DNA of 64,000 bases from NCBI GenBank assembly GCA_963931925.1, contig OZ007579.1, positions 51,538,119 through 51,602,118 of the forward strand, read 5' to 3'. Under the pieces are notes generated by a model, which ran no database searches, was not told the DNA's origin, and saw only the letters and a list, made by a program, of their open reading frames with translations. Position numbers and translations under genes: made by a program. Source of the stretch: Onchidella celtica (Eukaryota; Mollusca; Gastropoda; Systellommatophora; Onchidiidae). Of the stretch, positions 1-64,000 are shown piece after piece (position 1 is the stretch's first letter; each line of letters starts with the position of its first letter).

Positions 1-9
1 AAAGGACAC

Positions 10-75
10 TGTCCTTACCCTAATGCTGACCCTTGCCCTAACTCTGACCCTTGCCCTAACCTGTAACCTGGCTAT
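10..75. repeat. Short degenerate tandem repeat containing CCCTAA
   Basis: Imperfect repeats of about 18 bases, each containing CCCTAA next to GACCCTTG, lie within the ELOA intron upstream of the first visible exon. The hexamer equals the animal telomere repeat, but it is interrupted in every unit, so this looks like a simple minisatellite rather than real telomere sequence. Confidence 0.35.
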
Positions 76-193
76 AACCTATACAGACAACTGTCCCAAC
101 ATGAACACTTCCAGATATGTGGACTACCTTATGTTTTTATATTTCACTTATGTGTTTTTGTTGGACCGTTATCAAATTGTCTTATTGTTTCAG

Positions 194-272
194 AGGAAGT
201 ATGAAGAAAGAGAAGCCAAGTATCAGAAATTGAAACAATCTTTCTCATCTTCAGTGGCTCGTGGACAGATGG
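194..272 (+). CDS. ELOA: Elongin A, third-last exon
   Basis: Elongin A is the large subunit of the Elongin (SIII) complex, which stimulates RNA polymerase II elongation and can act as the substrate receptor of a Cullin-5 ubiquitin ligase. This exon follows the acceptor TTGTTTCAG and ends at the donor GTATGT at 273. It is 79 bases long and leaves one base of the next codon. It encodes a charged stretch starting RKYEEREAKYQKLKQ, which matches the coiled region following the Elongin A domain. The gene continues off the left edge, so earlier exons are not visible. The assignment rests on the three exons read together. Confidence 0.72.
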
Positions 273-1419
273 GTATGTACAATCATGTGTTACTCTACTG
301 CAGTAAATATTATATGTGATTACAACTAATGGACTATGAAATCTGTGGTTCTTTGTACACATGTCTTAAGTTTTGTGGGGTTTTCGCTGACAGTTATGGT
401 CAAATCAAAATGCGGGTACATGTATTCATTTTGATGGCAATTTGTGCAGGTTTTCGTATGAACAGATTTTTATTACACTGATTTACATTTTTTTCTTTTT
501 TTTTTTTTGCGGAATCAAGGATAAGGAAGGACTTGTCCGTAGGCTCAATCATTATTGATAGTACAGAGGTGGAGCTAGCCCTTGAAATTTATCTCAAAAT
601 AATGCTACATGCACAGAGTTTCTCTGTGTGTATACATCAACATTTCAACATGACGAAGTGCATCTGGCTTGCCAAAAGTAGTTGGTCAATTTTATGGTAA
701 AACCCAGTGTTCCTTTGAAAACTCCCCTATTGCGGATCACATGAATTTTATTGGAAAATTAATGCTTTCCATTGTGCTACTTGACTGACAGAATATGTAT
801 CAGAGACAGTGGCTTGGACAGTCCCCACTTGGATGGGGTGGGAGGGTTTGGTAGGAAGTAACTTGGACGGGACCGTGTGGCCGCCATGCCCATTCAGCCC
901 TTTTAAGCGTAGTGTTGAGACTGGTCAGCACAGGCATGTCTACAGAAGTGTTTGACTACTCACTTTGATGTCCCCCTGGAGATGTTGCATGAGGCCTGGC
1001 GTCACCTAGTGCGAGTGGGGGGAGTAAAGGAGGGTGTGGGGGGTGGAGACCATCTGCTTATCTGGGCCAGACGCTGTTGGAGACCCCAGCACCTTGTTGA
1101 AAAAAAAAATAATGGGGGGGGGGGGGGGGGGGCTATTATAGATGCCATACACACTTCTATTCCTAAAACCTGCCAGTGTAAACAGGTTTTTACTGACTGA
1201 CTCAGAAATGTTATAGTAATGAAGATCCTTATTTTTTATTTACCAAAGAATTCTAGTATATACATGTACATGTTTATGTTGAGTGTGGTGTTTGCAGGAT
1301 TTTTTATTTTTGTCTACAACTGCCAACTGCTGTCAGGAAAAGTGATTTGATTTCACTTTGACCTGTGAACGACATCTTGTTATCTTAATATAATTATGTG
1401 TTGATGATACTCCCAACAG
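273..1419 (+). other. ELOA: ELOA intron with a SINE-like stretch
   Basis: A phase-1 intron with donor GTATGT and acceptor CCCAACAG. Apart from the SINE-like stretch ending in poly(A) and poly(G) near 1100-1131, I see no gene or recognisable element in it. Confidence 0.65.
820..1131 (+). repeat. Possible SINE-like repeat ending in poly(A)
   Basis: The 3' part reads TGGGCCAGACGCTGTTGGAG, then CCAGCACCTTGTTG and a run of A. A similar block (TGGGTCAGATGTC, CCAGCACGTG, then poly(A)) occurs at about 7530-7580. Two similar non-coding segments both ending in poly(A) suggest a short retroposon. The 5' limit is a guess and no promoter boxes were found. A run of 18 G follows the A run. Confidence 0.3.
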
Positions 1420-1620
1420 GCCGGAAAGCCCAGTTGGCCTATGTGGACACCGTTGCTAAACCCCCGAGGGAAGTCTTGCGTAAACAGAAACAGTTTGGGA
1501 CTGGCAGTATCATGAGGACAAAAGGGAACCCTAACATTACAGGATCAGCATCTGGTCTCAAAGCTTACAGACCCAGTACAAGGGTGGCAGCACATAACCC
1601 CATAGAGGACAAGCCTAGAA
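1420..1620 (+). CDS. ELOA: Elongin A, second-last exon
   Basis: This 201-base exon lies between acceptor CCCAACAG and donor GTAAGTG, with phase 1 at both ends, and joins the previous exon in frame. It encodes AYVDTVAKPPREVLRKQKQF, then GTG and a basic, Ser/Asn-rich stretch. The segment VAKPPREVxRxQxxFGTG is the hallmark of the Elongin A C-terminal part. The following 14.2-kb intron is swollen by nested transposons, yet both splice sites are intact. Confidence 0.8.
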
Positions 1621-1782
1621 GTAAGTGATAAGTGTTGATCGCAGGTGGGAATCCTCCACAATTTCCTCATTTCTGGAATTTTTTTTTTTCCTTGAGCTGA
1701 AAATTTCCTCTCTGTCTCTCTCCTTTCTTCCAATTCATTTAAAAGGGAAAGTATGACTTTTATTGGTAAGCTCAGTTCTATA

Positions 1783-3099
1783 CAGTGGAACTTGGTTATA
1801 ATGAGAGGTCATGTTCCACCAAAAATGTCTCGTTATACCCAAGGTCTCACTATTCCAGGAAAGGGCACAAAAAGCAATGCAAGGGATTAAAATACCCCAC
1901 TATTTTTTATGGTCCCCTCCCTTGTTATCATGTCCTGTAAATCAACGTACATAATATCAAACTGACGGCAAATCTCAGCCTTCATGTCAGTACTTTTTTT
2001 TTTCTTTTTGTGCTGACGTTAGCCATCTTTCGATCAAAATTACGGGAGAGTCAGATGCAAAATTTAGAGACAGACGAGTACGTTTGTTTCTTGTGCTGTA
2101 TCATTCAAAGTATGGGAACAGACTGGCCATGCGTTTGTGACACAGGGAGTATAGGCATGTGGTCATGAAGCCCGGTACAGACAAAGAGCATATGCCACGT
2201 GGCGATTAGTGACGATCAAAGACCATGTTGCATGTAATAATTATCGCACATCACAGGTGGTGACGAGATAGTGCACATGTCTGACGAAGTTACACGGCTG
2301 TAGCCTACATAGCCTGCCCCACAGTTTGCCTCAGTGAGTGATGAGTCATCCCTTTGAATTGACCGCATGTAGTGTGCTGTCACAGCACATGGTCAGTAGG
2401 GAGAGAAAGCACACTAGGCCTAGGCAAGAGATGGCCAGGTGGGGCCACAACTCGCAAGTTGGGCATGGTGGGCGTGTAGTAACAAACAAAGAATAATACA
2501 TGTTGACATTGTCTGATTCAAGCTACTTAAGATCAGATGGACAGACAAGGTCAGCAAGGAAATTGTATGGAAAAGAACAAGACAGAGCCCAGTCAGAGAG
2601 GAAATTGGTAGGAGGCGATGGAGATGGATCGGCCACACTCTCAGGAGGCCAGGAAACAGCATCACGAAGAAGGTATTGGATTGGAATCCCCAGGGCAAGA
2701 GATCAAGAGGAAGGCCGCGCGGAACGTGGAGAAGAGCCAGAGAAAATGATGTGCAACGAAGCGGAAAGACTTGGAATAATGTAAAGAGGCTGGCCCATGA
2801 TAGAGAGGGATGGAAAGTGTTTGTTGGTGGCCTATACCCTGATCCAGGGTGAGAAAGGCAATGATGATGAAATGATTGTCTGATTCCCAACACGTTCTGA
2901 CGGCCACCCCAACCATTTGCCGTACGTACTCAAAATTAATCCTCTCATTATAGCAGTGCTTTGATTATTGATTGCCGTTATTCAAGTATTTTATTTTTAT
3001 TTTATTGCTCCTATAGCAGAAAAAACGGGGAGTTAAAATGTTCTCGCTGTTGGCAAAGGTCTCGTTATTAGCAGTGTCGTTAAACATGATGGTCCACTG
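1783..3099. mobile_element. Pogo/Tigger-like non-autonomous DNA transposon
   Basis: The left end, just after TA at 1781-1782, reads CAGTGGAACTTGGTTATAAT. The right end, just before TA at 3100-3101, reads as CAGTGGACCATCATG on the reverse strand, with the subterminal motif AATAACGAGACC. Terminal CAGTGGA, TA flanks and subterminal TTATAACGAG-like motifs are typical of Tc1/mariner-pogo families. No transposase is visible. It was split by the RTE-like fragment at 2520-2874. The ends match only over the first seven bases, so the call is moderate. Confidence 0.5.
2520..2874 (+). mobile_element. 5'-truncated RTE-like LINE fragment with 12-bp target duplication
   Basis: This is nearly identical to the last 350 bases of the longer copy at 3580-6809. 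It encodes the C-terminal [13 protein letters not shown] and GLYPDPG segments and ends in GGCAATGATGATGA. The 12-mer ATTGTCTGATTC lies directly before (2508-2519) and directly after it (2875-2886). The duplication, 5' truncation and short ATG-type tail are what target-primed reverse transcription leaves. It is one of three copies of this 3' end in the window. Confidence 0.88.
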
Positions 3100-3225
3100 T
3101 ATGTTGTCTGTTATGTTGTCTCTCTCACCAGTGACACAGAGTTTTAGCAGCGAACAACAACTAAACAAGCACAAATTTCTAGCAGTAGGAGCAAGAGAGG
3201 AGGAAGAACAAATTGGAGATCTATT

Positions 3226-3579
3226 ATGGTATCACCTCGCGGCAGTGCCAACTGGAGAAATCGGACTGATATTAATATCAAACAAGCAGAGTCCAATTCT
3301 TTCAATGTGTTCTATACTAATGCCCGTTCATGCAGAAACAAAATCGACCAATTACATGACTTGATTGCGGAAACGAACAGTGATCTTATTCTCCTTACTG
3401 AAACCTGGTTTCGGCCAACTGATGATAACTTTATGCTTCGTTCAGCTTGTCCAGTGGGCTATTCCTGCGATTCATGTCCTCGCAAAACTGGTGAGAGTGG
3501 GGGCTTAGCCGTCATTATGACAGACAATCTCTTTCATGTAAGCAAAGTTACATCTATAGACAACTACTACTTGTTTGAA
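3226..3579 (+). pseudogene. L2-like LINE, part 1: start of apurinic endonuclease
   Basis: The frame encodes the N-terminal part of an APE-type endonuclease: FYTNARSCRNKIDQL, then LILLTETWFRP and GGLAVIM. It runs to NYYLFE, where the RTE-like LINE begins. Parts 2 and 3 lie at 6810-7431 and 12752-14788, and their reading continues across each insertion. The true 5' end is not visible but may abut the TA at 3100. The element is on the same strand as ELOA. Confidence 0.75.
3573..3579 (+). repeat. Target-site duplication, left, of inserted RTE-like LINE
   Basis: GTTTGAA occurs at 3573-3579 and again at 6810-6816, directly on either side of the inserted LINE. Allowing one mismatch, the duplication extends to 9 bases. 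Confidence 0.75.
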
Positions 3580-6500
3580 CGCCTGTGCAGATGCGAGGCC
3601 CTCTTGCAGAAGAGGGACAGCAAAGAATACATCTGACGTGATACTGCGTGTCGTAAGAGGTGACTAAAGGTGCAAAGGTCCTGGTCTCCCGAGAAGAGCC
3701 AGTTGGCGGTGGGCCAACTACCCACCCTGTAAAAATAAACCAGTTACAGAAACACAAGCAAATACTTTAAATCAGTCTTTTATCTTGGGAGAAGGGGGAG
3801 CATCTGCACCTGTAGATTCAATGAAGGACAATGGACAAATCCGAAAGGACTCCACTGGCCCGACTGCTCCTTCATCAAACAAGTCACTCCGGATTGCGTC
3901 GTGGAATGTCCGCTCCATGTATGAAGCAGGAAAGAGTGCCCAGGTTACAAGAGGCGATACAGACTGCACATACTTGGAGTTAGCGAGACCCGCTGGATAC
4001 AGTCCGGACTGAAACAACTTAATTCTGGGGAAAATATTTTGTATTCTGGAAGGGAGGACAAAAAGCATACAGAAGGAGTAGCGATCATCTTGAGCAAGCA
4101 CGCCCAAAGGTCACTGAGGGGATGGGAACCTTACGGAAGGAGAATTATACTAGCATCATTTACTACAAAGAACAAGAACATCAACATGAACATTGTGCAG
4201 ATATACGCCCCAACAAATGAAGCAACCGATGAGGACAAGGACGATTTCTACAACCAGCTTCAGGAAATAGTTGACACATTGCCAAGAAAAGATGTGAACA
4301 TTATAATGGGAGACGCCAATGCCAAGATAGGACAGGACAATACAGGGTATGAGGACATTATGGGGTGCAATGGTTTGGGACAAATGAATGAGAATGGAGA
4401 GCGGTTTGCAAGTTTCTGCGCATTTAACAGCTATGTGATTGGAGGTTCAGTATTCCCACACAAGAGGATCCATAAGGCCACTTGGATTTCACCGGATGGA
4501 GTAACTGAAAACCAGATTGACCACTTTTGCATCACCCGATGATTCAGACGCTCACTGGAGGATGTCATAGTACAGAGAGGAGCTGATGTTGGATCTGACC
4601 ATCACATGCTGCTGGCAAGACTCAAACTCCGCCTCAAGAAACAAGGTACCAGAGCAGGAACAAAGAGGAGAAAGTTTCAAGTGAGCCTTCTGGATGGAGA
4701 CAAGAAGGAAGAGTTCCAGCTGACACTGAGGAATAGATTCAAACCCCTTGTTGACCTCGAAGAGACAGTAGATTTGGAGACTCACTGGGCTAAGGTAAAA
4801 GGAGTATTTACATCGACATGTCAGGATGTTCTTGGGGAAAAGAAAGTGGATCACAAGGAATGGATCAGTCAAAAATCACTGGACTTGATAAGGATAAGAA
4901 GAGACCTAAAAGAACAGGTAAATGCAAGTCGTACAAGAAGCTCAAGAGTTGGTAACCAGGAAGAGTACTGAGCATCAGCTAAAGAGGTCAAAAAATCAAT
5001 TAAAAAAGACAAAGAGGAGTTCATAGGAATGTTAGCAGAGAAAGCAGAGAAGGCAGCAACAGCAGGACACATGAGGATCCTCTACCAGACTACAAAGACT
5101 CTTGCTGGAAAATATGGAAAACCTGAAGTTCCTGTCAAGGACTACAACAGGAAGGCTATTTTTGGAAAGGAAGCTCAGGCAAAAAGATGGATAGAACATT
5201 TTAACAGCCTCTCGAACAGACCTCCACCAAGCAACCCACCGGACATTCTACCCGCAAGAAATGATTTACCGATCAGTTGCGACCCTCCGATTAAAGTAGA
5301 GATTAATGATGCCATAAAGCAGTTAAATCGAGGCAAGGCAGCTGGACCAGACCAGATCCCACCAGAGGCGCTGAAGGCAGATGCTTCTGGGGCTGCAGAG
5401 GGTCTGCACTCACTATTCTCGAGGATTTGGATCGGAGGCAAGTTTCCAAAGGGCTGGAAGGAAGGACACCTCGTGAAGCTTCCAAAAAAAGGGGACCTCA
5501 GCAATTGTAGTAACTACAGAGGAATCACACTTCTCTCCATCCCTGGAAAAGTTCTCAATCGGATTATTCTCAAGCGAATACAGAATGCAACAGACCCAAA
5601 ACTTCGTGAGGAGCAAGCTGGTTTCAGGAGTAATCGATCAACCACCGACCAGATCGCCACGCTGAGAATCATAGTAGAGCAGTCACTAGAGTGGAACTCC
5701 CAACTGATAGTGACTACGAGAAGGCCTTTGATAGCATCGATAGAGAAACACTGTGGAGAATATTGAGACATTATGGAATCCCAGAGAAGATGGTGAATCT
5801 TATCAAGAGCATGTACGAGGGGACAAGTTGCAGAGTCGTACATGATGGTGAGCTTACTGACAGCTTTGATATCAAGACTGGTGTTAGGCAGGGTTGTTTG
5901 CTGTCCCCATTTCTGTTTATCCTGGTGATTGATTGGCTTATGAAAGAAACCACCAGTGGAGGAAGAAATGGCATACAATGGACCCCATGGACACAGCTGG
6001 GCGATCTAGATTTTGCAGATGACTTGGCACTATTGTCGCATACACACGACCAGATGCAAGCAAAGACTACAGCTCTAAACAAAATTTCAGAATCTATTGG
6101 ATTGAGGATACATCCTGCGAAGTCGAAGGTCCTAAAAATTGTTGCACCCCCAAGCGAACAAGTCAGAGTAGGAGATCAACCACTGGGAGATGTAGAGTCC
6201 TTCTGCTATCTTGGTAGTATCATTGACAATAAGGGAGGAACAGAGGCAGAAGTCAAAGCACGAATTGGAAAGGCACAGGCAGCTTTCACGTCCTTAAGCA
6301 AGATTTGGAGAACCAAGGATATATCTCTAAAAACAAAGCTGAGGATATTCAACTCGAACGTGAAGTCAGTCCTGTTGTATGGATGTGAGACTTGGAATGC
6401 GTCCCAGGCCTGCATAAAGAGAATCCAAGTTTTCATCAACAGATGTTTGAGGAAGCTACTTAAGACCAGATGGACAGACAAGGTCAGCAATGAAATTGTA

Positions 6501-6809
6501 TGGAAAAGAACAAGACAGAGCCCAGTCAGAGAGGAAATTGGTAGGAGGCGATGGAGATGGATCGGCCACACTCTCAGGAGGTCAGGAAACAGCATCACGA
6601 AGAAGGTGTTGGATTGGAATCCCCAGGGCAAGAGATCAAGAGGAAGGCCGCGCGGAACGTGGAGAAGAGCCAGAGAAAATGATGTGCAACGAAGCGGAAA
6701 GACTTGGAATAATATAAAGAGGCTGGCCCATGATGGAGAGGGATGGAAAGTGTTTGTTGGTGGCCTATACCCTGATCCAGGGTGAGAAAGGCAATGATGA
6801 TGATGACTC
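3580..6809 (+). mobile_element. Near full-length degraded RTE-like LINE
   Basis: A 3.23-kb element that begins with a non-coding leader (containing CCCACCCTGTAAAAATAAAC), continues through a broken endonuclease-reverse transcriptase frame, and ends GGCAATGATGATGATGAC. It interrupts the L2-like LINE and is bordered by GTTTGAA on both sides. The short ATG-repeat tail in place of poly(A) is characteristic of RTE-type elements. Its 3' end is shared with the fragments at 2520-2874 and 56323-56701. Confidence 0.85.
3785..6785 (+). pseudogene. RTE-like endonuclease-reverse transcriptase, inactivated
   Basis: The order is endonuclease (ASWNVRSMYEAGK; IIMGDANAKIG; TENQIDHFCITR), then reverse transcriptase (NYRGITLLSIPGK; DYEKAFDSID; GVRQGCLLSP; catalytic LDFADDLALL near 6010), then a basic tail with [10 protein letters not shown] and [14 protein letters not shown]. 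At least four lesions are visible: a frameshift near 3950, in-frame TGA codons at 4540 and 4969, and a small deletion plus frameshift near 5700, just before the first catalytic Asp. The catalytic residues survive but the chain cannot be made in one piece. It is an old copy compared with the element at 8067-11488. Confidence 0.88.
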
Positions 6810-7431
6810 GTTTGAAGTTTGCGAGGTGGAATGTGCTCTTGAGCAGTCCTTGACCTTTCTACTCATATACCGACCTCCTCCCAGAATAAAAAATAAACTT
6901 TCAAAAGTTTCATTTCTTAATGAATTCCGGAATATAATTGAAAAGTATTTGGACATGAGATGTCGGATGATTATTATAGGAGATTTTAATATTCATTTTG
7001 AATCCAAAACCAATGCTGACAGCAAGTCACTCAAATCACTTCTTGGAAGCTATAGTCTTGAACAGCTAATCAAACAACCAACACATAAAGCGGGGCATGT
7101 TATTGATTGGTTAGTTACTGGGAGAGAGGCCAAACACAATATCGAAAATTTATCAGTGGATGACAATGGGATTTCAGACCATTATCTGGTTACTTTTGAG
7201 TTGAATTTTTCCAGACCGAAGCCAGCTGAAGAAACAAATATTGTCAAGAAAGCTCAGCATGTTAATATTGAGGCTTTTACAAAGGACACCATAGACTCTA
7301 CATCAGCGACAACTGATTCAGATGCCTTAAATGATCAGTTGAAGGTTGTTATAGACAAACATGCTCAAGTGAAAACGCAAAGCATCACTTCACGTCTTTC
7401 TGCAAAACAGAAGCGGCAACGGCTGGAGAGA
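6810..7431 (+). pseudogene. L2-like LINE, part 2: rest of endonuclease
   Basis: The frame resumes at SFEVCEVECALEQSL and carries LLIYRPPP, IIIGDFNIHFES and DDNGISDHYLVTFEL. The last of these holds the SDH-type catalytic motif of APE endonucleases. If one copy of the GTTTGAA duplication is ignored, it joins part 1 in the same frame. It stops at KQKRQRLERSW, where a second, larger insertion begins. Confidence 0.78.
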
Positions 7432-7439
7432 TCGTGGAA

Positions 7440-7580
7440 AGGTTACGTTGAGTTTGGTGCCACCCCAATAGGAGTGGGTATGTGGAGGGGGAAGGGCAAA
7501 GGAGGTATGGAGACTGTTTGCCTGCCTGGGTCAGATGTCGTTTTGGAGGCTCCAGCACGTGTTTAAAAAAAAAAAAAAAA
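7440..7580 (+). repeat. Second SINE-like block ending in poly(A)
   Basis: It ends CCAGCACGTGTTT followed by 16 A, resembling the stretch at 820-1110. It is weakly supported as a short retroposon because only about 45 bases are clearly alike. Confidence 0.28.
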
Positions 7581-7906
7581 TGTTCAGATGTTGAGAATGA
7601 GTGCAAGGATTGCAGGATGACACTGGTCAACACAAAATGATGGCCCCCAGACAGGAATAATATAGCTTCTTCATTTCATATGTAGTACCTGTATCATTTT
7701 GAAAAAGAAAAAAATTGAGTTGACCGGAAATTAGTAGTCAGCCTTCTTGGGGGGGGGGGGGGTCGCATTGACCATAGGAAATTTTATTCTGCCATCATCA
7801 CTGGTCCCTAAACGCAGGCAAGCCCATTACCACAAGTTAGTTCTTCATCACGCCCACCGGTAGTTCAGTATAATCATAGTAAATGGTGCTTTTTTTGTTT
7901 AACTAT

Positions 7907-8066
7907 TATTTGATGCTCTTTTCATTCATATTTCTCATGTCTGAGCAATTTCCATCGGATATCGTTAAAATGTATATGGCCACCGATTTCACTGGGGAGT
8001 GGGGATTACAATTCGGAGAAAGAGCAAATGAATTTCCCAGTGTGAATGGAACAGGCATGGCCATAT
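7907..8066 (+). repeat. 160-bp target-site duplication, left copy
   Basis: Bases 7907-8066 and 11489-11648 are identical over all 160 positions by eye. They begin TATTTGATGCTC and end GGCATGGCCATAT. The bases just outside differ (T versus A at the left limit, T versus A at the right), which fixes the borders of the element between them. Unusually long duplications are known for some RTE-clade LINEs. Confidence 0.9.
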
Positions 8067-11000
8067 TTGGCGTACGGATGAGCGCCAGGGGTCCCCTCTG
8101 TCGGTGGGAGCGGCTTTTCAGCTGCATTGATCAACTACCGCCCGCCGTAACCTGGGCAGCCCCCAGGCAGTTGGGTGTTGTTCCGCCACGTCAGCCTGCT
8201 TCATAAGGTGGTTGGAGCTAGACCAAAAGTCGAAAAGCTGACGTAAAGTGTGCACCTGGCAAAAACAGAAAAATACTAAAACTTGGTACCTGGAACGTCA
8301 GAACAATGCACCCAGGCTTGCAACAGCAAGATCTCACTGATATTGACTCCATCAGGAAATCCCAAATTATTGATCGAGAACTTCAGCTACTAAACATCGA
8401 CATCGCTGCCCTTCAAGAAACTCGACTTCCCGACTCCGGGTCAGTCAAAGAAGAAAACTACACTTTCTTCTGGCAGGGCCTTAGCAGCGAACAGCCGAGA
8501 ATCCACGGCGTGGGCTTCGCCATAAAAAACTCCCTTATCAATTCGATCGCAACTCCAATTGGAGTGTCAGAACGCATCATGACACTCAGACTGAACACCC
8601 GGTCTGGTTTTACCAACATTATCTGTGTCTATGCCCCAACACTTACCTCCTCTGACGAAACCAAAGACATTTTCTACGAGGCATTGCAGAGGACTCTCCA
8701 CAACATCCCTCTCACCGAAGGCCTGCTAATTCTGGGTGACTTTAACGCTCGAGTGGGAGCAGATCACTCCGCATGGCCAAAGTGCATTGGGCACTTCGGC
8801 ATTGGCAACATCAACGAAAACGGGCAGCGCCTTCTGGAGCTATGCTCCGTAAACTCATTATGTGTTACAAACACGTACTTTGACCTTAAGAGATGCCAAA
8901 GAACATCATGGCGCCATCCCAGGTCTGGCCATTGGCATCAATTAGATCTTATTCTCTCAAGGAGGAAGAGTTTGGGCTGTATAAAAATAACTCGTTCCCT
9001 CCACAGTGCTGACTGTGACACCGACCATGCACTGGTAGTCAGCAAAATCAAAATTTCGGCCAAGAAAATATATAGATCAAAAGCCCCTTCAATCCCTAAG
9101 ATCAATGTAACAGCAATCAGAGATGAATCAAATAGAAAGTCATTTGAAAAGTTATTTGCTGAAAGCATGGATAATGTCACCCAATGTGACTCGGTAGATG
9201 AAACATGGAACACTCTCAGTTCAAAAATTCATGACTGTGCCATCAAGTCTTTTGGACAGCATAAAGTTTCAAACAACGACTGGGTAGCCCAGAACAGCGA
9301 AATTCTCCTACCTCTCATTGAGCAAAAGAAATCTGCTTTCAATGAGTATAACAAAAATTGCAATCAGAGTACAAAAACTTGTTTGAAAAATGCAAAAGCT
9401 AAACTTCAGCTGGAGGTAAGACGTTGCGCCAACAAATACTGGACAGACTTGTGTAACAGCATACAAGAGGCAAATGAAAAGGGAGATATGAAAACCGCCT
9501 TTAGTCAGATGAAAGTAGCTCTTGGGCCAATCATCACCAAAAGCGCCCCACTTAAGTCTGTAAATGGTGAACCCATCACAGATAAAAATGAACAACTGAA
9601 TAGGTGGGTAGAGCATTACTCTCTGTTGTATTCAACTGAGAAAAATATACCACCAGATTTTGAGGAACACCTCCAAAAACTGCCAATAATGACCGAACTT
9701 GACGCTGAACCTTCCTTAGTCGAGCTTTCCAATGCAATCGACCACCTGTCTGCTGGAAAAGCCACAGGAAGTGACAACATTCCTGCAGAGGTATTAAAAG
9801 ACCTAAAAGGCCCACTATTACCACACCTGTATAATCTGTTACTGCAGTGTTGGAAAGAAGGCGTGATACCACATGATATGAGAGACGCCAAAATTGTCAC
9901 ACTTTACAAGAACAAAGGAGACAAAGGCGACTGCAACAACTATCGAGGCATATCCCTCCTCAGCATTACTGGAAAGGCTTTTGCTCGCGTCATCCTCTGC
10001 CGCCTTCAACAACTGGCGGAAAAAGTCTTACCAGAAACACAATGTGGCTTTCGAAGCAAACGATCAACTATTGACATGATATTTGCACTTCGGCAAATCC
10101 AAGAAAAATGTAAAGAACAAAACAGGCCGCTTATAACATGCTTTGTGGACCTAACAAAGGCTTTCGACACCGTAAGCCGATCTGGCCTGTATGCAGTCCT
10201 TAAATCCATAGGCTGTCCACCAACATTGCTAAAACTTATTGCATCCTTCCACACTGACATGAGGGCATGTGTCAACTTTGAGGGCTGCACATCCAATTCA
10301 TTTGCTGTAAACAGCGGTGTGAAGCAGGGATGTGTTCTTGCTCCTACCTTATTTGGTATATATTTTGCAGCCCTACTCAAGAATGCCTTTGGTCAATGTT
10401 CAGGTGGAGTACTTATTAACACCAGAGTGGACGGCTCCATTTTTAATGTTGCCAGACTAAAAGCAAAATCTCGTACAGAGCATACTATGTTACAAGAGCT
10501 CCTCTTCGCAGATGATGCTGCAATCGTGGCCCACGATGAAACCACGCTCCAGGCTCTCATCAATAGCCTTGCCAAAGCCTGTGACAAATTCATGCTAAAG
10601 ATCAGTGTCTCAAAAACTGTAGTTTTGACACAAGGCTTGAGAAACCCCAACCCAATCATGCTGAATGGCTCTCCTCTGGAGCAAGTGGGAAAATTCTGCT
10701 ACCTAGGCTCAACCATCAGTGGTAGCACAGACATAACAACTGAAATAAATGCCAGAATAGGAAAGGCGGCCACAGCTTTTGGCAAACTCTCAAAAAGGGT
10801 GTGGAACAATAGCAAGCTGACCATCAAAACAAAGGTACTCGTGTACCAAACTTGCGTCCTAAGCACCCTGCTGTATGGCTCAGAGACATGGACCACCTAC
10901 TCCAAACATGAAAGATCCCTCAACTCCTTCCACCTGCGCTGCCTACGCAAAATTCTCAAGATCAAGTGGCAAGACAGGATCTCAAATATCGAAGTTCTGA

Positions 11001-11488
11001 GCCGAACCAACATTCCATCAACTCAGGCTCTCCTAGGCAAAAAAAGACTGCGGTGGCTTGGACATCTCCACCGTATGGAAAATGATCGCATCCCCAGACA
11101 AATTCTCTACGGGGAACTTGCTACTGGCAACCGACCCAGAGGTAGGCCACATCTGCGATTCAAAGACACTTGCAAGGTCACGATGAAAGCATTCAACATC
11201 GACCCCAATGAATGGGAGAACCTTGCAAATGATCGAAGCAGATGGAGACAAAAATTGCGCAGTGGCACGCTCGCAATAGACTTCAAGGCAAAAGAAACAT
11301 ACCTGACAAAACGACAGAGGCGGAATGAAAACACTCGCCAAAGTGAACCCAAAAGACTGACCTGCAATCACTGCCATCGCACTCTCGGGTCAAACATTGG
11401 TAGAATAAGCCACGAGAGAAGCTGTCAGTCAAAATGAAAGTGAATATTCTAGCTGCTAAGACCGTCTGTAAAGACGCTAAAGGCCATA
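8067..11488 (+). mobile_element. Complete, apparently recent RTE-like LINE
   Basis: A 3422-base element between the identical 160-bp repeats. It has a GC-rich leader of about 155 bases, one long open frame, and a very short 3' end (about 50 bases after the stop) with neither poly(A) nor a microsatellite. The leader can form a hairpin at 8068-8087 (TGGCG/CGCCA) and another at 8151-8167 (CCTGGG/CCCAGG). Identical flanks and an unbroken frame imply recent insertion. Confidence 0.9.
8306..11437 (+). CDS. Intact LINE endonuclease-reverse transcriptase, 1043 aa
   Basis: It nicks target DNA and copies its own RNA into it. The endonuclease has ETRLPDSG, VYAPT, LGDFNARVG and CDTDHALVV. The reverse transcriptase has NNYRGISLLSITGK, VDLTKAFDTV (catalytic Asp near residue 620), SGVKQGCVLAPTLFG and LLFADDAAIV (catalytic pair near 734). 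The tail has CLRKILKIKWQD, LRWLGHLHRM and a C-terminal CNHC followed by HERSC, a zinc-finger-like motif. The first ATG falls inside the conserved endonuclease start: the LGTWNVRTM motif is coded just upstream and the frame is open back to 8222 (stop TAG at 8219). No ATG precedes the motif, so the real start may be non-ATG. There are no internal stops or frameshifts. Clade assignment (RTE-like) is from memory of such proteins. Confidence 0.92.
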   Translation: MHPGLQQQDLTDIDSIRKSQIIDRELQLLNIDIAALQETRLPDSGSVKEENYTFFWQGLSSEQPRIHGVGFAIKNSLINSIATPIGVSERIMTLRLNTRSGFTNIICVYAPTLTSSDETKDIFYEALQRTLHNIPLTEGLLILGDFNARVGADHSAWPKCIGHFGIGNINENGQRLLELCSVNSLCVTNTYFDLKRCQRTSWRHPRSGHWHQLDLILSRRKSLGCIKITRSLHSADCDTDHALVVSKIKISAKKIYRSKAPSIPKINVTAIRDESNRKSFEKLFAESMDNVTQCDSVDETWNTLSSKIHDCAIKSFGQHKVSNNDWVAQNSEILLPLIEQKKSAFNEYNKNCNQSTKTCLKNAKAKLQLEVRRCANKYWTDLCNSIQEANEKGDMKTAFSQMKVALGPIITKSAPLKSVNGEPITDKNEQLNRWVEHYSLLYSTEKNIPPDFEEHLQKLPIMTELDAEPSLVELSNAIDHLSAGKATGSDNIPAEVLKDLKGPLLPHLYNLLLQCWKEGVIPHDMRDAKIVTLYKNKGDKGDCNNYRGISLLSITGKAFARVILCRLQQLAEKVLPETQCGFRSKRSTIDMIFALRQIQEKCKEQNRPLITCFVDLTKAFDTVSRSGLYAVLKSIGCPPTLLKLIASFHTDMRACVNFEGCTSNSFAVNSGVKQGCVLAPTLFGIYFAALLKNAFGQCSGGVLINTRVDGSIFNVARLKAKSRTEHTMLQELLFADDAAIVAHDETTLQALINSLAKACDKFMLKISVSKTVVLTQGLRNPNPIMLNGSPLEQVGKFCYLGSTISGSTDITTEINARIGKAATAFGKLSKRVWNNSKLTIKTKVLVYQTCVLSTLLYGSETWTTYSKHERSLNSFHLRCLRKILKIKWQDRISNIEVLSRTNIPSTQALLGKKRLRWLGHLHRMENDRIPRQILYGELATGNRPRGRPHLRFKDTCKVTMKAFNIDPNEWENLANDRSRWRQKLRSGTLAIDFKAKETYLTKRQRRNENTRQSEPKRLTCNHCHRTLGSNIGRISHERSCQSK

Positions 11489-11648
11489 TATTTGATGCTC
11501 TTTTCATTCATATTTCTCATGTCTGAGCAATTTCCATCGGATATCGTTAAAATGTATATGGCCACCGATTTCACTGGGGAGTGGGGATTACAATTCGGAG
11601 AAAGAGCAAATGAATTTCCCAGTGTGAATGGAACAGGCATGGCCATAT
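11489..11648 (+). repeat. 160-bp target-site duplication, right copy
   Basis: Identical to 7907-8066 and directly following the LINE 3' end. The element ends AAAGGCCATA and the duplicated target itself ends GGCCATAT, so a short microhomology may have helped priming. Confidence 0.9.
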
Positions 11649-12751
11649 AATTTTTGTAACTACAGTAGGGTGGTTTTCAAGGGTTATGGGAGTAAAGACA
11701 GTCACAGCTGCAGCTAGCCATTTTCTTAACTGTTACTGGCCTTGAGTACCATTACCAGTTTCCCAAAGGTCAGGGGGTTTGACGGACTTTTTCCCAATGA
11801 GAAATCATCTTTTAATTTGGCATCGTTCTGTGTGATACCCATCGTATCTCCTCATGGTTCATTTTCCACCACATGTTGTGCTTTGCCTTGGCATGCATCA
11901 GCTTGGTATTGAATTTTCACTCCACAGTTATGCGTCTGTACTCCAACACTAGTATGGGGATAAGGGGCGATGTCGACAACACTTGATAGTGCTTGGAAAA
12001 TGCAAAAAAAATATGCCAGTCTACTGATCTATGCAGTAATCAAAGAATGAGATTTCAGTACATCTCATGTGAATAAATCTGGCATTAAAGGAACAGACAG
12101 ACTAGCTTTTTTTTCTTGTTTTTAGTTAGTCCAATGCCCACTTAAGGGTGAGGGCGGGTCCTGAAATCGAAAATAGGCTTCAGAATACTGGTATCGAGAT
12201 TTTGTACGTTTTGGTTTCTTTATCTGTTTGGGAACACTATTTTACCTAACCATATGCCAATTTTGAATGTTTATAATCCTGAAATATGTCTTTTAGTGAG
12301 ATGGGGATCAAGGAAAAGGCACAGAATCATGCCATTGAGCCGCAAAATTAGCCCTAAATAACATCTCAGTGTCGCCACCAAAACCATGAGTTTTAATGAA
12401 TACTTGGTCTCGAGACCTTGTTGTCCACATGTCTAGGTCAAGGTAACAGGCCTGAGACATCCCATTCCATTCTATACAAACATACAATATCATTATACTG
12501 TTGGCACTGCAATAATAAAACGTAAAAGGGTGCGTGATCACCCCCGACCTTCACCTCGCCTCCTTTTCACTGATTGGTTGGCTGTAAACAGAGCAATAAA
12601 TTGCTCTTAGTCATTGGCTGGGGCGAAGCTCATGTCCTCCATACGTACCAGATTTAGATCGTGACCTACATAATTGCGTAAAAAGTACAGTGTTAGCTGA
12701 CTAGACAGTGCTTTTGTTTCAAGTTTTTGTTTTTATAACGTTGGGGCAGCA

Positions 12752-14788
12752 GAGAGAAAATGGAGAAAAACCAAATTGACTGTACACAAAGAAATCTATG
12801 TGCACAATACTAACAATGTAAAAGAACTTATCCTAAAAGAGAGAAAAAATTATTTTAATGCCAAAATTTTAAAATGTACAAGTTCAAAAGCACTTTTTAG
12901 TGTCATTAATGAAATGAAAGGAAAATCTTCTACATCTTTGCCCTCCACAATAGCAACAGCAAGCCTCCCTGACACATTTGGGCAGTATTTTATTAACAAA
13001 ATTTCTAGGATCAGGAGTGGTCTAGACGATGACTCATGTACATCTGAGTCCAGTAATGACTATTTTAACTGTTTTGATGGTTCATATTTTAATGAGTTTA
13101 AGCCTGCAACACCAGAGGAAATTAAAAAGATTATTATGACTTCACCACCCAAATCATGTCCTCTTGACCCTATCCCAACTACTCTTCTGGTTCAATGCCT
13201 TGACTCCCTTCTTGATATTATAACATCTATTGTCAATCAATCTCTTCAAACAGGAATTGTTCCAACTTGTTTCAAAGAAGCCATCGTTATTCCATTATTG
13301 AAAAAACACAACTTAGACTCTGAGGACCTAAAAAATTATCGCCCAGTTTCTAATCTTTCTTTTATCTCAAAGATCCTAGAAAAAGTAGTATTGGCTCAAC
13401 TTAAAGATCATTTAAAAGCTAATAACCTCATAGAAAAATGTCAATCTGCATATCGTGAACATCACAGCACTGAAAGTGCACTTCTAAGAATTGTTAATGA
13501 CATCTTACGATCAAGCGATGAGGGCAACATTACCATTCTTACGTTGCTAGATCTATCAGCCGCTTTTGATACCATTGATCATTCGATACTCCTTGAAAGA
13601 CTATCTCTAACATCTGGAATCTCTGGCATAGTTTTGTCATGGTTCAAGTCTTACTTGACAAAAAGATCTCAGTCAGTGTTTATTCAAGGTAGTTATTCTA
13701 CCAAATTCCAACTTAAATACGGAGTACCACAAGGTTCTGTTCTGGGCCCTGTTTTATACACCTTGTACATGTCACCATTAAGTAAAGTTTTTGTATCACA
13801 CAGTATGAAATATCACATGTATGCAGATGACTCGCAGCTTTATGCAGCATCTCAGTTGGTTGACTTTCCTTCACTTGTGAGTCAAGTTCAAAATTGTTTT
13901 GACTCTGTAAAAACCTGGATGCGTACCAGCAAGCTCCAGCTTAACAATGACAAAACCGAGGTTATGCTATGTGCCACTGAATCAAAGCTAAATAAGATTG
14001 AGGTCAGTGAAATACAACTAGCTGACACTGATATTCATTTTTCAGAGAAAGCAAAAAACCTGGGTGTCTTTTTGGACAAAAATCTTTCCATGGAGTATCA
14101 GATTAATTACATCACCAAATCAATGTTTTTTGAAATACGAAGGATTTCACGTATGAAATCTGTTCTGACTCAGGAAGCAGTGAAAACATTAGTTATCTCC
14201 TTGGTTTTGTCTCGCCTTGATTACTGCAATTCACTCTATGCTGGTCTCTCAGATGAAAAGATTTTTAAACTGCAAAAAGCACAAAATTGTGCGGCTCGTT
14301 TAATTCTTGGAAAGTCAAAATTTGAAAGTAGCACAGAAATGCTCAAAATCCTTCACTGGTTACCAGTAAAAGCCAGAATAGAATACAAAATTGCTGTGTT
14401 TTGCTACTGTAGTGTCACAACAACTGCACCTGCATACATCAGTGAACTTCTCTGTCCCTATGCTCCTCCCAGGGCCCTGAGATCTCAAGACTCGGAGCTC
14501 TTGGTGGAACCTAGGTGCAACCTCAAAACGTTCGGCGACAGGTCATTTAGTAAAATTGGACCTGCATTATGGAACTCACTACCAAATTCCCTGAGATCAG
14601 CATGCAGTGTAGAGAGTTTTAAAAAACAACTAAAACCTCACCTGTTTCAAAAATATTTAGATAAATGATTTGTGTGTGTGTGACCGTTCTTTAGTATGTA
14701 TGTGTGCGCGTATGGTGGACAATGTTAAGCGCCTTGAGGCCTCGGCGAAAGGCGCTATATAAATGCTCTTATTATTATTATTATTATT
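12752..14788 (+). pseudogene. L2-like LINE, part 3: reverse transcriptase and 3' tail
   Basis: An open stretch of 630 codons (12776-14668) carries KNYRPVSNLSFISKILEK, DLSAAFDTIDHSIL, YGVPQGSVLGPVLYTLY, catalytic YADDSQLY near 13815, LGVFLDKNLSM, SRLDYCNSLYAGL and LHWLPVKARIEYK. This series is typical of L2/CR1-group LINEs. After the stop come GGCGCTATATAAATGC and (ATT)n to 14788, the usual L2-type 3' end. The reverse transcriptase frame is still open. The element is dead only because insertions split its 5' half. Confidence 0.85.
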
Positions 14789-15806
14789 GTCTTTATTGTG
14801 GATAACTGAGTGAGCTTTAATGGATTCAAAAGCTAGTCGAAAGATACTACGCAAGTTCATATGATACACGCCGCCGCCCCTTCTACCCTGTACCTTACAC
14901 TATTTCTCAATTGCGATTTTCTTAAAACTGCACTTTTGATCAGTAATTTGTGAACTAGATTTTTATTTATGGACCAGTTGGTATAAAATGGCGTAATCCC
15001 ACTGGAAAATGAAAATGTCAGTCTGGCAGTTACCTTGATGAACCAATCAGTTACCTGGTTATTTTAGTGAGAATATTGTCAATATCAGAAAAAGTCTTGA
15101 TGCCGTCCGTGATTATTGTTTTGGTTTTCTTCTGTAAAGCACCTGGAGCTATCAGGAAAGCTTTGCTATATAAATCTACATTATTATTACATGTAGTATA
15201 ATTACATATATGGACGACATGTGCTGTAGTTGGTGGTGTGCTGTGTCAAATGGTCAGGAAAGTTTTCTTGCGATAGTTTTCACCCCTGGTTGTTTTCTTT
15301 CTTTTAAAATAAATTTTGACCCATGACATTTTTGTGCAAATAAATGGCAAATGATGGCTTTGAGAATGGTGATTTTTCAGTGCCAGATTTCTCTGCAGGT
15401 TAGTGATGAAAGTTGAATCTAAAGTTTTATACAATTACGAACTACTGAATGCAGAGTTACATTGATAGAGAACTTTAGAAAAAAGAAATGCTTTGAAAAT
15501 TTTGCAATGACTGAGGTCAGGTTTGTAGTTTCTAATGTAATAGCAGTTGTGGTACAACTATCTGTACAGATACTTGATTTTATCACCTTGGGGTGAAATC
15601 TGAGGATCAGTCGCAAAATTTGCTGACTGTGATTTTCTAATAGAAAAACTACATGTATGTTCTTATGGCTTTGTTTTTGTAGTAAGACTACTGTCATATT
15701 TGGTCACAGTCAGTCTTAGTTTAGCATTTATACATGTCCATAGTTTGTATGTTTTAATGTTGTACTAATCTGAATACTCATTTCTTAGTGCTTTTTCTAT
15801 CCTCAG
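14789..15806 (+). other. ELOA: Remainder of the last ELOA intron
   Basis: No coding signal. It contains an L2-type tail relic at 15100-15188 and ends in the acceptor CTTTTTCTATCCTCAG. Confidence 0.6.
15100..15188 (+). mobile_element. L2-type LINE 3' end relic
   Basis: CTGTAAAGCACCTGGAGCT, then GCTTTGCTATATAAATC and ATTATTATTA, matches the general form of L2-type 3' ends. No coding part remains. Confidence 0.5.
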
Positions 15807-15871
15807 TTGTGCGACCCATGCCACCAATGATGGCCAAGTCACTACAGATGAGGAAAAACATGCGACGATGA
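15807..15871 (+). CDS. ELOA: Elongin A, terminal coding exon
   Basis: It follows acceptor TCTATCCTCAG in phase 1 and encodes VRPMPPMMAKSLQMRKNMRR, then TGA at 15869-15871. The motif APMMAKxxxxxKNR at the extreme C-terminus is strongly conserved in Elongin A, so this exon is the firmest evidence for the gene. No canonical AATAAA was found close downstream; the first lies near 17776. Confidence 0.82.
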
Positions 15872-15973
15872 GGTCATGGGTCTGTGAACCCTTTTCTCAG
15901 TGGACAGCAGAATTTCAGCATCATCAGGATTCATTCAGCTGATTTTAAAATGTAATACTGTGCCAAAAAAGTG

Positions 15974-16143
15974 TAGAGCAATTGAGAGGGTTAGAAATAG
16001 AAGGGGTCTAAGTGCCAATTGCAATTAGATTCCTTGTAATTCTAAACCCCTCATTTATTTCAGGGGAGGTTTGAATTAAAAGGGATCTAAGAGCAATTGG
16101 CACTTAGACCCAGTGTAATTCTAACCTCTTCAATTGTGAACTC
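15974..16143. repeat. Fold-back element (inverted-repeat MITE-like)
   Basis: The arms, about 50 bases each (GGTTAGAA and GGGTCTAAGTGCCAATTGC versus their complements at 16080-16140), flank about 80 bases. Arm identity is high but imperfect. No target duplication was recognised. It lies just after the ELOA stop, probably in the 3' untranslated region, where it could form an RNA hairpin. Confidence 0.6.
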
Positions 16144-16334
16144 TTTTTTAAACTTATTAATGGCAGTCTTTTGTTTTAACTTTGAATGGTGTATGTGCAG
16201 AATGCTTCACTAAAAGTTTTTAGTATGAATAGTGTTAGGGGAGCAAAGTCTACCCTACAAAGCCAGATAAAGAAATCACTGAGATGTGTTCAATGTTCAG
16301 CAGTGGCTTCTTATGTCCAATACTAAGTGTCCGT

Positions 16335-16531
16335 CATGGGTGAAAGTTTGCTGGAAATTTCCGGCTGTGCCGGAAAAATTGGGGCCGTTGGGCCTCATGC
16401 CAGAAATCGTCCGGGAAAGTTTCTTGTTATGTGTTTTACACTTCTTGTGTTTTGTGGCATTGATCCGCGGGATTTTATGTGGCAGAAAAATATGTTGCAG
16501 GAAATTTTGAGTTGGCTAACTTTCACCCATG
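16335..16531. mobile_element. 197-bp hAT-like MITE
   Basis: The left end CATGGGTGAAAGTT is the exact inverted complement of the right end AACTTTCACCCATG. The 8-mer GTGTCCGT lies directly on both sides (16327-16334 and 16532-16539). Inverted ends with an 8-bp duplication fit the hAT superfamily. The first eight bases, CATGGGTG, are shared with the element at 30503-31981. Confidence 0.85.
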
Positions 16532-16539
16532 GTGTCCGT

Positions 16540-18349
16540 AAAAACATTTGAATATGATCTTGCTAGGCTGTGGCATCTAGTAGAGGCTTAGGAGGGTTCA
16601 GTGTAAATTTAAGTGTTTAACTGTGTCTCTGGGCTGTGTTTTTATGAAACTATCTCTCCATTGTTACATTGTGATATGGATAGTATTTTATCTTACTGTA
16701 ATGGAGCTGGAGGGTGAACACGTAACCACCTAAACTCCCTGACTACGCCATCAAAAATTATGAAACTTGGTGCACTGCTTCAATTTTTGATAAGTTACAA
16801 GGACACCTCTGTTTTGACAAAATTTAGTCTTTGACACTGTTTATTCACCATTATTTGAGCTGCATTTTAAGAGATGTATTTTCATTGAGGAGAATGGAAA
16901 AGTGTGGCCAGAAATGGCGTTCTACGTCTCTCGTTGCATATAATATATTACTGGTCACAAGTCAACTTTATGACATCTGTGAATTCTACAGGGAATTGTG
17001 GTGTAACGAAAAAATCTGTTCATCTCTGCCTGGAATCCAAGTGTTGTTATTAGTGCGACCTAGATTTAGATCTACTGCTGGGCTTGATGCAAGGAAAATC
17101 TGCAAGGTTGATCTTGCCCAGGTTGGCTAGTACTGAGTAAAAACTGACAAAAAGGAAAAGAAGTAGGTTTGATAGTTTGCATGATGTTACACTTGAACAG
17201 ACAGCAACACATGTGGGTTGGCTTCTGCATACCATGGATATTTAAAATAACTGATTATAAAACTGCCGAATGAAGAAATCGCGCATTCATCAATGCCTGG
17301 CCCTGTAGTTTCAGCACTTATTGTTCACTTTAAGCGTAAAGCTTATAGCACGGCCTGATTTATAACAATGCTCTCAGTGAATCATGGTGGGACAGAATTT
17401 AACAATTAAGTGCCTTACAAAATATGCAACAACAAAAAAATGTGTATTAATTATTATGCTTTCAAGACATCCAGAAATTTGAATGTTATGCCTGTGGTGA
17501 GATTACCTGGTCATTTTGCATTTTTCATCTTGGCCTTGGCTGCATTGAATTGACATCAAGAAATTGAGACAAGACCTAAGACTGTTCAGTCATGACTAGA
17601 AACCAAGTGTTCTTGACAGTATTATGAATTCAGTATTTATGATATGGTGGATGTGGTATTTTGAGTCTGAAGTGTGTAACTGTAATGCCAACTAGAGCTG
17701 TGGCTAGAGGTATCTTGTCATTATTTCTTCTTTTCCTTTTACCTGGCGAATCCAGCACTCAATGGTCAGGAATCAACAATAAAAATGCAGATCTTTATAA
17801 TGTACAAATGCCATACGTTCTGGCTGGCTGTGAAACTGACTTGACACTTTACTTTTATTTTACATTTTTGTATATTTACTTTGTGTGCCAGTTAAAGACT
17901 GTATCTTCACTTGGAATGTGTCAAGTTTTCATTCCCTGCACTGCTTTTCCATTTTTCAATCTTCTTGGATTTGTTTTCTTCGATGTAATTGTTGTGTATA
18001 TTTCTTTTGTGCTGCACTCAGACCACATGTATGTCATTGTCTCTTTCCTTCTTTGGTTTTTGTGTATCTTTGGGTTCTTTGAGTAAGACGTTACCAAGTA
18101 CATGAGTCCTGGTATGACATGTAGAATGTAATGATTAAAACTTTCTCTGTCATCTTCAGAGAATCAGATGTCTCTAAATTCTTCTAGAAAGGTCACAGAG
18201 CCAGCCGAAAAAAAAAAGAAAATAAATACTCAGTGAGGTCAAATTTGGGAAAGAAAAATTATTTTGTTTTTGCGCTTTAAGTTAGTTTTCATCTCACCAG
18301 CCACCATGAAATGGAACCAGCCGCATTGTAGAATGAATATTTGCCATTA
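16540..18349. other. Intergenic or ELOA 3' untranslated DNA
   Basis: T-rich sequence with no recognisable coding homology. An open frame of 141 codons at 17661-18086 is strongly hydrophobic only because the DNA is T-rich. AATAAA occurs near 17776 and 18212. Confidence 0.5.
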
Positions 18350-18357
18350 GTAGCAAC

Positions 18358-20823
18358 CAAGGACTACTGTATGAAAGGACGCGCGCGGCCGGTCTTCTGA
18401 CATCGCTAGCGAAGGCCATTGCATTGACCCAGTTTCTGATGAATAGTCTATTTTTAGACCGAACGTAATAGTGCGCTTTAGCGTAGTAATCTAGACTAAT
18501 AAGATGCGATGAAGTTTATGTCAATTAAGTAAGTAAACACATTTTCCATACGATTTGTTGGCATTAATTTACTTAGTGAATATCCAACACGCCAAAACTT
18601 TTATTTTTAGGCCTAGATCTAGTGCAGAAAGCTTGCACTCTTTTTCTCCCGGATGTTTACGTTACCAGAACAAGTGCTTTGGTTGTGTGGGAAAATATAA
18701 ACATTGAAACAGACATGTGAAACAATGTGATACTGGTGGATATTTTTTACTAGTTGTGGGATTTATATTCTTTCAAAATGCCAAACAAGTGTGGTGTTGT
18801 GAACTGCAAAGCCAACTACAGCGGATCTAACAAATGCCGTGTGTTTAAACTACCTAAAGACGAACAAGAAAAACAGAAATGGTTGAACGTTCTCCCCACG
18901 TGAGGATTTCGTTGTCGACCCAACAAAATTTTTTATATGTGAGAGACATTGGCCAGCGGATACACCTATGGTCAAGATACCAGGTGGACATACTCGGCCT
19001 GTGTTGCCACCAAGTATTTTTAATGTTCCTTCTTCTTGTTTGCCAACACCAAAACCAGCACCACGCGAGCCTAAAGCTGAGGATCAACAGTTGAACTATT
19101 TCATCAAGAAAGACAGAATCACTTCGTTTTCTGAGTTTTCTCCTGACAAAGAGTTGTTAAAAAAGTATGAAAATCTTCTCATATCTCGTCCAGAAGACAA
19201 ATTTGTGTGTATTTTCATGGTGAAAGATTACAGAGAGAGTTTCTTGTCAATAATTGTTCACAACAAATCTACTTTGTGTTCACCTCTTACTCTTTCTGCT
19301 TTCAAGAATGGGATTAACGTGCCCTTGGGTAAAATCTTAAGTCCAAACACTGGTCTGTCATCCTACACACAATTCTTTGAGGCTGTGCACTCAGCGATTA
19401 ACTATGACCTTCCTGTGGATGGTGTTGTTAAAAAAGTGGGAACGACTCTTCAACAAGTTCAAGCCTAAGAGTCGCTTCAAGCTGCCAAAGGCAAGAAACT
19501 CAAATTTCTTACAAGACAGCTTCAACTCATATATGACAAGGCATTCTCGGTGGCAGATTACTGCTTTGCAATTGAATCTTTCCCTCACTGTAATTACCAT
19601 CAACTGCGTGACTTTCTTGTTCTCCCAAGTAGACGAAAGCTGCAGTCTATGATCTCTTCTACAGATGTTGACCAAGTACTGGAGAAAACATTTCAGAAAG
19701 CAAAGAATGCTCAGCAGAAACATTGTTTTTTGTTAGTCAGTGAAGTGAAAATTCGCCAAAGAGTCGCCTTTTCAGGGGTTGTTCTCAATGGCATGTCAAA
19801 AAATGACCCAGACTCCAAGGCAAGCTCTATGTTATGTGTCATGATGAAATGTTTGCATGGTGGACCTAGTGTTATGGTATCTGTTACCACTGTTCACAAC
19901 CTAACAGCTGCCTACCAATTCACTGTTGTCAAGAAAGCTGCTGCTGTTGTTGAGAAGACAGGTGGGATTGTTTTAGGGTCCATGACTGACAATCATAAAA
20001 TCAATCAGCAATACTGCAAATTATTCACAAGAAGAACTGACTTTGAGACTGTACATCCTTTGAATGATCAGCGAGCTTGGTATTTGTTGTACGATTCAGT
20101 TCACTTGCTGAAGTGTTTATTGTCAAGCGAAGTAAAAGACTTCATCCAAGAAGTTTCAAGGGGTTGTTTGACTGTCCCACATGTGTGCACATATGAGTTC
20201 GTAAGGACTGGTTTGTGCTTTGTGAAGAAATCCAAACATAAAGCATGCTGCCGTCAAAGACTTGTCAACATTCTTCTCACCAGGAACACCTACTATGGTT
20301 TTGGATTATTTTCTAAACATCTGCTGCGACGCCTGGCAAAATAAATGTTCTTCTGCATGGGATTCATAATTTGGAAAAGGACCATCAAAGAAATTCAGCT
20401 CTGTACCAGACCTCCATCAAGAAGGCACGGCTCGCTGACTAATTTGGGCTGCAACATGGTGAGTTATTTTTCGTTTCTGTATACAGAGGAACCATTGCTA
20501 TAATACTACAGAAATGGTCCTGATTCATGGAATGGGCTATAATTAAGGTGGTTAAAAAAAATCCAATAGAAAAGGTTGATTTCAAGGTCAAATTGCATGT
20601 GTTATTACATACTGAGGTCTTATGCCAGAGGTTCTACTGTATGGTATCGTCACTAACTGTGGTAAAACTGCTTTATTTAATGAGATTATGTTTGGATGCA
20701 ACATTGGTTACAATTGGTTAGTCTTAGGTGTCATAATAAGGCTGTAGGTGTCAATAATCAAATGGCCTTCGCTAGCGATGTCAGAAGATCGGCCGTGCGC
20801 GTCCTTTCATACAGTAGTCCTTG
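18358..20823 (+). mobile_element. P-type DNA transposon
   Basis: The element is 2466 bases long. The inverted ends match at 61 of 63 positions, starting CAAGGACTACTGTATGAAAG. The 8-mer GTAGCAAC borders it on both sides (18350-18357 and 20824-20831). P elements make 8-bp duplications, and the interior carries a THAP/P-type transposase. The ends look well preserved, whereas the transposase is broken. Confidence 0.92.
18778..20344 (+). pseudogene. P-element-like THAP transposase, inactivated
   Basis: It begins with ATG and a THAP zinc finger: MPNKCGVVNC (C-x4-C), KWLNVLP, then FICERHWPAD (C-x2-H). Downstream are IHNKSTLC-like segments, CFAIESFPHCNYHQLRDFLV, then SKASSMLCVMMKCLHGG, DNHKINQQYCKLF and LLYDSVHLLKC. 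This order is typical of P/THAP9-type transposases. A one-base frameshift lies near 18900 within the THAP domain, a TAA interrupts at 19466-19468, and the frame shifts again after 20341, where an extra 30-odd related codons are visible. At about 520 codons it is short compared with roughly 750-900 for the family. Confidence 0.85.
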
Positions 20824-21424
20824 GTAGCAACATAATTATTTGTTACAAATGGTTACTGTGTGTGTGGCCTATTCTCTAAACTCCTACATGTTGTTTGTAA
20901 GGTTTACGCCAGGCACAAAAGAAGTGATGAAAAGTTGGCTGGCAAATGTTTAAATTCCAGGAAATGGATTAAGCGATTGAAAATGCAACACTTCAAATGT
21001 CTAACAATACTTAGGATATATACCATGGCTGTGGTGATGTATATTTAGGGCTAAACGGCGTTTCTCCAAAATCTGAGTATTGATGGCCAGACGCAACCAG
21101 TAGCAACATGGATATTTATTATATATATACATGCAGTTTGGATAGAGACTTTAAACTAAAAAGTGCAGTACACACTATCTCAGTCTTAGTTGCTGTTCAT
21201 TGTGCCGACATGACAGACACCGAGATATCTTATAGTAATATTACATCATATTGAAGTGGAATGCTGGTGGTAGGAGAATGGGCCTAACTGACATTTATTT
21301 TATTTATTTCTCTCTCATTTGCATTTAATTGTAAATTTCTGTTATCCTGAGAATTTTAACTGGTTTTTAAAAATTTTGACGTGTGGGAAAATTGATAAAA
21401 TTTTCTTACCGTGCATCTTTTTCT

Positions 21425-21475
21425 TATAAGATAAGATAAGATAAATTTTATTCGTCCTTGTACAAGGAAATTTGT
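21425..21475 (-). mobile_element. LINE/SINE 3' tail, reverse orientation
   Basis: Read on the reverse strand it is CAAATTTCCTTGTACAAGG, then GAATAAAATTTATC and a (TTATC)n-like run. This is the style of several LINE 3' ends with pentamer tails. No coding part was seen. Confidence 0.4.
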
Positions 21476-22689
21476 TTTGATCATTGAATACATAACAATA
21501 CAGTTACAGAAGCAGAAAGTATGATACATAGCGCGCACACACACATATATACACACACACTGATAAATTAACTAAATTAACAAAATTAACAGTGCACACA
21601 ATATGCTTCCCTAACTAAAACACATTGACCTGACACGCAGGACATAATTCAACTGTGCACAGATTACGATCAAGATGACGACATTATTGTAACATCCTAG
21701 TTGATGATGGAATAAACGATTTAAAGTAGCGCTCAGTTTTAGTTTTCTTTGACAACAGCCTTAAACTTCTTACAGATCTTATATATGTGTGCTGGTCTGA
21801 ACTCTCTAAAAATGTGATGGATAGTTGAATAGACTGTGGGGCTAAACATAAAATATATGGTCACATATTGACACTAACATAGTGATGGAGATCAGTGGAG
21901 TGACTTGTGTAATACATGTACCCTCTTCAGCTTGTTGTATTTATACACATGTCGTTGGTCGGCTGTTTGAACCTGGTAAACACTAGTCTAGCTGAGTAAT
22001 GAACACAACTGAGTACATGGACATGTAGTTTTCCATGTACATGTGTTTTTCTATCTGGCTTTACAATTAGACTGCAGTCTTCTCACATCAGCGGTAAAGG
22101 TTAGTTTTAACGAGGTTGCAAAGGTCAACCAGCGTTATGCTGGGTGCTAAAGAGAAATGAGAATGGATATAGAACTTTAAGCAAGTCCATTTTTTTTTTC
22201 AGAAGTTACAATTTCAAGTTTAAGTTTACTGTAACAGTGTAAGCCTAACAACCAATTCAAATCATACACAAGAATCAATGAATCATGCATACAAGATTTA
22301 GAAGGGAAAAAACAGAGAACACAATTAAAAATTAGTAACCGCATTCTTTTTCAGTTGAACCGTGTAGTTTTGATGGTGTCGTCAGTTCAGTATTGACATG
22401 TATCTCATGTGATGCAGAGTGGTCACATAGTGGAATCTTTGCACAATATCAGTAATTTCTTCCAGATTTTCTATGCCCGAACTTGCCGCCCAAACCATTT
22501 CCGTATGTCTCAAAGCCACAAACAAACATTGAAAAAGTCTGGCAGATTGTGATTTTTGTTTTACTCACTCTTGTGAAAGTAATCAAAGGTGAATTCATGA
22601 ACCATAAATAAAAGGTACCAAGACAAAGAAAAATTCATTCTCAACAACATGTCATTGTACTGTAGATCTATCTTAGATACATTAGTCTA

Positions 22690-22870
22690 GATTGCCTCTC
22701 TTGCCGAAGCTACCGGGTTCGGTGCCTGATTGGCACCAGCAGGTTGGAATATTGGGGGGAAAATTCCTGTCCCTGATCCTATGGTACTTAGGATCAAGCA
22801 CCTAGTCTTCTTGGATGAGGATGAAAAACAAGGAGGACCCATGTGCATGTTAAAGATACTTTGACAGCTG
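22690..22870 (+). mobile_element. Possible tRNA-derived SINE
   Basis: GGGTTCGGTGCC resembles a pol III B box, and GTGCATGTTAAAGATA resembles a core shared by many invertebrate SINEs. The A box is not clear and the ends are unknown. Confidence 0.35.
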
Positions 22871-22990
22871 AAAGTTGAGAAGAGCAGGCCTAAGAATTAA
22901 AAATTATAAAAAAAACTTATCCTTACTTCAAACACAAGAAGAATAAAAAATGTAAAAAACAAGACTAGCAAGATGTAAATGCCAGGAGCA

Positions 22991-23462
22991 GTGAAACCTC
23001 CTAAAATAAAGAGCTAAAGCAAATGTCTATCTTGGACCCACAAGCTGCAGTGAAACCTCCTAAAATAAAGAGCTAAAGCAAATGTCTATCTTGGACCCAC
23101 AAGCTGCAGTGAAACCTCCTAAAATAAAGAGCTAAAGCAAATGTCTATCTTGGACCCACAAGCTGCAGTGAAACCTCCTAAAATAAAGAGCTAAAGCAAA
23201 TGTCTATCTTGGACCCACAAGCTGCAGTGAAACCTCCTAAAATAAAGAGCTAAAGCAAATGTCTATCTTGGACCCACAAGCTGCAGTGAAACCTCCTAAA
23301 ATAAAGAGCTAAAGCAAATGTCTATCTTGGACCCACAAGCTGCAGTGAAACCTCCTAAAATAAAGAGCTAAAGCAAATGTCTATCTTGGACCCACAAGCT
23401 GCAGTGAAACCTCCTAAAATAAAGAGCTAAAGCAAATGTCTATCTTGGACCCACAAGCTGCA
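22991..23462. repeat. Minisatellite, 8 identical 59-bp units
   Basis: Units start at 22991, 23050, 23109, 23168, 23227, 23286, 23345 and 23404. Each begins GTGAAACCTCCTAAAATAAA and ends GACCCACAAGCTGCA. By eye all eight are identical, so the array is very young, actively homogenised, or an assembly effect. No start codon or promoter was seen in it. Confidence 0.95.
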
Positions 23463-24404
23463 GACTTTCATGCAAATCAATCAGCTGTAAAAGTACCTGT
23501 ATTCTGATGTGCATTCATATTGATGTTAATAATTTCCATCCTTCTTGTCATGAGTAAAGAAACATCTTTGTCTTAAAAATGACAGCTCCCATCTCATGTT
23601 CCACCAAATGTCTAGAACATCCAGGAGCATACATGTATGAGCAAGCACAGATTCTGGGAAAAGATTGTTTTTTTAACATGGATAATTCGCCCCAACAACA
23701 CGTTAGCTAGGAGTGCGCCATTTTATTAAAGATCCATGTCATATTACTTATGTGTTATATATGATAATATACAGTGTATGTTTTTGAGGTTTGCCATGTC
23801 CATGAATTATTTATACATGTAATACGTAAGATGTGTTGTGTGTGTGCTTTGAATGTTACACACTGTGAAAATGGGATAATAAAGTTATTCAAATCTTATT
23901 TGCTGTGGCTTAATGATGATTATATGTACATACATGTATATAAATGTAAATATTGTCTGCCTTAATATTATAATAATAATGAATATGTATCATATTGATG
24001 CAGATTGTAATACATTTGTAATTGTAAGCCTGCCCCTGTAAATGAGCTTGTATGTGGAGAGAGGACATTGTAATGTTGTCTATATAAAAAAACAGCAAGG
24101 AAAAAAAATTCACTGCTGCGAGGAAGAAATGCCCAGACCTGAAAAAATTACATGTGAAAGATAGTTCTTTTTGCTACTATGTCTATTCCTTTGACATGAA
24201 AGCGAAGTATCGTAATTTTGTAATGAATGAAAATAGGCCTAAAAACATCGAATAATGCTTTCTCCCCAACAATGATGGCCTCCCTCCTGCCTGTTTCGTT
24301 TCGACTTTAGTACCGTGCATGTCATAAAAAAATAACCATATCAAGCTTGGTGCGCAGTGTCCTGGCGCGCATGAGTTCTGAAGCAGGACTGCAGATTACT
24401 ACTT

Positions 24405-24436
<32 letters not shown>

Positions 24437-25024
24437 TACGTCATCGAATAATGCTTGCTCCTCAACAATGGTTGCCTCACTCCTGCATTTGTTTTGTTTC
24501 GACTTTAAACTTCTGGTTGCGTATCAAAGTTTGAAGGCATGAGTTTCTGTGCCGTCTGCCTTATGCACGGTACGGGCCATGCGGGTGTTACTGTGCCAGT
24601 TGTGAGTTGTTTTCTTCCTAGATCTACATATTAATCTGTGTGCTGATTGTGCATGTTGTTTGCAACCCGTTCTTTGAACGGGCCCTTACACTAGTGTATC
24701 AAAAAGTCTTGGCTTGTGGTTCAATAAGTTATTACAAATACAATAGTACAATTCACTTACAAATACTTTTATGTACTTGAATATTATTCATTAAAACAGG
24801 GTGAAAGATATTGTGCAACTTGTAATAGTTGTACATGTATACAAGAATATATATATAGCCATTTTAATTGTGTCATGGTTTTTAAGAGAGGTGGAGACTG
24901 TATTGTGTCACTACTGACATGGTCTTTTATGAGCTTTCATTAGCTTCAACATGTGTTTTTTTGTGCTGTGTACCACAGTAAGGACTGAACTCTTGGGGGA
25001 GCTGTACTACAGGAGATTTTCAGA
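23463..25024. other. Intergenic DNA with a short direct repeat and GA microsatellite
   Basis: The segment CATCGAATAATGCTT followed by CAACAATG occurs near 24246 and again near 24442, about 70 bases each and diverged. (GA)n lies at 24414-24436. No gene was seen. Confidence 0.5.
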
Positions 25025-25348
25025 GGTAGAGAATCTCCATCAAATTGGTAGAGGATCTCCACCAAATTGGTAGAAGATCTCCATCAGATTGGTAGAGGAT
25101 CTCCATCAAATTGGTAGAGGATCTCCATCAGATTGGTAGAGGATCTCAATCAGATTGTAGGGGATCTCTATCAGATTGTAGGGGATCTCTATCAGATTGG
25201 TAGAGGATCTCCATCAGACTGGTAGAGGATCTCCATCAGATTGGTAGAGGATCTCCATCAGATTGGTAGAAGATCTCCATCAGATTGGTAGAGGATCTTC
25301 ATCAGATTGGTAGAGAATTTCCATCAGATTTGTAGAGAATCTTCATCA
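25025..25348. repeat. Minisatellite, about 15 units of 22 bp
   Basis: Imperfect units of AGGATCTCCATCAGATTGGTAG. Variants lose one base (GATTGTAGGGG) or differ at one or two sites. The variation is much higher than in the 59-bp array 2 kb away. Confidence 0.92.
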
Positions 25349-27456
25349 CATGCATCAATATCTTTGGTCCTTGACCCTTCGGCAGTCAAGGGTCAAATAT
25401 TTATTGGACGGGAATTTGAGAGTTCCCCTCAGAATATCTCCTGTAGTATTCCTGTGTATGCATAGTGTGGGGACTAGCATCTTACAGTAAGTTATACTAA
25501 GATATCATTGGTCGACTGTTATATCGTTGTTAAAACTAACCTTTGAAGCTGTTGTTAAAGGACTGTAGTGCATGAATTTTACACAGAAATCTCTAGCTGG
25601 GCAGTGAACATAACTCTGTAATTTCTCTGTTTAGGCTTTGTAAGTACACTACGCTTCTATAACAACAACCTCAAAGGCTAGGTTTAACGATGTTCCAACA
25701 GGTAACCCACGATATGCAGAATAAGCTTAGTCTTGCACTGAATTGGGTCAGTGAATGCTTGCTCTAGTTGAGTGTTTTTGGTCTGGACAAATTAGTTCTT
25801 AATGAAATACACGTATGCATGTAGGTTTTGCCTAGAATAAAGTAAATTTTCAAATTTGATCACATTCTAGGAAAACCTTCGTATGTCAAATTTTTCCAAA
25901 TACATGTAATGAAAAGCTGATGTTATAGTTTTTGATCTTGGCAATCTACGTAGCCGGGTTACAATATGATGGCTGCTTCCAATTTTCAGGAATCAGTTTG
26001 GGCTAAATAGTAACAAACATTTTTTTTGCTTCTCCTGAAAAGTAGTGATTTTACCTTTGGACCATTTTGGGGAATCTTTCCACCCGAATTTATTTTTTGA
26101 GGAGTTGGTTTTTGGTGTTGATGTGAATCTCAAGAAAGGGAGATATTAATTATCTTTTCAAGAAATGTGTACATTTGAATCTTTTTGTGCTCTCTTTTCA
26201 TCAGCTAGATATGATTTCGTAACTTGACTATAGGTGCAGTATTTAGATTCTGGAACAGATTTGTTATTTACTGCTATTCTGAATCTGGCCAAATACTTTA
26301 ATACCCATTTTCCCTCGTCACGCGCAGAGTTAGCGATGGAATACAGTAAGGATGTCACTGTGGCAGTGAAATGTTTCAGTGGGGCTTTTCCAATTTCCAA
26401 TACCATTACTTGATCATCTATCTTGTGACTGGATGGGCAGAGATTGCCAGCAGCTCTGTTTACCTTGTGAAGTTTTAAAAGTGATGTTCACTTCAAATAC
26501 TTACACTCAAGATCTGTCAGTTTTGCCGTGTTGTAATTTTGTCTTTTCATGTTCTAACATTGTCTGATTTTTAACCGTTTCAATATTTATTATTTTTTTC
26601 TTGAATTGAATAGACGGCTTTTCATGTTCAGTAAGATAAGTATTCAGTTGGCTTGGATGAATTACATTTCTTAAAGTTATAACAAGAAATAGCAGTACGA
26701 ATCTATAAATACAGTTTTACATGCGGAAGACGAAATCTTTGAAACTTTGTTCTTTTTCAAGAATAGGCCAAGATTCTTTTATCATAAATTTGAGTTTCGT
26801 GATGAATACAGCAATCATCGAACACAATGTTTTCCACAACGCTTTAAGAAAGAAAGAAAATTAGGTCACCCAAGTCCCCCTGATGGGAATATGAAATAAA
26901 AAATCTCATTGGGAAAGCAATCACTTCATTTTGACTGGAGGATGGGTTTCGCTGTTTTGGATTTGTAGGACAGGGAAACATTTTATAATCACTTCTGAGA
27001 CAACAGTAAATATGTCACTAAGGACAAACTTGGGCACTGACGAGCCCTGTCAGTTTCAAAGGACCATATTTCTCAGCTTGCTTAAAATGAGTGCAATTCT
27101 GTGTGAAAGTCTTATAAAGTGCTGTGACTTTACAACTACGTCTTTCTCTGAAACAAATGCATTTAAATCTATTTATATCATCATGTCAAAGGTAATTTAC
27201 TGTTATGGAACGTACATGTGTACATGGAACCCATGCATGTTATTTTATTGTTGGATGTTCTTTGCAGTGACAAATAAACATGCTGAGCACGAAGATTCAC
27301 CAAACAGTGTTTGAATTCTTTGTTAAATATCTCTTCTTGTGTGATCAATGACCAGTAATTGCTAAATTTGCCAAATTCATTTCATCTGCGAAACAAACAA
27401 ACAAAAATCAACAAAGACATATTCTTCGTATAAACTTTTAATTTCAAAGAAATAAA
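25349..27456. other. Intergenic DNA downstream of DDX54
   Basis: No gene recognised. An inverted pair (ACTAACCTTTGAAGCTGTTG near 25533 and its near-complement near 25660) belongs to a repeat also seen at 22080. On the DDX54 strand, ATTAAA at 27442-27437 lies 15 bases past the stop and could be a weak polyadenylation signal. Confidence 0.45.
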
Positions 27457-27659
27457 TTATTTCCTTCTTCCCTTCCCTTTCCCCCCCATCTCTTTGCCTT
27501 TCCGTTTAGCTCTCTCATTTTGTCGGTGTTTTTGGAAATTTTGAATTTTCGCCTTTCTGCGTCGATTTTTCAAAATCTGGTCAGCTGACTTGAGGTCTCC
27601 TTTGCCTCTTTTGAATTTTGGCTTGCTGCCAGTTTGGTCTTCCATGCCTTTTGTGTGCC
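27457..27659 (-). CDS. DDX54: DDX54 exon 20 (terminal)
   Basis: After acceptor TTCTGTTGCCAG (phase 1) it encodes [20 protein letters not shown], then the conserved [15 protein letters not shown] and a lysine/arginine-rich end KGKGRRK before the stop. The KxxQILKxRRxxxK motif is the usual C-terminal mark of DDX54. The basic tail probably binds RNA or directs nucleolar retention. Confidence 0.93.
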
Positions 27660-30600
27660 CTGGCAACAGAAGTAGTTGTACATGGATTTAAACTGCGGCC
27701 CATCGCCTAGCGAGTCTCAAAGGCTCTTCAAAATTTTTTTACATTTCACATTACATTAAAAACATTTGATCAGTATGGTGTAATTACTGTCATCAATCAA
27801 AGTTAGAACCTTTACAGAGTAAATAGTTTAACTCTTGCCATTTAATATAATTCTGGTTCAAGAAATGCAGCTGGAGAGATGAGATTTCCATATGGATGCC
27901 ACCATCTGAAATCTATTTCACTTAGTCTAAGATTTCATTCTGAAATTCTCAAAAAGAAGGAATGTTCTCTGGCCTCACCTAACTCAATACCAGTAATCAA
28001 GGGGGCATTAATAAGACAGAGAATACTGATGATGTATGATTTGGTTGGAGTTGATTAATAAGTTCTATCACTAAAAGAGGACGATAGTGAAATTCTGGGA
28101 AATATCAGAAGACTGCCATCTGTGTTCATTAGAGAATGGAACTAATGAGAAACCACAGGAACAAAAAACCTAAAAGCTTTCATATTTGCAATTTGCATTA
28201 AAAAGCTTCAGAGGCATCTTATAGATAAATACATACAGTGTATGCATATATGTACAACTTCAATGACAGAGACAGCTGAGGGAAGGCATAAAATGTAACA
28301 AAGACACGGTGGGAAGATAAGATGGAATGAGATAAGGAAAAATTCTGCAGAGTGACAGAAAAAAAACAACAAAAAACTTACATTTCCTTTGCCTGGTTCC
28401 AATCACTTTGAACTTCCCTCCTTGACCCACAGTTTTCATTCTATTGTGTCCGCCATCATTTTCATCATCATCCACGACTCCGACACCATCTCCTGTAAAC
28501 TTGCTCCTGTGTTTCCAGTCTTCATAAGTACAATCAGTTAAAGAAGATATCCAAAGACACATAAAACAACTTACCCTAAATCAAAAAATTCCAAATCCCT
28601 CCTACCTTTCCACACAGACCCATTTTGCACACTTTCATAAAGAAGAACGAGTTGCAAAGCTTGCACTGAGAGCTCAAAGACAGACCCAAAATCTAGAAAA
28701 ACATCCAGTTTGAAGTCCTTTTGTTTCTTGGGGGCCTCAGCCTAATGCTGTTGGCCCCCTGTTCTTGATTTCTGTTTCTAGCGTTGTTTTCCTCTTTCTT
28801 CTTTCCTCGTTGTCTTCTTGTCTCATTTCATCCTAACCAAGAGAAACATCCAGTTTTCACCTAAATCCCTAAAGAATACAATAAACTGTAGATGGCAAAG
28901 GAGAAGCAAAATTAGGTGTACCTATTTTTCTATTATGCTCAGCATGGACAACTTTCAACATTGAGCTGTAGTTTTTCAACACTTTGTTTTACAGTCTAAC
29001 ATTCCCAGATTTTTCTTTCATATCTCTTGTCAAGCCTACTTATGGAGTGCTCTCTGGTCAAGCTACGTGGAGGCATGTACTGTCAAGAAATCGGGTGTTG
29101 ACCAGATGGACAGACTGGGGTAACTAGGTTTTTGTTATAGAGAAAAGTTGCTGGAACAAAATAATTTGATCTGGGTAGCTTGTGCTTTCAGAGGTCCAGC
29201 TAAGTGGAGAGTTGTATGAACCCACATCTGGGACAAGTGTCATCTGTAGACATTGAATTCATGATGGCTACCATCTAAACTTGAAGACAGTTCATTTTCT
29301 GACATTTCAGAGCTAATCTGAGAAAGAGATTGCATGTGAAAGGATATGCATTCGATCTGTAGGATGCAGAAATCCAGTTTCCACTCTCTGTTTTAATCTT
29401 CTTTTTCTTGCCGTCTCCACTGGACTCGGTGACAAATTTTTTCTTCTTTCTGTCCCTGAAAATCGAAAGTGAAAAAATCTGAGGGGACGTAATGATAATT
29501 ATAATAATAATGCACACATATGCAGCACGCTATTCCCATTTAAAATAGGCTCTTAGCACTTTACCATTTAAAAATAAATAATCATTGCAAAAAAGACAAC
29601 TTGCTCATTATTTGAAACAGTTTTAATGTACAGTTAAAAAGATAGCTTTTTAGGTTACATAGGAATATGTGAGTGTTCATGAGAAAACCCACAATATGTC
29701 GGCAACATGACATTTTGAGTTCCGTACATATAATAAAAGACAAGACATTTCTGATAAATTGAAGTTAATGACCCCCCTAAAACAAGATTTTGAGAAAACG
29801 GCATTTAATCCTAAAAGTGGCAATAGCTAATTGATCAAGTAATATTGGAGTGATTGCTGTAGTGTTAGGAGACCATTGTCTAATAACTAAGCCGTTAAAG
29901 AGATCATAGTGAGTAGTGTTCACTGCTCATCTACAGTTTACCTTGTAACATGCCACGGTCCCCTAAACAACAGCCAAGTCGAAAGTTTTTTGGATCTTGT
30001 TAGGAGACCGTAGTCTAATTACAAAGCTGTTATAGAGATCATAGTGTTCATTGCTCGTTTACAGTTTACCCTGTAACATGCCATAGTCCCCTAAATAATA
30101 GCCAAGTTGGAAGTTTCTTCTTCTCGTTTGTCACAATTCATCTTTGATATTCATTATTTTTCAAGATGAGCAAGATCATACGATGTGTACGCACCTGCAT
30201 CTAGTCGAAAACAGAACCACAAATTCAAAGTTCAGAAAAACTGTACAGTAATTTAGTCAAGCTTTGACCAGTCCATTATCAGATATCCTGACTCGATAAA
30301 AATTTGATAACTCTTGTACTGCTGGTCTTTCATCACTCACCACCGTCTTTTCTTTTTGTTTCCATCGTTGTCGTCTTCATTAGTGAAATCCAGCACAGCT
30401 CCAGCGGCCTCCCGCTCAAATGTTTTGGAAATACTTAAACTGGAATAGAATAACAAAGAGCAGATTCAGACCTGACTGCAATTCCTTGGTGATACTTGTA
30501 GGCATGGGTGCCAGCAACGGAGCCATCTGAAACCTGAAAATCACTTTGACCAAATCCGCCAGATCTGAAGTCGCAGGCACTGAGCAACGTAGTGATAAAA

Positions 30601-33600
30601 CAAAAGACCTACCAACTAAATGACACCTAAATTGCGCACACCAATGCCGGATAAAGGCAATTTTCAAGTACATGTATCAGAGAATAAAACAGTTTACATG
30701 TCACAATAATGTACATGCACCACGGTTACTAAGTATTGGTGCACACCTGTAACTTTCCTTGTTCATTTAAAATGTGTGACTGCGGCAGTTTTTTGTTCTA
30801 TAAGATGAAGATTATTTCCTAGTTATATCTGAATGTGGGAAAAATTCTCCAACAAGTTTGTAAAACACATCACAAACACCCAGCGGACAATACATGTAAC
30901 CATGGTTTTCGTGCACGTTTATTAAAATAATTATATTTGTGTCCCTTGAGCCAATAAAATAGATCTTGTTGTCTCCCTTTCAATTCATCACCGCCAAGCT
31001 GAGTTTTCCTTCGTACGGAAATTGAAACGGTAACGGAAACGTCAAAAACCCGTCCAAGTAGTGAAACAGAATTACACGTACGTTTACTTCATGGAGGTTT
31101 GACGGTTTCGTTTCCGTATACATGAAAACAAGGCTTAAGCAATATGCCGTTGTTTGACTCGCACTGTTTAAGACCCTCGTGGTTATAATAGAAGCGTCAG
31201 ATCTATAGGCCTCAATCACGCTTGATGTATTTAATAATACTCTTTATTGGACTGAATGAAGTGAAATCCGGCTATGCCGATGATATTGATGCCGGAAAAC
31301 TAAAAAATAGGTAGAACAATCTGAGGCGCGCCCCCTTCAGCTCGTTATAAACTAAAGCATCTGTGATCGGGTTGATCTAGTACAATGATTAGTAGCTGTA
31401 CAACGTGTATCGGTACAGGTCTAGAGGGCATGCTGGGACCTTGACCTAGAGTCTAGATTTTTGCGTAACAGTAGTAACAGGTCGAATCAGTCTGCACAAC
31501 ACGTTCACAGTACACACGGAACCAAGCAACCGGGTATTCCAAACGAACGCATCCATCCGCCAATCGATAATCAAAGTTCGTAGATCTACCACTGCAGGAG
31601 AGTAAAGCATTAATTCTGGCGTAGGCCTGACACACTTGATGAAGTCAGCGCAACACATAATACACGTCCACTCAAACAGTACGCGGAACAAGCGGGTCTT
31701 GACTGGACACAAAGCGTGACACTGTGACCCTTCGGTCACTTTTAAGTTCCGCTATTGTCACCGCAATGAAGAGCTGTTGATGCATGGGAAGCGCTTGATC
31801 TAAAACTGCGAACCAGCCAAAACACGACGGTAATAGGCGCAAAGTAGGCCGATATCTCGAACGCACATTTGCTCTTTTGTGTTTTGAATAACCAGGTGGT
31901 TTTCTTGTTTTTTTTTTCAATTCTTCACATCGCAAAACCGGAAAATTTTTTTGGGTATATACCGGAGGCCTGGCACCCATGCTTGTAGGAGCCAAGTAAA
32001 CTTTTCTTTCGAATTTCAGACCATAGATGACAGTGAAATCAAATTACCTGTCCTGAAAACAGTAGATCATGGAAACAAAAACAAACATGTACTACTCAAT
32101 TGTATTCCCTCAAACAGCCGAAACAAATTAGTGGTAGGACATGAGGGCAACTGCTAAACTTCTAGCCTTGCTGGATTTTTTTTGCCCACTTTCATGCATG
32201 TTTCATACAGCTCAGAATCAAATCACAATGACAATTCAGAGCATTCTTGTTATACATTGGTTTTTCCATAAATCAGTCTATCCTGTAACAACCACTGGTT
32301 AGAAAGAACTCTTCTCTCTGCAACTTATTTAGTCATCATATTTGACTGAAAAGATTTAGATCAGTTCTTTCCCTGTCACCTCTTATTTCAAATGCTAAAG
32401 TATATTTCACAAAGTTTATAATCTCCAAATAAGAGATGTCGCTGCCTTATCCTGCATTGCTAAATGAACGAAGGCTATTTGCTTTTTGTTCCGTGAATAT
32501 TCGTTACATATTTTTATGTAACTTCTACACATTTAGACACAATATTCATGGATGAAATGAAACAGAATACTTGTCCCACAAGCAGCTGTCCATGGAAAAA
32601 AAAATCATGTGAAATAATAAACCAATAATAAACATGTAAGAGTTTTCTTTGAAACAGATGAAACAAATTACCAGCAGGTCATAAGAGCTTGCAATTAAAA
32701 TTCCTGTTGTGCCGAGTGCATAGGTGCCAGCAACGGAGCCATCTGAAACCTGAAAATCACTTTGACCAAATCAGCCAAACCTGAAGTCGCAGGCACAGAG
32801 CAACGTAGTGATAAGATAACAGACCTACCAACTAAATGACAGCTAAATCGCGTACACCAATGCCGTATAATGACATTTTTCAAATATATGTATCAGAGAA
32901 CAAAATACTTGACACGTCACAATAACGTACCACAGTTACTAAGTATTGGTGCACACCTATAACTTTCCTTGTGCATTTAAAATGTGTGACTGCAGCAGTT
33001 TTTTGTTCTATAAGATGAAGATTATTTCCTAGTTATATCTGAATGTGGGAAAAATTCTCCAAAAAGTTTGTAAAACATATCACAAACACCCAACGGACAA
33101 TACATGTAACCATGGTTTTTGTGCATGTTTATTAATTACTAGTTGAGTTGCCCGGCCCTGTCCGGGATAAATCGATTTATTAGTTTCAGTTCTGGGTGAT
33201 TATTATGGACCTGCTTCATTTTGCCTGTTCCTTTAGCTTTATTTTATTTTTGTTTGTTTGTTTGTTTGTTTTTAGATAAGTTTTACTGCTCTCCCTTTGC
33301 GCTTTGACGTCCTGCGCATCCCGTCAGCATCCGTCAAATAGCAATGATTTGTGCACGGGTTAGTTTGTTTGTTAGTGAACACATCGCAGGAAGTGATAAC
33401 GTCATGTGTAGGCGGAAGTGGGCTATTATTAGAAACATACATCACTATCTTATTGATCGTAAATTTCGGATCAAACGCTCTCGTGAATTTAGTCTTTAAT
33501 TATAACCGCATTTACCGATTAACTCAGAAATAACAAACGGTTTTGTTTGTGTATAGCGATAGGAACAATGTTCGCTATCCCATAACTCTTTGTGCCAAAT

Positions 33601-36600
33601 TTCAGGTCGGTGCGTTGTGTAGTTTCCGAGTCCATAGGACTATTACTGTATTAGGTGTTTTGTTGTAGCTTTATTATATAGATATTCGTGTCCCTTGAGC
33701 CAATAAAATAGATCCTGTTGTCTCCCTTTCAATTCAACACAGCTAAGCTGAGTTTTCATTTGTACGGAAATAGAAATAATAATAATGTAATAATAAGGTA
33801 TAGCATTTATATAGCGCATATCCATTTAAAATGCTCTATGCGCTTTACAGAAACAACATGTCAACCACAGAGCAGAATGGAGCTGCCTGCGAAGCGCTCA
33901 ACACACTGAACTGCTTCTTTCTCTCTCCCTGTCCCGCTCACTCTCTCTCTCTATCTCAGAGCAAATTGTAACGCAGCCTGTTAGGCGCAGTTCACAACTC
34001 ACAACTCAAATAATATTTGAATAGTTATTAATAACAATATATATTTAATAATGAATAATAATAAATTTTGTTTGTTGCTGGTGGGGGAGGGGGGATGCTA
34101 TGGATAAATTTTAATCTATTAATTTCAATTTTCAATTTTGTGCATTTCATCCAAAGTCTCTCCTCTGCAAATTATTTCACACTTTTGACTCAGTCACTTT
34201 TTTGTTTTCTCTTCTGCCTCTTAAATTTGGTCAGAGTTTGCTCCAAATATGACTTAACTGTGGCATAACTAAGCACAAAGTCTATGTCTCCAGCTGATTG
34301 TCTGCTTAAGCGACATCACCTTTAACGAAAACTTAAGAAAAAACAAAAAAAAACTGGTTGCAACCAATGGCTCAAATTTACTAACTTTCAATAGGCAAAG
34401 AGTGCATTCTGTATTGATATGTGCAAGTAAACTGGTTTTATATTGTAGTAATTAAAGACTGACAGTGAAATGGTACACTTTGAAACATATGGATCAAGTT
34501 TACTAAATTTCCATAGGCAATGATGGTATTCTATCCTGATAGGTGCGAATGCACTAGTTCTAAATATTTCCAAATGCTCAGGTTGATAAATTAATGTCTC
34601 TACACTTCACCCAAAGTCTCTCCTCCATAAATGATTTTTACACTTTTGACTCAGTCACTCTTTTGTTTTCTCTTCTGCCCCTTAAATTTGGTCAGAATTT
34701 GCTACAAATATGACTCAACTGTGGCATAACCAAGCACAAAGTCTCCAGCTGATTGTCTGCTTAAGCTACATCACCTTATCACCTTTAACCAGAACTTAAG
34801 AAAAAAAAACAATTTGCAATGAATGTCTCCAATTTACTAACTTTCAATAGGTAAAGAGGGTATTCTGTCTTAATAGATGCAAGTAATGAAGTATACTGGT
34901 TTTATATTGTAATAATTAAAGACTGACAGTAAAATGGTACACTTTGAAACATTAGGATCAAGTTTACTAGACTTCAATAGGCAAAGATGGCATTCTTTCT
35001 GTCTTGATAGGTGCAGGTACATTTTGAAATATATGGATCAAGTTGACTAAATTTCAGTAGGCAAAGATGGCTTCCCATCTTGATATAAACAAGTACACTG
35101 GTTCTAAACATTTCCAAATGTTCATGTTGATAATTTCCACGCAGACACAACAACTAGCATGCTAACTATGACTCCTGATTGCTTGTTTAAAGAAAGAAAT
35201 AGCTCTGGCTGTGTAACATTAAGAGTAATCTGCTCAATACCATTCGTTTCAACCCCACCCTGCCTCCCTTTCTGCAGAAAACAAATGTTGAACTTGCAAC
35301 TAAAAAAACCTTACATTTGTAGAAAGACAAAATCCTGGATAGAATTTCATTTCGAGCATTAACTTTTTGAAAAGCCCCCAAAAAAGTATCTTTCATCTCA
35401 ACTGTTTCACTGTCTGCAGTGTTTCATTGCCAAATCTTGAAAGACATCACACTGTCATAGATGAACACACCATTTTCCAGTATTACACCAGTCACAAAAT
35501 TTGAAGTTCCTTGACATGCAAACTGTGCAGCTGATCAAGGAAATGTGAATAACATGCTTGGGGGGCACATGCAGGTTAGTACAGTTGGTAAAGAGCTTGG
35601 ATCATTCATGCGGAAACGTCAAAAACCCGTCAGGTAGTGAAACAGAACTACATGTACATGTACTTGATGGAGGTTTTCGTTTCGGTACACATGAAAACAA
35701 GGTTTAAGCAATATGCCGTTGCTTGACTCCCACTGCTTACGACCCCCCGTGGTTATAATAGAAGCGTCAGACCTATACTGCTATAGGGCAGCCTCATTCA
35801 CTCTTAATGTATAAGTACCGTTTATTGGACCGAATGAAGTGAAATCCGGCTATGCCGATGATATAGACGCCGGAAAACTAAAAAAAAAAAAGTAGAACAA
35901 TCTGAGGCGGGCCCCTTCAGGCCGTTATAAACTAAAGCATCTGTCATCGGGTTGATCTAGTACAATGATTAGTAGCCGTACAACGTGTTTCGGTACAGAT
36001 CTAGGGGCATGCTCGACCTTGACCTAGATTCTAGGTTTTTGCGTAGCAGTAGTGACACGTCAAGTCAGTCCGCACAACACGTTCACAGTACACACGGAAC
36101 CAAGCAACCGGGTACCGGTATTCCAAACGAAAGCATCCACCGTCAATCGATAATAGAAGTTCCTTGATCTACCATTGCAGTCGTCTAAAGCATTAATTCT
36201 GGCGTAGGCCTGACACACGAGATGAAGTCAGCGCAACACATAAGTCCACTCAAACGACACGCGGAACAAGCGGGTCTTGACCGGACACAATACGTGACCC
36301 TGTGACCCGTCGGTCACTTTTAAGTTCGCGTTATTGTCAGCGCGATGAAAAACTGTTGATGCATGTGAAGCGCTTGATCTAAAACTGCGAATCAGCCAGA
36401 ACACGACGGTAGCCCTATGTTGACGATACGCCTTCGGACTCGGTGAATGCTAAAAATAAGCGCAAAGTAGGCCGACATCTCAAACGCACACTTGCTCTTT
36501 TGTGTTTTGAATAACCAGGTGTTTGGTTTGTTTTGTTTTTTTTTCAATTCTTCACATCGCGAAACCGGAAAATTTTTTTTGGAGACATAGCGAAACCGGA

Positions 36601-39600
36601 AATCCGGTATATACCGGAGGTCTGGCACCCATGGCCGAGTGTTTCTGATCAAATTTCACCATACATCACCCACAGATATGATTACCACCCATATTGACAA
36701 AGAACGGTGGACCAACATATTATAAAGAAACAATTCAGTGTTTCTAAATTTACCCTCTTTCTGATGCAAAATCAGATGGTCTGTACTGAATATAATTCTC
36801 TTTGTCTTTGAAATCTGAGTTCTCTCTCTTTGCTTTCTTTCTGTTCACAGGTGAAGCTCCCGCTGAACCAGATCTCTTCTTGGACTTGGACTTTGAGGAT
36901 ATGACCTGGTCAAACACAGCCTAAAAACAGAAAGAAAACTATTTTCAACGCATATTGCATCGCAAACTTTCATTATTTGACTACCAAGTCTACTAAAACT
37001 GAATTATTCCTCAAAAAGTTCATATTGTCTTAAAATTTAGACATCTTCAGCATCATCCTCGATATTACATACAGGAGTGCTAGAATTATCTATACATAAA
37101 TCCAGTGTCACCAACGAGAAAGAGACTAAAAGTATGCTAATGTACCAGTTTAATTCTCGTGCCCATCTGATCTATATTTTTAAAAAAAAACCAACCACAC
37201 ACAAACAAACAAATAAAAGGACACCAAACCACAATCCTTGGTACTCAGATGCACAAAGATAATCTAGCTGTACTTCTGTATCACTTCTCAAATAACTTTT
37301 TAACTTTTTTAAGAAACTGCCACACATCTTTTTAAATTTCTCATCAACACAAAGCACTGCCCCCCTCCCCAATTTTTTTTAAAAGTTCAGAAAATGTGAC
37401 TTCAGAACTTTAAGCCTAAAGGTCTTCAATTGCAAACCCCATTCTGATATACCCAGCTGGATATTTGAAGTTCTTACATCGATATCTTTCTGATCAGCAC
37501 TAGCCACCGAGCTCTTCAGTTTTTCTGCTTTGTCTGATGATGATGATGTTGAAGCTGATTCCACTGATGACACTGGGTGTGTAGCCTCTTCTTGCTTTTC
37601 CTTATCTCTCCTACGAGCTTCATTACTGAGTAGTATGTGCTCATGCTGCGCTCTTTTTGCTTTCATCACTTCAAAACCCAACTTTTTGCTGGTGCTGTTG
37701 ATTTCAAAGATGGTCTGAAGAAAATACGGGCAATTAAAATATGTGAATAATGAAATACGATAAAGAGATTTGACAATTCTCTCCACACATTTTCTCAAAG
37801 AACTTTAAATAAACAGAGGACAAGCGTGTCAATCATAAAATTATAACACAAAATCACAGTTAAGTGGAGACGAGCAAAATGAGAGGCATTTACCCTTATG
37901 TCCATCTGTATGAGAATAAATGTTTCATAGAAATCATGTCTGTGTAAACAGGAGGGTAAAGCTTTTTTTCAGTACTAAGAAGATCCAACAATCAACTTCT
38001 AACCCAATACATGCAATGTAGTTAAAATATCTCTACACTATACCCTCTATATCTGCTGCATGATATCTTCTATCATGAAGTTTACATTTCACAGCCATTT
38101 CTTCATTTATTCAATGAACAAAATAGGTTCAAAATGTTATGTTAGCACATTACTTATGGATTTCATTTCAACTGATTGAACCTACTGTTTTGGGTCTGTA
38201 AGCTTTCAGGGCATTCAGCATTTCCAGTCTCACTCCTTGTTCATCAACATCAGCTGAACCTGTAGAGATATCAAATATCATAGCACACACCACACAGAGA
38301 GAAATGTCAGATCTTTAGTTTTACCTCTGCCCCCTAGAGAACTACATCCACCACACTGATTATTACTGCCATATGATGATATTAGTCATTTACAAGTTCA
38401 TAATCATCAACAATGAATCTCAACGGAGCCATGTATGCCTGATCAAACAAACAAACAACCTCATGATGATCAAGGCTGTGGTCCAGCTGATGAACACTTT
38501 CGTGCAATACAAATACTACAACAAGTTCTGTCTTTTGAGACCAGCGGTACCAGCCAACCAATCTCAGACAAGTATTAAATGCAGATTCTTGCAATAAATC
38601 CAGTCCCTTAGGCAGCCAGTATTAGGGTGATTTCACTTTTGCTATTTTCATCAGCTCACAGTCATGTGAGCGTGAGCCCTTTGACCTGTGGCATTATGTA
38701 ACTCCCAGAATAAACACCAAACACCCCTTCCCCGCCCCAAAGCTGAGACTGCATCCCCACTGAGAAGAAAATAGACTGTGAACTGCAGTATGACTGTGAA
38801 ATAACATAAATTTGACAATCTTGCTGAATTTTCTATTTGAATAAATCTGTGACCACAATTTTGCATGGTTAACAAACAAAAATTCTACCAACTCAGTTCC
38901 AATCACAACCACAAAATGCATAAAGTGAAAGTTTTGTACTTTTTTCTCCTGTGTAAAGAATGCATTTTGTCTCATCCACATGGAAATGGAAATGAAACTC
39001 ACTGAACAATGGATGGATTCCCAGCTTAAAACCTTCCTCTACCATTTTCTTGACCCTCCGCAATGACTCTGTGGCCGGCGCTGGGCGAGATTTGCTGTAT
39101 TTCTTGTAAGCATTGGCACAAACTTTGACCAGGGCAGCCTGCATCATGAAAAACATTATAGAAACTTCAAAACTGATGACAGTCATCACATGATGTCCAT
39201 AATGTATTCATAGCTACACTTTACAAATTGACACTTATAAGTTCTGCACCCAATTTCACAAAATACGCTTTAAATACCGCAGCCTTGTCGTGAACAAGTC
39301 AAAATTTAGGTGACATATATTAAAAAATTCTTGAGAGAAAATGACTGGACAGAATGCCATGAAATTTTCACATAGTACTCAAAACTGGATAAAGTTCACA
39401 TAGAAGTAGGTGCGGTACTGGCATGGCGACTTTTGTCACCGGTGGTACTTTAAGTGTTAATATCATGAAAAAGAGAACTGTGATGAAACACAAGTTCTCA
39501 GTTCATTACTTCACTTGTCTCAACCAGTAGATGGAGAAATAGAAACATGGTAATATATTTAATGTTATCCTCTTGAGACAACACAACATCTCACTTGTCT

Positions 39601-42600
39601 GTTAACCCTCGTCCTGTGTTGAGTGAACTCGTCCACGTAACGACCCGTGCGGGGATAGCCAGCGGCCAGTCAGCCGATCCTTCGCATGTTGCCGATAACC
39701 TTGGCGTTCGGGTAAATCAGGTCCGTGTGAACACCTGTATCGCGTATACTTCAGGACGCAATAACAACAATAGTGGTGGATAAATCGTAAGGGACCCCTA
39801 TGATATTTGGATAAAGTACTTGTAATGATATGCAGTAGGTTTTATTGTGAAATGGAAGGCCCCAAATCAAGAATTTTCTGCATTTACATGCCGTTTAGCA
39901 CATGTTTTATCATGTTCCCAAGACCTCTGCTCTTTTTCTGTCCCTATGTCAGATCCACTTACTATAATGTTAGTTTTAACGAGAGATTTGATTTCCAGTT
40001 CCAGGTCGTAGAGCACATACATGTACTGAAAAGCGGTTTAATCAAAGGAACACAATATCTCTCTAATTACCACATCAAATAAAGACAACGACCAACAACA
40101 AAGTCGGTCATTTTCTCCCAGTTTTCCCTGATGAAAATCCTACTGACAGACGCCCTTATGCAGCATGCCCTAATATTACATCGGAATTCATAATTACAGA
40201 CGTAGAACGGCGTCTCAAATACGCACATGGCCCCTTTCTTCTCATTTCACATGTAGACGACAACCAGCATCAAAGTAAAAGTTTCCCCAAGATTTTCCCC
40301 AGTTCAAACTTCAGACCATCAGTACTATTACACGAGTATGACGAATAGTTGCGAATAGTTGCATCATAATAAACGTAATCGGATGATACCATTTTGTTAG
40401 ATATAGTAGGGGTGACAGGATAGATAAACACGCGAAAATAGTGTGGAAAAAAAACGTGAAAAAAACAACAACGACAGCCTTGACAACCGAATAACCAAAG
40501 CGCGAGGCGTAGCGTTGCTATACAAAAATGTGGCCTCCCGCAGGACCCGCGGTTAAGCGTGTCGGACAAAATAACGGCCTCCCGTGTTGCGCGGCCTCCC
40601 GCAGGACTAGGGTTAAAATGTTTCTAAGTCACAATAAAATTTCCCATTTCCAGCAAGAGTCCAGATAACTAAAATGGAATCATGAAATGTAAGATAAAAA
40701 TACTGAGGCACAAGCAGGGCCAAGAAGACAATATCAAAATTGAGCAAAAGAAAAAGTTGTGTTGGTAGCGAAACCCTGCATGAGAAATAAAACCCAAACG
40801 ATATAAAGCAAACTGAAGAGAAGACAGAAAATACACAAAATTTTCGGCTTTCGCCTTTTTCAAGTGAAAAAAAATAATAAAATTGAACGATAACAGATTT
40901 TTCTGTGGTTTTTATGATATTTTGTCAAGAAGACAATACCAACTCACCAAATCCACAGATTCTTGTAATAGTTGTGACACCTCGGCCTCTTCATTATCTA
41001 TCAAACTCTGCGGAACTTCACCCAAGCAGCCGTCTTCATCTAGAGAATATAAATAACGTAAGTTTTCTTGGTAATTCTGAAGTTGATAACAACTGAACAT
41101 TCCAGTTATATTTGTCATATACATTATCAGAAATGTTTACCGTGTACTTCATAATGAAAATGTTTTGAGGTGCGATAAACTTACTCAATTCAATTCTGTT
41201 ATGCCTGCTTTTTTTTTTTTAAAGTATGATGGAGTTATTTGTATCATTTATCCTCTAGTCTGTTTTCCACTTGGAAGTGTTTCAGTAGGGAGTTTTCAAG
41301 TGAAGCCTATTGGAGAAAATACAGAGCTGTGTTCACTGTTCAGCAATATTTTCTCTATTTGATTTCTCTTGGAAAGTGCCCACACCAAAGCATTTCCTTT
41401 CCGCTTATCCCCCAAAACTATTTTCCAGAATTCTGAAACAGTAATTACAAAAAGAACAAATTATTTTGTTTTGTGAATTTAAACACTAGAACACTACCTT
41501 CTACTTTTTGATCCAGGGGAATGGGCTTTATCGGACGCCCCAAGAACATGTGTAAGTCCACAAGATGAGCCATCTCATCAGGTGACACAAGAGAATAAGC
41601 CACACCACAGCGACCTGCTCGAGCCACACGACCTGAATGGGCAGACAAATGGAATTCAAACGTTATTCAATATAATCCTAAAATCTTATTGGAGCTCAGG
41701 TGGGTCCATTCCGTCAAAATCATTATACTCTATCAATATCAAGCCTGTCAGGCAAGTTTGTAATTTCAGTTATAAATATAAGGAGGTCATTTCGTCCATC
41801 AGATATTATCACTTTTCACAAAATGTGCCAAAAAGTAACTCAAATAAGGAAAAAAAAAAACTGGGGCAAAGAAATCTGATCTTTATTTCCACCCATTCTT
41901 TTCAAGCACATTCTTTATAAGTGTGCTCTGCCGTAACTTCATATCGTCATGGCTCTACACTAATGGCATAAGTCATTTTTTATGCTTTTCAGATAATAAA
42001 ACAACTGTTCCTTTTCCTGTCATTTAGAGACTTATGCCATTGTGATTCTTTTGGATTAATATATTTGCCTATTGGCACATTTCTTTTTCTATAATATTAT
42101 CTGATAGCCCTCGTGCTCAGGAATTCAATGAACCACCAGTTGTCTTTTGGCCTAAGTCTGACATTTGCCATAATCACAGAGCAGTGATGATATTATTATG
42201 CATCTTGGAAAATACTCTTGGAACAAAGATACTAAGAGATAGATATTTCAAAATCAATTCAGACATAAACCATTCAAGTTCTTGCATAATTTACAGACAA
42301 ATAGTAAATGTCCAGATGCCCAAGACTTACCCACTCTGTGTACGAAGAGTTTTGGTTTGGCCGGAAAGTGGAAGTTGATGACATTATCTAATAAAGGGAC
42401 ATCAATCCCTCTGGCTGCCAAGTCAGTCACAAGTAGGATTTTAACTTTGCCCAGGGAAAACTTGGCTGCGTTGATCTTTCTGGCTGCCTGGTCCAGGGAA
42501 CTGTAAATGTAGGTCACACTCAGGCCACTCAAGGTCAGAAGCTGGCAAAGCACAGAGTAAATGCATAATATAGTAAGAAGTCCAAACTGGAAATTTTACG

Positions 42601-45600
42601 TTTTTGTTACTGTACGACAGTGGTTTGGGTCTAGCTATCTAACTATACAAATGGAAACATGACGTTAATCACTGACTTCCACTATGAAATATTAAAAGAG
42701 AAAATTGCAGGAGACTGAGGACAAGCGTTTCTAAATGCACTATAGTTATGACTTCCATAGAAAGGACAACACAGATACAAAACAGTAACACTTCTCAGGT
42801 CACATAATGTACCTATGTACACTTGTATCCTGAGCAGATTGCCATCACTGTCTTGCACATTATATGACACTGGCCTTTATTCTCAAATCTGGCAGGAATT
42901 TTTTTAGCGTAAAACAATAGTATTATTTCTCAAATCCCTCCGACACTCTAACTTAATACAGGATAATCCTATCAAATAAGAGATAAGTGGCAGGTCTCAT
43001 GAAGCCAGTTATATAACGAAAACCTTAGAGGTGAAACACTATTTCTTCTACACATTTTCTAGTAAAGGACTTTGAATATCAACCAAGAACAAATCTCACA
43101 TGTTTCCATCATAAATGTATAACAACTCAATCACAGTCAAGTAGAGACAAACAAAATGAAAGGCATTTATCTTCATATCCATCTCCATGTAAAAATAAAC
43201 GTTTGAGAGAAGTCATGACCACGATTACAGGAGGATAAAACTTCTGTTCGTAAACTGAACAGTAACTACCTTCTAACGTAATCATAAAATGTAACTATTA
43301 ACGATTTGAAGATTAACTCTTTCCCTACCACACATTCTGGGCAGTATTTCGCGGTTGGACCAAGTTATATTTGAGCCACCATTTTGTTCCCTCAATAGAC
43401 AACCAAAAAATATGAAATTGTGTGAAAATGAATGTAGATTCAAAATATTAACCCTAGTTCTGCGGGAGGCCACTTGGCCTCCCCACGCATTACGCGAGGC
43501 ACGGGAGTCCATTATTTTGTCCGGGAGGCCACAATTTTATATAGCAAGGGTGCGTCTCGCGCTTTGTTTATTCGGTTGCCCAGGCTGTTGTTGTTGGTTT
43601 TATTTCACTTTTTTTTTTCCACACTATTTTCGCACGTTTATCTATCCTGTCACCCCTACTATATCTAACAAAATGGTATCGTCTGATTACGTTTATTACG
43701 ATGCAACTATTCATCATACTCGTGTAATAGTACTGACGGTCTGAAGTTTGAACTGGGGAAAATCTTGGGGAAACTTTTACTTTGATGCTGGTTGTCGTTG
43801 CCACGAGTGGAGTGAGCGATAGTTAATAATTACGGGGGGAAAGGAGGAGAGTAAAATTAACGCACGTAGACAAGTAAGAAAAGCGTGCATGTTATGAGTG
43901 GTGGGGGGTCTGAATGAGGCGAAAGCGCTGTATTACTATCACTGCAAGTTAGAAGGTCCTACTGAACGGACGCTAGTAAGAGCCCAGCGGGCGAACATAA
44001 GGGGAGCAGTCGGAAGACGGATGAGAGTGTTTTTTCCAGTGATGACTGGTAGGTAGAACGTTGATTGATAATTATGATTGATGTATTATATTATATTCGT
44101 CTATTACCATGATGTAAATAAGTATAGGTGAGGAATGTGGAAGTCCTTGATATTGGATATAGCAATGTGCGCCATGAGCGATAGATGAAAGTGAGTTCAT
44201 GGATTTGTAGCACGAGTGAGTATTGTGTACTCCGATGGAGGTGTGTTACCGTAAGATGTTTGGTGAGTGAAAGGTGAACTATTGTGTGTACGCTTCATGG
44301 GTTGTAAGGAGAGGTGGAGTGAATAGAAATGGTAGGGTATTATACCAATGTAATGTTATTCTTGTAGGTGTCGGGGACGGGCCAAAGAGCCACCTCGGTG
44401 AGCACAGGGGATAGGCCAGCATAGGGCCGGAGGCCACACATAGGCCAGAAGTGAGGCTGTCGGTGCAGGACAGTAGAGGCACATAAAGTCGTGGCAGTCA
44501 GGCCACGGACAGGGACGTAGATATGAGCGTGAATGTGATAATGTACTATTGCCATGTTGATGGGCTATTGAAATGATAATGTGCTATTGCCATGTTGATG
44601 GGCTATTGAAATGATAATGTGCTATTGCCCTGCTGAGGTGCTAGTGGAATGCTAAGGTGTATGACAATAGGAAGGTGATATTGAGAGACTGCGGTGCCAG
44701 TGAATTATTAATGTGCTATTAAGACCCTGAGGGGAGAGGCTGAGGCCGAAGTGCCTTTAGGAAGTAACTACCGGGTTGTGGATCCGAGGAAGAGTGCATG
44801 TGAGAATAAGGCCGTTGTACGGCAGTTAATTTCAATAATATAATGTATGTAATTGCGCTATTATCTGTATGATTATGTTTAAATAAATGTGTGAGTCTGA
44901 TGGGTTGTTCTGTTAAGTGTTAAACTTGTTTGTTCGTGATTGTTGTAATGTCATAAATTATTACATCTCCCAATCTGGGATTTGTGACAGTCGTCTACAT
45001 GTGAAATGAGAAGAAAGGGGCCATGTGCGTATTTGAAACCCCATTCTACGTCTGTAATTATGAATTCCGATGTAATATTAGGGCATGCTGCATAAGGGCG
45101 TCTGTCATCAGGGAAAACTGGGAGAAAATGACCGACTTTGTTGTTGGTCGTTGTCTTTATTTGATGTGGTAATTAGAGAGAGATTGTGTTCCTTTGATTA
45201 AACCGCTTTTCAGTACATGTATGTGCTCTACGACCTGGAACTGGAAATCAAATCTCTCGTTAAAACTAACATTATAGTAAGTGGACGCTTTACATAGTAG
45301 AGGAGGGAGAAGGCAATGTCACGATACATGTGGTTAGTAAATTAAGCGAATGGCTTAAAAAATAATTTGTTCACCTGAATGGCCTGACTTAGGGACAGAA
45401 AAAGCGCAGAGGTCTTGGGAAAATGATAAAACGTGTGTTAAACGGCATGTAAATGCAGAAAATTCTTGATTTGGGGCCTTCCATTTCACAATAAAACCTA
45501 CTGCATATCATCACAAGTACTTTATCCAAATATCATATGGTTCCCTTACGATTTATCCACCACTATTGCTGTTATTGCGTCCTGAAGTATACGCGATACA

Positions 45601-48600
45601 CATGTTCACAAGGACGCGGTTGACCCGACCGCCGAGGTTATCGGCAACACGCAAACGATCGGCTGACTGGCCGCTGGCTATCCCCGCACGGGGCATTACG
45701 TGGACGAGTTCACTCAACGCGGGACGAGGGTTAAGGGTTGAATGTACTACAGTGAATTGTATTCACAAAAATTGTGTTTCGTAAACAGTGGATTGGAATT
45801 GAACATGAATTTCATGAGCAGCATTTTGCGGCTCGCAGTAGGAATTGGGATTTCATTTGAGCTGCAAAACGTGGCTCGTGGTAGGGAAAGAGTTAAAGCC
45901 GGTGGAGCCTGAAAGTACAGCTGTTCATACCAAATTTAAAAATTCCACGTGATGTTTTGTAGCTGCAAATACCACTGTCTGTTCTGTAGGTTTGATGACA
46001 CTCTTCAGTAGGTACAGAAGGAGAGCGCACTTGTCACTATCACGACATGACAGGAAGGTCAGCTGTTGAGAAAAAAAAAATCAAATTCACACACTTGTGA
46101 CAGTATCTGCACTAACAAAATGTTATCGGTGCTTCAGGGATGAAAGCAATGCAAGTAACAGCTATGGAAATAACACATTCAATCATACTTGACCATGCCA
46201 ATCAACCATGTCACCCCGTGTTCACACCGGCGGTCCGCTTTCATTAACTTTTGTACCACTCATGAATAGATTAGGTTACTCTTTATATCTCGACTTTTAG
46301 TGTTCTCACCTAACTCTCGTAAGCAAGAAATAAATATTAACCTTGTCTGTTCATGACTGGTACGAAAGTTAACGAAAGCGGATCTCTGGTGTGAACATGC
46401 CATAAATTTTTTTTACATTAGTAGAACACTAATTTTATTTCAAATGACAATACATTCCTCTATTTTACATGATCAGTGATGGATATTCCAGCCATAAAGA
46501 TTACAAGGAGATTATTCAACAAGCCTGGCCAAGTATTTTACGTTAGTTGCCGATTTCATGTCATCTTATGTTTAAATAATAAAACATGAAATTCTTGAAC
46601 TGTGATTGTCAGTCAGTACCTGGAGGTTTTCACTCAGTTTTGTGTCCACATCTAACCGGATCAGGGTTGGATCCGCCAGACCTGCCCTGGCAAATTCTAC
46701 CAGTGACTTGGGAAGTGTTGCTGAGAACAACACAGTCTGTCTGGAATCTGGCAGTCGGTGGATAATCTCCTGCAATTGTTCTTGAAAGCCCATCTCAAAC
46801 AGCCTAGCAGAGTTTTGTGTAGAAAGATACAATCAAACAAGATGTCCGTCTACAACATAAAAACATTGTCCATAATGTATAAATAGACAAGTGGAATTGG
46901 CATGTCATTACAGATTTTCTGCTTCTCTTTGAAAGGGTTTTTCCAGGACTAAAATGTTACACCAAAATGTTAAATCCCACAGCTTCTTAAATGCAAGAAA
47001 GTAAGAGAAAAAGCTGTGGATTTTATATTCAGCCCCCCCCCCCCCCCCCCGCAACTTTTAAAATGTTTTTTTTTAACCCACGGAGAATTCCAGAGCTAAT
47101 CTCCATTATTTCCGGGGCTTCTGTTTAAATTTTTCAATTCCAGGGCTCTGCGGGAATCCTGCATGTATCAAACAATGACACAGCTGGCCAAACTCCAACT
47201 ATAAAACTGCATGACAATAATGGAACTTGAGACACAGACCTGTAAGTGGCTGGTGACAAAATAATCGGAAATTTTACAGGCATGTGAGACAGGAAACACC
47301 AGTTTACATTCACAGAACTGAGGTGAAATGAAGATTGCTTCCAAATACCATTACCAATCAAGATACATCTTCAGGTGCTACTTGACAAGGCCCAACATTC
47401 ATTGTTTACAATTTAGCTACATCTCCTTAGGAAGACAGACATTAGGATGTTCCCTGTCTACTAACATACTAGAAAGAAGGGAAAAAAGTTCTGAGCACTG
47501 AGTTACAGAAAATCACGCCAGTGAAATAGAAAACGTTTTTACCTGTCGGCTTCATCAAACACAATGTATTCCACAGATTTCAGCTTCATTTCCATCTCAA
47601 CCAGAACATGAAGGAATCGTCCAGGGGTAGCTATCACACTAATGAAGGAAACAAAATACATTTTGTTGTTTTTTTTCAATCCAAAGACAACAACACAGAC
47701 GACCAACTGTTGATTGATTATGAGAAGGTGATATTCTAAACAAAAATTCCAGTATGTTTGTTGCAGATTTCTGCAGGATATTTACCCAAAGACTTTGTTT
47801 ACCTGACTGCTTGAATTTGTAAGTTATGAAGGGCTGAGAATTGGCACTAAGAGATTTTTGGCAAGCAAACCGTTGCTCAAGCACTGCTTTGTGCGTTTTA
47901 AGAAAATTGCTTGTAAAGTTTGCCAGTTAAACTTTAGAACATGATAGTACAACTTTTTAACACTATAATTTATAAACTCTACTCCCAGGGATAAGATATC
48001 TTCACAATTTTCACTGGAATGACAGAAAAAATACACTTTGTTATGTCATCTTACGGCCTTGTGTCAATTTTTATAAAAAGCAGAGACAGAATCAGGGCTG
48101 TCAGTGAACCCACCTCACATATCGTCACGTTCTTAAGATAATTGCCTCAAACATTCTTTCAGAGTTTGAGATGAAATGCTCACCTTAATCAGTTGGTCAC
48201 GTTGCACCGTTCAACAGTTACATTGTTTTGTTTCGTTGACTTACGAGTTTTTAAACAAAAACCCACATCCACCTAGACCAGCATTTAGACTGTTGTTAGG
48301 GGAGCGCAGTCTATTGACAAAGCCAAATAGAGAAAATACAGATTTCTGTGTAAAATACTACACTCCCATAACAACAGAAACTACGATATTCGCAGTGAAC
48401 AGTTTTCTTGGATTAAAAAAAAAACACCAAATCATGACTTAGGCAATTCTGTTGTGATTGTGACAATATGAAATAACTATGAAAGTTTGCACTTAAAGCA
48501 ACAAACAAGAATAAAACTGGCCATTACTGACATGTCAGGGTTTTCATGCAGAGCAGCAAACTGGTCATCCATTCTGTAGGGGAAAAGAAAATTCAATAAA

Positions 48601-51600
48601 GATTACACAAAAACTGTGTTCGTATTTAGCTTAGTAACATAGGGTCACTCAGACACAACAATCGAAACAAAAGCTTAAAAATGTACAAGTGCTCAATCAC
48701 TTGGATCAAATAAATGCAACTTTTGGAGAGAAAGTGGAATTTCTTGACTTTAAAGTAAACATTTTTGTATTCCAACCTTTAGCTCAGAGTCCCCAGGCTC
48801 CACCACACTCTGTCTTCACTGCCCCCCTACTAAAATGTACCAATTCATACATGTTCATCCTTTTTTATTCTTGGCAAAAAATGTACACAATGACATATTA
48901 CTTTCTCAGAGACATTACAACAAGAAATGTGGGCAATAACTCTCCCCTGCCATCATATAATCATATTATTTGAAGTTCCAGAAATCATCTCCTCTAGTTT
49001 TGTTTCCAAACTTCAATTCTATCTATTACTGACATAAAATAACCAACAAATCACTGAGTCTTTGAAATTCTGTCATTTACATGGTGGGCTGGACAGGGGG
49101 AAGGGGAGGACAAGACTGTTAGACTGAAATCACCTACAAGATATTTAGGACATGTCTGGCTTACCCATACGGTAAAAAACTAAAAAATATACATTTTTAC
49201 CCAAATGCCAACTTCCCACACTCCTATTTAGAGTGTGCAAACTTATGTTTTTAAAATTCAAACAACTGCTGAAAGTGGCCAAAATTGATAAATCACTGAA
49301 TACATTACCTATCACCACCAAGTACCACAGCTGCTTTGAGTCCTGTGAATTTGCCAATCTGCGGGTAAGAAAAATTACAGCAAATCTTTTCTTTACATTT
49401 ATACTTGTTAAAATTCAGAACACAAAATCTAAAGAGACCAAAAAAAAAAAAAAAATAATCATAATTTCTCAATGTCCATAGCATTTGAAGGTAAATTGAT
49501 ATTTTGTAAAAGAGGAAAAAACAGCCACTAAACTTTTGATGTTGTCACATGATGCTGAAATATTGTACCATTCTCTTGACTTGGCAATAACGGAAACCAA
49601 TATTCAGTCTCATCTTCTTCTACTATTGATTTATGAACAAACCTCTTTGGCAAACTTCAGAGTTTGTAGTGCCAACTCCCGAGTGGGTGACATAATAATC
49701 CCTCTCACTCCCAGAGGTGAATGGGTTTTCAACCTCTCAAACATGGGTACCAAAAAGGCTGCGGTCTTGCCACTGCCTGTCCTGGCCATCGCCACCACAT
49801 CTTTGCCCTCCAGGATTATGGGAATTGTCTAAGACAAAGAATGAAACAAATTTATAATGATGTGAACCAAATCCGTCATTGGATTAACAAGGTGCAAGTT
49901 CTTCCTATTTTACTGATGTTTATTACAAAATCAAACCTCTCAAAATGTTATATACTATTTGAGTAAGTATCTAGATGGAATGGTCCAATAAACCGCATAT
50001 TATATACATATACAGATGAACTCTGATGCCACCTTCTGCCTCCTGAAAAGTTCTCTCTACCCTGTCATTGATTGATGCTAATACTGGCATCCCATATCAA
50101 CTCTCAAAGAATAACTCTGAGATTATTTCTTTCTCAAAATCAATTACTTCTTAACATCCAGAGAATGATGTCCACCCTTTTCAGGCAAAGACAACCACAA
50201 CTTCAATATTAATTACCAATTACTGATGTTTGGCTGTGTGTTTGTGAAGATAATTGATCAGGCTGACACTCACCATGAGTTGCCTGCTACAGTGTGGACA
50301 CAGAAATGCTGAACACTGATTCCTGATGATAAGCAACCACCAAAAGTTTGACTGACTGTTACTGCAAGCATATCTAGACCCATTATATTTTCTCTACTGC
50401 TCTTCTAAAACTAAAGTATGTGAACACAAACTGCACAGTAAATGTGATCGCCTTTATCACACCCAGTAAAAACACCCTAAAAAGTTCACCATTACATTAC
50501 CTTCCTCTGAATCGGTGTTGGAACTTTATAACCTCGTCTTATGACACCTTTCAAAACCGCATGTGATAATCCTGAACAGGGTAAAATTATAATGATTATG
50601 AAACAGACATTTCCTGGATAAAATGTTAAGAAGTCTATAAAGTCCACAGAAATGCATTAAAAGGGAAAAGAGGAGAATCCAACTGATTTGAAATGATGAA
50701 ATGAAAGATATGTCATCTTATTACCAATCCTAAACACCGCTACTTCATAGTCAAAGAAGGTATTGCTTACTACATACAGTTTTCTCCCACAAACAATAGC
50801 TGGTAATAAGTTACTTGACAAGAGAATTCCATAAACACATTTATTCTAATACCACCTGTCTTACAAATTTATTACGTGTAAATGTGTGAAATTGATGAAA
50901 CTGTGATGATTATAAGTTCAAAAACAAACAAACACATTGTAATTTCTAAAACACTTGCTCTTGTTCATTCTTTTCAAAATAAATTTGTAGACAGATATTT
51001 CACTTATGTTTTTGAGGCACAGAAGCGCATCTCATTGAAGTCTTGCAAAGATAACTCCAAACTGTTTCTCCATTGGCTGATTGGCAATTCTGTCATTTCA
51101 TCCAATTAGCTAATGGCTATTCACCACATGTAACTGTAGTGTAAGTCAACAAGAGGAAATTTCTTTTTCCAAAACAAATTAATAGCAAATTAACTTTTCA
51201 ACTGTACATACTACTTCAACTTGTGCCTAAAATGATCACTCAGTCATACGTATCCACTAAACAAAACAAAAATAAGCTTTTTGAAATACACACTATAACC
51301 GAAAGCTTGAAAGAAGGACATTCAATGTCCCTTGTTCAATGACTTTTGCATGGACAATATCTGCAAAAAAAAAAACAACCTTGGTTGAAAGTATTTACCT
51401 ATGGACTGGAATCCTCCTGACTTCTTTTTACTCTTGTTAGCTGCCATTTTTCTAGCAGATGCCATTTCATCACCTGACTCTTGTCCACTGTCAACTTCCA
51501 TTGCCTGAAAAAGAGAAGGCAGGTACAATGTACTTTACTTTAATGTTATCAACCCATGCACATAAACAAAATTGAAATAAATGAATGAAAATATGTTAGC

Positions 51601-54600
51601 TTTGGTGTCTACTTTGTGGAGAAAGGTGCTTTACGTATGCTCCATTTTATTATTATTATTATTAACATTATGTATGCCAATGTAACACATTCTGCCAACT
51701 TTTAGCCCGCAGATATTCGCCTTTGTTTCATCAAATTCTGTCACATAGTATGATCCAAACTACAAAGGCCTATATCAAATGTGAATATGGATGATGTCTA
51801 AATAAACTTATGACTATACTGTATTTCTTAATATAGTATCGATGATATGGCACAGCAAATTTTAGGTTTGTCAAGTGCAATGCTCAAATTTTATACACAT
51901 CCTGATGTCTTTAAGACCATATAAAATCATTCAAATTTCCCCAAGGACAGGAACTTGCAGAAGTTTCACTTTAATTTGTCACCATGAGTTGAATATATTA
52001 CATACCCATTGGGGAATCCCGTTGAAACTATTCATGATCTAATTCTAATCTTCTCAAATACATAGGCTCTAACTGCCAACTTTCAAAAACCGAAAAACAG
52101 GCTCCTTTAAAAATAGTATACCGGAGCCCCCCCCCCCCCCCCCATTGAAAAATCACCATTTCCTCACTTTGTCACATTATGGAATATTATTCTCTTTACA
52201 TAGGCCTAATAGTAATATAGGTCTAATCTAATACTTCGTTCAAGAAGCAGAAAACAAACATTCTGCTTCAAATGCTAATACATGTATTGTTATCACCACT
52301 GTTTTCTGTTTCTAAAGAAAGAACTGACTATTATGATATGAGCTGTCCTCAGAATCGGATAACTCTATCAAGTATCTTACTAACTTGCTCTGGCAGTATT
52401 GAACAATGTCAGACTTGCCTCCAGGTGGCATATGACTCACAATGCATTTATTGGACAAGTTCGATGATAATGCAAAAAGAATTCCTCAGAATATTTTCAA
52501 CAAAATTTCTACTCACGGCTTATAATGACTCATGAGTTGGATAGAAAAGACTTCTGATAAAAAAAAGAATCTATCCACAAGAGCAAATCATGTTAGGCAT
52601 AAAAGATGACAGATGTATAGTAGATCTAGAACTGAAGCCAGTTCACATGCCATGTCCACATTGTTCTTACAGATCTAGTTCTAGAACTTATTCTATTGTT
52701 TTACCAGCTCAAGGGCTCTAGATTTTCGATTTCCAATGTCCTTGAAACACGTGTACACCTTAGTCTAGTTTATCCGTGATCGCCAATTACGTTCAAACAT
52801 TCTGAAAGACTGCCGGCCTAGATCTACCGGGAGTTACCACCGCCAAAGATGATTGTAAGCTATGTAAAATTGTAAAAAAAAAAACACACACAAAAAACAG
52901 TGAAATAAAATGAAACTCCTTCACAAAATGTGTCCATTGTTCTTACTTAATGACCGCCATCGTTTACGATAATACAATAAAAATCAATAATGTGTGACCT
53001 ACACGTGCTTGACCCTTGTGTACTCGAGCTCGTATGAACGGCCGAAGTGCGTGGACACGGGTGAAGGTGTATGCCGTGACAACTTATGATGCAACATTAC
53101 AATACTAATGCCTGGTTGAGTGGGGCCGCGGCGGGGAAACGAAAGTTATCGCAAGCTCGGGCGATACTGCACAACACGGTAGGATAAAGCTGTGTTTACG
53201 GTTGCGCCCGTTGAATCGCTAGGCCCAGCGCTATTATCGATAAGCCTAGATACAAAAGTTACGGTTTTGTTTTCTCCTCTATTATATGTTTTTGTCGTAT
53301 AAATGGGGAAATTCTTCAAATACATACTTTTCACCACAAAAACGTATTTACATACTGGAACCCAAAAAAGGTACTAAATACGTATTTTACGTAGCCCTAC
53401 TGGTTGACAGCTATGCAAATCTAACCATGCAAATGATACAACTTTGTCAGTGTCATTAAAACCTGAAACGAAGTGATTATCCGCTGATACTGTCGGATAA
53501 ATTTTTTCTATCCGCCAACATAAATTCTGTATGTGCGAGAGATTTCCCCTGATTCAAACCTTTCTCCGTCTTCCTCCCTTGTTCCATTCATCCCGATCAA
53601 CCTTCATATTGCACACGTATTGAAAACAATGGCATGATTGAAATTGAAGAGGTTTTTCTGTTTAAAAATAGAGGTTTATTGATTAAAATGGATACATATG
53701 AAGGCTCAGGTCTTATCCGTAGATATGGGTTTCTTGGTTTAGTCATACTCATTTAGTAAGAATTCCCTCACAGTTACTCCGGGTTCTCAGTAGCCTACTG
53801 TTTAGCATCTTTGCCTGTTGTCAGGGGGGCCGTGTTTCGATTCTCAGCAGGGTAGTTTTGGGTGTTTTTTTAAATGAAAGACTTGTTATCAGGAATCAAT
53901 TTTTTTTAAATGTATACAAGAACAATAACAAATACTTTAACAGGGAATAAATCAAATTTTTTTTTTGTATCTTCACCTGCCAATCGGGTGATACTGGTTT
54001 GATTCTCAGCAGGATAGGTTTTTTTTTCTTTTCTTAAGTCTTTTCATCAGCAATCAATCTGTTTGGTAATTTTTTTTTTTTTATCCAACAACATTAGGAA
54101 ATAAATCCAGGTCGTTTGGGTTTTTTTTGTACCTAGACAACACGAATACCTGCAGATAAACCTGAGGTTTATCCGCCGATACTGTTGGCAGCCCAAGATC
54201 TGTCAATAGTGTTGCCGGATAAACGCAGACACAGGGATGTAAATGGCCTCCTGAAAAATTCTCTGAAACCAACACGGCGTTCTTTGAAACATGTTCTGAC
54301 ACTGCGGCGCGCAGGCTATTTGTCTAACTTTAATGAACTATGATGGAAAACATAACACATAACAACCTAATAAACTTAACTTTACAGTTTTACATCAAAT
54401 ATTTAAACTATCATACCTTTTGGGCTTTGATTATTAAGTCCATGATCTCACTGGCAAAGTATAGATCTACATAATATCTACATAATCTAGACCAATATAG
54501 ATCTATTCTGTGTATGACAAGCCAGCACTTGCTCCTTGATCACAACATTCTGTCACTTAATGAACTTTTCAAAACAGACCGGTTATAGATTTAGATCTAG

Positions 54601-56923
54601 AGTAGACCTATATCAGGGCTGTCAGTGGATAATGATGCCAACCCCTGAACTTCGGCCTAGCAGAATGCTGTTCACGCAAGAGCGATCGACTTCTGTCCAA
54701 TGCCTATGACTTTATCTCATGACATGAGCATGTAAAACCAAACAACTTCCCCGTTTGACTTGAAAAATTCTTGCAGTTTTGTAGATGGACGGGTTATTTT
54801 AAAATCCCTTGATTACAGTTCTGTTCACGATACAATGTACTTGGCTGTAGATGGATAGCAAAGAAACTGACATTTCAACGCGGATGACCGGACCTTTCCC
54901 AATCCCGGATTTTCGCGTATCCGTGGAACTCTGACAGCCCTGCTATATTAATTTTTAAAGCAAACATCAGCCACCACACTCAATATTTCTATATCTTTAT
55001 AGAGTCAAAAAATTAAAACGATATAGATCTAAATAATTCTTTGAGAAATCCAGGAATTTGAAGAAGCCTATGTGTAACAAAATCGGTTGTTCCAAGGCAC
55101 GGAACTGACAAGATTTGAAAGTTGAAATGACGTGCGAATCTTCACTAGGCCAGACAGTAGACTTGGCCTATGACTAGAGTCTCGTCGGATTTCACAAAAA
55201 TTACATACATTAAAAACATGAAAATGTGCGCCTCCTTTAAAACCCTATGAACATGCTCGGAAACATGACGAAACAACCACAATCGTATGAAACGAAATAT
55301 GCTATGGAACATAAATCTTTCTAACGTTGCTGAAACATGCGTACGCTTTTGCCTAGATCTAGTTATAATCCGTGATCATCAATTACGTTCGAAGATTCTA
55401 AAAGTCTGCTGACCTAGACTAGATCTACCGGGAGTTACCACCGCCAAAGATGATTGTAAGCTATGAAAAATTTTTTTTAAAAACACAACAGCGAAATAAA
55501 ATGAAACCCCTTCACAAAATGTGTCCACTGTTCCTACTCAATGACCGCCATCATTTACGATACAATAAAAATCAATAATGTGTGACCTACACGTGCTTAC
55601 CTACTCGAGCTCGTATGAACGGCCGAACCGAGCGGACACGGGCGAAGGTGTATCACTGTATGCCGTGACAACTTATTATGCAACATTATTCATGCCTAGT
55701 TGAGCGGGGCCGCTGCGGGGGGACGAAAGTTATTGCGAGTTCGGGCATACGTAGTGCAGCAGAACACGGTAGGGTAGAGCTGCCGCGTTTACGGTTGCGC
55801 CCGTTAAATCGCTAGGTCCGGCGCTATTAGTGGTAGCTATGGAAATGAATCAATGCTCGGAACAGAATTTCGCTCTCGTCTATTCATTAAAAAAGAAAAA
55901 ATCAGGACTCCGATACTCTCGGAATGGTTCTCTCGGAAATCAGAACCAGAAAGAAATTCTCGGATTTCCGAGGATTCTCGGAAGATTTACATCCCTGCAG
56001 ACAGCATCCGCCGATAAGGTTGGCGGATAAACCTGGGCAGTCTCCGCCGATAATGTTGGTGGATAAACCCGGCAGTATCCGTCGATACTGGTTGCCGGCC
56101 CGGGTTGCATCGCTGATAGTGTTGGTGGTCCAGACAGTATCTGCAGAGAGTATAGATGTCTATGCATAGGGCCTACTCTCTAGTATCTGCCATAAATGTT
56201 GGCGGATAAACCTGGGCAGTATCCGCCAATATTATTTGCGGATAAACCTGGCCAGTATCCGCCAAATTATTGGCAGATAAACCTGGGCAGGATCCGCCAA
56301 TACTGTTGGCGGATAGATCTAATGACATCATCATCATCATTGCCTTTCTCACCCTGGATCAGGGTATAGGCCACCAACAAACACTTTCCATCCCTCTCTA
56401 TCATGGGCCAGCCTCTTTACATAATTCCAAGTCTTTCCGCTTCGTTGCACATCATTTTCTCTGGCTCTTCTCCACGTTCCGCGCGGCCTTCCTCTTGATC
56501 TCTTGCCCTGGGGATTCCAATCCAATACCTTCTTCGTGATGCTGTTTCCTGGCCTCCTAAGAGTGTGGCCGATCCACCTCCATCGCCTTCTACCAATTTC
56601 CTCTCTGACTGGGCTCTGTCTTGTTCTTTTCCATACAATTTCATTGCTGACCTTGTCTGTCCATCTGATCTTAAGTAGCTTCCTCAAACATGAGAGCAGT
56701 CTAGATCTAAATTGTGAGTAGCCTAGCTAGGCCCTAACAGGAAAGTAATTCTACTTCTACAGTGTTAACTTACATCATTATGAAGTGGCTCCTTGTGTCC
56801 TCCTTTCACAGTTTCTGTTTTCTTTGCCCTCTGGTGTGAAGCGGGTTTGACATGGCTTTGTTGTGCTTCCTGCTGCTGCAATTTCTTTTCCATTTTCTTC
56901 GCTTTCCATTTCCGTCTACCCAT
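27457..56923 (-). CDS. DDX54: DDX54/Dbp10 DEAD-box RNA helicase, complete 20-exon gene
   Basis: A nucleolar ATP-dependent RNA helicase for large ribosomal subunit assembly (yeast Dbp10); vertebrate DDX54 is also a nuclear-receptor corepressor. Twenty exons on the reverse strand join in phase to 2625 bases: 874 codons plus stop, close to about 880 in vertebrates. Motifs: Q region [14 protein letters not shown] (100-112), I ARTGSGKT (124-131), Ia PTREL (157-161), Ib TPGR (206-209), II DEAD (230-233), III SAT (261-263), [19 protein letters not shown] (378-386), [13 protein letters not shown] (407-417). A DBP10CT region follows ([20 protein letters not shown] and onward), then basic lysine-rich tails. 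Nineteen introns are present. Eighteen are GT–AG and the one between exons 18 and 19 is AT–AC. No lesion was seen. It lies tail to tail with ELOA. Confidence 0.95.
28382..28527 (-). CDS. DDX54: DDX54 exon 19
   Basis: It begins right after an AC acceptor and ends at donor GTAAGT. It encodes [15 protein letters not shown], an acidic GVVDDDEND stretch and [11 protein letters not shown]. The YxxWK core matches the LYQKWK block of vertebrate DDX54, which fixes the unusual acceptor. Confidence 0.9.
28528..29347 (-). other. DDX54: AT–AC (U12-type) intron of DDX54
   Basis: On the gene strand the intron starts ATATCCTTTC right after ...TCG AAT GC and ends GATTGTAC. The branch-like TTCTTTAAC (28545-28537) lies about 10 bases before the end. 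ATATCCTT, TTCCTTAAC and AC are the known minor-spliceosome signals. Exons join in phase 2 only with these borders. No GT donor near 29348 keeps both frame and homology. Confidence 0.88.
29348..29455 (-). CDS. DDX54: DDX54 exon 18
   Basis: Acceptor CCCTGAAAATCG-complement ending TTTTCAG. It encodes [12 protein letters not shown], then [20 protein letters not shown] and SN. The KxKIKTESGxxIS segment is highly conserved in DDX54. It ends with GC, completed to Ala by the first base of exon 19. Confidence 0.92.
29864..29966. mobile_element. Small MITE-like repeat, copy 1
   Basis: Begins TTAGGAGACCATTGTCTAAT and ends GCCACGGTCCCCTAAA. Its ends are inverted (TTAGGRGACC / GGTCCCCTAA). A second copy follows at 29999-30094, and partial relatives (GTTAGGGGAGC-AGTCTA) occur near 16237 and 48298. 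It lies in a DDX54 intron. Confidence 0.55.
29999..30094. mobile_element. Small MITE-like repeat, copy 2
   Basis: TTAGGAGACCGTAGTCTAAT to CATGCCATAGTCCCCTAA. It is about 85% like copy 1, only 32 bases away and in the same orientation, so the pair may be a local tandem duplication rather than two insertions. Confidence 0.55.
30341..30439 (-). CDS. DDX54: DDX54 exon 17
   Basis: Phase 2 on both sides (acceptor CTATTCCAG, donor GTGAGTG). It encodes [20 protein letters not shown] and an acidic [12 protein letters not shown] stretch. It is the core of the DBP10CT domain. Confidence 0.93.
30503..31981. mobile_element. hAT-like non-autonomous element A
   Basis: Terminal CATGGGTGCCAG at 30503 and its complement CTGGCACCCATG ending 31981, with CTTGTAGG duplicated exactly on both sides (30495-30502, 31982-31989). 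It is 1479 bases with no transposase. It is about 90% like element B over shared parts. It sits in the intron between DDX54 exons 16 and 17. Confidence 0.88.
31990..32710. other. DDX54 intron DNA between the two hAT-like elements
   Basis: About 720 bases with no gene, repeat array or clear element. Confidence 0.5.
33138..33685. mobile_element. Insertion within hAT-like element B
   Basis: It begins ACTAGTTGAGTTGCCCGGCC and ends TTTATTATATAGATA; both are absent from element A at the same point. The opening resembles a widespread invertebrate repeat with CCCGG-rich start, but I cannot name the family. Confidence 0.5.
33780..35605. mobile_element. Second insertion within hAT-like element B
   Basis: It starts with an inverted L2-type tail (AATAATAATAATG, then GCATTTATATAGCGCATATCC and GCGCTTTACAG at 33780-33850). 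It then has unrelated AT-rich DNA that includes a two-fold 0.5-kb direct repeat. It may be more than one event. Confidence 0.5.
34145..35130. repeat. Two-copy direct repeat, about 0.5 kb per unit
   Basis: CCAAAGTCTCTCCTC, CTTTTGACTCAGTCACT and CATATGGATCAAGTTTACTA recur in the same order at about 34145-34605 and 34609-35130. The second unit has extra repeats of the GATCAAGT block. There is no coding potential. Confidence 0.75.
36754..36920 (-). CDS. DDX54: DDX54 exon 16
   Basis: Acceptor CTGTTTTTAG, donor GTAAAT after AGA GG. It encodes [20 protein letters not shown], a lysine-rich linker and [15 protein letters not shown]. The YRPxDFxSER block starts the DBP10CT domain. Confidence 0.92.
36921..37477 (-). 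other. DDX54: DDX54 intron 15
   Basis: Donor GTAAGA, acceptor TGTTTTTAG. No other feature was seen. Confidence 0.7.
37478..37714 (-). CDS. DDX54: DDX54 exon 15
   Basis: Encodes [20 protein letters not shown], then a hydrophilic [14 protein letters not shown] and serine-rich [13 protein letters not shown] stretch. TIFEIN is conserved in the Dbp10 group. The rest is a low-complexity linker. Confidence 0.92.
38186..38259 (-). CDS. DDX54: DDX54 exon 14
   Basis: Encodes [20 protein letters not shown] and YRPKT, leading into TIFEIN of exon 15. This matches the family's LxLVDSIKNYRSRATIFEI-type stretch. Phase 1 in, phase 0 out. Confidence 0.9.
38260..39002 (-). other. DDX54: DDX54 intron 13
   Basis: GT–AG intron with donor GTGAGT. 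No other feature was recognised. Confidence 0.7.
39003..39138 (-). CDS. DDX54: DDX54 exon 13
   Basis: Encodes [20 protein letters not shown], then [15 protein letters not shown] and LGIHPLF. YxxSRPxPxxES and LGxHPLF are DDX54/Dbp10 signatures. Confidence 0.94.
39606..40612. mobile_element. piggyBac-like non-autonomous element, copy I
   Basis: Flanked by TTAA at 39602-39605 and 40613-40616. The ends are CCCTCGTCCTG and, inverted, CCCTAGTCCTGC. TTAA duplication plus CCCT termini is the piggyBac pattern. It is 1007 bases with no transposase; the right end has repeated GGCCTCCCGCAGGAC motifs. It is an uninterrupted paralogue of the element at 43452-45730, in the opposite orientation. Confidence 0.85.
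40948..41039 (-). CDS. DDX54: DDX54 exon 12
   Basis: Encodes [20 protein letters not shown], then [11 protein letters not shown]. LGxVPQSxxDxE is conserved after the helicase core. Acceptor TATTCTCTAG, donor GTGAGT. Confidence 0.93.
41498..41632 (-). CDS. DDX54: DDX54 exon 11
   Basis: Holds most of helicase motif VI (RVARAGR) followed by [20 protein letters not shown] and [11 protein letters not shown]. Phase 1 at both ends. Confidence 0.95.
41633..42330 (-). other. DDX54: DDX54 intron 10
   Basis: GT–AG intron with no other feature recognised. Confidence 0.7.
42331..42541 (-). CDS. DDX54: DDX54 exon 10
   Basis: Encodes helicase motifs of the second RecA lobe: [20 protein letters not shown], then [20 protein letters not shown] (motif V) and KLFVHRV. 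Ends in donor GTAAGT in phase 1. Confidence 0.95.
42542..43312 (-). other. DDX54: DDX54 intron 9, proximal part
   Basis: No gene. A stretch at about 43020-43250 is a diverged copy of 37800-37980 in another intron (shared AAAATGARAGGCATTTA), so it is a dispersed repeat. Confidence 0.5.
43452..45730. mobile_element. piggyBac-like element, copy II, split by a solo LTR
   Basis: Flanked by TTAA at 43448-43451 and 45731-45734. It is the inverted paralogue of 39606-40612, with about 80 extra bases near 45277-45395. The two halves align with copy I exactly across the LTR insertion point. Confidence 0.87.
43799..44990 (+). mobile_element. Solo LTR of a Ty3/gypsy-type element
   Basis: Starts TGCCACGAGTGGAGTG and ends GGGATTTGTGACA, 1192 bases, bordered by GTCGT on both sides (43794-43798, 44991-44995). 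It is roughly 93% like the LTR at 62003-63203, which reads on the opposite strand. No internal region remains, as expected after recombination between two LTRs. It contains a two-fold 36-base tandem near 44555-44630. Confidence 0.9.
45931..46062 (-). CDS. DDX54: DDX54 exon 9
   Basis: Encodes [20 protein letters not shown], then [29 protein letters not shown] is motif IV. Acceptor CTCAACAG, donor GTATGA. Confidence 0.93.
46063..46619 (-). other. DDX54: DDX54 intron 8 with fold-back repeat
   Basis: GT–AG intron holding the inverted repeat at 46217-46399 and nothing else recognised. Confidence 0.65.
46217..46399. repeat. Fold-back element
   Basis: The arms GTGTTCACACC, then GGTCCGCTTTCATTAACTTT and the inverted counterpart AAAGTTAACGAAAGCGGATC, then GGTGTGAACAT pair over about 50 bases around a loop of about 80. 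It is probably a MITE, but no duplication was found. Confidence 0.6.
46620..46803 (-). CDS. DDX54: DDX54 exon 8
   Basis: Encodes [39 protein letters not shown] (motif III SAT) and [15 protein letters not shown]. Phase 2 in, phase 0 out. Confidence 0.95.
47543..47638 (-). CDS. DDX54: DDX54 exon 7
   Basis: Encodes [20 protein letters not shown], then [12 protein letters not shown]. It has motif Ib TPGR and motif II DEAD, the Walker B site for ATP hydrolysis. Confidence 0.95.
47639..48531 (-). other. DDX54: DDX54 intron 6
   Basis: GT–AG intron (donor GTCAGT). It contains a partial CAGGGCTGTCAG end near 48091 and a GTTAGGGGAGC repeat end near 48296, but no gene. Confidence 0.6.
48532..48573 (-). 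CDS. DDX54: DDX54 exon 6 (42 bases)
   Basis: A micro-exon-sized block, [14 protein letters not shown] plus two bases, between CCCCTACAG and GTCAGT. The D-QFAALxxNPD stretch is conserved in DDX54. Confidence 0.9.
49309..49358 (-). CDS. DDX54: DDX54 exon 5
   Basis: Encodes [16 protein letters not shown], the GG motif region of DEAD-box proteins. Acceptor TTACCCGCAG, donor GTAATG. Confidence 0.93.
49643..49828 (-). CDS. DDX54: DDX54 exon 4
   Basis: Encodes [20 protein letters not shown] followed by KT (motif I, Walker A), then [14 protein letters not shown] and [16 protein letters not shown] (motif Ia). Acceptor TTTGTCTTAG, donor GTTTGT. Confidence 0.95.
49829..50500 (-). other. DDX54: DDX54 intron 3
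   Basis: Donor GTAATG, acceptor TTTGTCTTAG. No other feature was seen. Confidence 0.7.
50501..50571 (-). CDS. DDX54: DDX54 exon 3
   Basis: Encodes [20 protein letters not shown], then QRK. This is the Q motif, which senses adenine, and its upstream aromatic-like region. Confidence 0.94.
50572..51398 (-). other. DDX54: DDX54 intron 2
   Basis: Donor GTAAAT, acceptor CCCTGTTCAG. Nothing else was recognised. Confidence 0.7.
51399..51504 (-). CDS. DDX54: DDX54 exon 2
   Basis: Encodes [20 protein letters not shown], then [14 protein letters not shown]. [12 protein letters not shown] is the conserved lead-in to the helicase core. The first ATG here is not the start, because exon 1 joins in frame. 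Confidence 0.93.
52741..53236. repeat. 0.5-kb duplicated segment, copy 1
   Basis: Shares CGGGAGTTACCACCGCCAAA, GTGTGACCTACACGTGCTT and TTTACGGTTGCGCCCGTT with 55329-55830, in the same order and orientation at roughly 85-90% identity. No terminal repeats were found, so the type of element is unknown. Confidence 0.8.
53776..53860 (+). mobile_element. tRNA-derived SINE-like segment, copy 1
   Basis: TTTAGCATCTTTGCCTGTTG, then GTTTCGATTCTCAGCAGGGT resembles the D-stem to T-stem part of tRNA-Asp or tRNA-Gly. It is followed by T-rich DNA. The acceptor stem is not paired, so this is not a working tRNA. Confidence 0.4.
53965..54025 (+). mobile_element. tRNA-derived SINE-like segment, copy 2
   Basis: CACCTGCCAATCGGGTGATA, then GGTTTGATTCTCAGCAGGAT resembles copy 1, again followed by poly(T) and an ATCAGCAATCAAT-like segment. 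Confidence 0.38.
54614..54942. mobile_element. 329-bp inverted-end DNA element
   Basis: Ends CAGGGCTGTCAG and CTGACAGCCCTG are exact complements. CTATAT lies on both sides (54608-54613, 54943-54948). The CAGGG start is hAT-like, but only six flanking bases are duplicated. A matching end occurs near 48091. Confidence 0.7.
55329..55830. repeat. 0.5-kb duplicated segment, copy 2
   Basis: Second copy of 52741-53236, 2.6 kb away. Small insertions and deletions separate the two, so the duplication is not recent. Confidence 0.8.
56002..56318. repeat. Palindromic minisatellite, about 35-bp units
   Basis: About eight units of the form TATCCGCCAATACTGTTGGC, then GGATAAACCTGGGCAG. Each unit contains an inverted pair TATCCGCCAA / TTGGCGGATA and can fold on itself. 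Stray units occur near 53475 and 54165. The array ends at the RTE fragment. Confidence 0.8.
56323..56701 (-). mobile_element. 5'-truncated RTE-like LINE fragment
   Basis: Reverse-strand copy of the same 3' end as at 2520 and 6430-6809. It keeps an open C-terminal frame ([13 protein letters not shown] to GLYPDPG) and a (TGA)n tail. TAGATCTAA lies on both sides (56314-56322, 56702-56710). That motif is common in this genome, so the duplication is less certain than for the copy at 2520. Confidence 0.85.
56774..56923 (-). CDS. DDX54: DDX54 exon 1 with start codon
   Basis: ATG at 56923-56921 in the context AGTAAGATGG opens [20 protein letters not shown], then a basic stretch to EPLHND before donor GTAAGT. 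The lysine-rich N-terminus suits a nucleolar protein. Phase 0 matches exon 2. The N-terminus is poorly conserved in the family, so the call depends on frame continuity. Confidence 0.82.
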
Positions 56924-58435
56924 CTTACTGAACTCTGGACGACTTAGAATTTAGATCTGCCTCGTAGTGTCGATTTGAAACTTTTTTAAAATACAGACAT
57001 GTAATAATAGGAACAGTCAATCCTACTCGTGTGGCAACGGAAGAAATAACTGCCCCTACTCCACATGAAGAGCAGTACTCGTCAAGATCAAGTTTAGTCT
57101 ACTGTACTGTCCAGTATTAAAGCTTAGCCATGACCCATGTGGTGATTCGCAGCTTTACGAGATCGGGAAATCCCAGATGCTATGTTTGTAAACTTTTCTT
57201 CTGCAAGAGTTACACATTTGAGCATCGTGAATCGTAGAAAACACGTATAGGCGAACAAGACTTAATTGGATTTGAAGTATAACTATAACGCCCACGACGT
57301 GGGTATGACATTATGATATATAAAAGTAGCCTCCCCTTAAATATTTGGATCCTGTTCCCCTCTTCCCCTCTTGTCGGTAATTCTAAATGATTTTTGTTTT
57401 AATAATGAAAATGCTGAAACTTACTATTCCTATTAAAGCAGCTACCGTACTTATCATATCTAAATTTGTTTTGTTCAAGAGTTTAAGCTTAGGCTACCCC
57501 TTTTGTTGACTGGTTCAAACGTTTGTACCTTATAGTTCAAATCAAGTATGGGCTTTTATGTTCAAACAGAATTTGTAACATTATACCACACGTATCATCA
57601 TAAGCTGTCAACCACATGCTGATTATTTCTATAATATAGTCTCATTTTGCTGGCCATCACAAATATTTTTACATTGCATACTATTATAGCATGATTTAAA
57701 ATTTCTGTACTGTTGTTCGGTTAGATAATGCCCGTCGCATTGTCAGCCAGTCATTAATTACTGTAATTATCAACGTTCGATAATTAAAAACGACTCCTTT
57801 ACAATACAGTAAGACTGTCCCCACTATTCTATCTCCACATCACATTGTTTTCGAGCAGTCGATTGTAAACTATTATAGTTGACCTTTACATAGCGTTATT
57901 ACAACATTTTATCATTTTTAAGTTTGCTCTCAGAGGTGAGACATGTTAAAGATTTTTCTAGGACCATAAAATACATCTTGTTTAGCCATTGATGGCTCTG
58001 TCTCAAGTTTTGTAAAAGGTAAAAGTAGTAGGTCTACCAGGGTGTCGATTTATTGAGCTAAAGGGTCTTATCCTATGTTCATCACATAATCTCAAAAGTA
58101 TTCTAATTCATTTGGCCATCAAAACGTCCTGAAATTCTATATGGCTGACTTCAGTAATGAGCCAGACAACCATTGTGTTCAATTAAAAAAGCAAAACAGC
58201 ATGGGTTTGTGACTAATATTGTCAATCTCAAACATTATTTTCATACCGTTCGTCAATACGTTTTCTCTCTGTGATCGTTATCACCACCAGCGTTCCCCAA
58301 AAGAAAGAATTCTCCTATTTCCGATGATCTGGACATTTTTTTCTGTTTTAATGTGTTTTAATATTTTCTAGTGTAGCAACCCCCTCATTGCGCAACATTT
58401 CTGATGTCATCCAATTTGACAACGGTAAAAATTAT
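56924..58435. other. Upstream region of DDX54 and intergenic DNA
   Basis: No gene or repeat recognised. The DDX54 promoter should lie in the first few hundred bases, but no TATA box or other motif could be assigned. Confidence 0.45.
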
Positions 58436-58539
58436 CTTTGGCAGATGGACTGGAGGTCAATGGGTGTCTGATAATAGTTTGCCAGTCCCAGTGTATGTAG
58501 TAATTGCAAGAACTCGCAGCCCGATCTCCATCTAGCCGT

Positions 58540-59100
58540 AGAGTGAAGACAGTGATGGATGGACGTGATTGCTTTCCCGCTGATGCAGAAATTCACAGGA
58601 TGACCCCTACCCACCCAGCTGTAGAGTGTACATGGACGCCACTGGCTCCCCACTGATGTAACAACTCACAGCCTGACCCCTACCCACCCAGCTGTAGAGT
58701 GTACATAGCCGCCATTGGCTCCCCACTGGTGTAACAACTCACAGCCTGACCCCTACCCACCCAGCTATAGAGTGTACATGGATGACACTCATCTGGCTCC
58801 CCACTGATGTAACCACTCACAGCCTGACCACCACCCAGCTGTAGAGTGTACACAATGATGGGTGGACATCTCTTCTTCCCCACTGATGTAACTACTTACA
58901 GCCTCCGCCCCCCCCCCCCACTCCCCAGCTGTAGAATGTAGACGTCGCTGTCTACCCACTGAATGTAACAGCTCACAACCAGATCCTCACCCGGCTGTAG
59001 AGTGTACACAATGGCTGATAGGCACCACTGACTTGGCCAACAGCTCTCGTGTACGATGTAACAACTCACAGCCCGATCTTCATCCAGCTGTACACAGAAT
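58540..59100. repeat. Minisatellite, about 75-bp units
   Basis: Seven to eight imperfect units sharing CCCACTGATGTAACAACTCA, then ACCCAGCTGTAGAGTGTACA. Spacing between units is 74-78 bases. The reverse strand is open through several units only because the unit length is often a multiple of three. Confidence 0.85.
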
Positions 59101-59776
59101 GTGGGAAGAAGATTGCCGAATCCAGTTGTCTCCAGAAAGCACGCTAGAATCTTTTAATGGAGCTTACGTGAGAAAAGATCTTTAAAAAAAAATCCAAATC
59201 CCAAACCTATTGTCAAATCTGTCCCTAATCCTTAGTCCTGTCCGTACACCTACACTTCAACTCAAGACAACCTGATTAAGTTATTTCCTCCCCCTCCTCT
59301 CCCGAGAAAACATCTTGATGATAAATACCGTACCGTGAAATCATTTTCAGTAATTTCCTTCCCTCCCCCCCCCCCCCCCACCCAAGAAAAAAACCTTGAT
59401 GATAAATACCGTGAAATCATTTTCTGAGACAAGCAACTAATCATCGGCTTCGCAATTCACCAGCCAGTATTTACAGAGTGGACACAATAACTGTTTGGCA
59501 CATTGGTTATGTCAAAAAGGATGGACTTTCGAGGACACCAAGATGGTCAAAATGAGTTTGAACAATGATACCTCCAAATTTGTAGGTGCCCTAACGTGCA
59601 AACCGCTTCCAGTATTGCCTTTAACAGTTCCACATCATTACACCTTGCCGAACATGATTCTGTTTCAGATCTTTGTAATGGCCGTGCGAGTACGAGATGT
59701 CTCAGTTATCTGTTTTCTAATACCGCCGCCATGGATTAAAGTTCCTCTATTCCCGCCGCTTGGAATCTGTCTCTCT
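59101..59776. other. Intergenic DNA with a short duplication
   Basis: CTTGATGATAAATACCG, then GTGAAATCATTTTC occurs twice (near 59310 and 59395), separated by a poly(C) run. No gene. Confidence 0.5.
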
Positions 59777-60030
59777 AAATAATAATAATGATAATAGTTC
59801 GTCCATCAGGTATGATGATGACCTTAACAACACCAGAGGAATAAAGAACAGAAATTGTTGAGAATTTCAACACACGGACAATAAAGAGAAGTAAAGGACA
59901 CAGAGGACAGAATGGAAAGACTGTTCTTTCATGACTTATGGCTTCTCATGTGACTGATAAGTCCTATTTTTGCCCTGAAGACCCTTCCGCATAAGTGACA
60001 AGAGTGCTCCGTTGGTTCAGTACCACTGGT
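59777..60030 (-). mobile_element. LINE 3'-end fragment, second tandem copy
   Basis: On the reverse strand it encodes TEPTEHSCHLCGRVF, then KIGLISHMRSHKS, a zinc-finger-like tail as in the intact LINE at 8306-11437, followed by a short 3' region and (ATT)n. It starts at CCAGTGGTAC and directly follows the tail of the neighbouring copy. It preserves the site into which an LTR inserted in that copy. Confidence 0.78.
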
Positions 60031-60274
60031 AAATAATAATAATAATAGTTCGTCCATCAGGTATGATGATGACCTTAACAACACCAGAGGAATAAAGAAC
60101 AGAAATTGTTGAGAATTTCAACATATGGACAATAAAGAGAACTAAAGGACACAGAGGACAGAATGGAAAGACTGTTCTTTCGTGACTTATGGCTTCTCAT
60201 ATGACTGATAAGTCCTATTTTTGCCCTGCAGACCCTTCCGCATAAATGACAAGAGTGCTCCGTTGGTTCAGTAC
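60031..60274 (-). pseudogene. RTE-like LINE, C-terminal zinc finger and 3' tail
   Basis: Continuation of the LINE frame at 61505-62002 beyond an LTR. It encodes the same CHLCGRVC, then SHMRSHK finger, and ends in (AATAAT) on the + strand. About 96% like the tandem copy at 59777-60030. Confidence 0.8.
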
Positions 60275-61504
60275 TGTCACGAGCAGAGTTAGGGTCTTGG
60301 GGATGTTACGACTGCACGAGAGGCAGCTAACTCACACTCGGACACAACCACACAAGAAAAGTATTAAATAACTAGAGCGTATATATGTCAGGCCGGTCAG
60401 GCCATAGTTTACATAAATATTAATAACAAAACAAAAGACAATAGGGGTATATATTCAAACCAAAAAAAACTCTAATTAATAACTTAACCAATGATATTCA
60501 TGTAACTATGGAGGTACTGCAATCAATAGCAAATAGGTATATTATACGAAACTAGATATCAATTTAAAGTGACAGTTGAGTCGCCACTGGCCAGTCGCCA
60601 GGCAAACTCTCCATAAATCACATGGGCTTAAATGTTAGGAGAGCCCAGTACGTTCAAAGCCTACAGAAGCACTCTTCGGCTTGTAGGTAATTTAAGCAGT
60701 TGCCAAAAGACTATATTTTATGCACAATCACTATTCAATTCATCAACAATGTGCTATATTATTCCAATCATACTATGGCAATAGATCTATGATACAGGAC
60801 ACTCGTGGTCGAGTGCCAGCTGGGGTTTCCTTAGTCTTCCTATGAGGCTGTAGTTCTCTCTCTATTTCCGATCTCTATTATGCTTGAATAAATAAGATAT
60901 ATTACCATTGCTCACGCCTACTGGTAGGCGCGAACATCAATATAGCGCAGCGTGGGCTTTCAAAGGTCAGCCCACTCAGACCTTTCTTTCTAGAGCTCAG
61001 TCAGTCCGTTAGCAAGGACTTCTTGTCTTCAAACCACACAGTTCAGGTACTGGTCAACCGGAGATACTTCATGACACGATGCTTCTGCTCGTCTGTATTC
61101 ACCAAATCTGAACGTTACACGATGTCTTATATTATCTAACTACCCAGCGTGCTAGTCCGCTGGCCCAATTAGTTCAGCTATCTCATAGGTCGAAACCTCC
61201 CACCATTTTAATTGTAGTAATACGTCTGCACTATTCTACCAGCCAGTTAACGTGCAAAAACTTGTCTAGTCATACTTAACAATGTCAACTAGCCCCACCT
61301 TGTTTCACCCCTACTCCATTACTTATTAATCACGAACATTAAAACCCACAAGCGTGAATCTAACAGTTTAACTTTACATTTATTTACTCACCAACTATAA
61401 TTTGGCGAGGACCGTTCAAGGCCACCAGCCAATTTCTCATGGCCCTGGTAAAACAACAACAAGTCACTCTCTGCGTGAGTTTTAACAACATCTGAATCAT
61501 GACA
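60275..61504. mobile_element. Solo LTR inserted in a LINE
   Basis: 1230 bases, starting TGTCACGAGCAGAG and ending CTGAATCATGACA, with AGTAC on both sides (60270-60274, 61505-61509). The tandem LINE copy reads straight through GGTTCAGTACCACTGG, so this is a clean insertion. Length and TGTCA/TGACA ends resemble the other LTRs here, but the sequence differs, so it is another family. Orientation is unknown. Confidence 0.85.
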
Positions 61505-62002
61505 AGTACCACTGGGCCTTTTCTTGCGCCGTTCTCTTTTTTTGATAGCCTGCTGGACTCTGTCAGCTTCCCATGCTTTGCTGCCTCTGGTAAGGGCCGC
61601 CCTCCAATTTGCACGATCAAGCGAGAGCTTTTCCCACTCACTCACATCAATGGCAAAGGCCTTCAGTGATTGCTTGAGAGTGTCTTTGTAAAGTCTCTTT
61701 GGGGCCCCAACATTCCTCGTTCCATTGGAGAGCTCAGAGAAGATTTGCTTAGGGAGTCTGGAGTCGGGCATTCTGACAACATGTCCTGCCCAACGTAGCT
61801 GAATTTTTTTCAGGTGGCAGAAGATGCTCAATTCCTTGGCACGATTGAGGACCTCAGTGTCTGGAATTTTATCCTGCCATTTGATCCTTAGGATCTTTCT
61901 AAGGCAGGCCAGATGAAAGTGATTTAGCTTTCTGGCATGCGATTGGTACACTGTCCAGGTTTCAGCCCCATAGAGTAGGGTGGGAAGGACCACAGCATTG
62001 TA
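61505..62002 (-). pseudogene. RTE-like LINE, C-terminal region of the polyprotein
   Basis: Reverse-strand frame with YNAVVLPTLLYGAETWTVYQ, CLRKILRIKWQDKI, LRWAGHVVRMPDSRLPKQIF and WEKLSLDRANWRAALTRG. It is homologous to the same part of the intact LINE at 8306-11437. It is cut upstream by the gypsy LTR at 62003 and downstream by the solo LTR at 61504. The remaining frame is open. Confidence 0.85.
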
Positions 62003-63203
62003 TGTCACAAATCCCAGACTGGGAGATGTAATAGTTTATGACAGGACGACAATCACGAACAAACGAGTTTAACACTTAACAAAACAACCCATCAGACTCA
62101 CACATTTATTAAACATAAGTATACATATAATAGCGCAATTACATACATTATATTATTGAAATGACTGCCGTACAACGGCCTTATTCTCACACACACTCTC
62201 CCGCGGATCCACAATCCGGTAGTCACTCCTAAAGGCACTTCGGCCTCAGCCTCTCCCCTCAGGGTCTTAATAGCACATTAATAATTTACTGGCACCGCAG
62301 TCTCTCAATATCCCCTCCCTATTGTCATACACCTTAGCACTCCCCTAGCACCTCAGCAGGGCAACAACACATTATTAGTTCACTAGCCTATCAACATGGC
62401 AACAATATAGTATCTCATTCACTCTCATATCTACGTCCCTGTCCGTGGCCTGACTGCCACGACTTTATGTGCCTCTACTGTCCTGTACTGCCAGCCTCAC
62501 TTCTGGCCTATGTGTGGCCTCCGGCCCTAGGCTGGCCTATCCCTTGTGCTCATCGAGGTGGCTCTTCGGCCCGTCCCCGACACCTACAAGAATAACATTA
62601 CATTGGTATAATACCCTACCATTTCTATTCACTCCACCTCTCCTTACAATCCATGAAGCGTACACACACTAGTTCACCTTTCACTCACCACACATTTTAC
62701 GGTAACACACCTCCATCGGAGTACACACTACTCACTCGCGCTACAAATCCATGAACTCACTTTCATCTATCGCTCATGGCGCACATTGCTATATCCAATA
62801 TCAAGGACTTCCACATTCCTCACATATACTTATTTACATCATGGTAATAGACGAATATAATATAATACATCAATCATAAAAATCAATCAACGTTCTACAT
62901 ACCAGTCATTACTGGAACAACACTCATCCGTCTCCCGACTGCTTTCACTTATGTCCGCCCGCTGGGCTCTTATTCACAGGTCCGCTCCGTCGGGCCTTCT
63001 AACTTGCAGTGATAGTTATACAGCGCTTTCGCCTCCTTCAGACCCCCACACCACTCATACACGCACGCTTTTCCCACTTGTCTGCATGAGTTATTTTTAC
63101 TCTTCCCCTTTCACGTCTTTTCCTATCCGTCTGTCGTGAGCTCTTCTTATTCTACACCCGCTCTGTAGCAATCCCCTTAATTGCACTCACTCCACTCGTG
63201 ACA
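62003..63203 (-). mobile_element. Ty3/gypsy 3' LTR
   Basis: Reading on the reverse strand, it begins TGTCACGAGTGGAGTGAG at 63203 and ends CTGGGATTTGTGACA at 62003. A polypurine tract precedes it. It inserted into a LINE (target side TTGTA at 61998-62002). It is the same family as the solo LTR at 43799-44990. The other end of the element lies beyond the window. Confidence 0.88.
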
Positions 63204-63217
63204 TCATCCCCCACCCC
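63204..63217 (-). promoter_or_regulatory. Polypurine tract of the gypsy element
   Basis: Reverse strand GGGGTGGGGGATGA abuts the LTR start TGTCAC. Such a tract primes plus-strand DNA synthesis and marks this LTR as the 3' one. Confidence 0.8.
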
Positions 63218-63560
63218 AAAAAAATTAATGCAATTAATTTCAAATCGCATCAAGATGACTGTCAACGAGTGAGCGTGAGCAATACGTACACTAAAAAAAA
63301 ATGACCTAGCAGTTCCCCTAGTATATAAAGTACCGGAATCGGGGGAAAACATGGGGATCAATATGGTCTGCAATATGCATATATGTGTCACATCATCAAT
63401 AGCTAACTAAACACCATACTTAATACAGAATCAAAAGCCAATCAACCTATCAACCATTCTTCATATCATATTTATAATGTCAATATTTTAAAGTCGACTC
63501 ATTCACACAGATCCTGTCAATGTTCCTGTCCTCCGATGTATAAGCTCCTGAAATCTTGCC
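63218..63560 (-). other. Non-coding gap between RNase H and 3' LTR
   Basis: About 340 bases with no integrase-like frame on either strand. In ordinary Ty3/gypsy elements the integrase would start here and take more than 1 kb. Confidence 0.6.
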
Positions 63561-64000
63561 CTAGGCTCGACTAAGGTAGTCGGCGATATGATTGCTGGTT
63601 CCTGGAATTGGTTGAATAACGAAGGTATACGGCTGCAAAGCCAATGCCCATCTAGACAAGCGTGGGCTGGACGAACGATTCTTCGACAAAAATGTCAGTG
63701 GCTTGTGGTCTGTCTGGATACAAAATTCTCGTCCCATGAGATAACGTCCCAATTTCTGGACGGACCAGACAATGGCAAGACACTCACGCTCTATCACAGA
63801 ATACTTTCTTTCTCTCTGCAATAACTTCCTACTGACATAACATACAGGATGGAGACATTCGTTCTTCTCCTGTAGAAGACAAGCGCCGACACCAGAGTCC
63901 GACGCATCCGTTCTGAGGATAAAATTAGATCGAAAATCGGGTAATATCAGAATGGGTGACGATGATAATGCTGTCACCAAATTATCAAATGCTGTCTGAC
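63561..64000 (-). CDS. Ty3/gypsy reverse transcriptase-RNase H, C-terminal part
   Basis: The end of a pol polyprotein running in from the right edge: FDNLVTALSSSPILILPDF (RT thumb), then LRTDASDSGVGACLLQ, VCYVSRKLLQRERKYSVIER, CLAIVWSVQKLGRYLMG, FCIQTDHKPLTFL and GTSNHIADYLSRA, followed by TAG. TDAS, E and TDHKPL mark the RNase H active site region. It is open to the window edge with no lesion. The stop right after DYLSRA leaves no integrase downstream. Confidence 0.88.
   Translation of the reverse strand, partial: QTAFDNLVTALSSSPILILPDFRSNFILRTDASDSGVGACLLQEKNECLHPVCYVSRKLLQRERKYSVIERECLAIVWSVQKLGRYLMGREFCIQTDHKPLTFLSKNRSSSPRLSRWALALQPYTFVIQPIPGTSNHIADYLSRA

Follow-up and report, generated by a model that had tools for sequence, protein, structure and literature searches.

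Insertion of a LINE into an old dispersed repeat of Onchidella celtica with a target-site duplication of about 160 bp

The window we investigated, a stretch of 64,000 nucleotides from the gastropod Onchidella celtica (contig OZ007579.1), contains a LINE that is bracketed by two identical direct repeats of 160 bp. The arrangement very probably arose when a single LINE inserted into an old dispersed repeat by target-primed reverse transcription, with a target-site duplication (TSD) of 158-160 bp. The usual length is 10 to 20 bases; the insertion process itself is known, and a duplication as long as this is an uncommon variety of it. The left copy of the TSD (7907-8066, forward strand) and the right copy (11489-11648, forward strand), whose starts are 3,582 bp apart, are the same at 160 of 160 positions in a direct string comparison. 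In a self-comparison of the window the pair is found with E = 2.3e-78, which rules out chance. The identical repeats on both sides of a LINE, which the original prediction had pointed out, are thus present as described, with an endonuclease-reverse transcriptase (EN-RT) element in between. The maximal match between the two copies is 160 bp; because the dinucleotide TA is common to the 3' end of the element and the target, the true duplication measures 158, 159 or 160 bp.

The duplicated sequence has relatives elsewhere in the genome. A search of 1.14 Gb in 43 contigs with the 160-mer, whose counts are lower bounds, gave at least 16 scored places, and only the two positions in the window match at 100%. 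The others, at least 14, are 69-82% similar to the 160-mer along a part or almost the whole of its length, which shows that the 160 bp belong to an old dispersed repeat. We compared six of the 14 matches outside the window (L003-L008), each with flanks of 1.5 kb. LINE sequence was found in none of these six loci, neither in the relative of the 160-mer nor in its flanks (blastn, E up to 1e-3), and in a multiple alignment the relative is present once in each locus, in L006 as two collinear pieces.

To these six loci we also aligned an empty-site construct, in which a single 160-bp copy joins the two flanks. Gapped alignments span the left junction (7906/7907) in five of the six loci (L003-L007) and the right junction (11648/11649) in one (L008). 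In the flank beyond the left junction the five alignments have 19/25, 11/14, 33/50, 90/138 and 21/31 identical columns, and beyond the right junction 40 of 62 columns are identical; L004 and L008 match further left in the flank as well. In the multiple alignment L003 and L005 have TATTATTTGATGC at the left junction, and L004, L006 and L007 have near forms of it; the alignment of the right flanks is poor. These empty sites, whose alignments contain gaps, are paralogous copies with a similarity of about 68-74%, and not an exact empty allele. From the flank alignments, the native context of the left copy is well supported, and that of the right copy is supported by one locus.

One alternative explanation is that the 160 bp are the element's own terminal direct repeat, similar to an LTR and travelling with the element. 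Fresh terminal repeats would also show perfect identity; however, in all six of the 14 loci compared the relatives of the 160-mer lack the LINE and align into the same flanking sequence, and the element in between is an EN-RT LINE and not an LTR element. The original prediction had read the repeats as a target duplication, with the reservation that other copies might carry the 160 bp as part of the element. The six relatives of the 160-mer point the opposite way and favour a target duplication. We regard a terminal repeat as extremely improbable, and the same six relatives, all without the element, speak against an LTR retrotransposon. It is also conceivable that a tandem 160-bp duplication existed in the target beforehand and the LINE inserted at its boundary, or that a later duplication or an assembly error produced the second copy. 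Tandem arrays do exist elsewhere in the window, without lending this explanation direct support. Against it, the edges of the repeats coincide with both ends of the LINE, so that a prior tandem pair would fit only by chance, and the six relatives carry the 160-mer once. We consider these explanations very unlikely, the pre-existing tandem duplication included.

The inserted LINE between the two copies of the TSD (8067-11488, forward strand) is 3,422 bp long, with both ends defined from this single copy. Upstream of the main ORF it has a mini-ORF of 42 codons (8078-8206, forward strand), which shares the frame of the main ORF, ends with TAA at 8204-8206 and is followed by a further in-frame TAG at 8219-8221. 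The open EN-RT frame (8222-11437, forward strand) encodes 1,071 aa plus stop, or 1,043 aa counted from the first ATG at 8306, and matches three Pfam models at E up to 0.001: RVT_1, Exo_endo_phos and Exo_endo_phos_2. The AP-type endonuclease domain (PF03372; 8288-8971, forward strand) starts upstream of the first ATG. With the upstream residues it covers profile positions 2-205 of 225 at 47.6 bits, and read from the first ATG it covers positions 20-204 at 41.5 bits. The reverse transcriptase domain (PF00078; 9923-10714, forward strand; 3.6e-33) contains the last three of the strings LQETR, GDFNA, DHALV, TKAFD, GVKQGC and FADD, which we picked from the translation, where they occur in that order, and which we take to be endonuclease and reverse transcriptase motifs. 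Near the C-terminus a Cys/His-rich stretch, CNHCHRTLGSNIGRISHERSC (11363-11425, forward strand), looks like a zinc finger by eye; no Pfam family scored above its cut-off for this stretch. The 3' untranslated end (11438-11488, forward strand) has 51 nt and no poly(A); it ends in GGCCATA, and the next TA (11489-11490) is the one common to the target. Among solved structures the relatives of the whole ORF are L1 ORF2p and R2 proteins. The endonuclease alone gave only ABC-transporter matches with E about 0.6, which we read as chance, and a structure prediction for a frame of 1,066 aa, made without an alignment, was uninformative (mean pLDDT 34.4).

The claim that the endonuclease-RT frame is unbroken holds only in part. 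The frame is indeed open from 8222 to 11437; however, the first strand of the endonuclease, TWNVRT, lies upstream of the ATG at 8306 and is read only if translation starts upstream of it, and between 8222 and 8306 the open frame has no in-frame ATG. Because an in-frame ATG is missing ahead of the first endonuclease strand, the intactness of this copy is unproven. Either initiation is unusual in this LINE family, or the copy is not fully functional. The original prediction had called the family likely active, which this single copy does not establish.

The anatomy of the element and the signature of its insertion site suggest that it belongs to the RTE group. As in other non-LTR elements, the endonuclease and reverse transcriptase domains are in one protein. 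This protein is encoded by a single ORF of 1,043-1,071 aa, in which Pfam finds at E up to 0.001 nothing other than the two endonuclease models and RVT_1. To our knowledge, LINEs of the RTE clade have no RNase H. RTE-1 of C. elegans, as far as the available part of its description goes, is similar in having one long EN-RT ORF (1,066 aa). For RTE-1 a possible first ORF of 43 aa that overlaps the main ORF is described; the mini-ORF here, with 42 codons, comes close to it but does not overlap the main ORF, whose frame it shares. AP endonuclease and reverse transcriptase are common to this element and RTE-1, BovB, SR3 and the lepidopteran RTEs, and its short 3' end and the T-run and T|A at its insertion site resemble theirs, again judging from the available portions of the sources. 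The 3' UTRs of RTE elements are described as very short, with AT-rich short repeats (PMC1291365, in part); the 51-nt end of this LINE differs in having no clear tandem repeat, only TATA at its end.

The site signature known as Tn-TA, which according to the accessible text of PMC13295347 is found in BovB and other RTE-clade LINEs, consists of at least three T about 10 bases upstream and T|A at the nick. A T-rich run as in this signature, TTTTTTTGTTT (7890-7900, forward strand), is located just upstream of the putative first nick. The sequence of the site in the 159-bp register is CTTTTTTTGTTTAACTATT|ATTTG, with CTATT|ATTTG on the top strand, and the T-runs end 11 and 7 nt before the T|A nick, at this single site.

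The length of the duplication sets this insertion apart from the RTE-clade LINEs, whose published values, in the parts of the papers that we could consult, range from 6 to 20 bp compared to 158-160 bp here: 10-12 bp for SR3 of schistosomes (PMC1291365), 6-12, 10 and 20 bp for lepidopteran RTEs, with "differing lengths" in Bombyx (PMC2887409), and 11 bp for RTE-5_PGo (PMC6522560). The BovB study, in its available part, looked for duplications of 10-49 bp only (PMC13295347). The original prediction had stated that long duplications are reported for RTE-clade elements. The literature examined, which is not exhaustive and was available in part, does not bear this out: it contains no long duplication for an RTE element, and the long ones it records are those of R9 and L1. 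The C. elegans element Rte-1 is said to have been found with a duplication of about 200 bp.

L1 ends in poly(A), which the element described here lacks. The two also differ in their sites, L1 preferring TT/AAAA (PMC2912911, in part). L1 in human cells is nevertheless similar in that it makes duplications of more than 100 bp by target-primed reverse transcription (PMC5223499). According to the available text of the respective sources, the duplications of full-length human L1 peak at 14-16 bp (PMC2912911), and those of human L1 in general range from several to several hundred nucleotides (PMC1291365). Duplications longer than 100 bp make up at most 10% of the events in HeLa cells; they were found in 4/7 events in XPA-, 21/23 in XPC- and 22/28 in XPD-deficient cells, and in 3/9 in complemented XPD cells (PMC5223499, in part). 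The second likeness is to R9 of bdelloid rotifers, which makes a target duplication of 126 bp (PMC6895275); R9 is specific for rDNA and related to the R2 clade, whereas this LINE encodes an AP endonuclease and is located in a dispersed repeat. The 160-bp duplication is therefore unusual in length and not new in kind; it has precedents.

If the insertion took place by target-primed reverse transcription, the element's own endonuclease would have cut into the bottom strand where the duplicated stretch begins on the left, and the exposed end would have served as primer to reverse transcribe the LINE RNA, starting at the 3' end of the RNA. The top strand would then have been cut 158-160 nt further right, and the fill-in of two long single-stranded stretches would have copied the same bases to both sides. 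The order of the nicks, and the assignment of the first to the element's endonuclease, probably hold but are drawn from the arrangement of the sequence.

The great distance of the second cut from the first may be explained in at least two ways, both of which take the repeats as a TSD. One is that host repair set the length: flap processing failed, a second-strand break arose far away, and the length is uninformative about the element. In human cells the flap processing is nucleotide excision repair, and long L1 duplications are frequent in XPA-, XPC- and XPD-deficient cells (PMC5223499, in part). We lean slightly towards this explanation; against it speaks that in one of the three possible registers the second cut, like the first, falls at the pentamer AT|AAT. 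This holds for both nicks if the duplication is 159 bp long, and not if it is 158 or 160 bp. Within the 600-bp empty-site construct, the top strand has no AT|AAT downstream of the first nick other than that at the second, and the bottom strand has none other than that at the first nick. A match to the first nick as good as this, in any of the three registers, would occur at about 0.7% of random positions; this figure has to be read with the fact that the pattern was noticed post hoc, in one insertion, and that the figure is uncorrected for other patterns that might equally have been accepted. The other explanation is that the endonuclease of the element makes both nicks at AT|AAT, and that the distance to the next AT|AAT on the opposite strand, not a fixed stagger, sets the length of the duplication; we consider this improbable. 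The sequences around the two cuts are often unrelated to each other, and how LINEs place the second-strand cut remains unclear (both from the available part of PMC6895275). For this problem, an AP-endonuclease LINE with a clean duplication of 160 bp and both nick sites readable is a useful data point. Should duplications throughout the family be long or set by a motif, the selection of the second nick would become testable from sequence alone.

On a genomic scale this is a young insertion. The lack of any difference in 160 bp limits the pairwise divergence to at most 1.9% (95% bound), and if rates of 1, 2 and 5e-9 per site and year are assumed, the age of the insertion is less than about 9, 5 and 2 My, respectively. 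The complete identity had been taken to suggest an insertion too recent for mutations to have accumulated; this goes further than the 160 bp allow, as a divergence of up to 1.9% is compatible with them. The age does not require that the insertion is polymorphic today.

The insertion lies in a region of nested LINEs. One of them, by eye similar to CR1, is interrupted in its endonuclease part (from 3226) by a second LINE at 3580-6809; joining the flanks of the latter gives a continuous frame. The second LINE is split over two frames, has a TGATGATGA-type tail and is flanked by the 7-bp TSD GTTTGAA (3573-3579 and 6810-6816). Its protein sequence is related to the ORF of the LINE flanked by the 160-bp repeats (30.6% and 32.2% identity over 520 and 367 columns, E = 8e-108), and it differs from that LINE in its 7-bp duplication, its tail, its two frames and its insertion in the CR1-like LINE. 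That this LINE, though a different element, made a duplication of only 7 bp counts against the reading of the 160 bp as a long TSD. A reverse transcriptase ORF at 12776-14668 may, by eye, continue the CR1-like LINE, and comparing it to the ORF of the 160-bp-flanked LINE gave no match at E 1e-3.

A search for HDV-like or other Rfam ribozymes in 7800-11800 returned only two snoRNA matches below their gathering scores. Across the whole window nothing in Rfam reached its gathering score, three weak miRNA matches outside the LINE likewise remaining below theirs, and the window contains no tRNA. Searching for relatives by pattern gave 11 matches in contigs of prokaryote genomes and 3 in viral contigs, and tblastn confirmed none of them. 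Within the window, a fragment related to the 160-bp-flanked LINE is located at 61574-62008 on the reverse strand.

The second LINE of the window (3580-6809) is nested within another LINE that, by eye, is CR1-like. It ends in the tail TGATGATGA, and its coding part is divided between two frames. Whereas the LINE at 8067-11488 (+) is flanked by a 160-bp duplication, this neighboring insertion in the same window is bordered by a 7-bp duplication, GTTTGAA (site including duplications, 3573-6816). The 3' end at 6453-6803 is also found at 2520-2870 (98.3% identity across 351 bp), where it presumably represents a 5'-truncated insertion.

An open frame of 630 aa with an RT domain (12776-14668) likewise appears CR1-like on inspection by eye and may be the downstream portion of the LINE interrupted at 3580. 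The protein encoded by a LINE-related fragment at 61574-62008 (-) is 52% identical to residues 845-990 of the ORF of the LINE at 8067-11488, and the fragment belongs to a family that is related to, but distinct from, that of the latter.

The 3' end of the LINE at 8067-11488, together with the TA it shares with the duplicated target, reads GGCCATATA (11482-11490). The right-hand end of the target is GGCCATAT (8059-8066, and again from 11641), to which the right flank adds an A, so that 11641-11649 is the same as 11482-11490. This match may be due to chance, or it may have played a part in priming.

A tandem array at 22988-23463 (59-bp unit, 8.1 copies, 100% matches) is either very young or homogenized.
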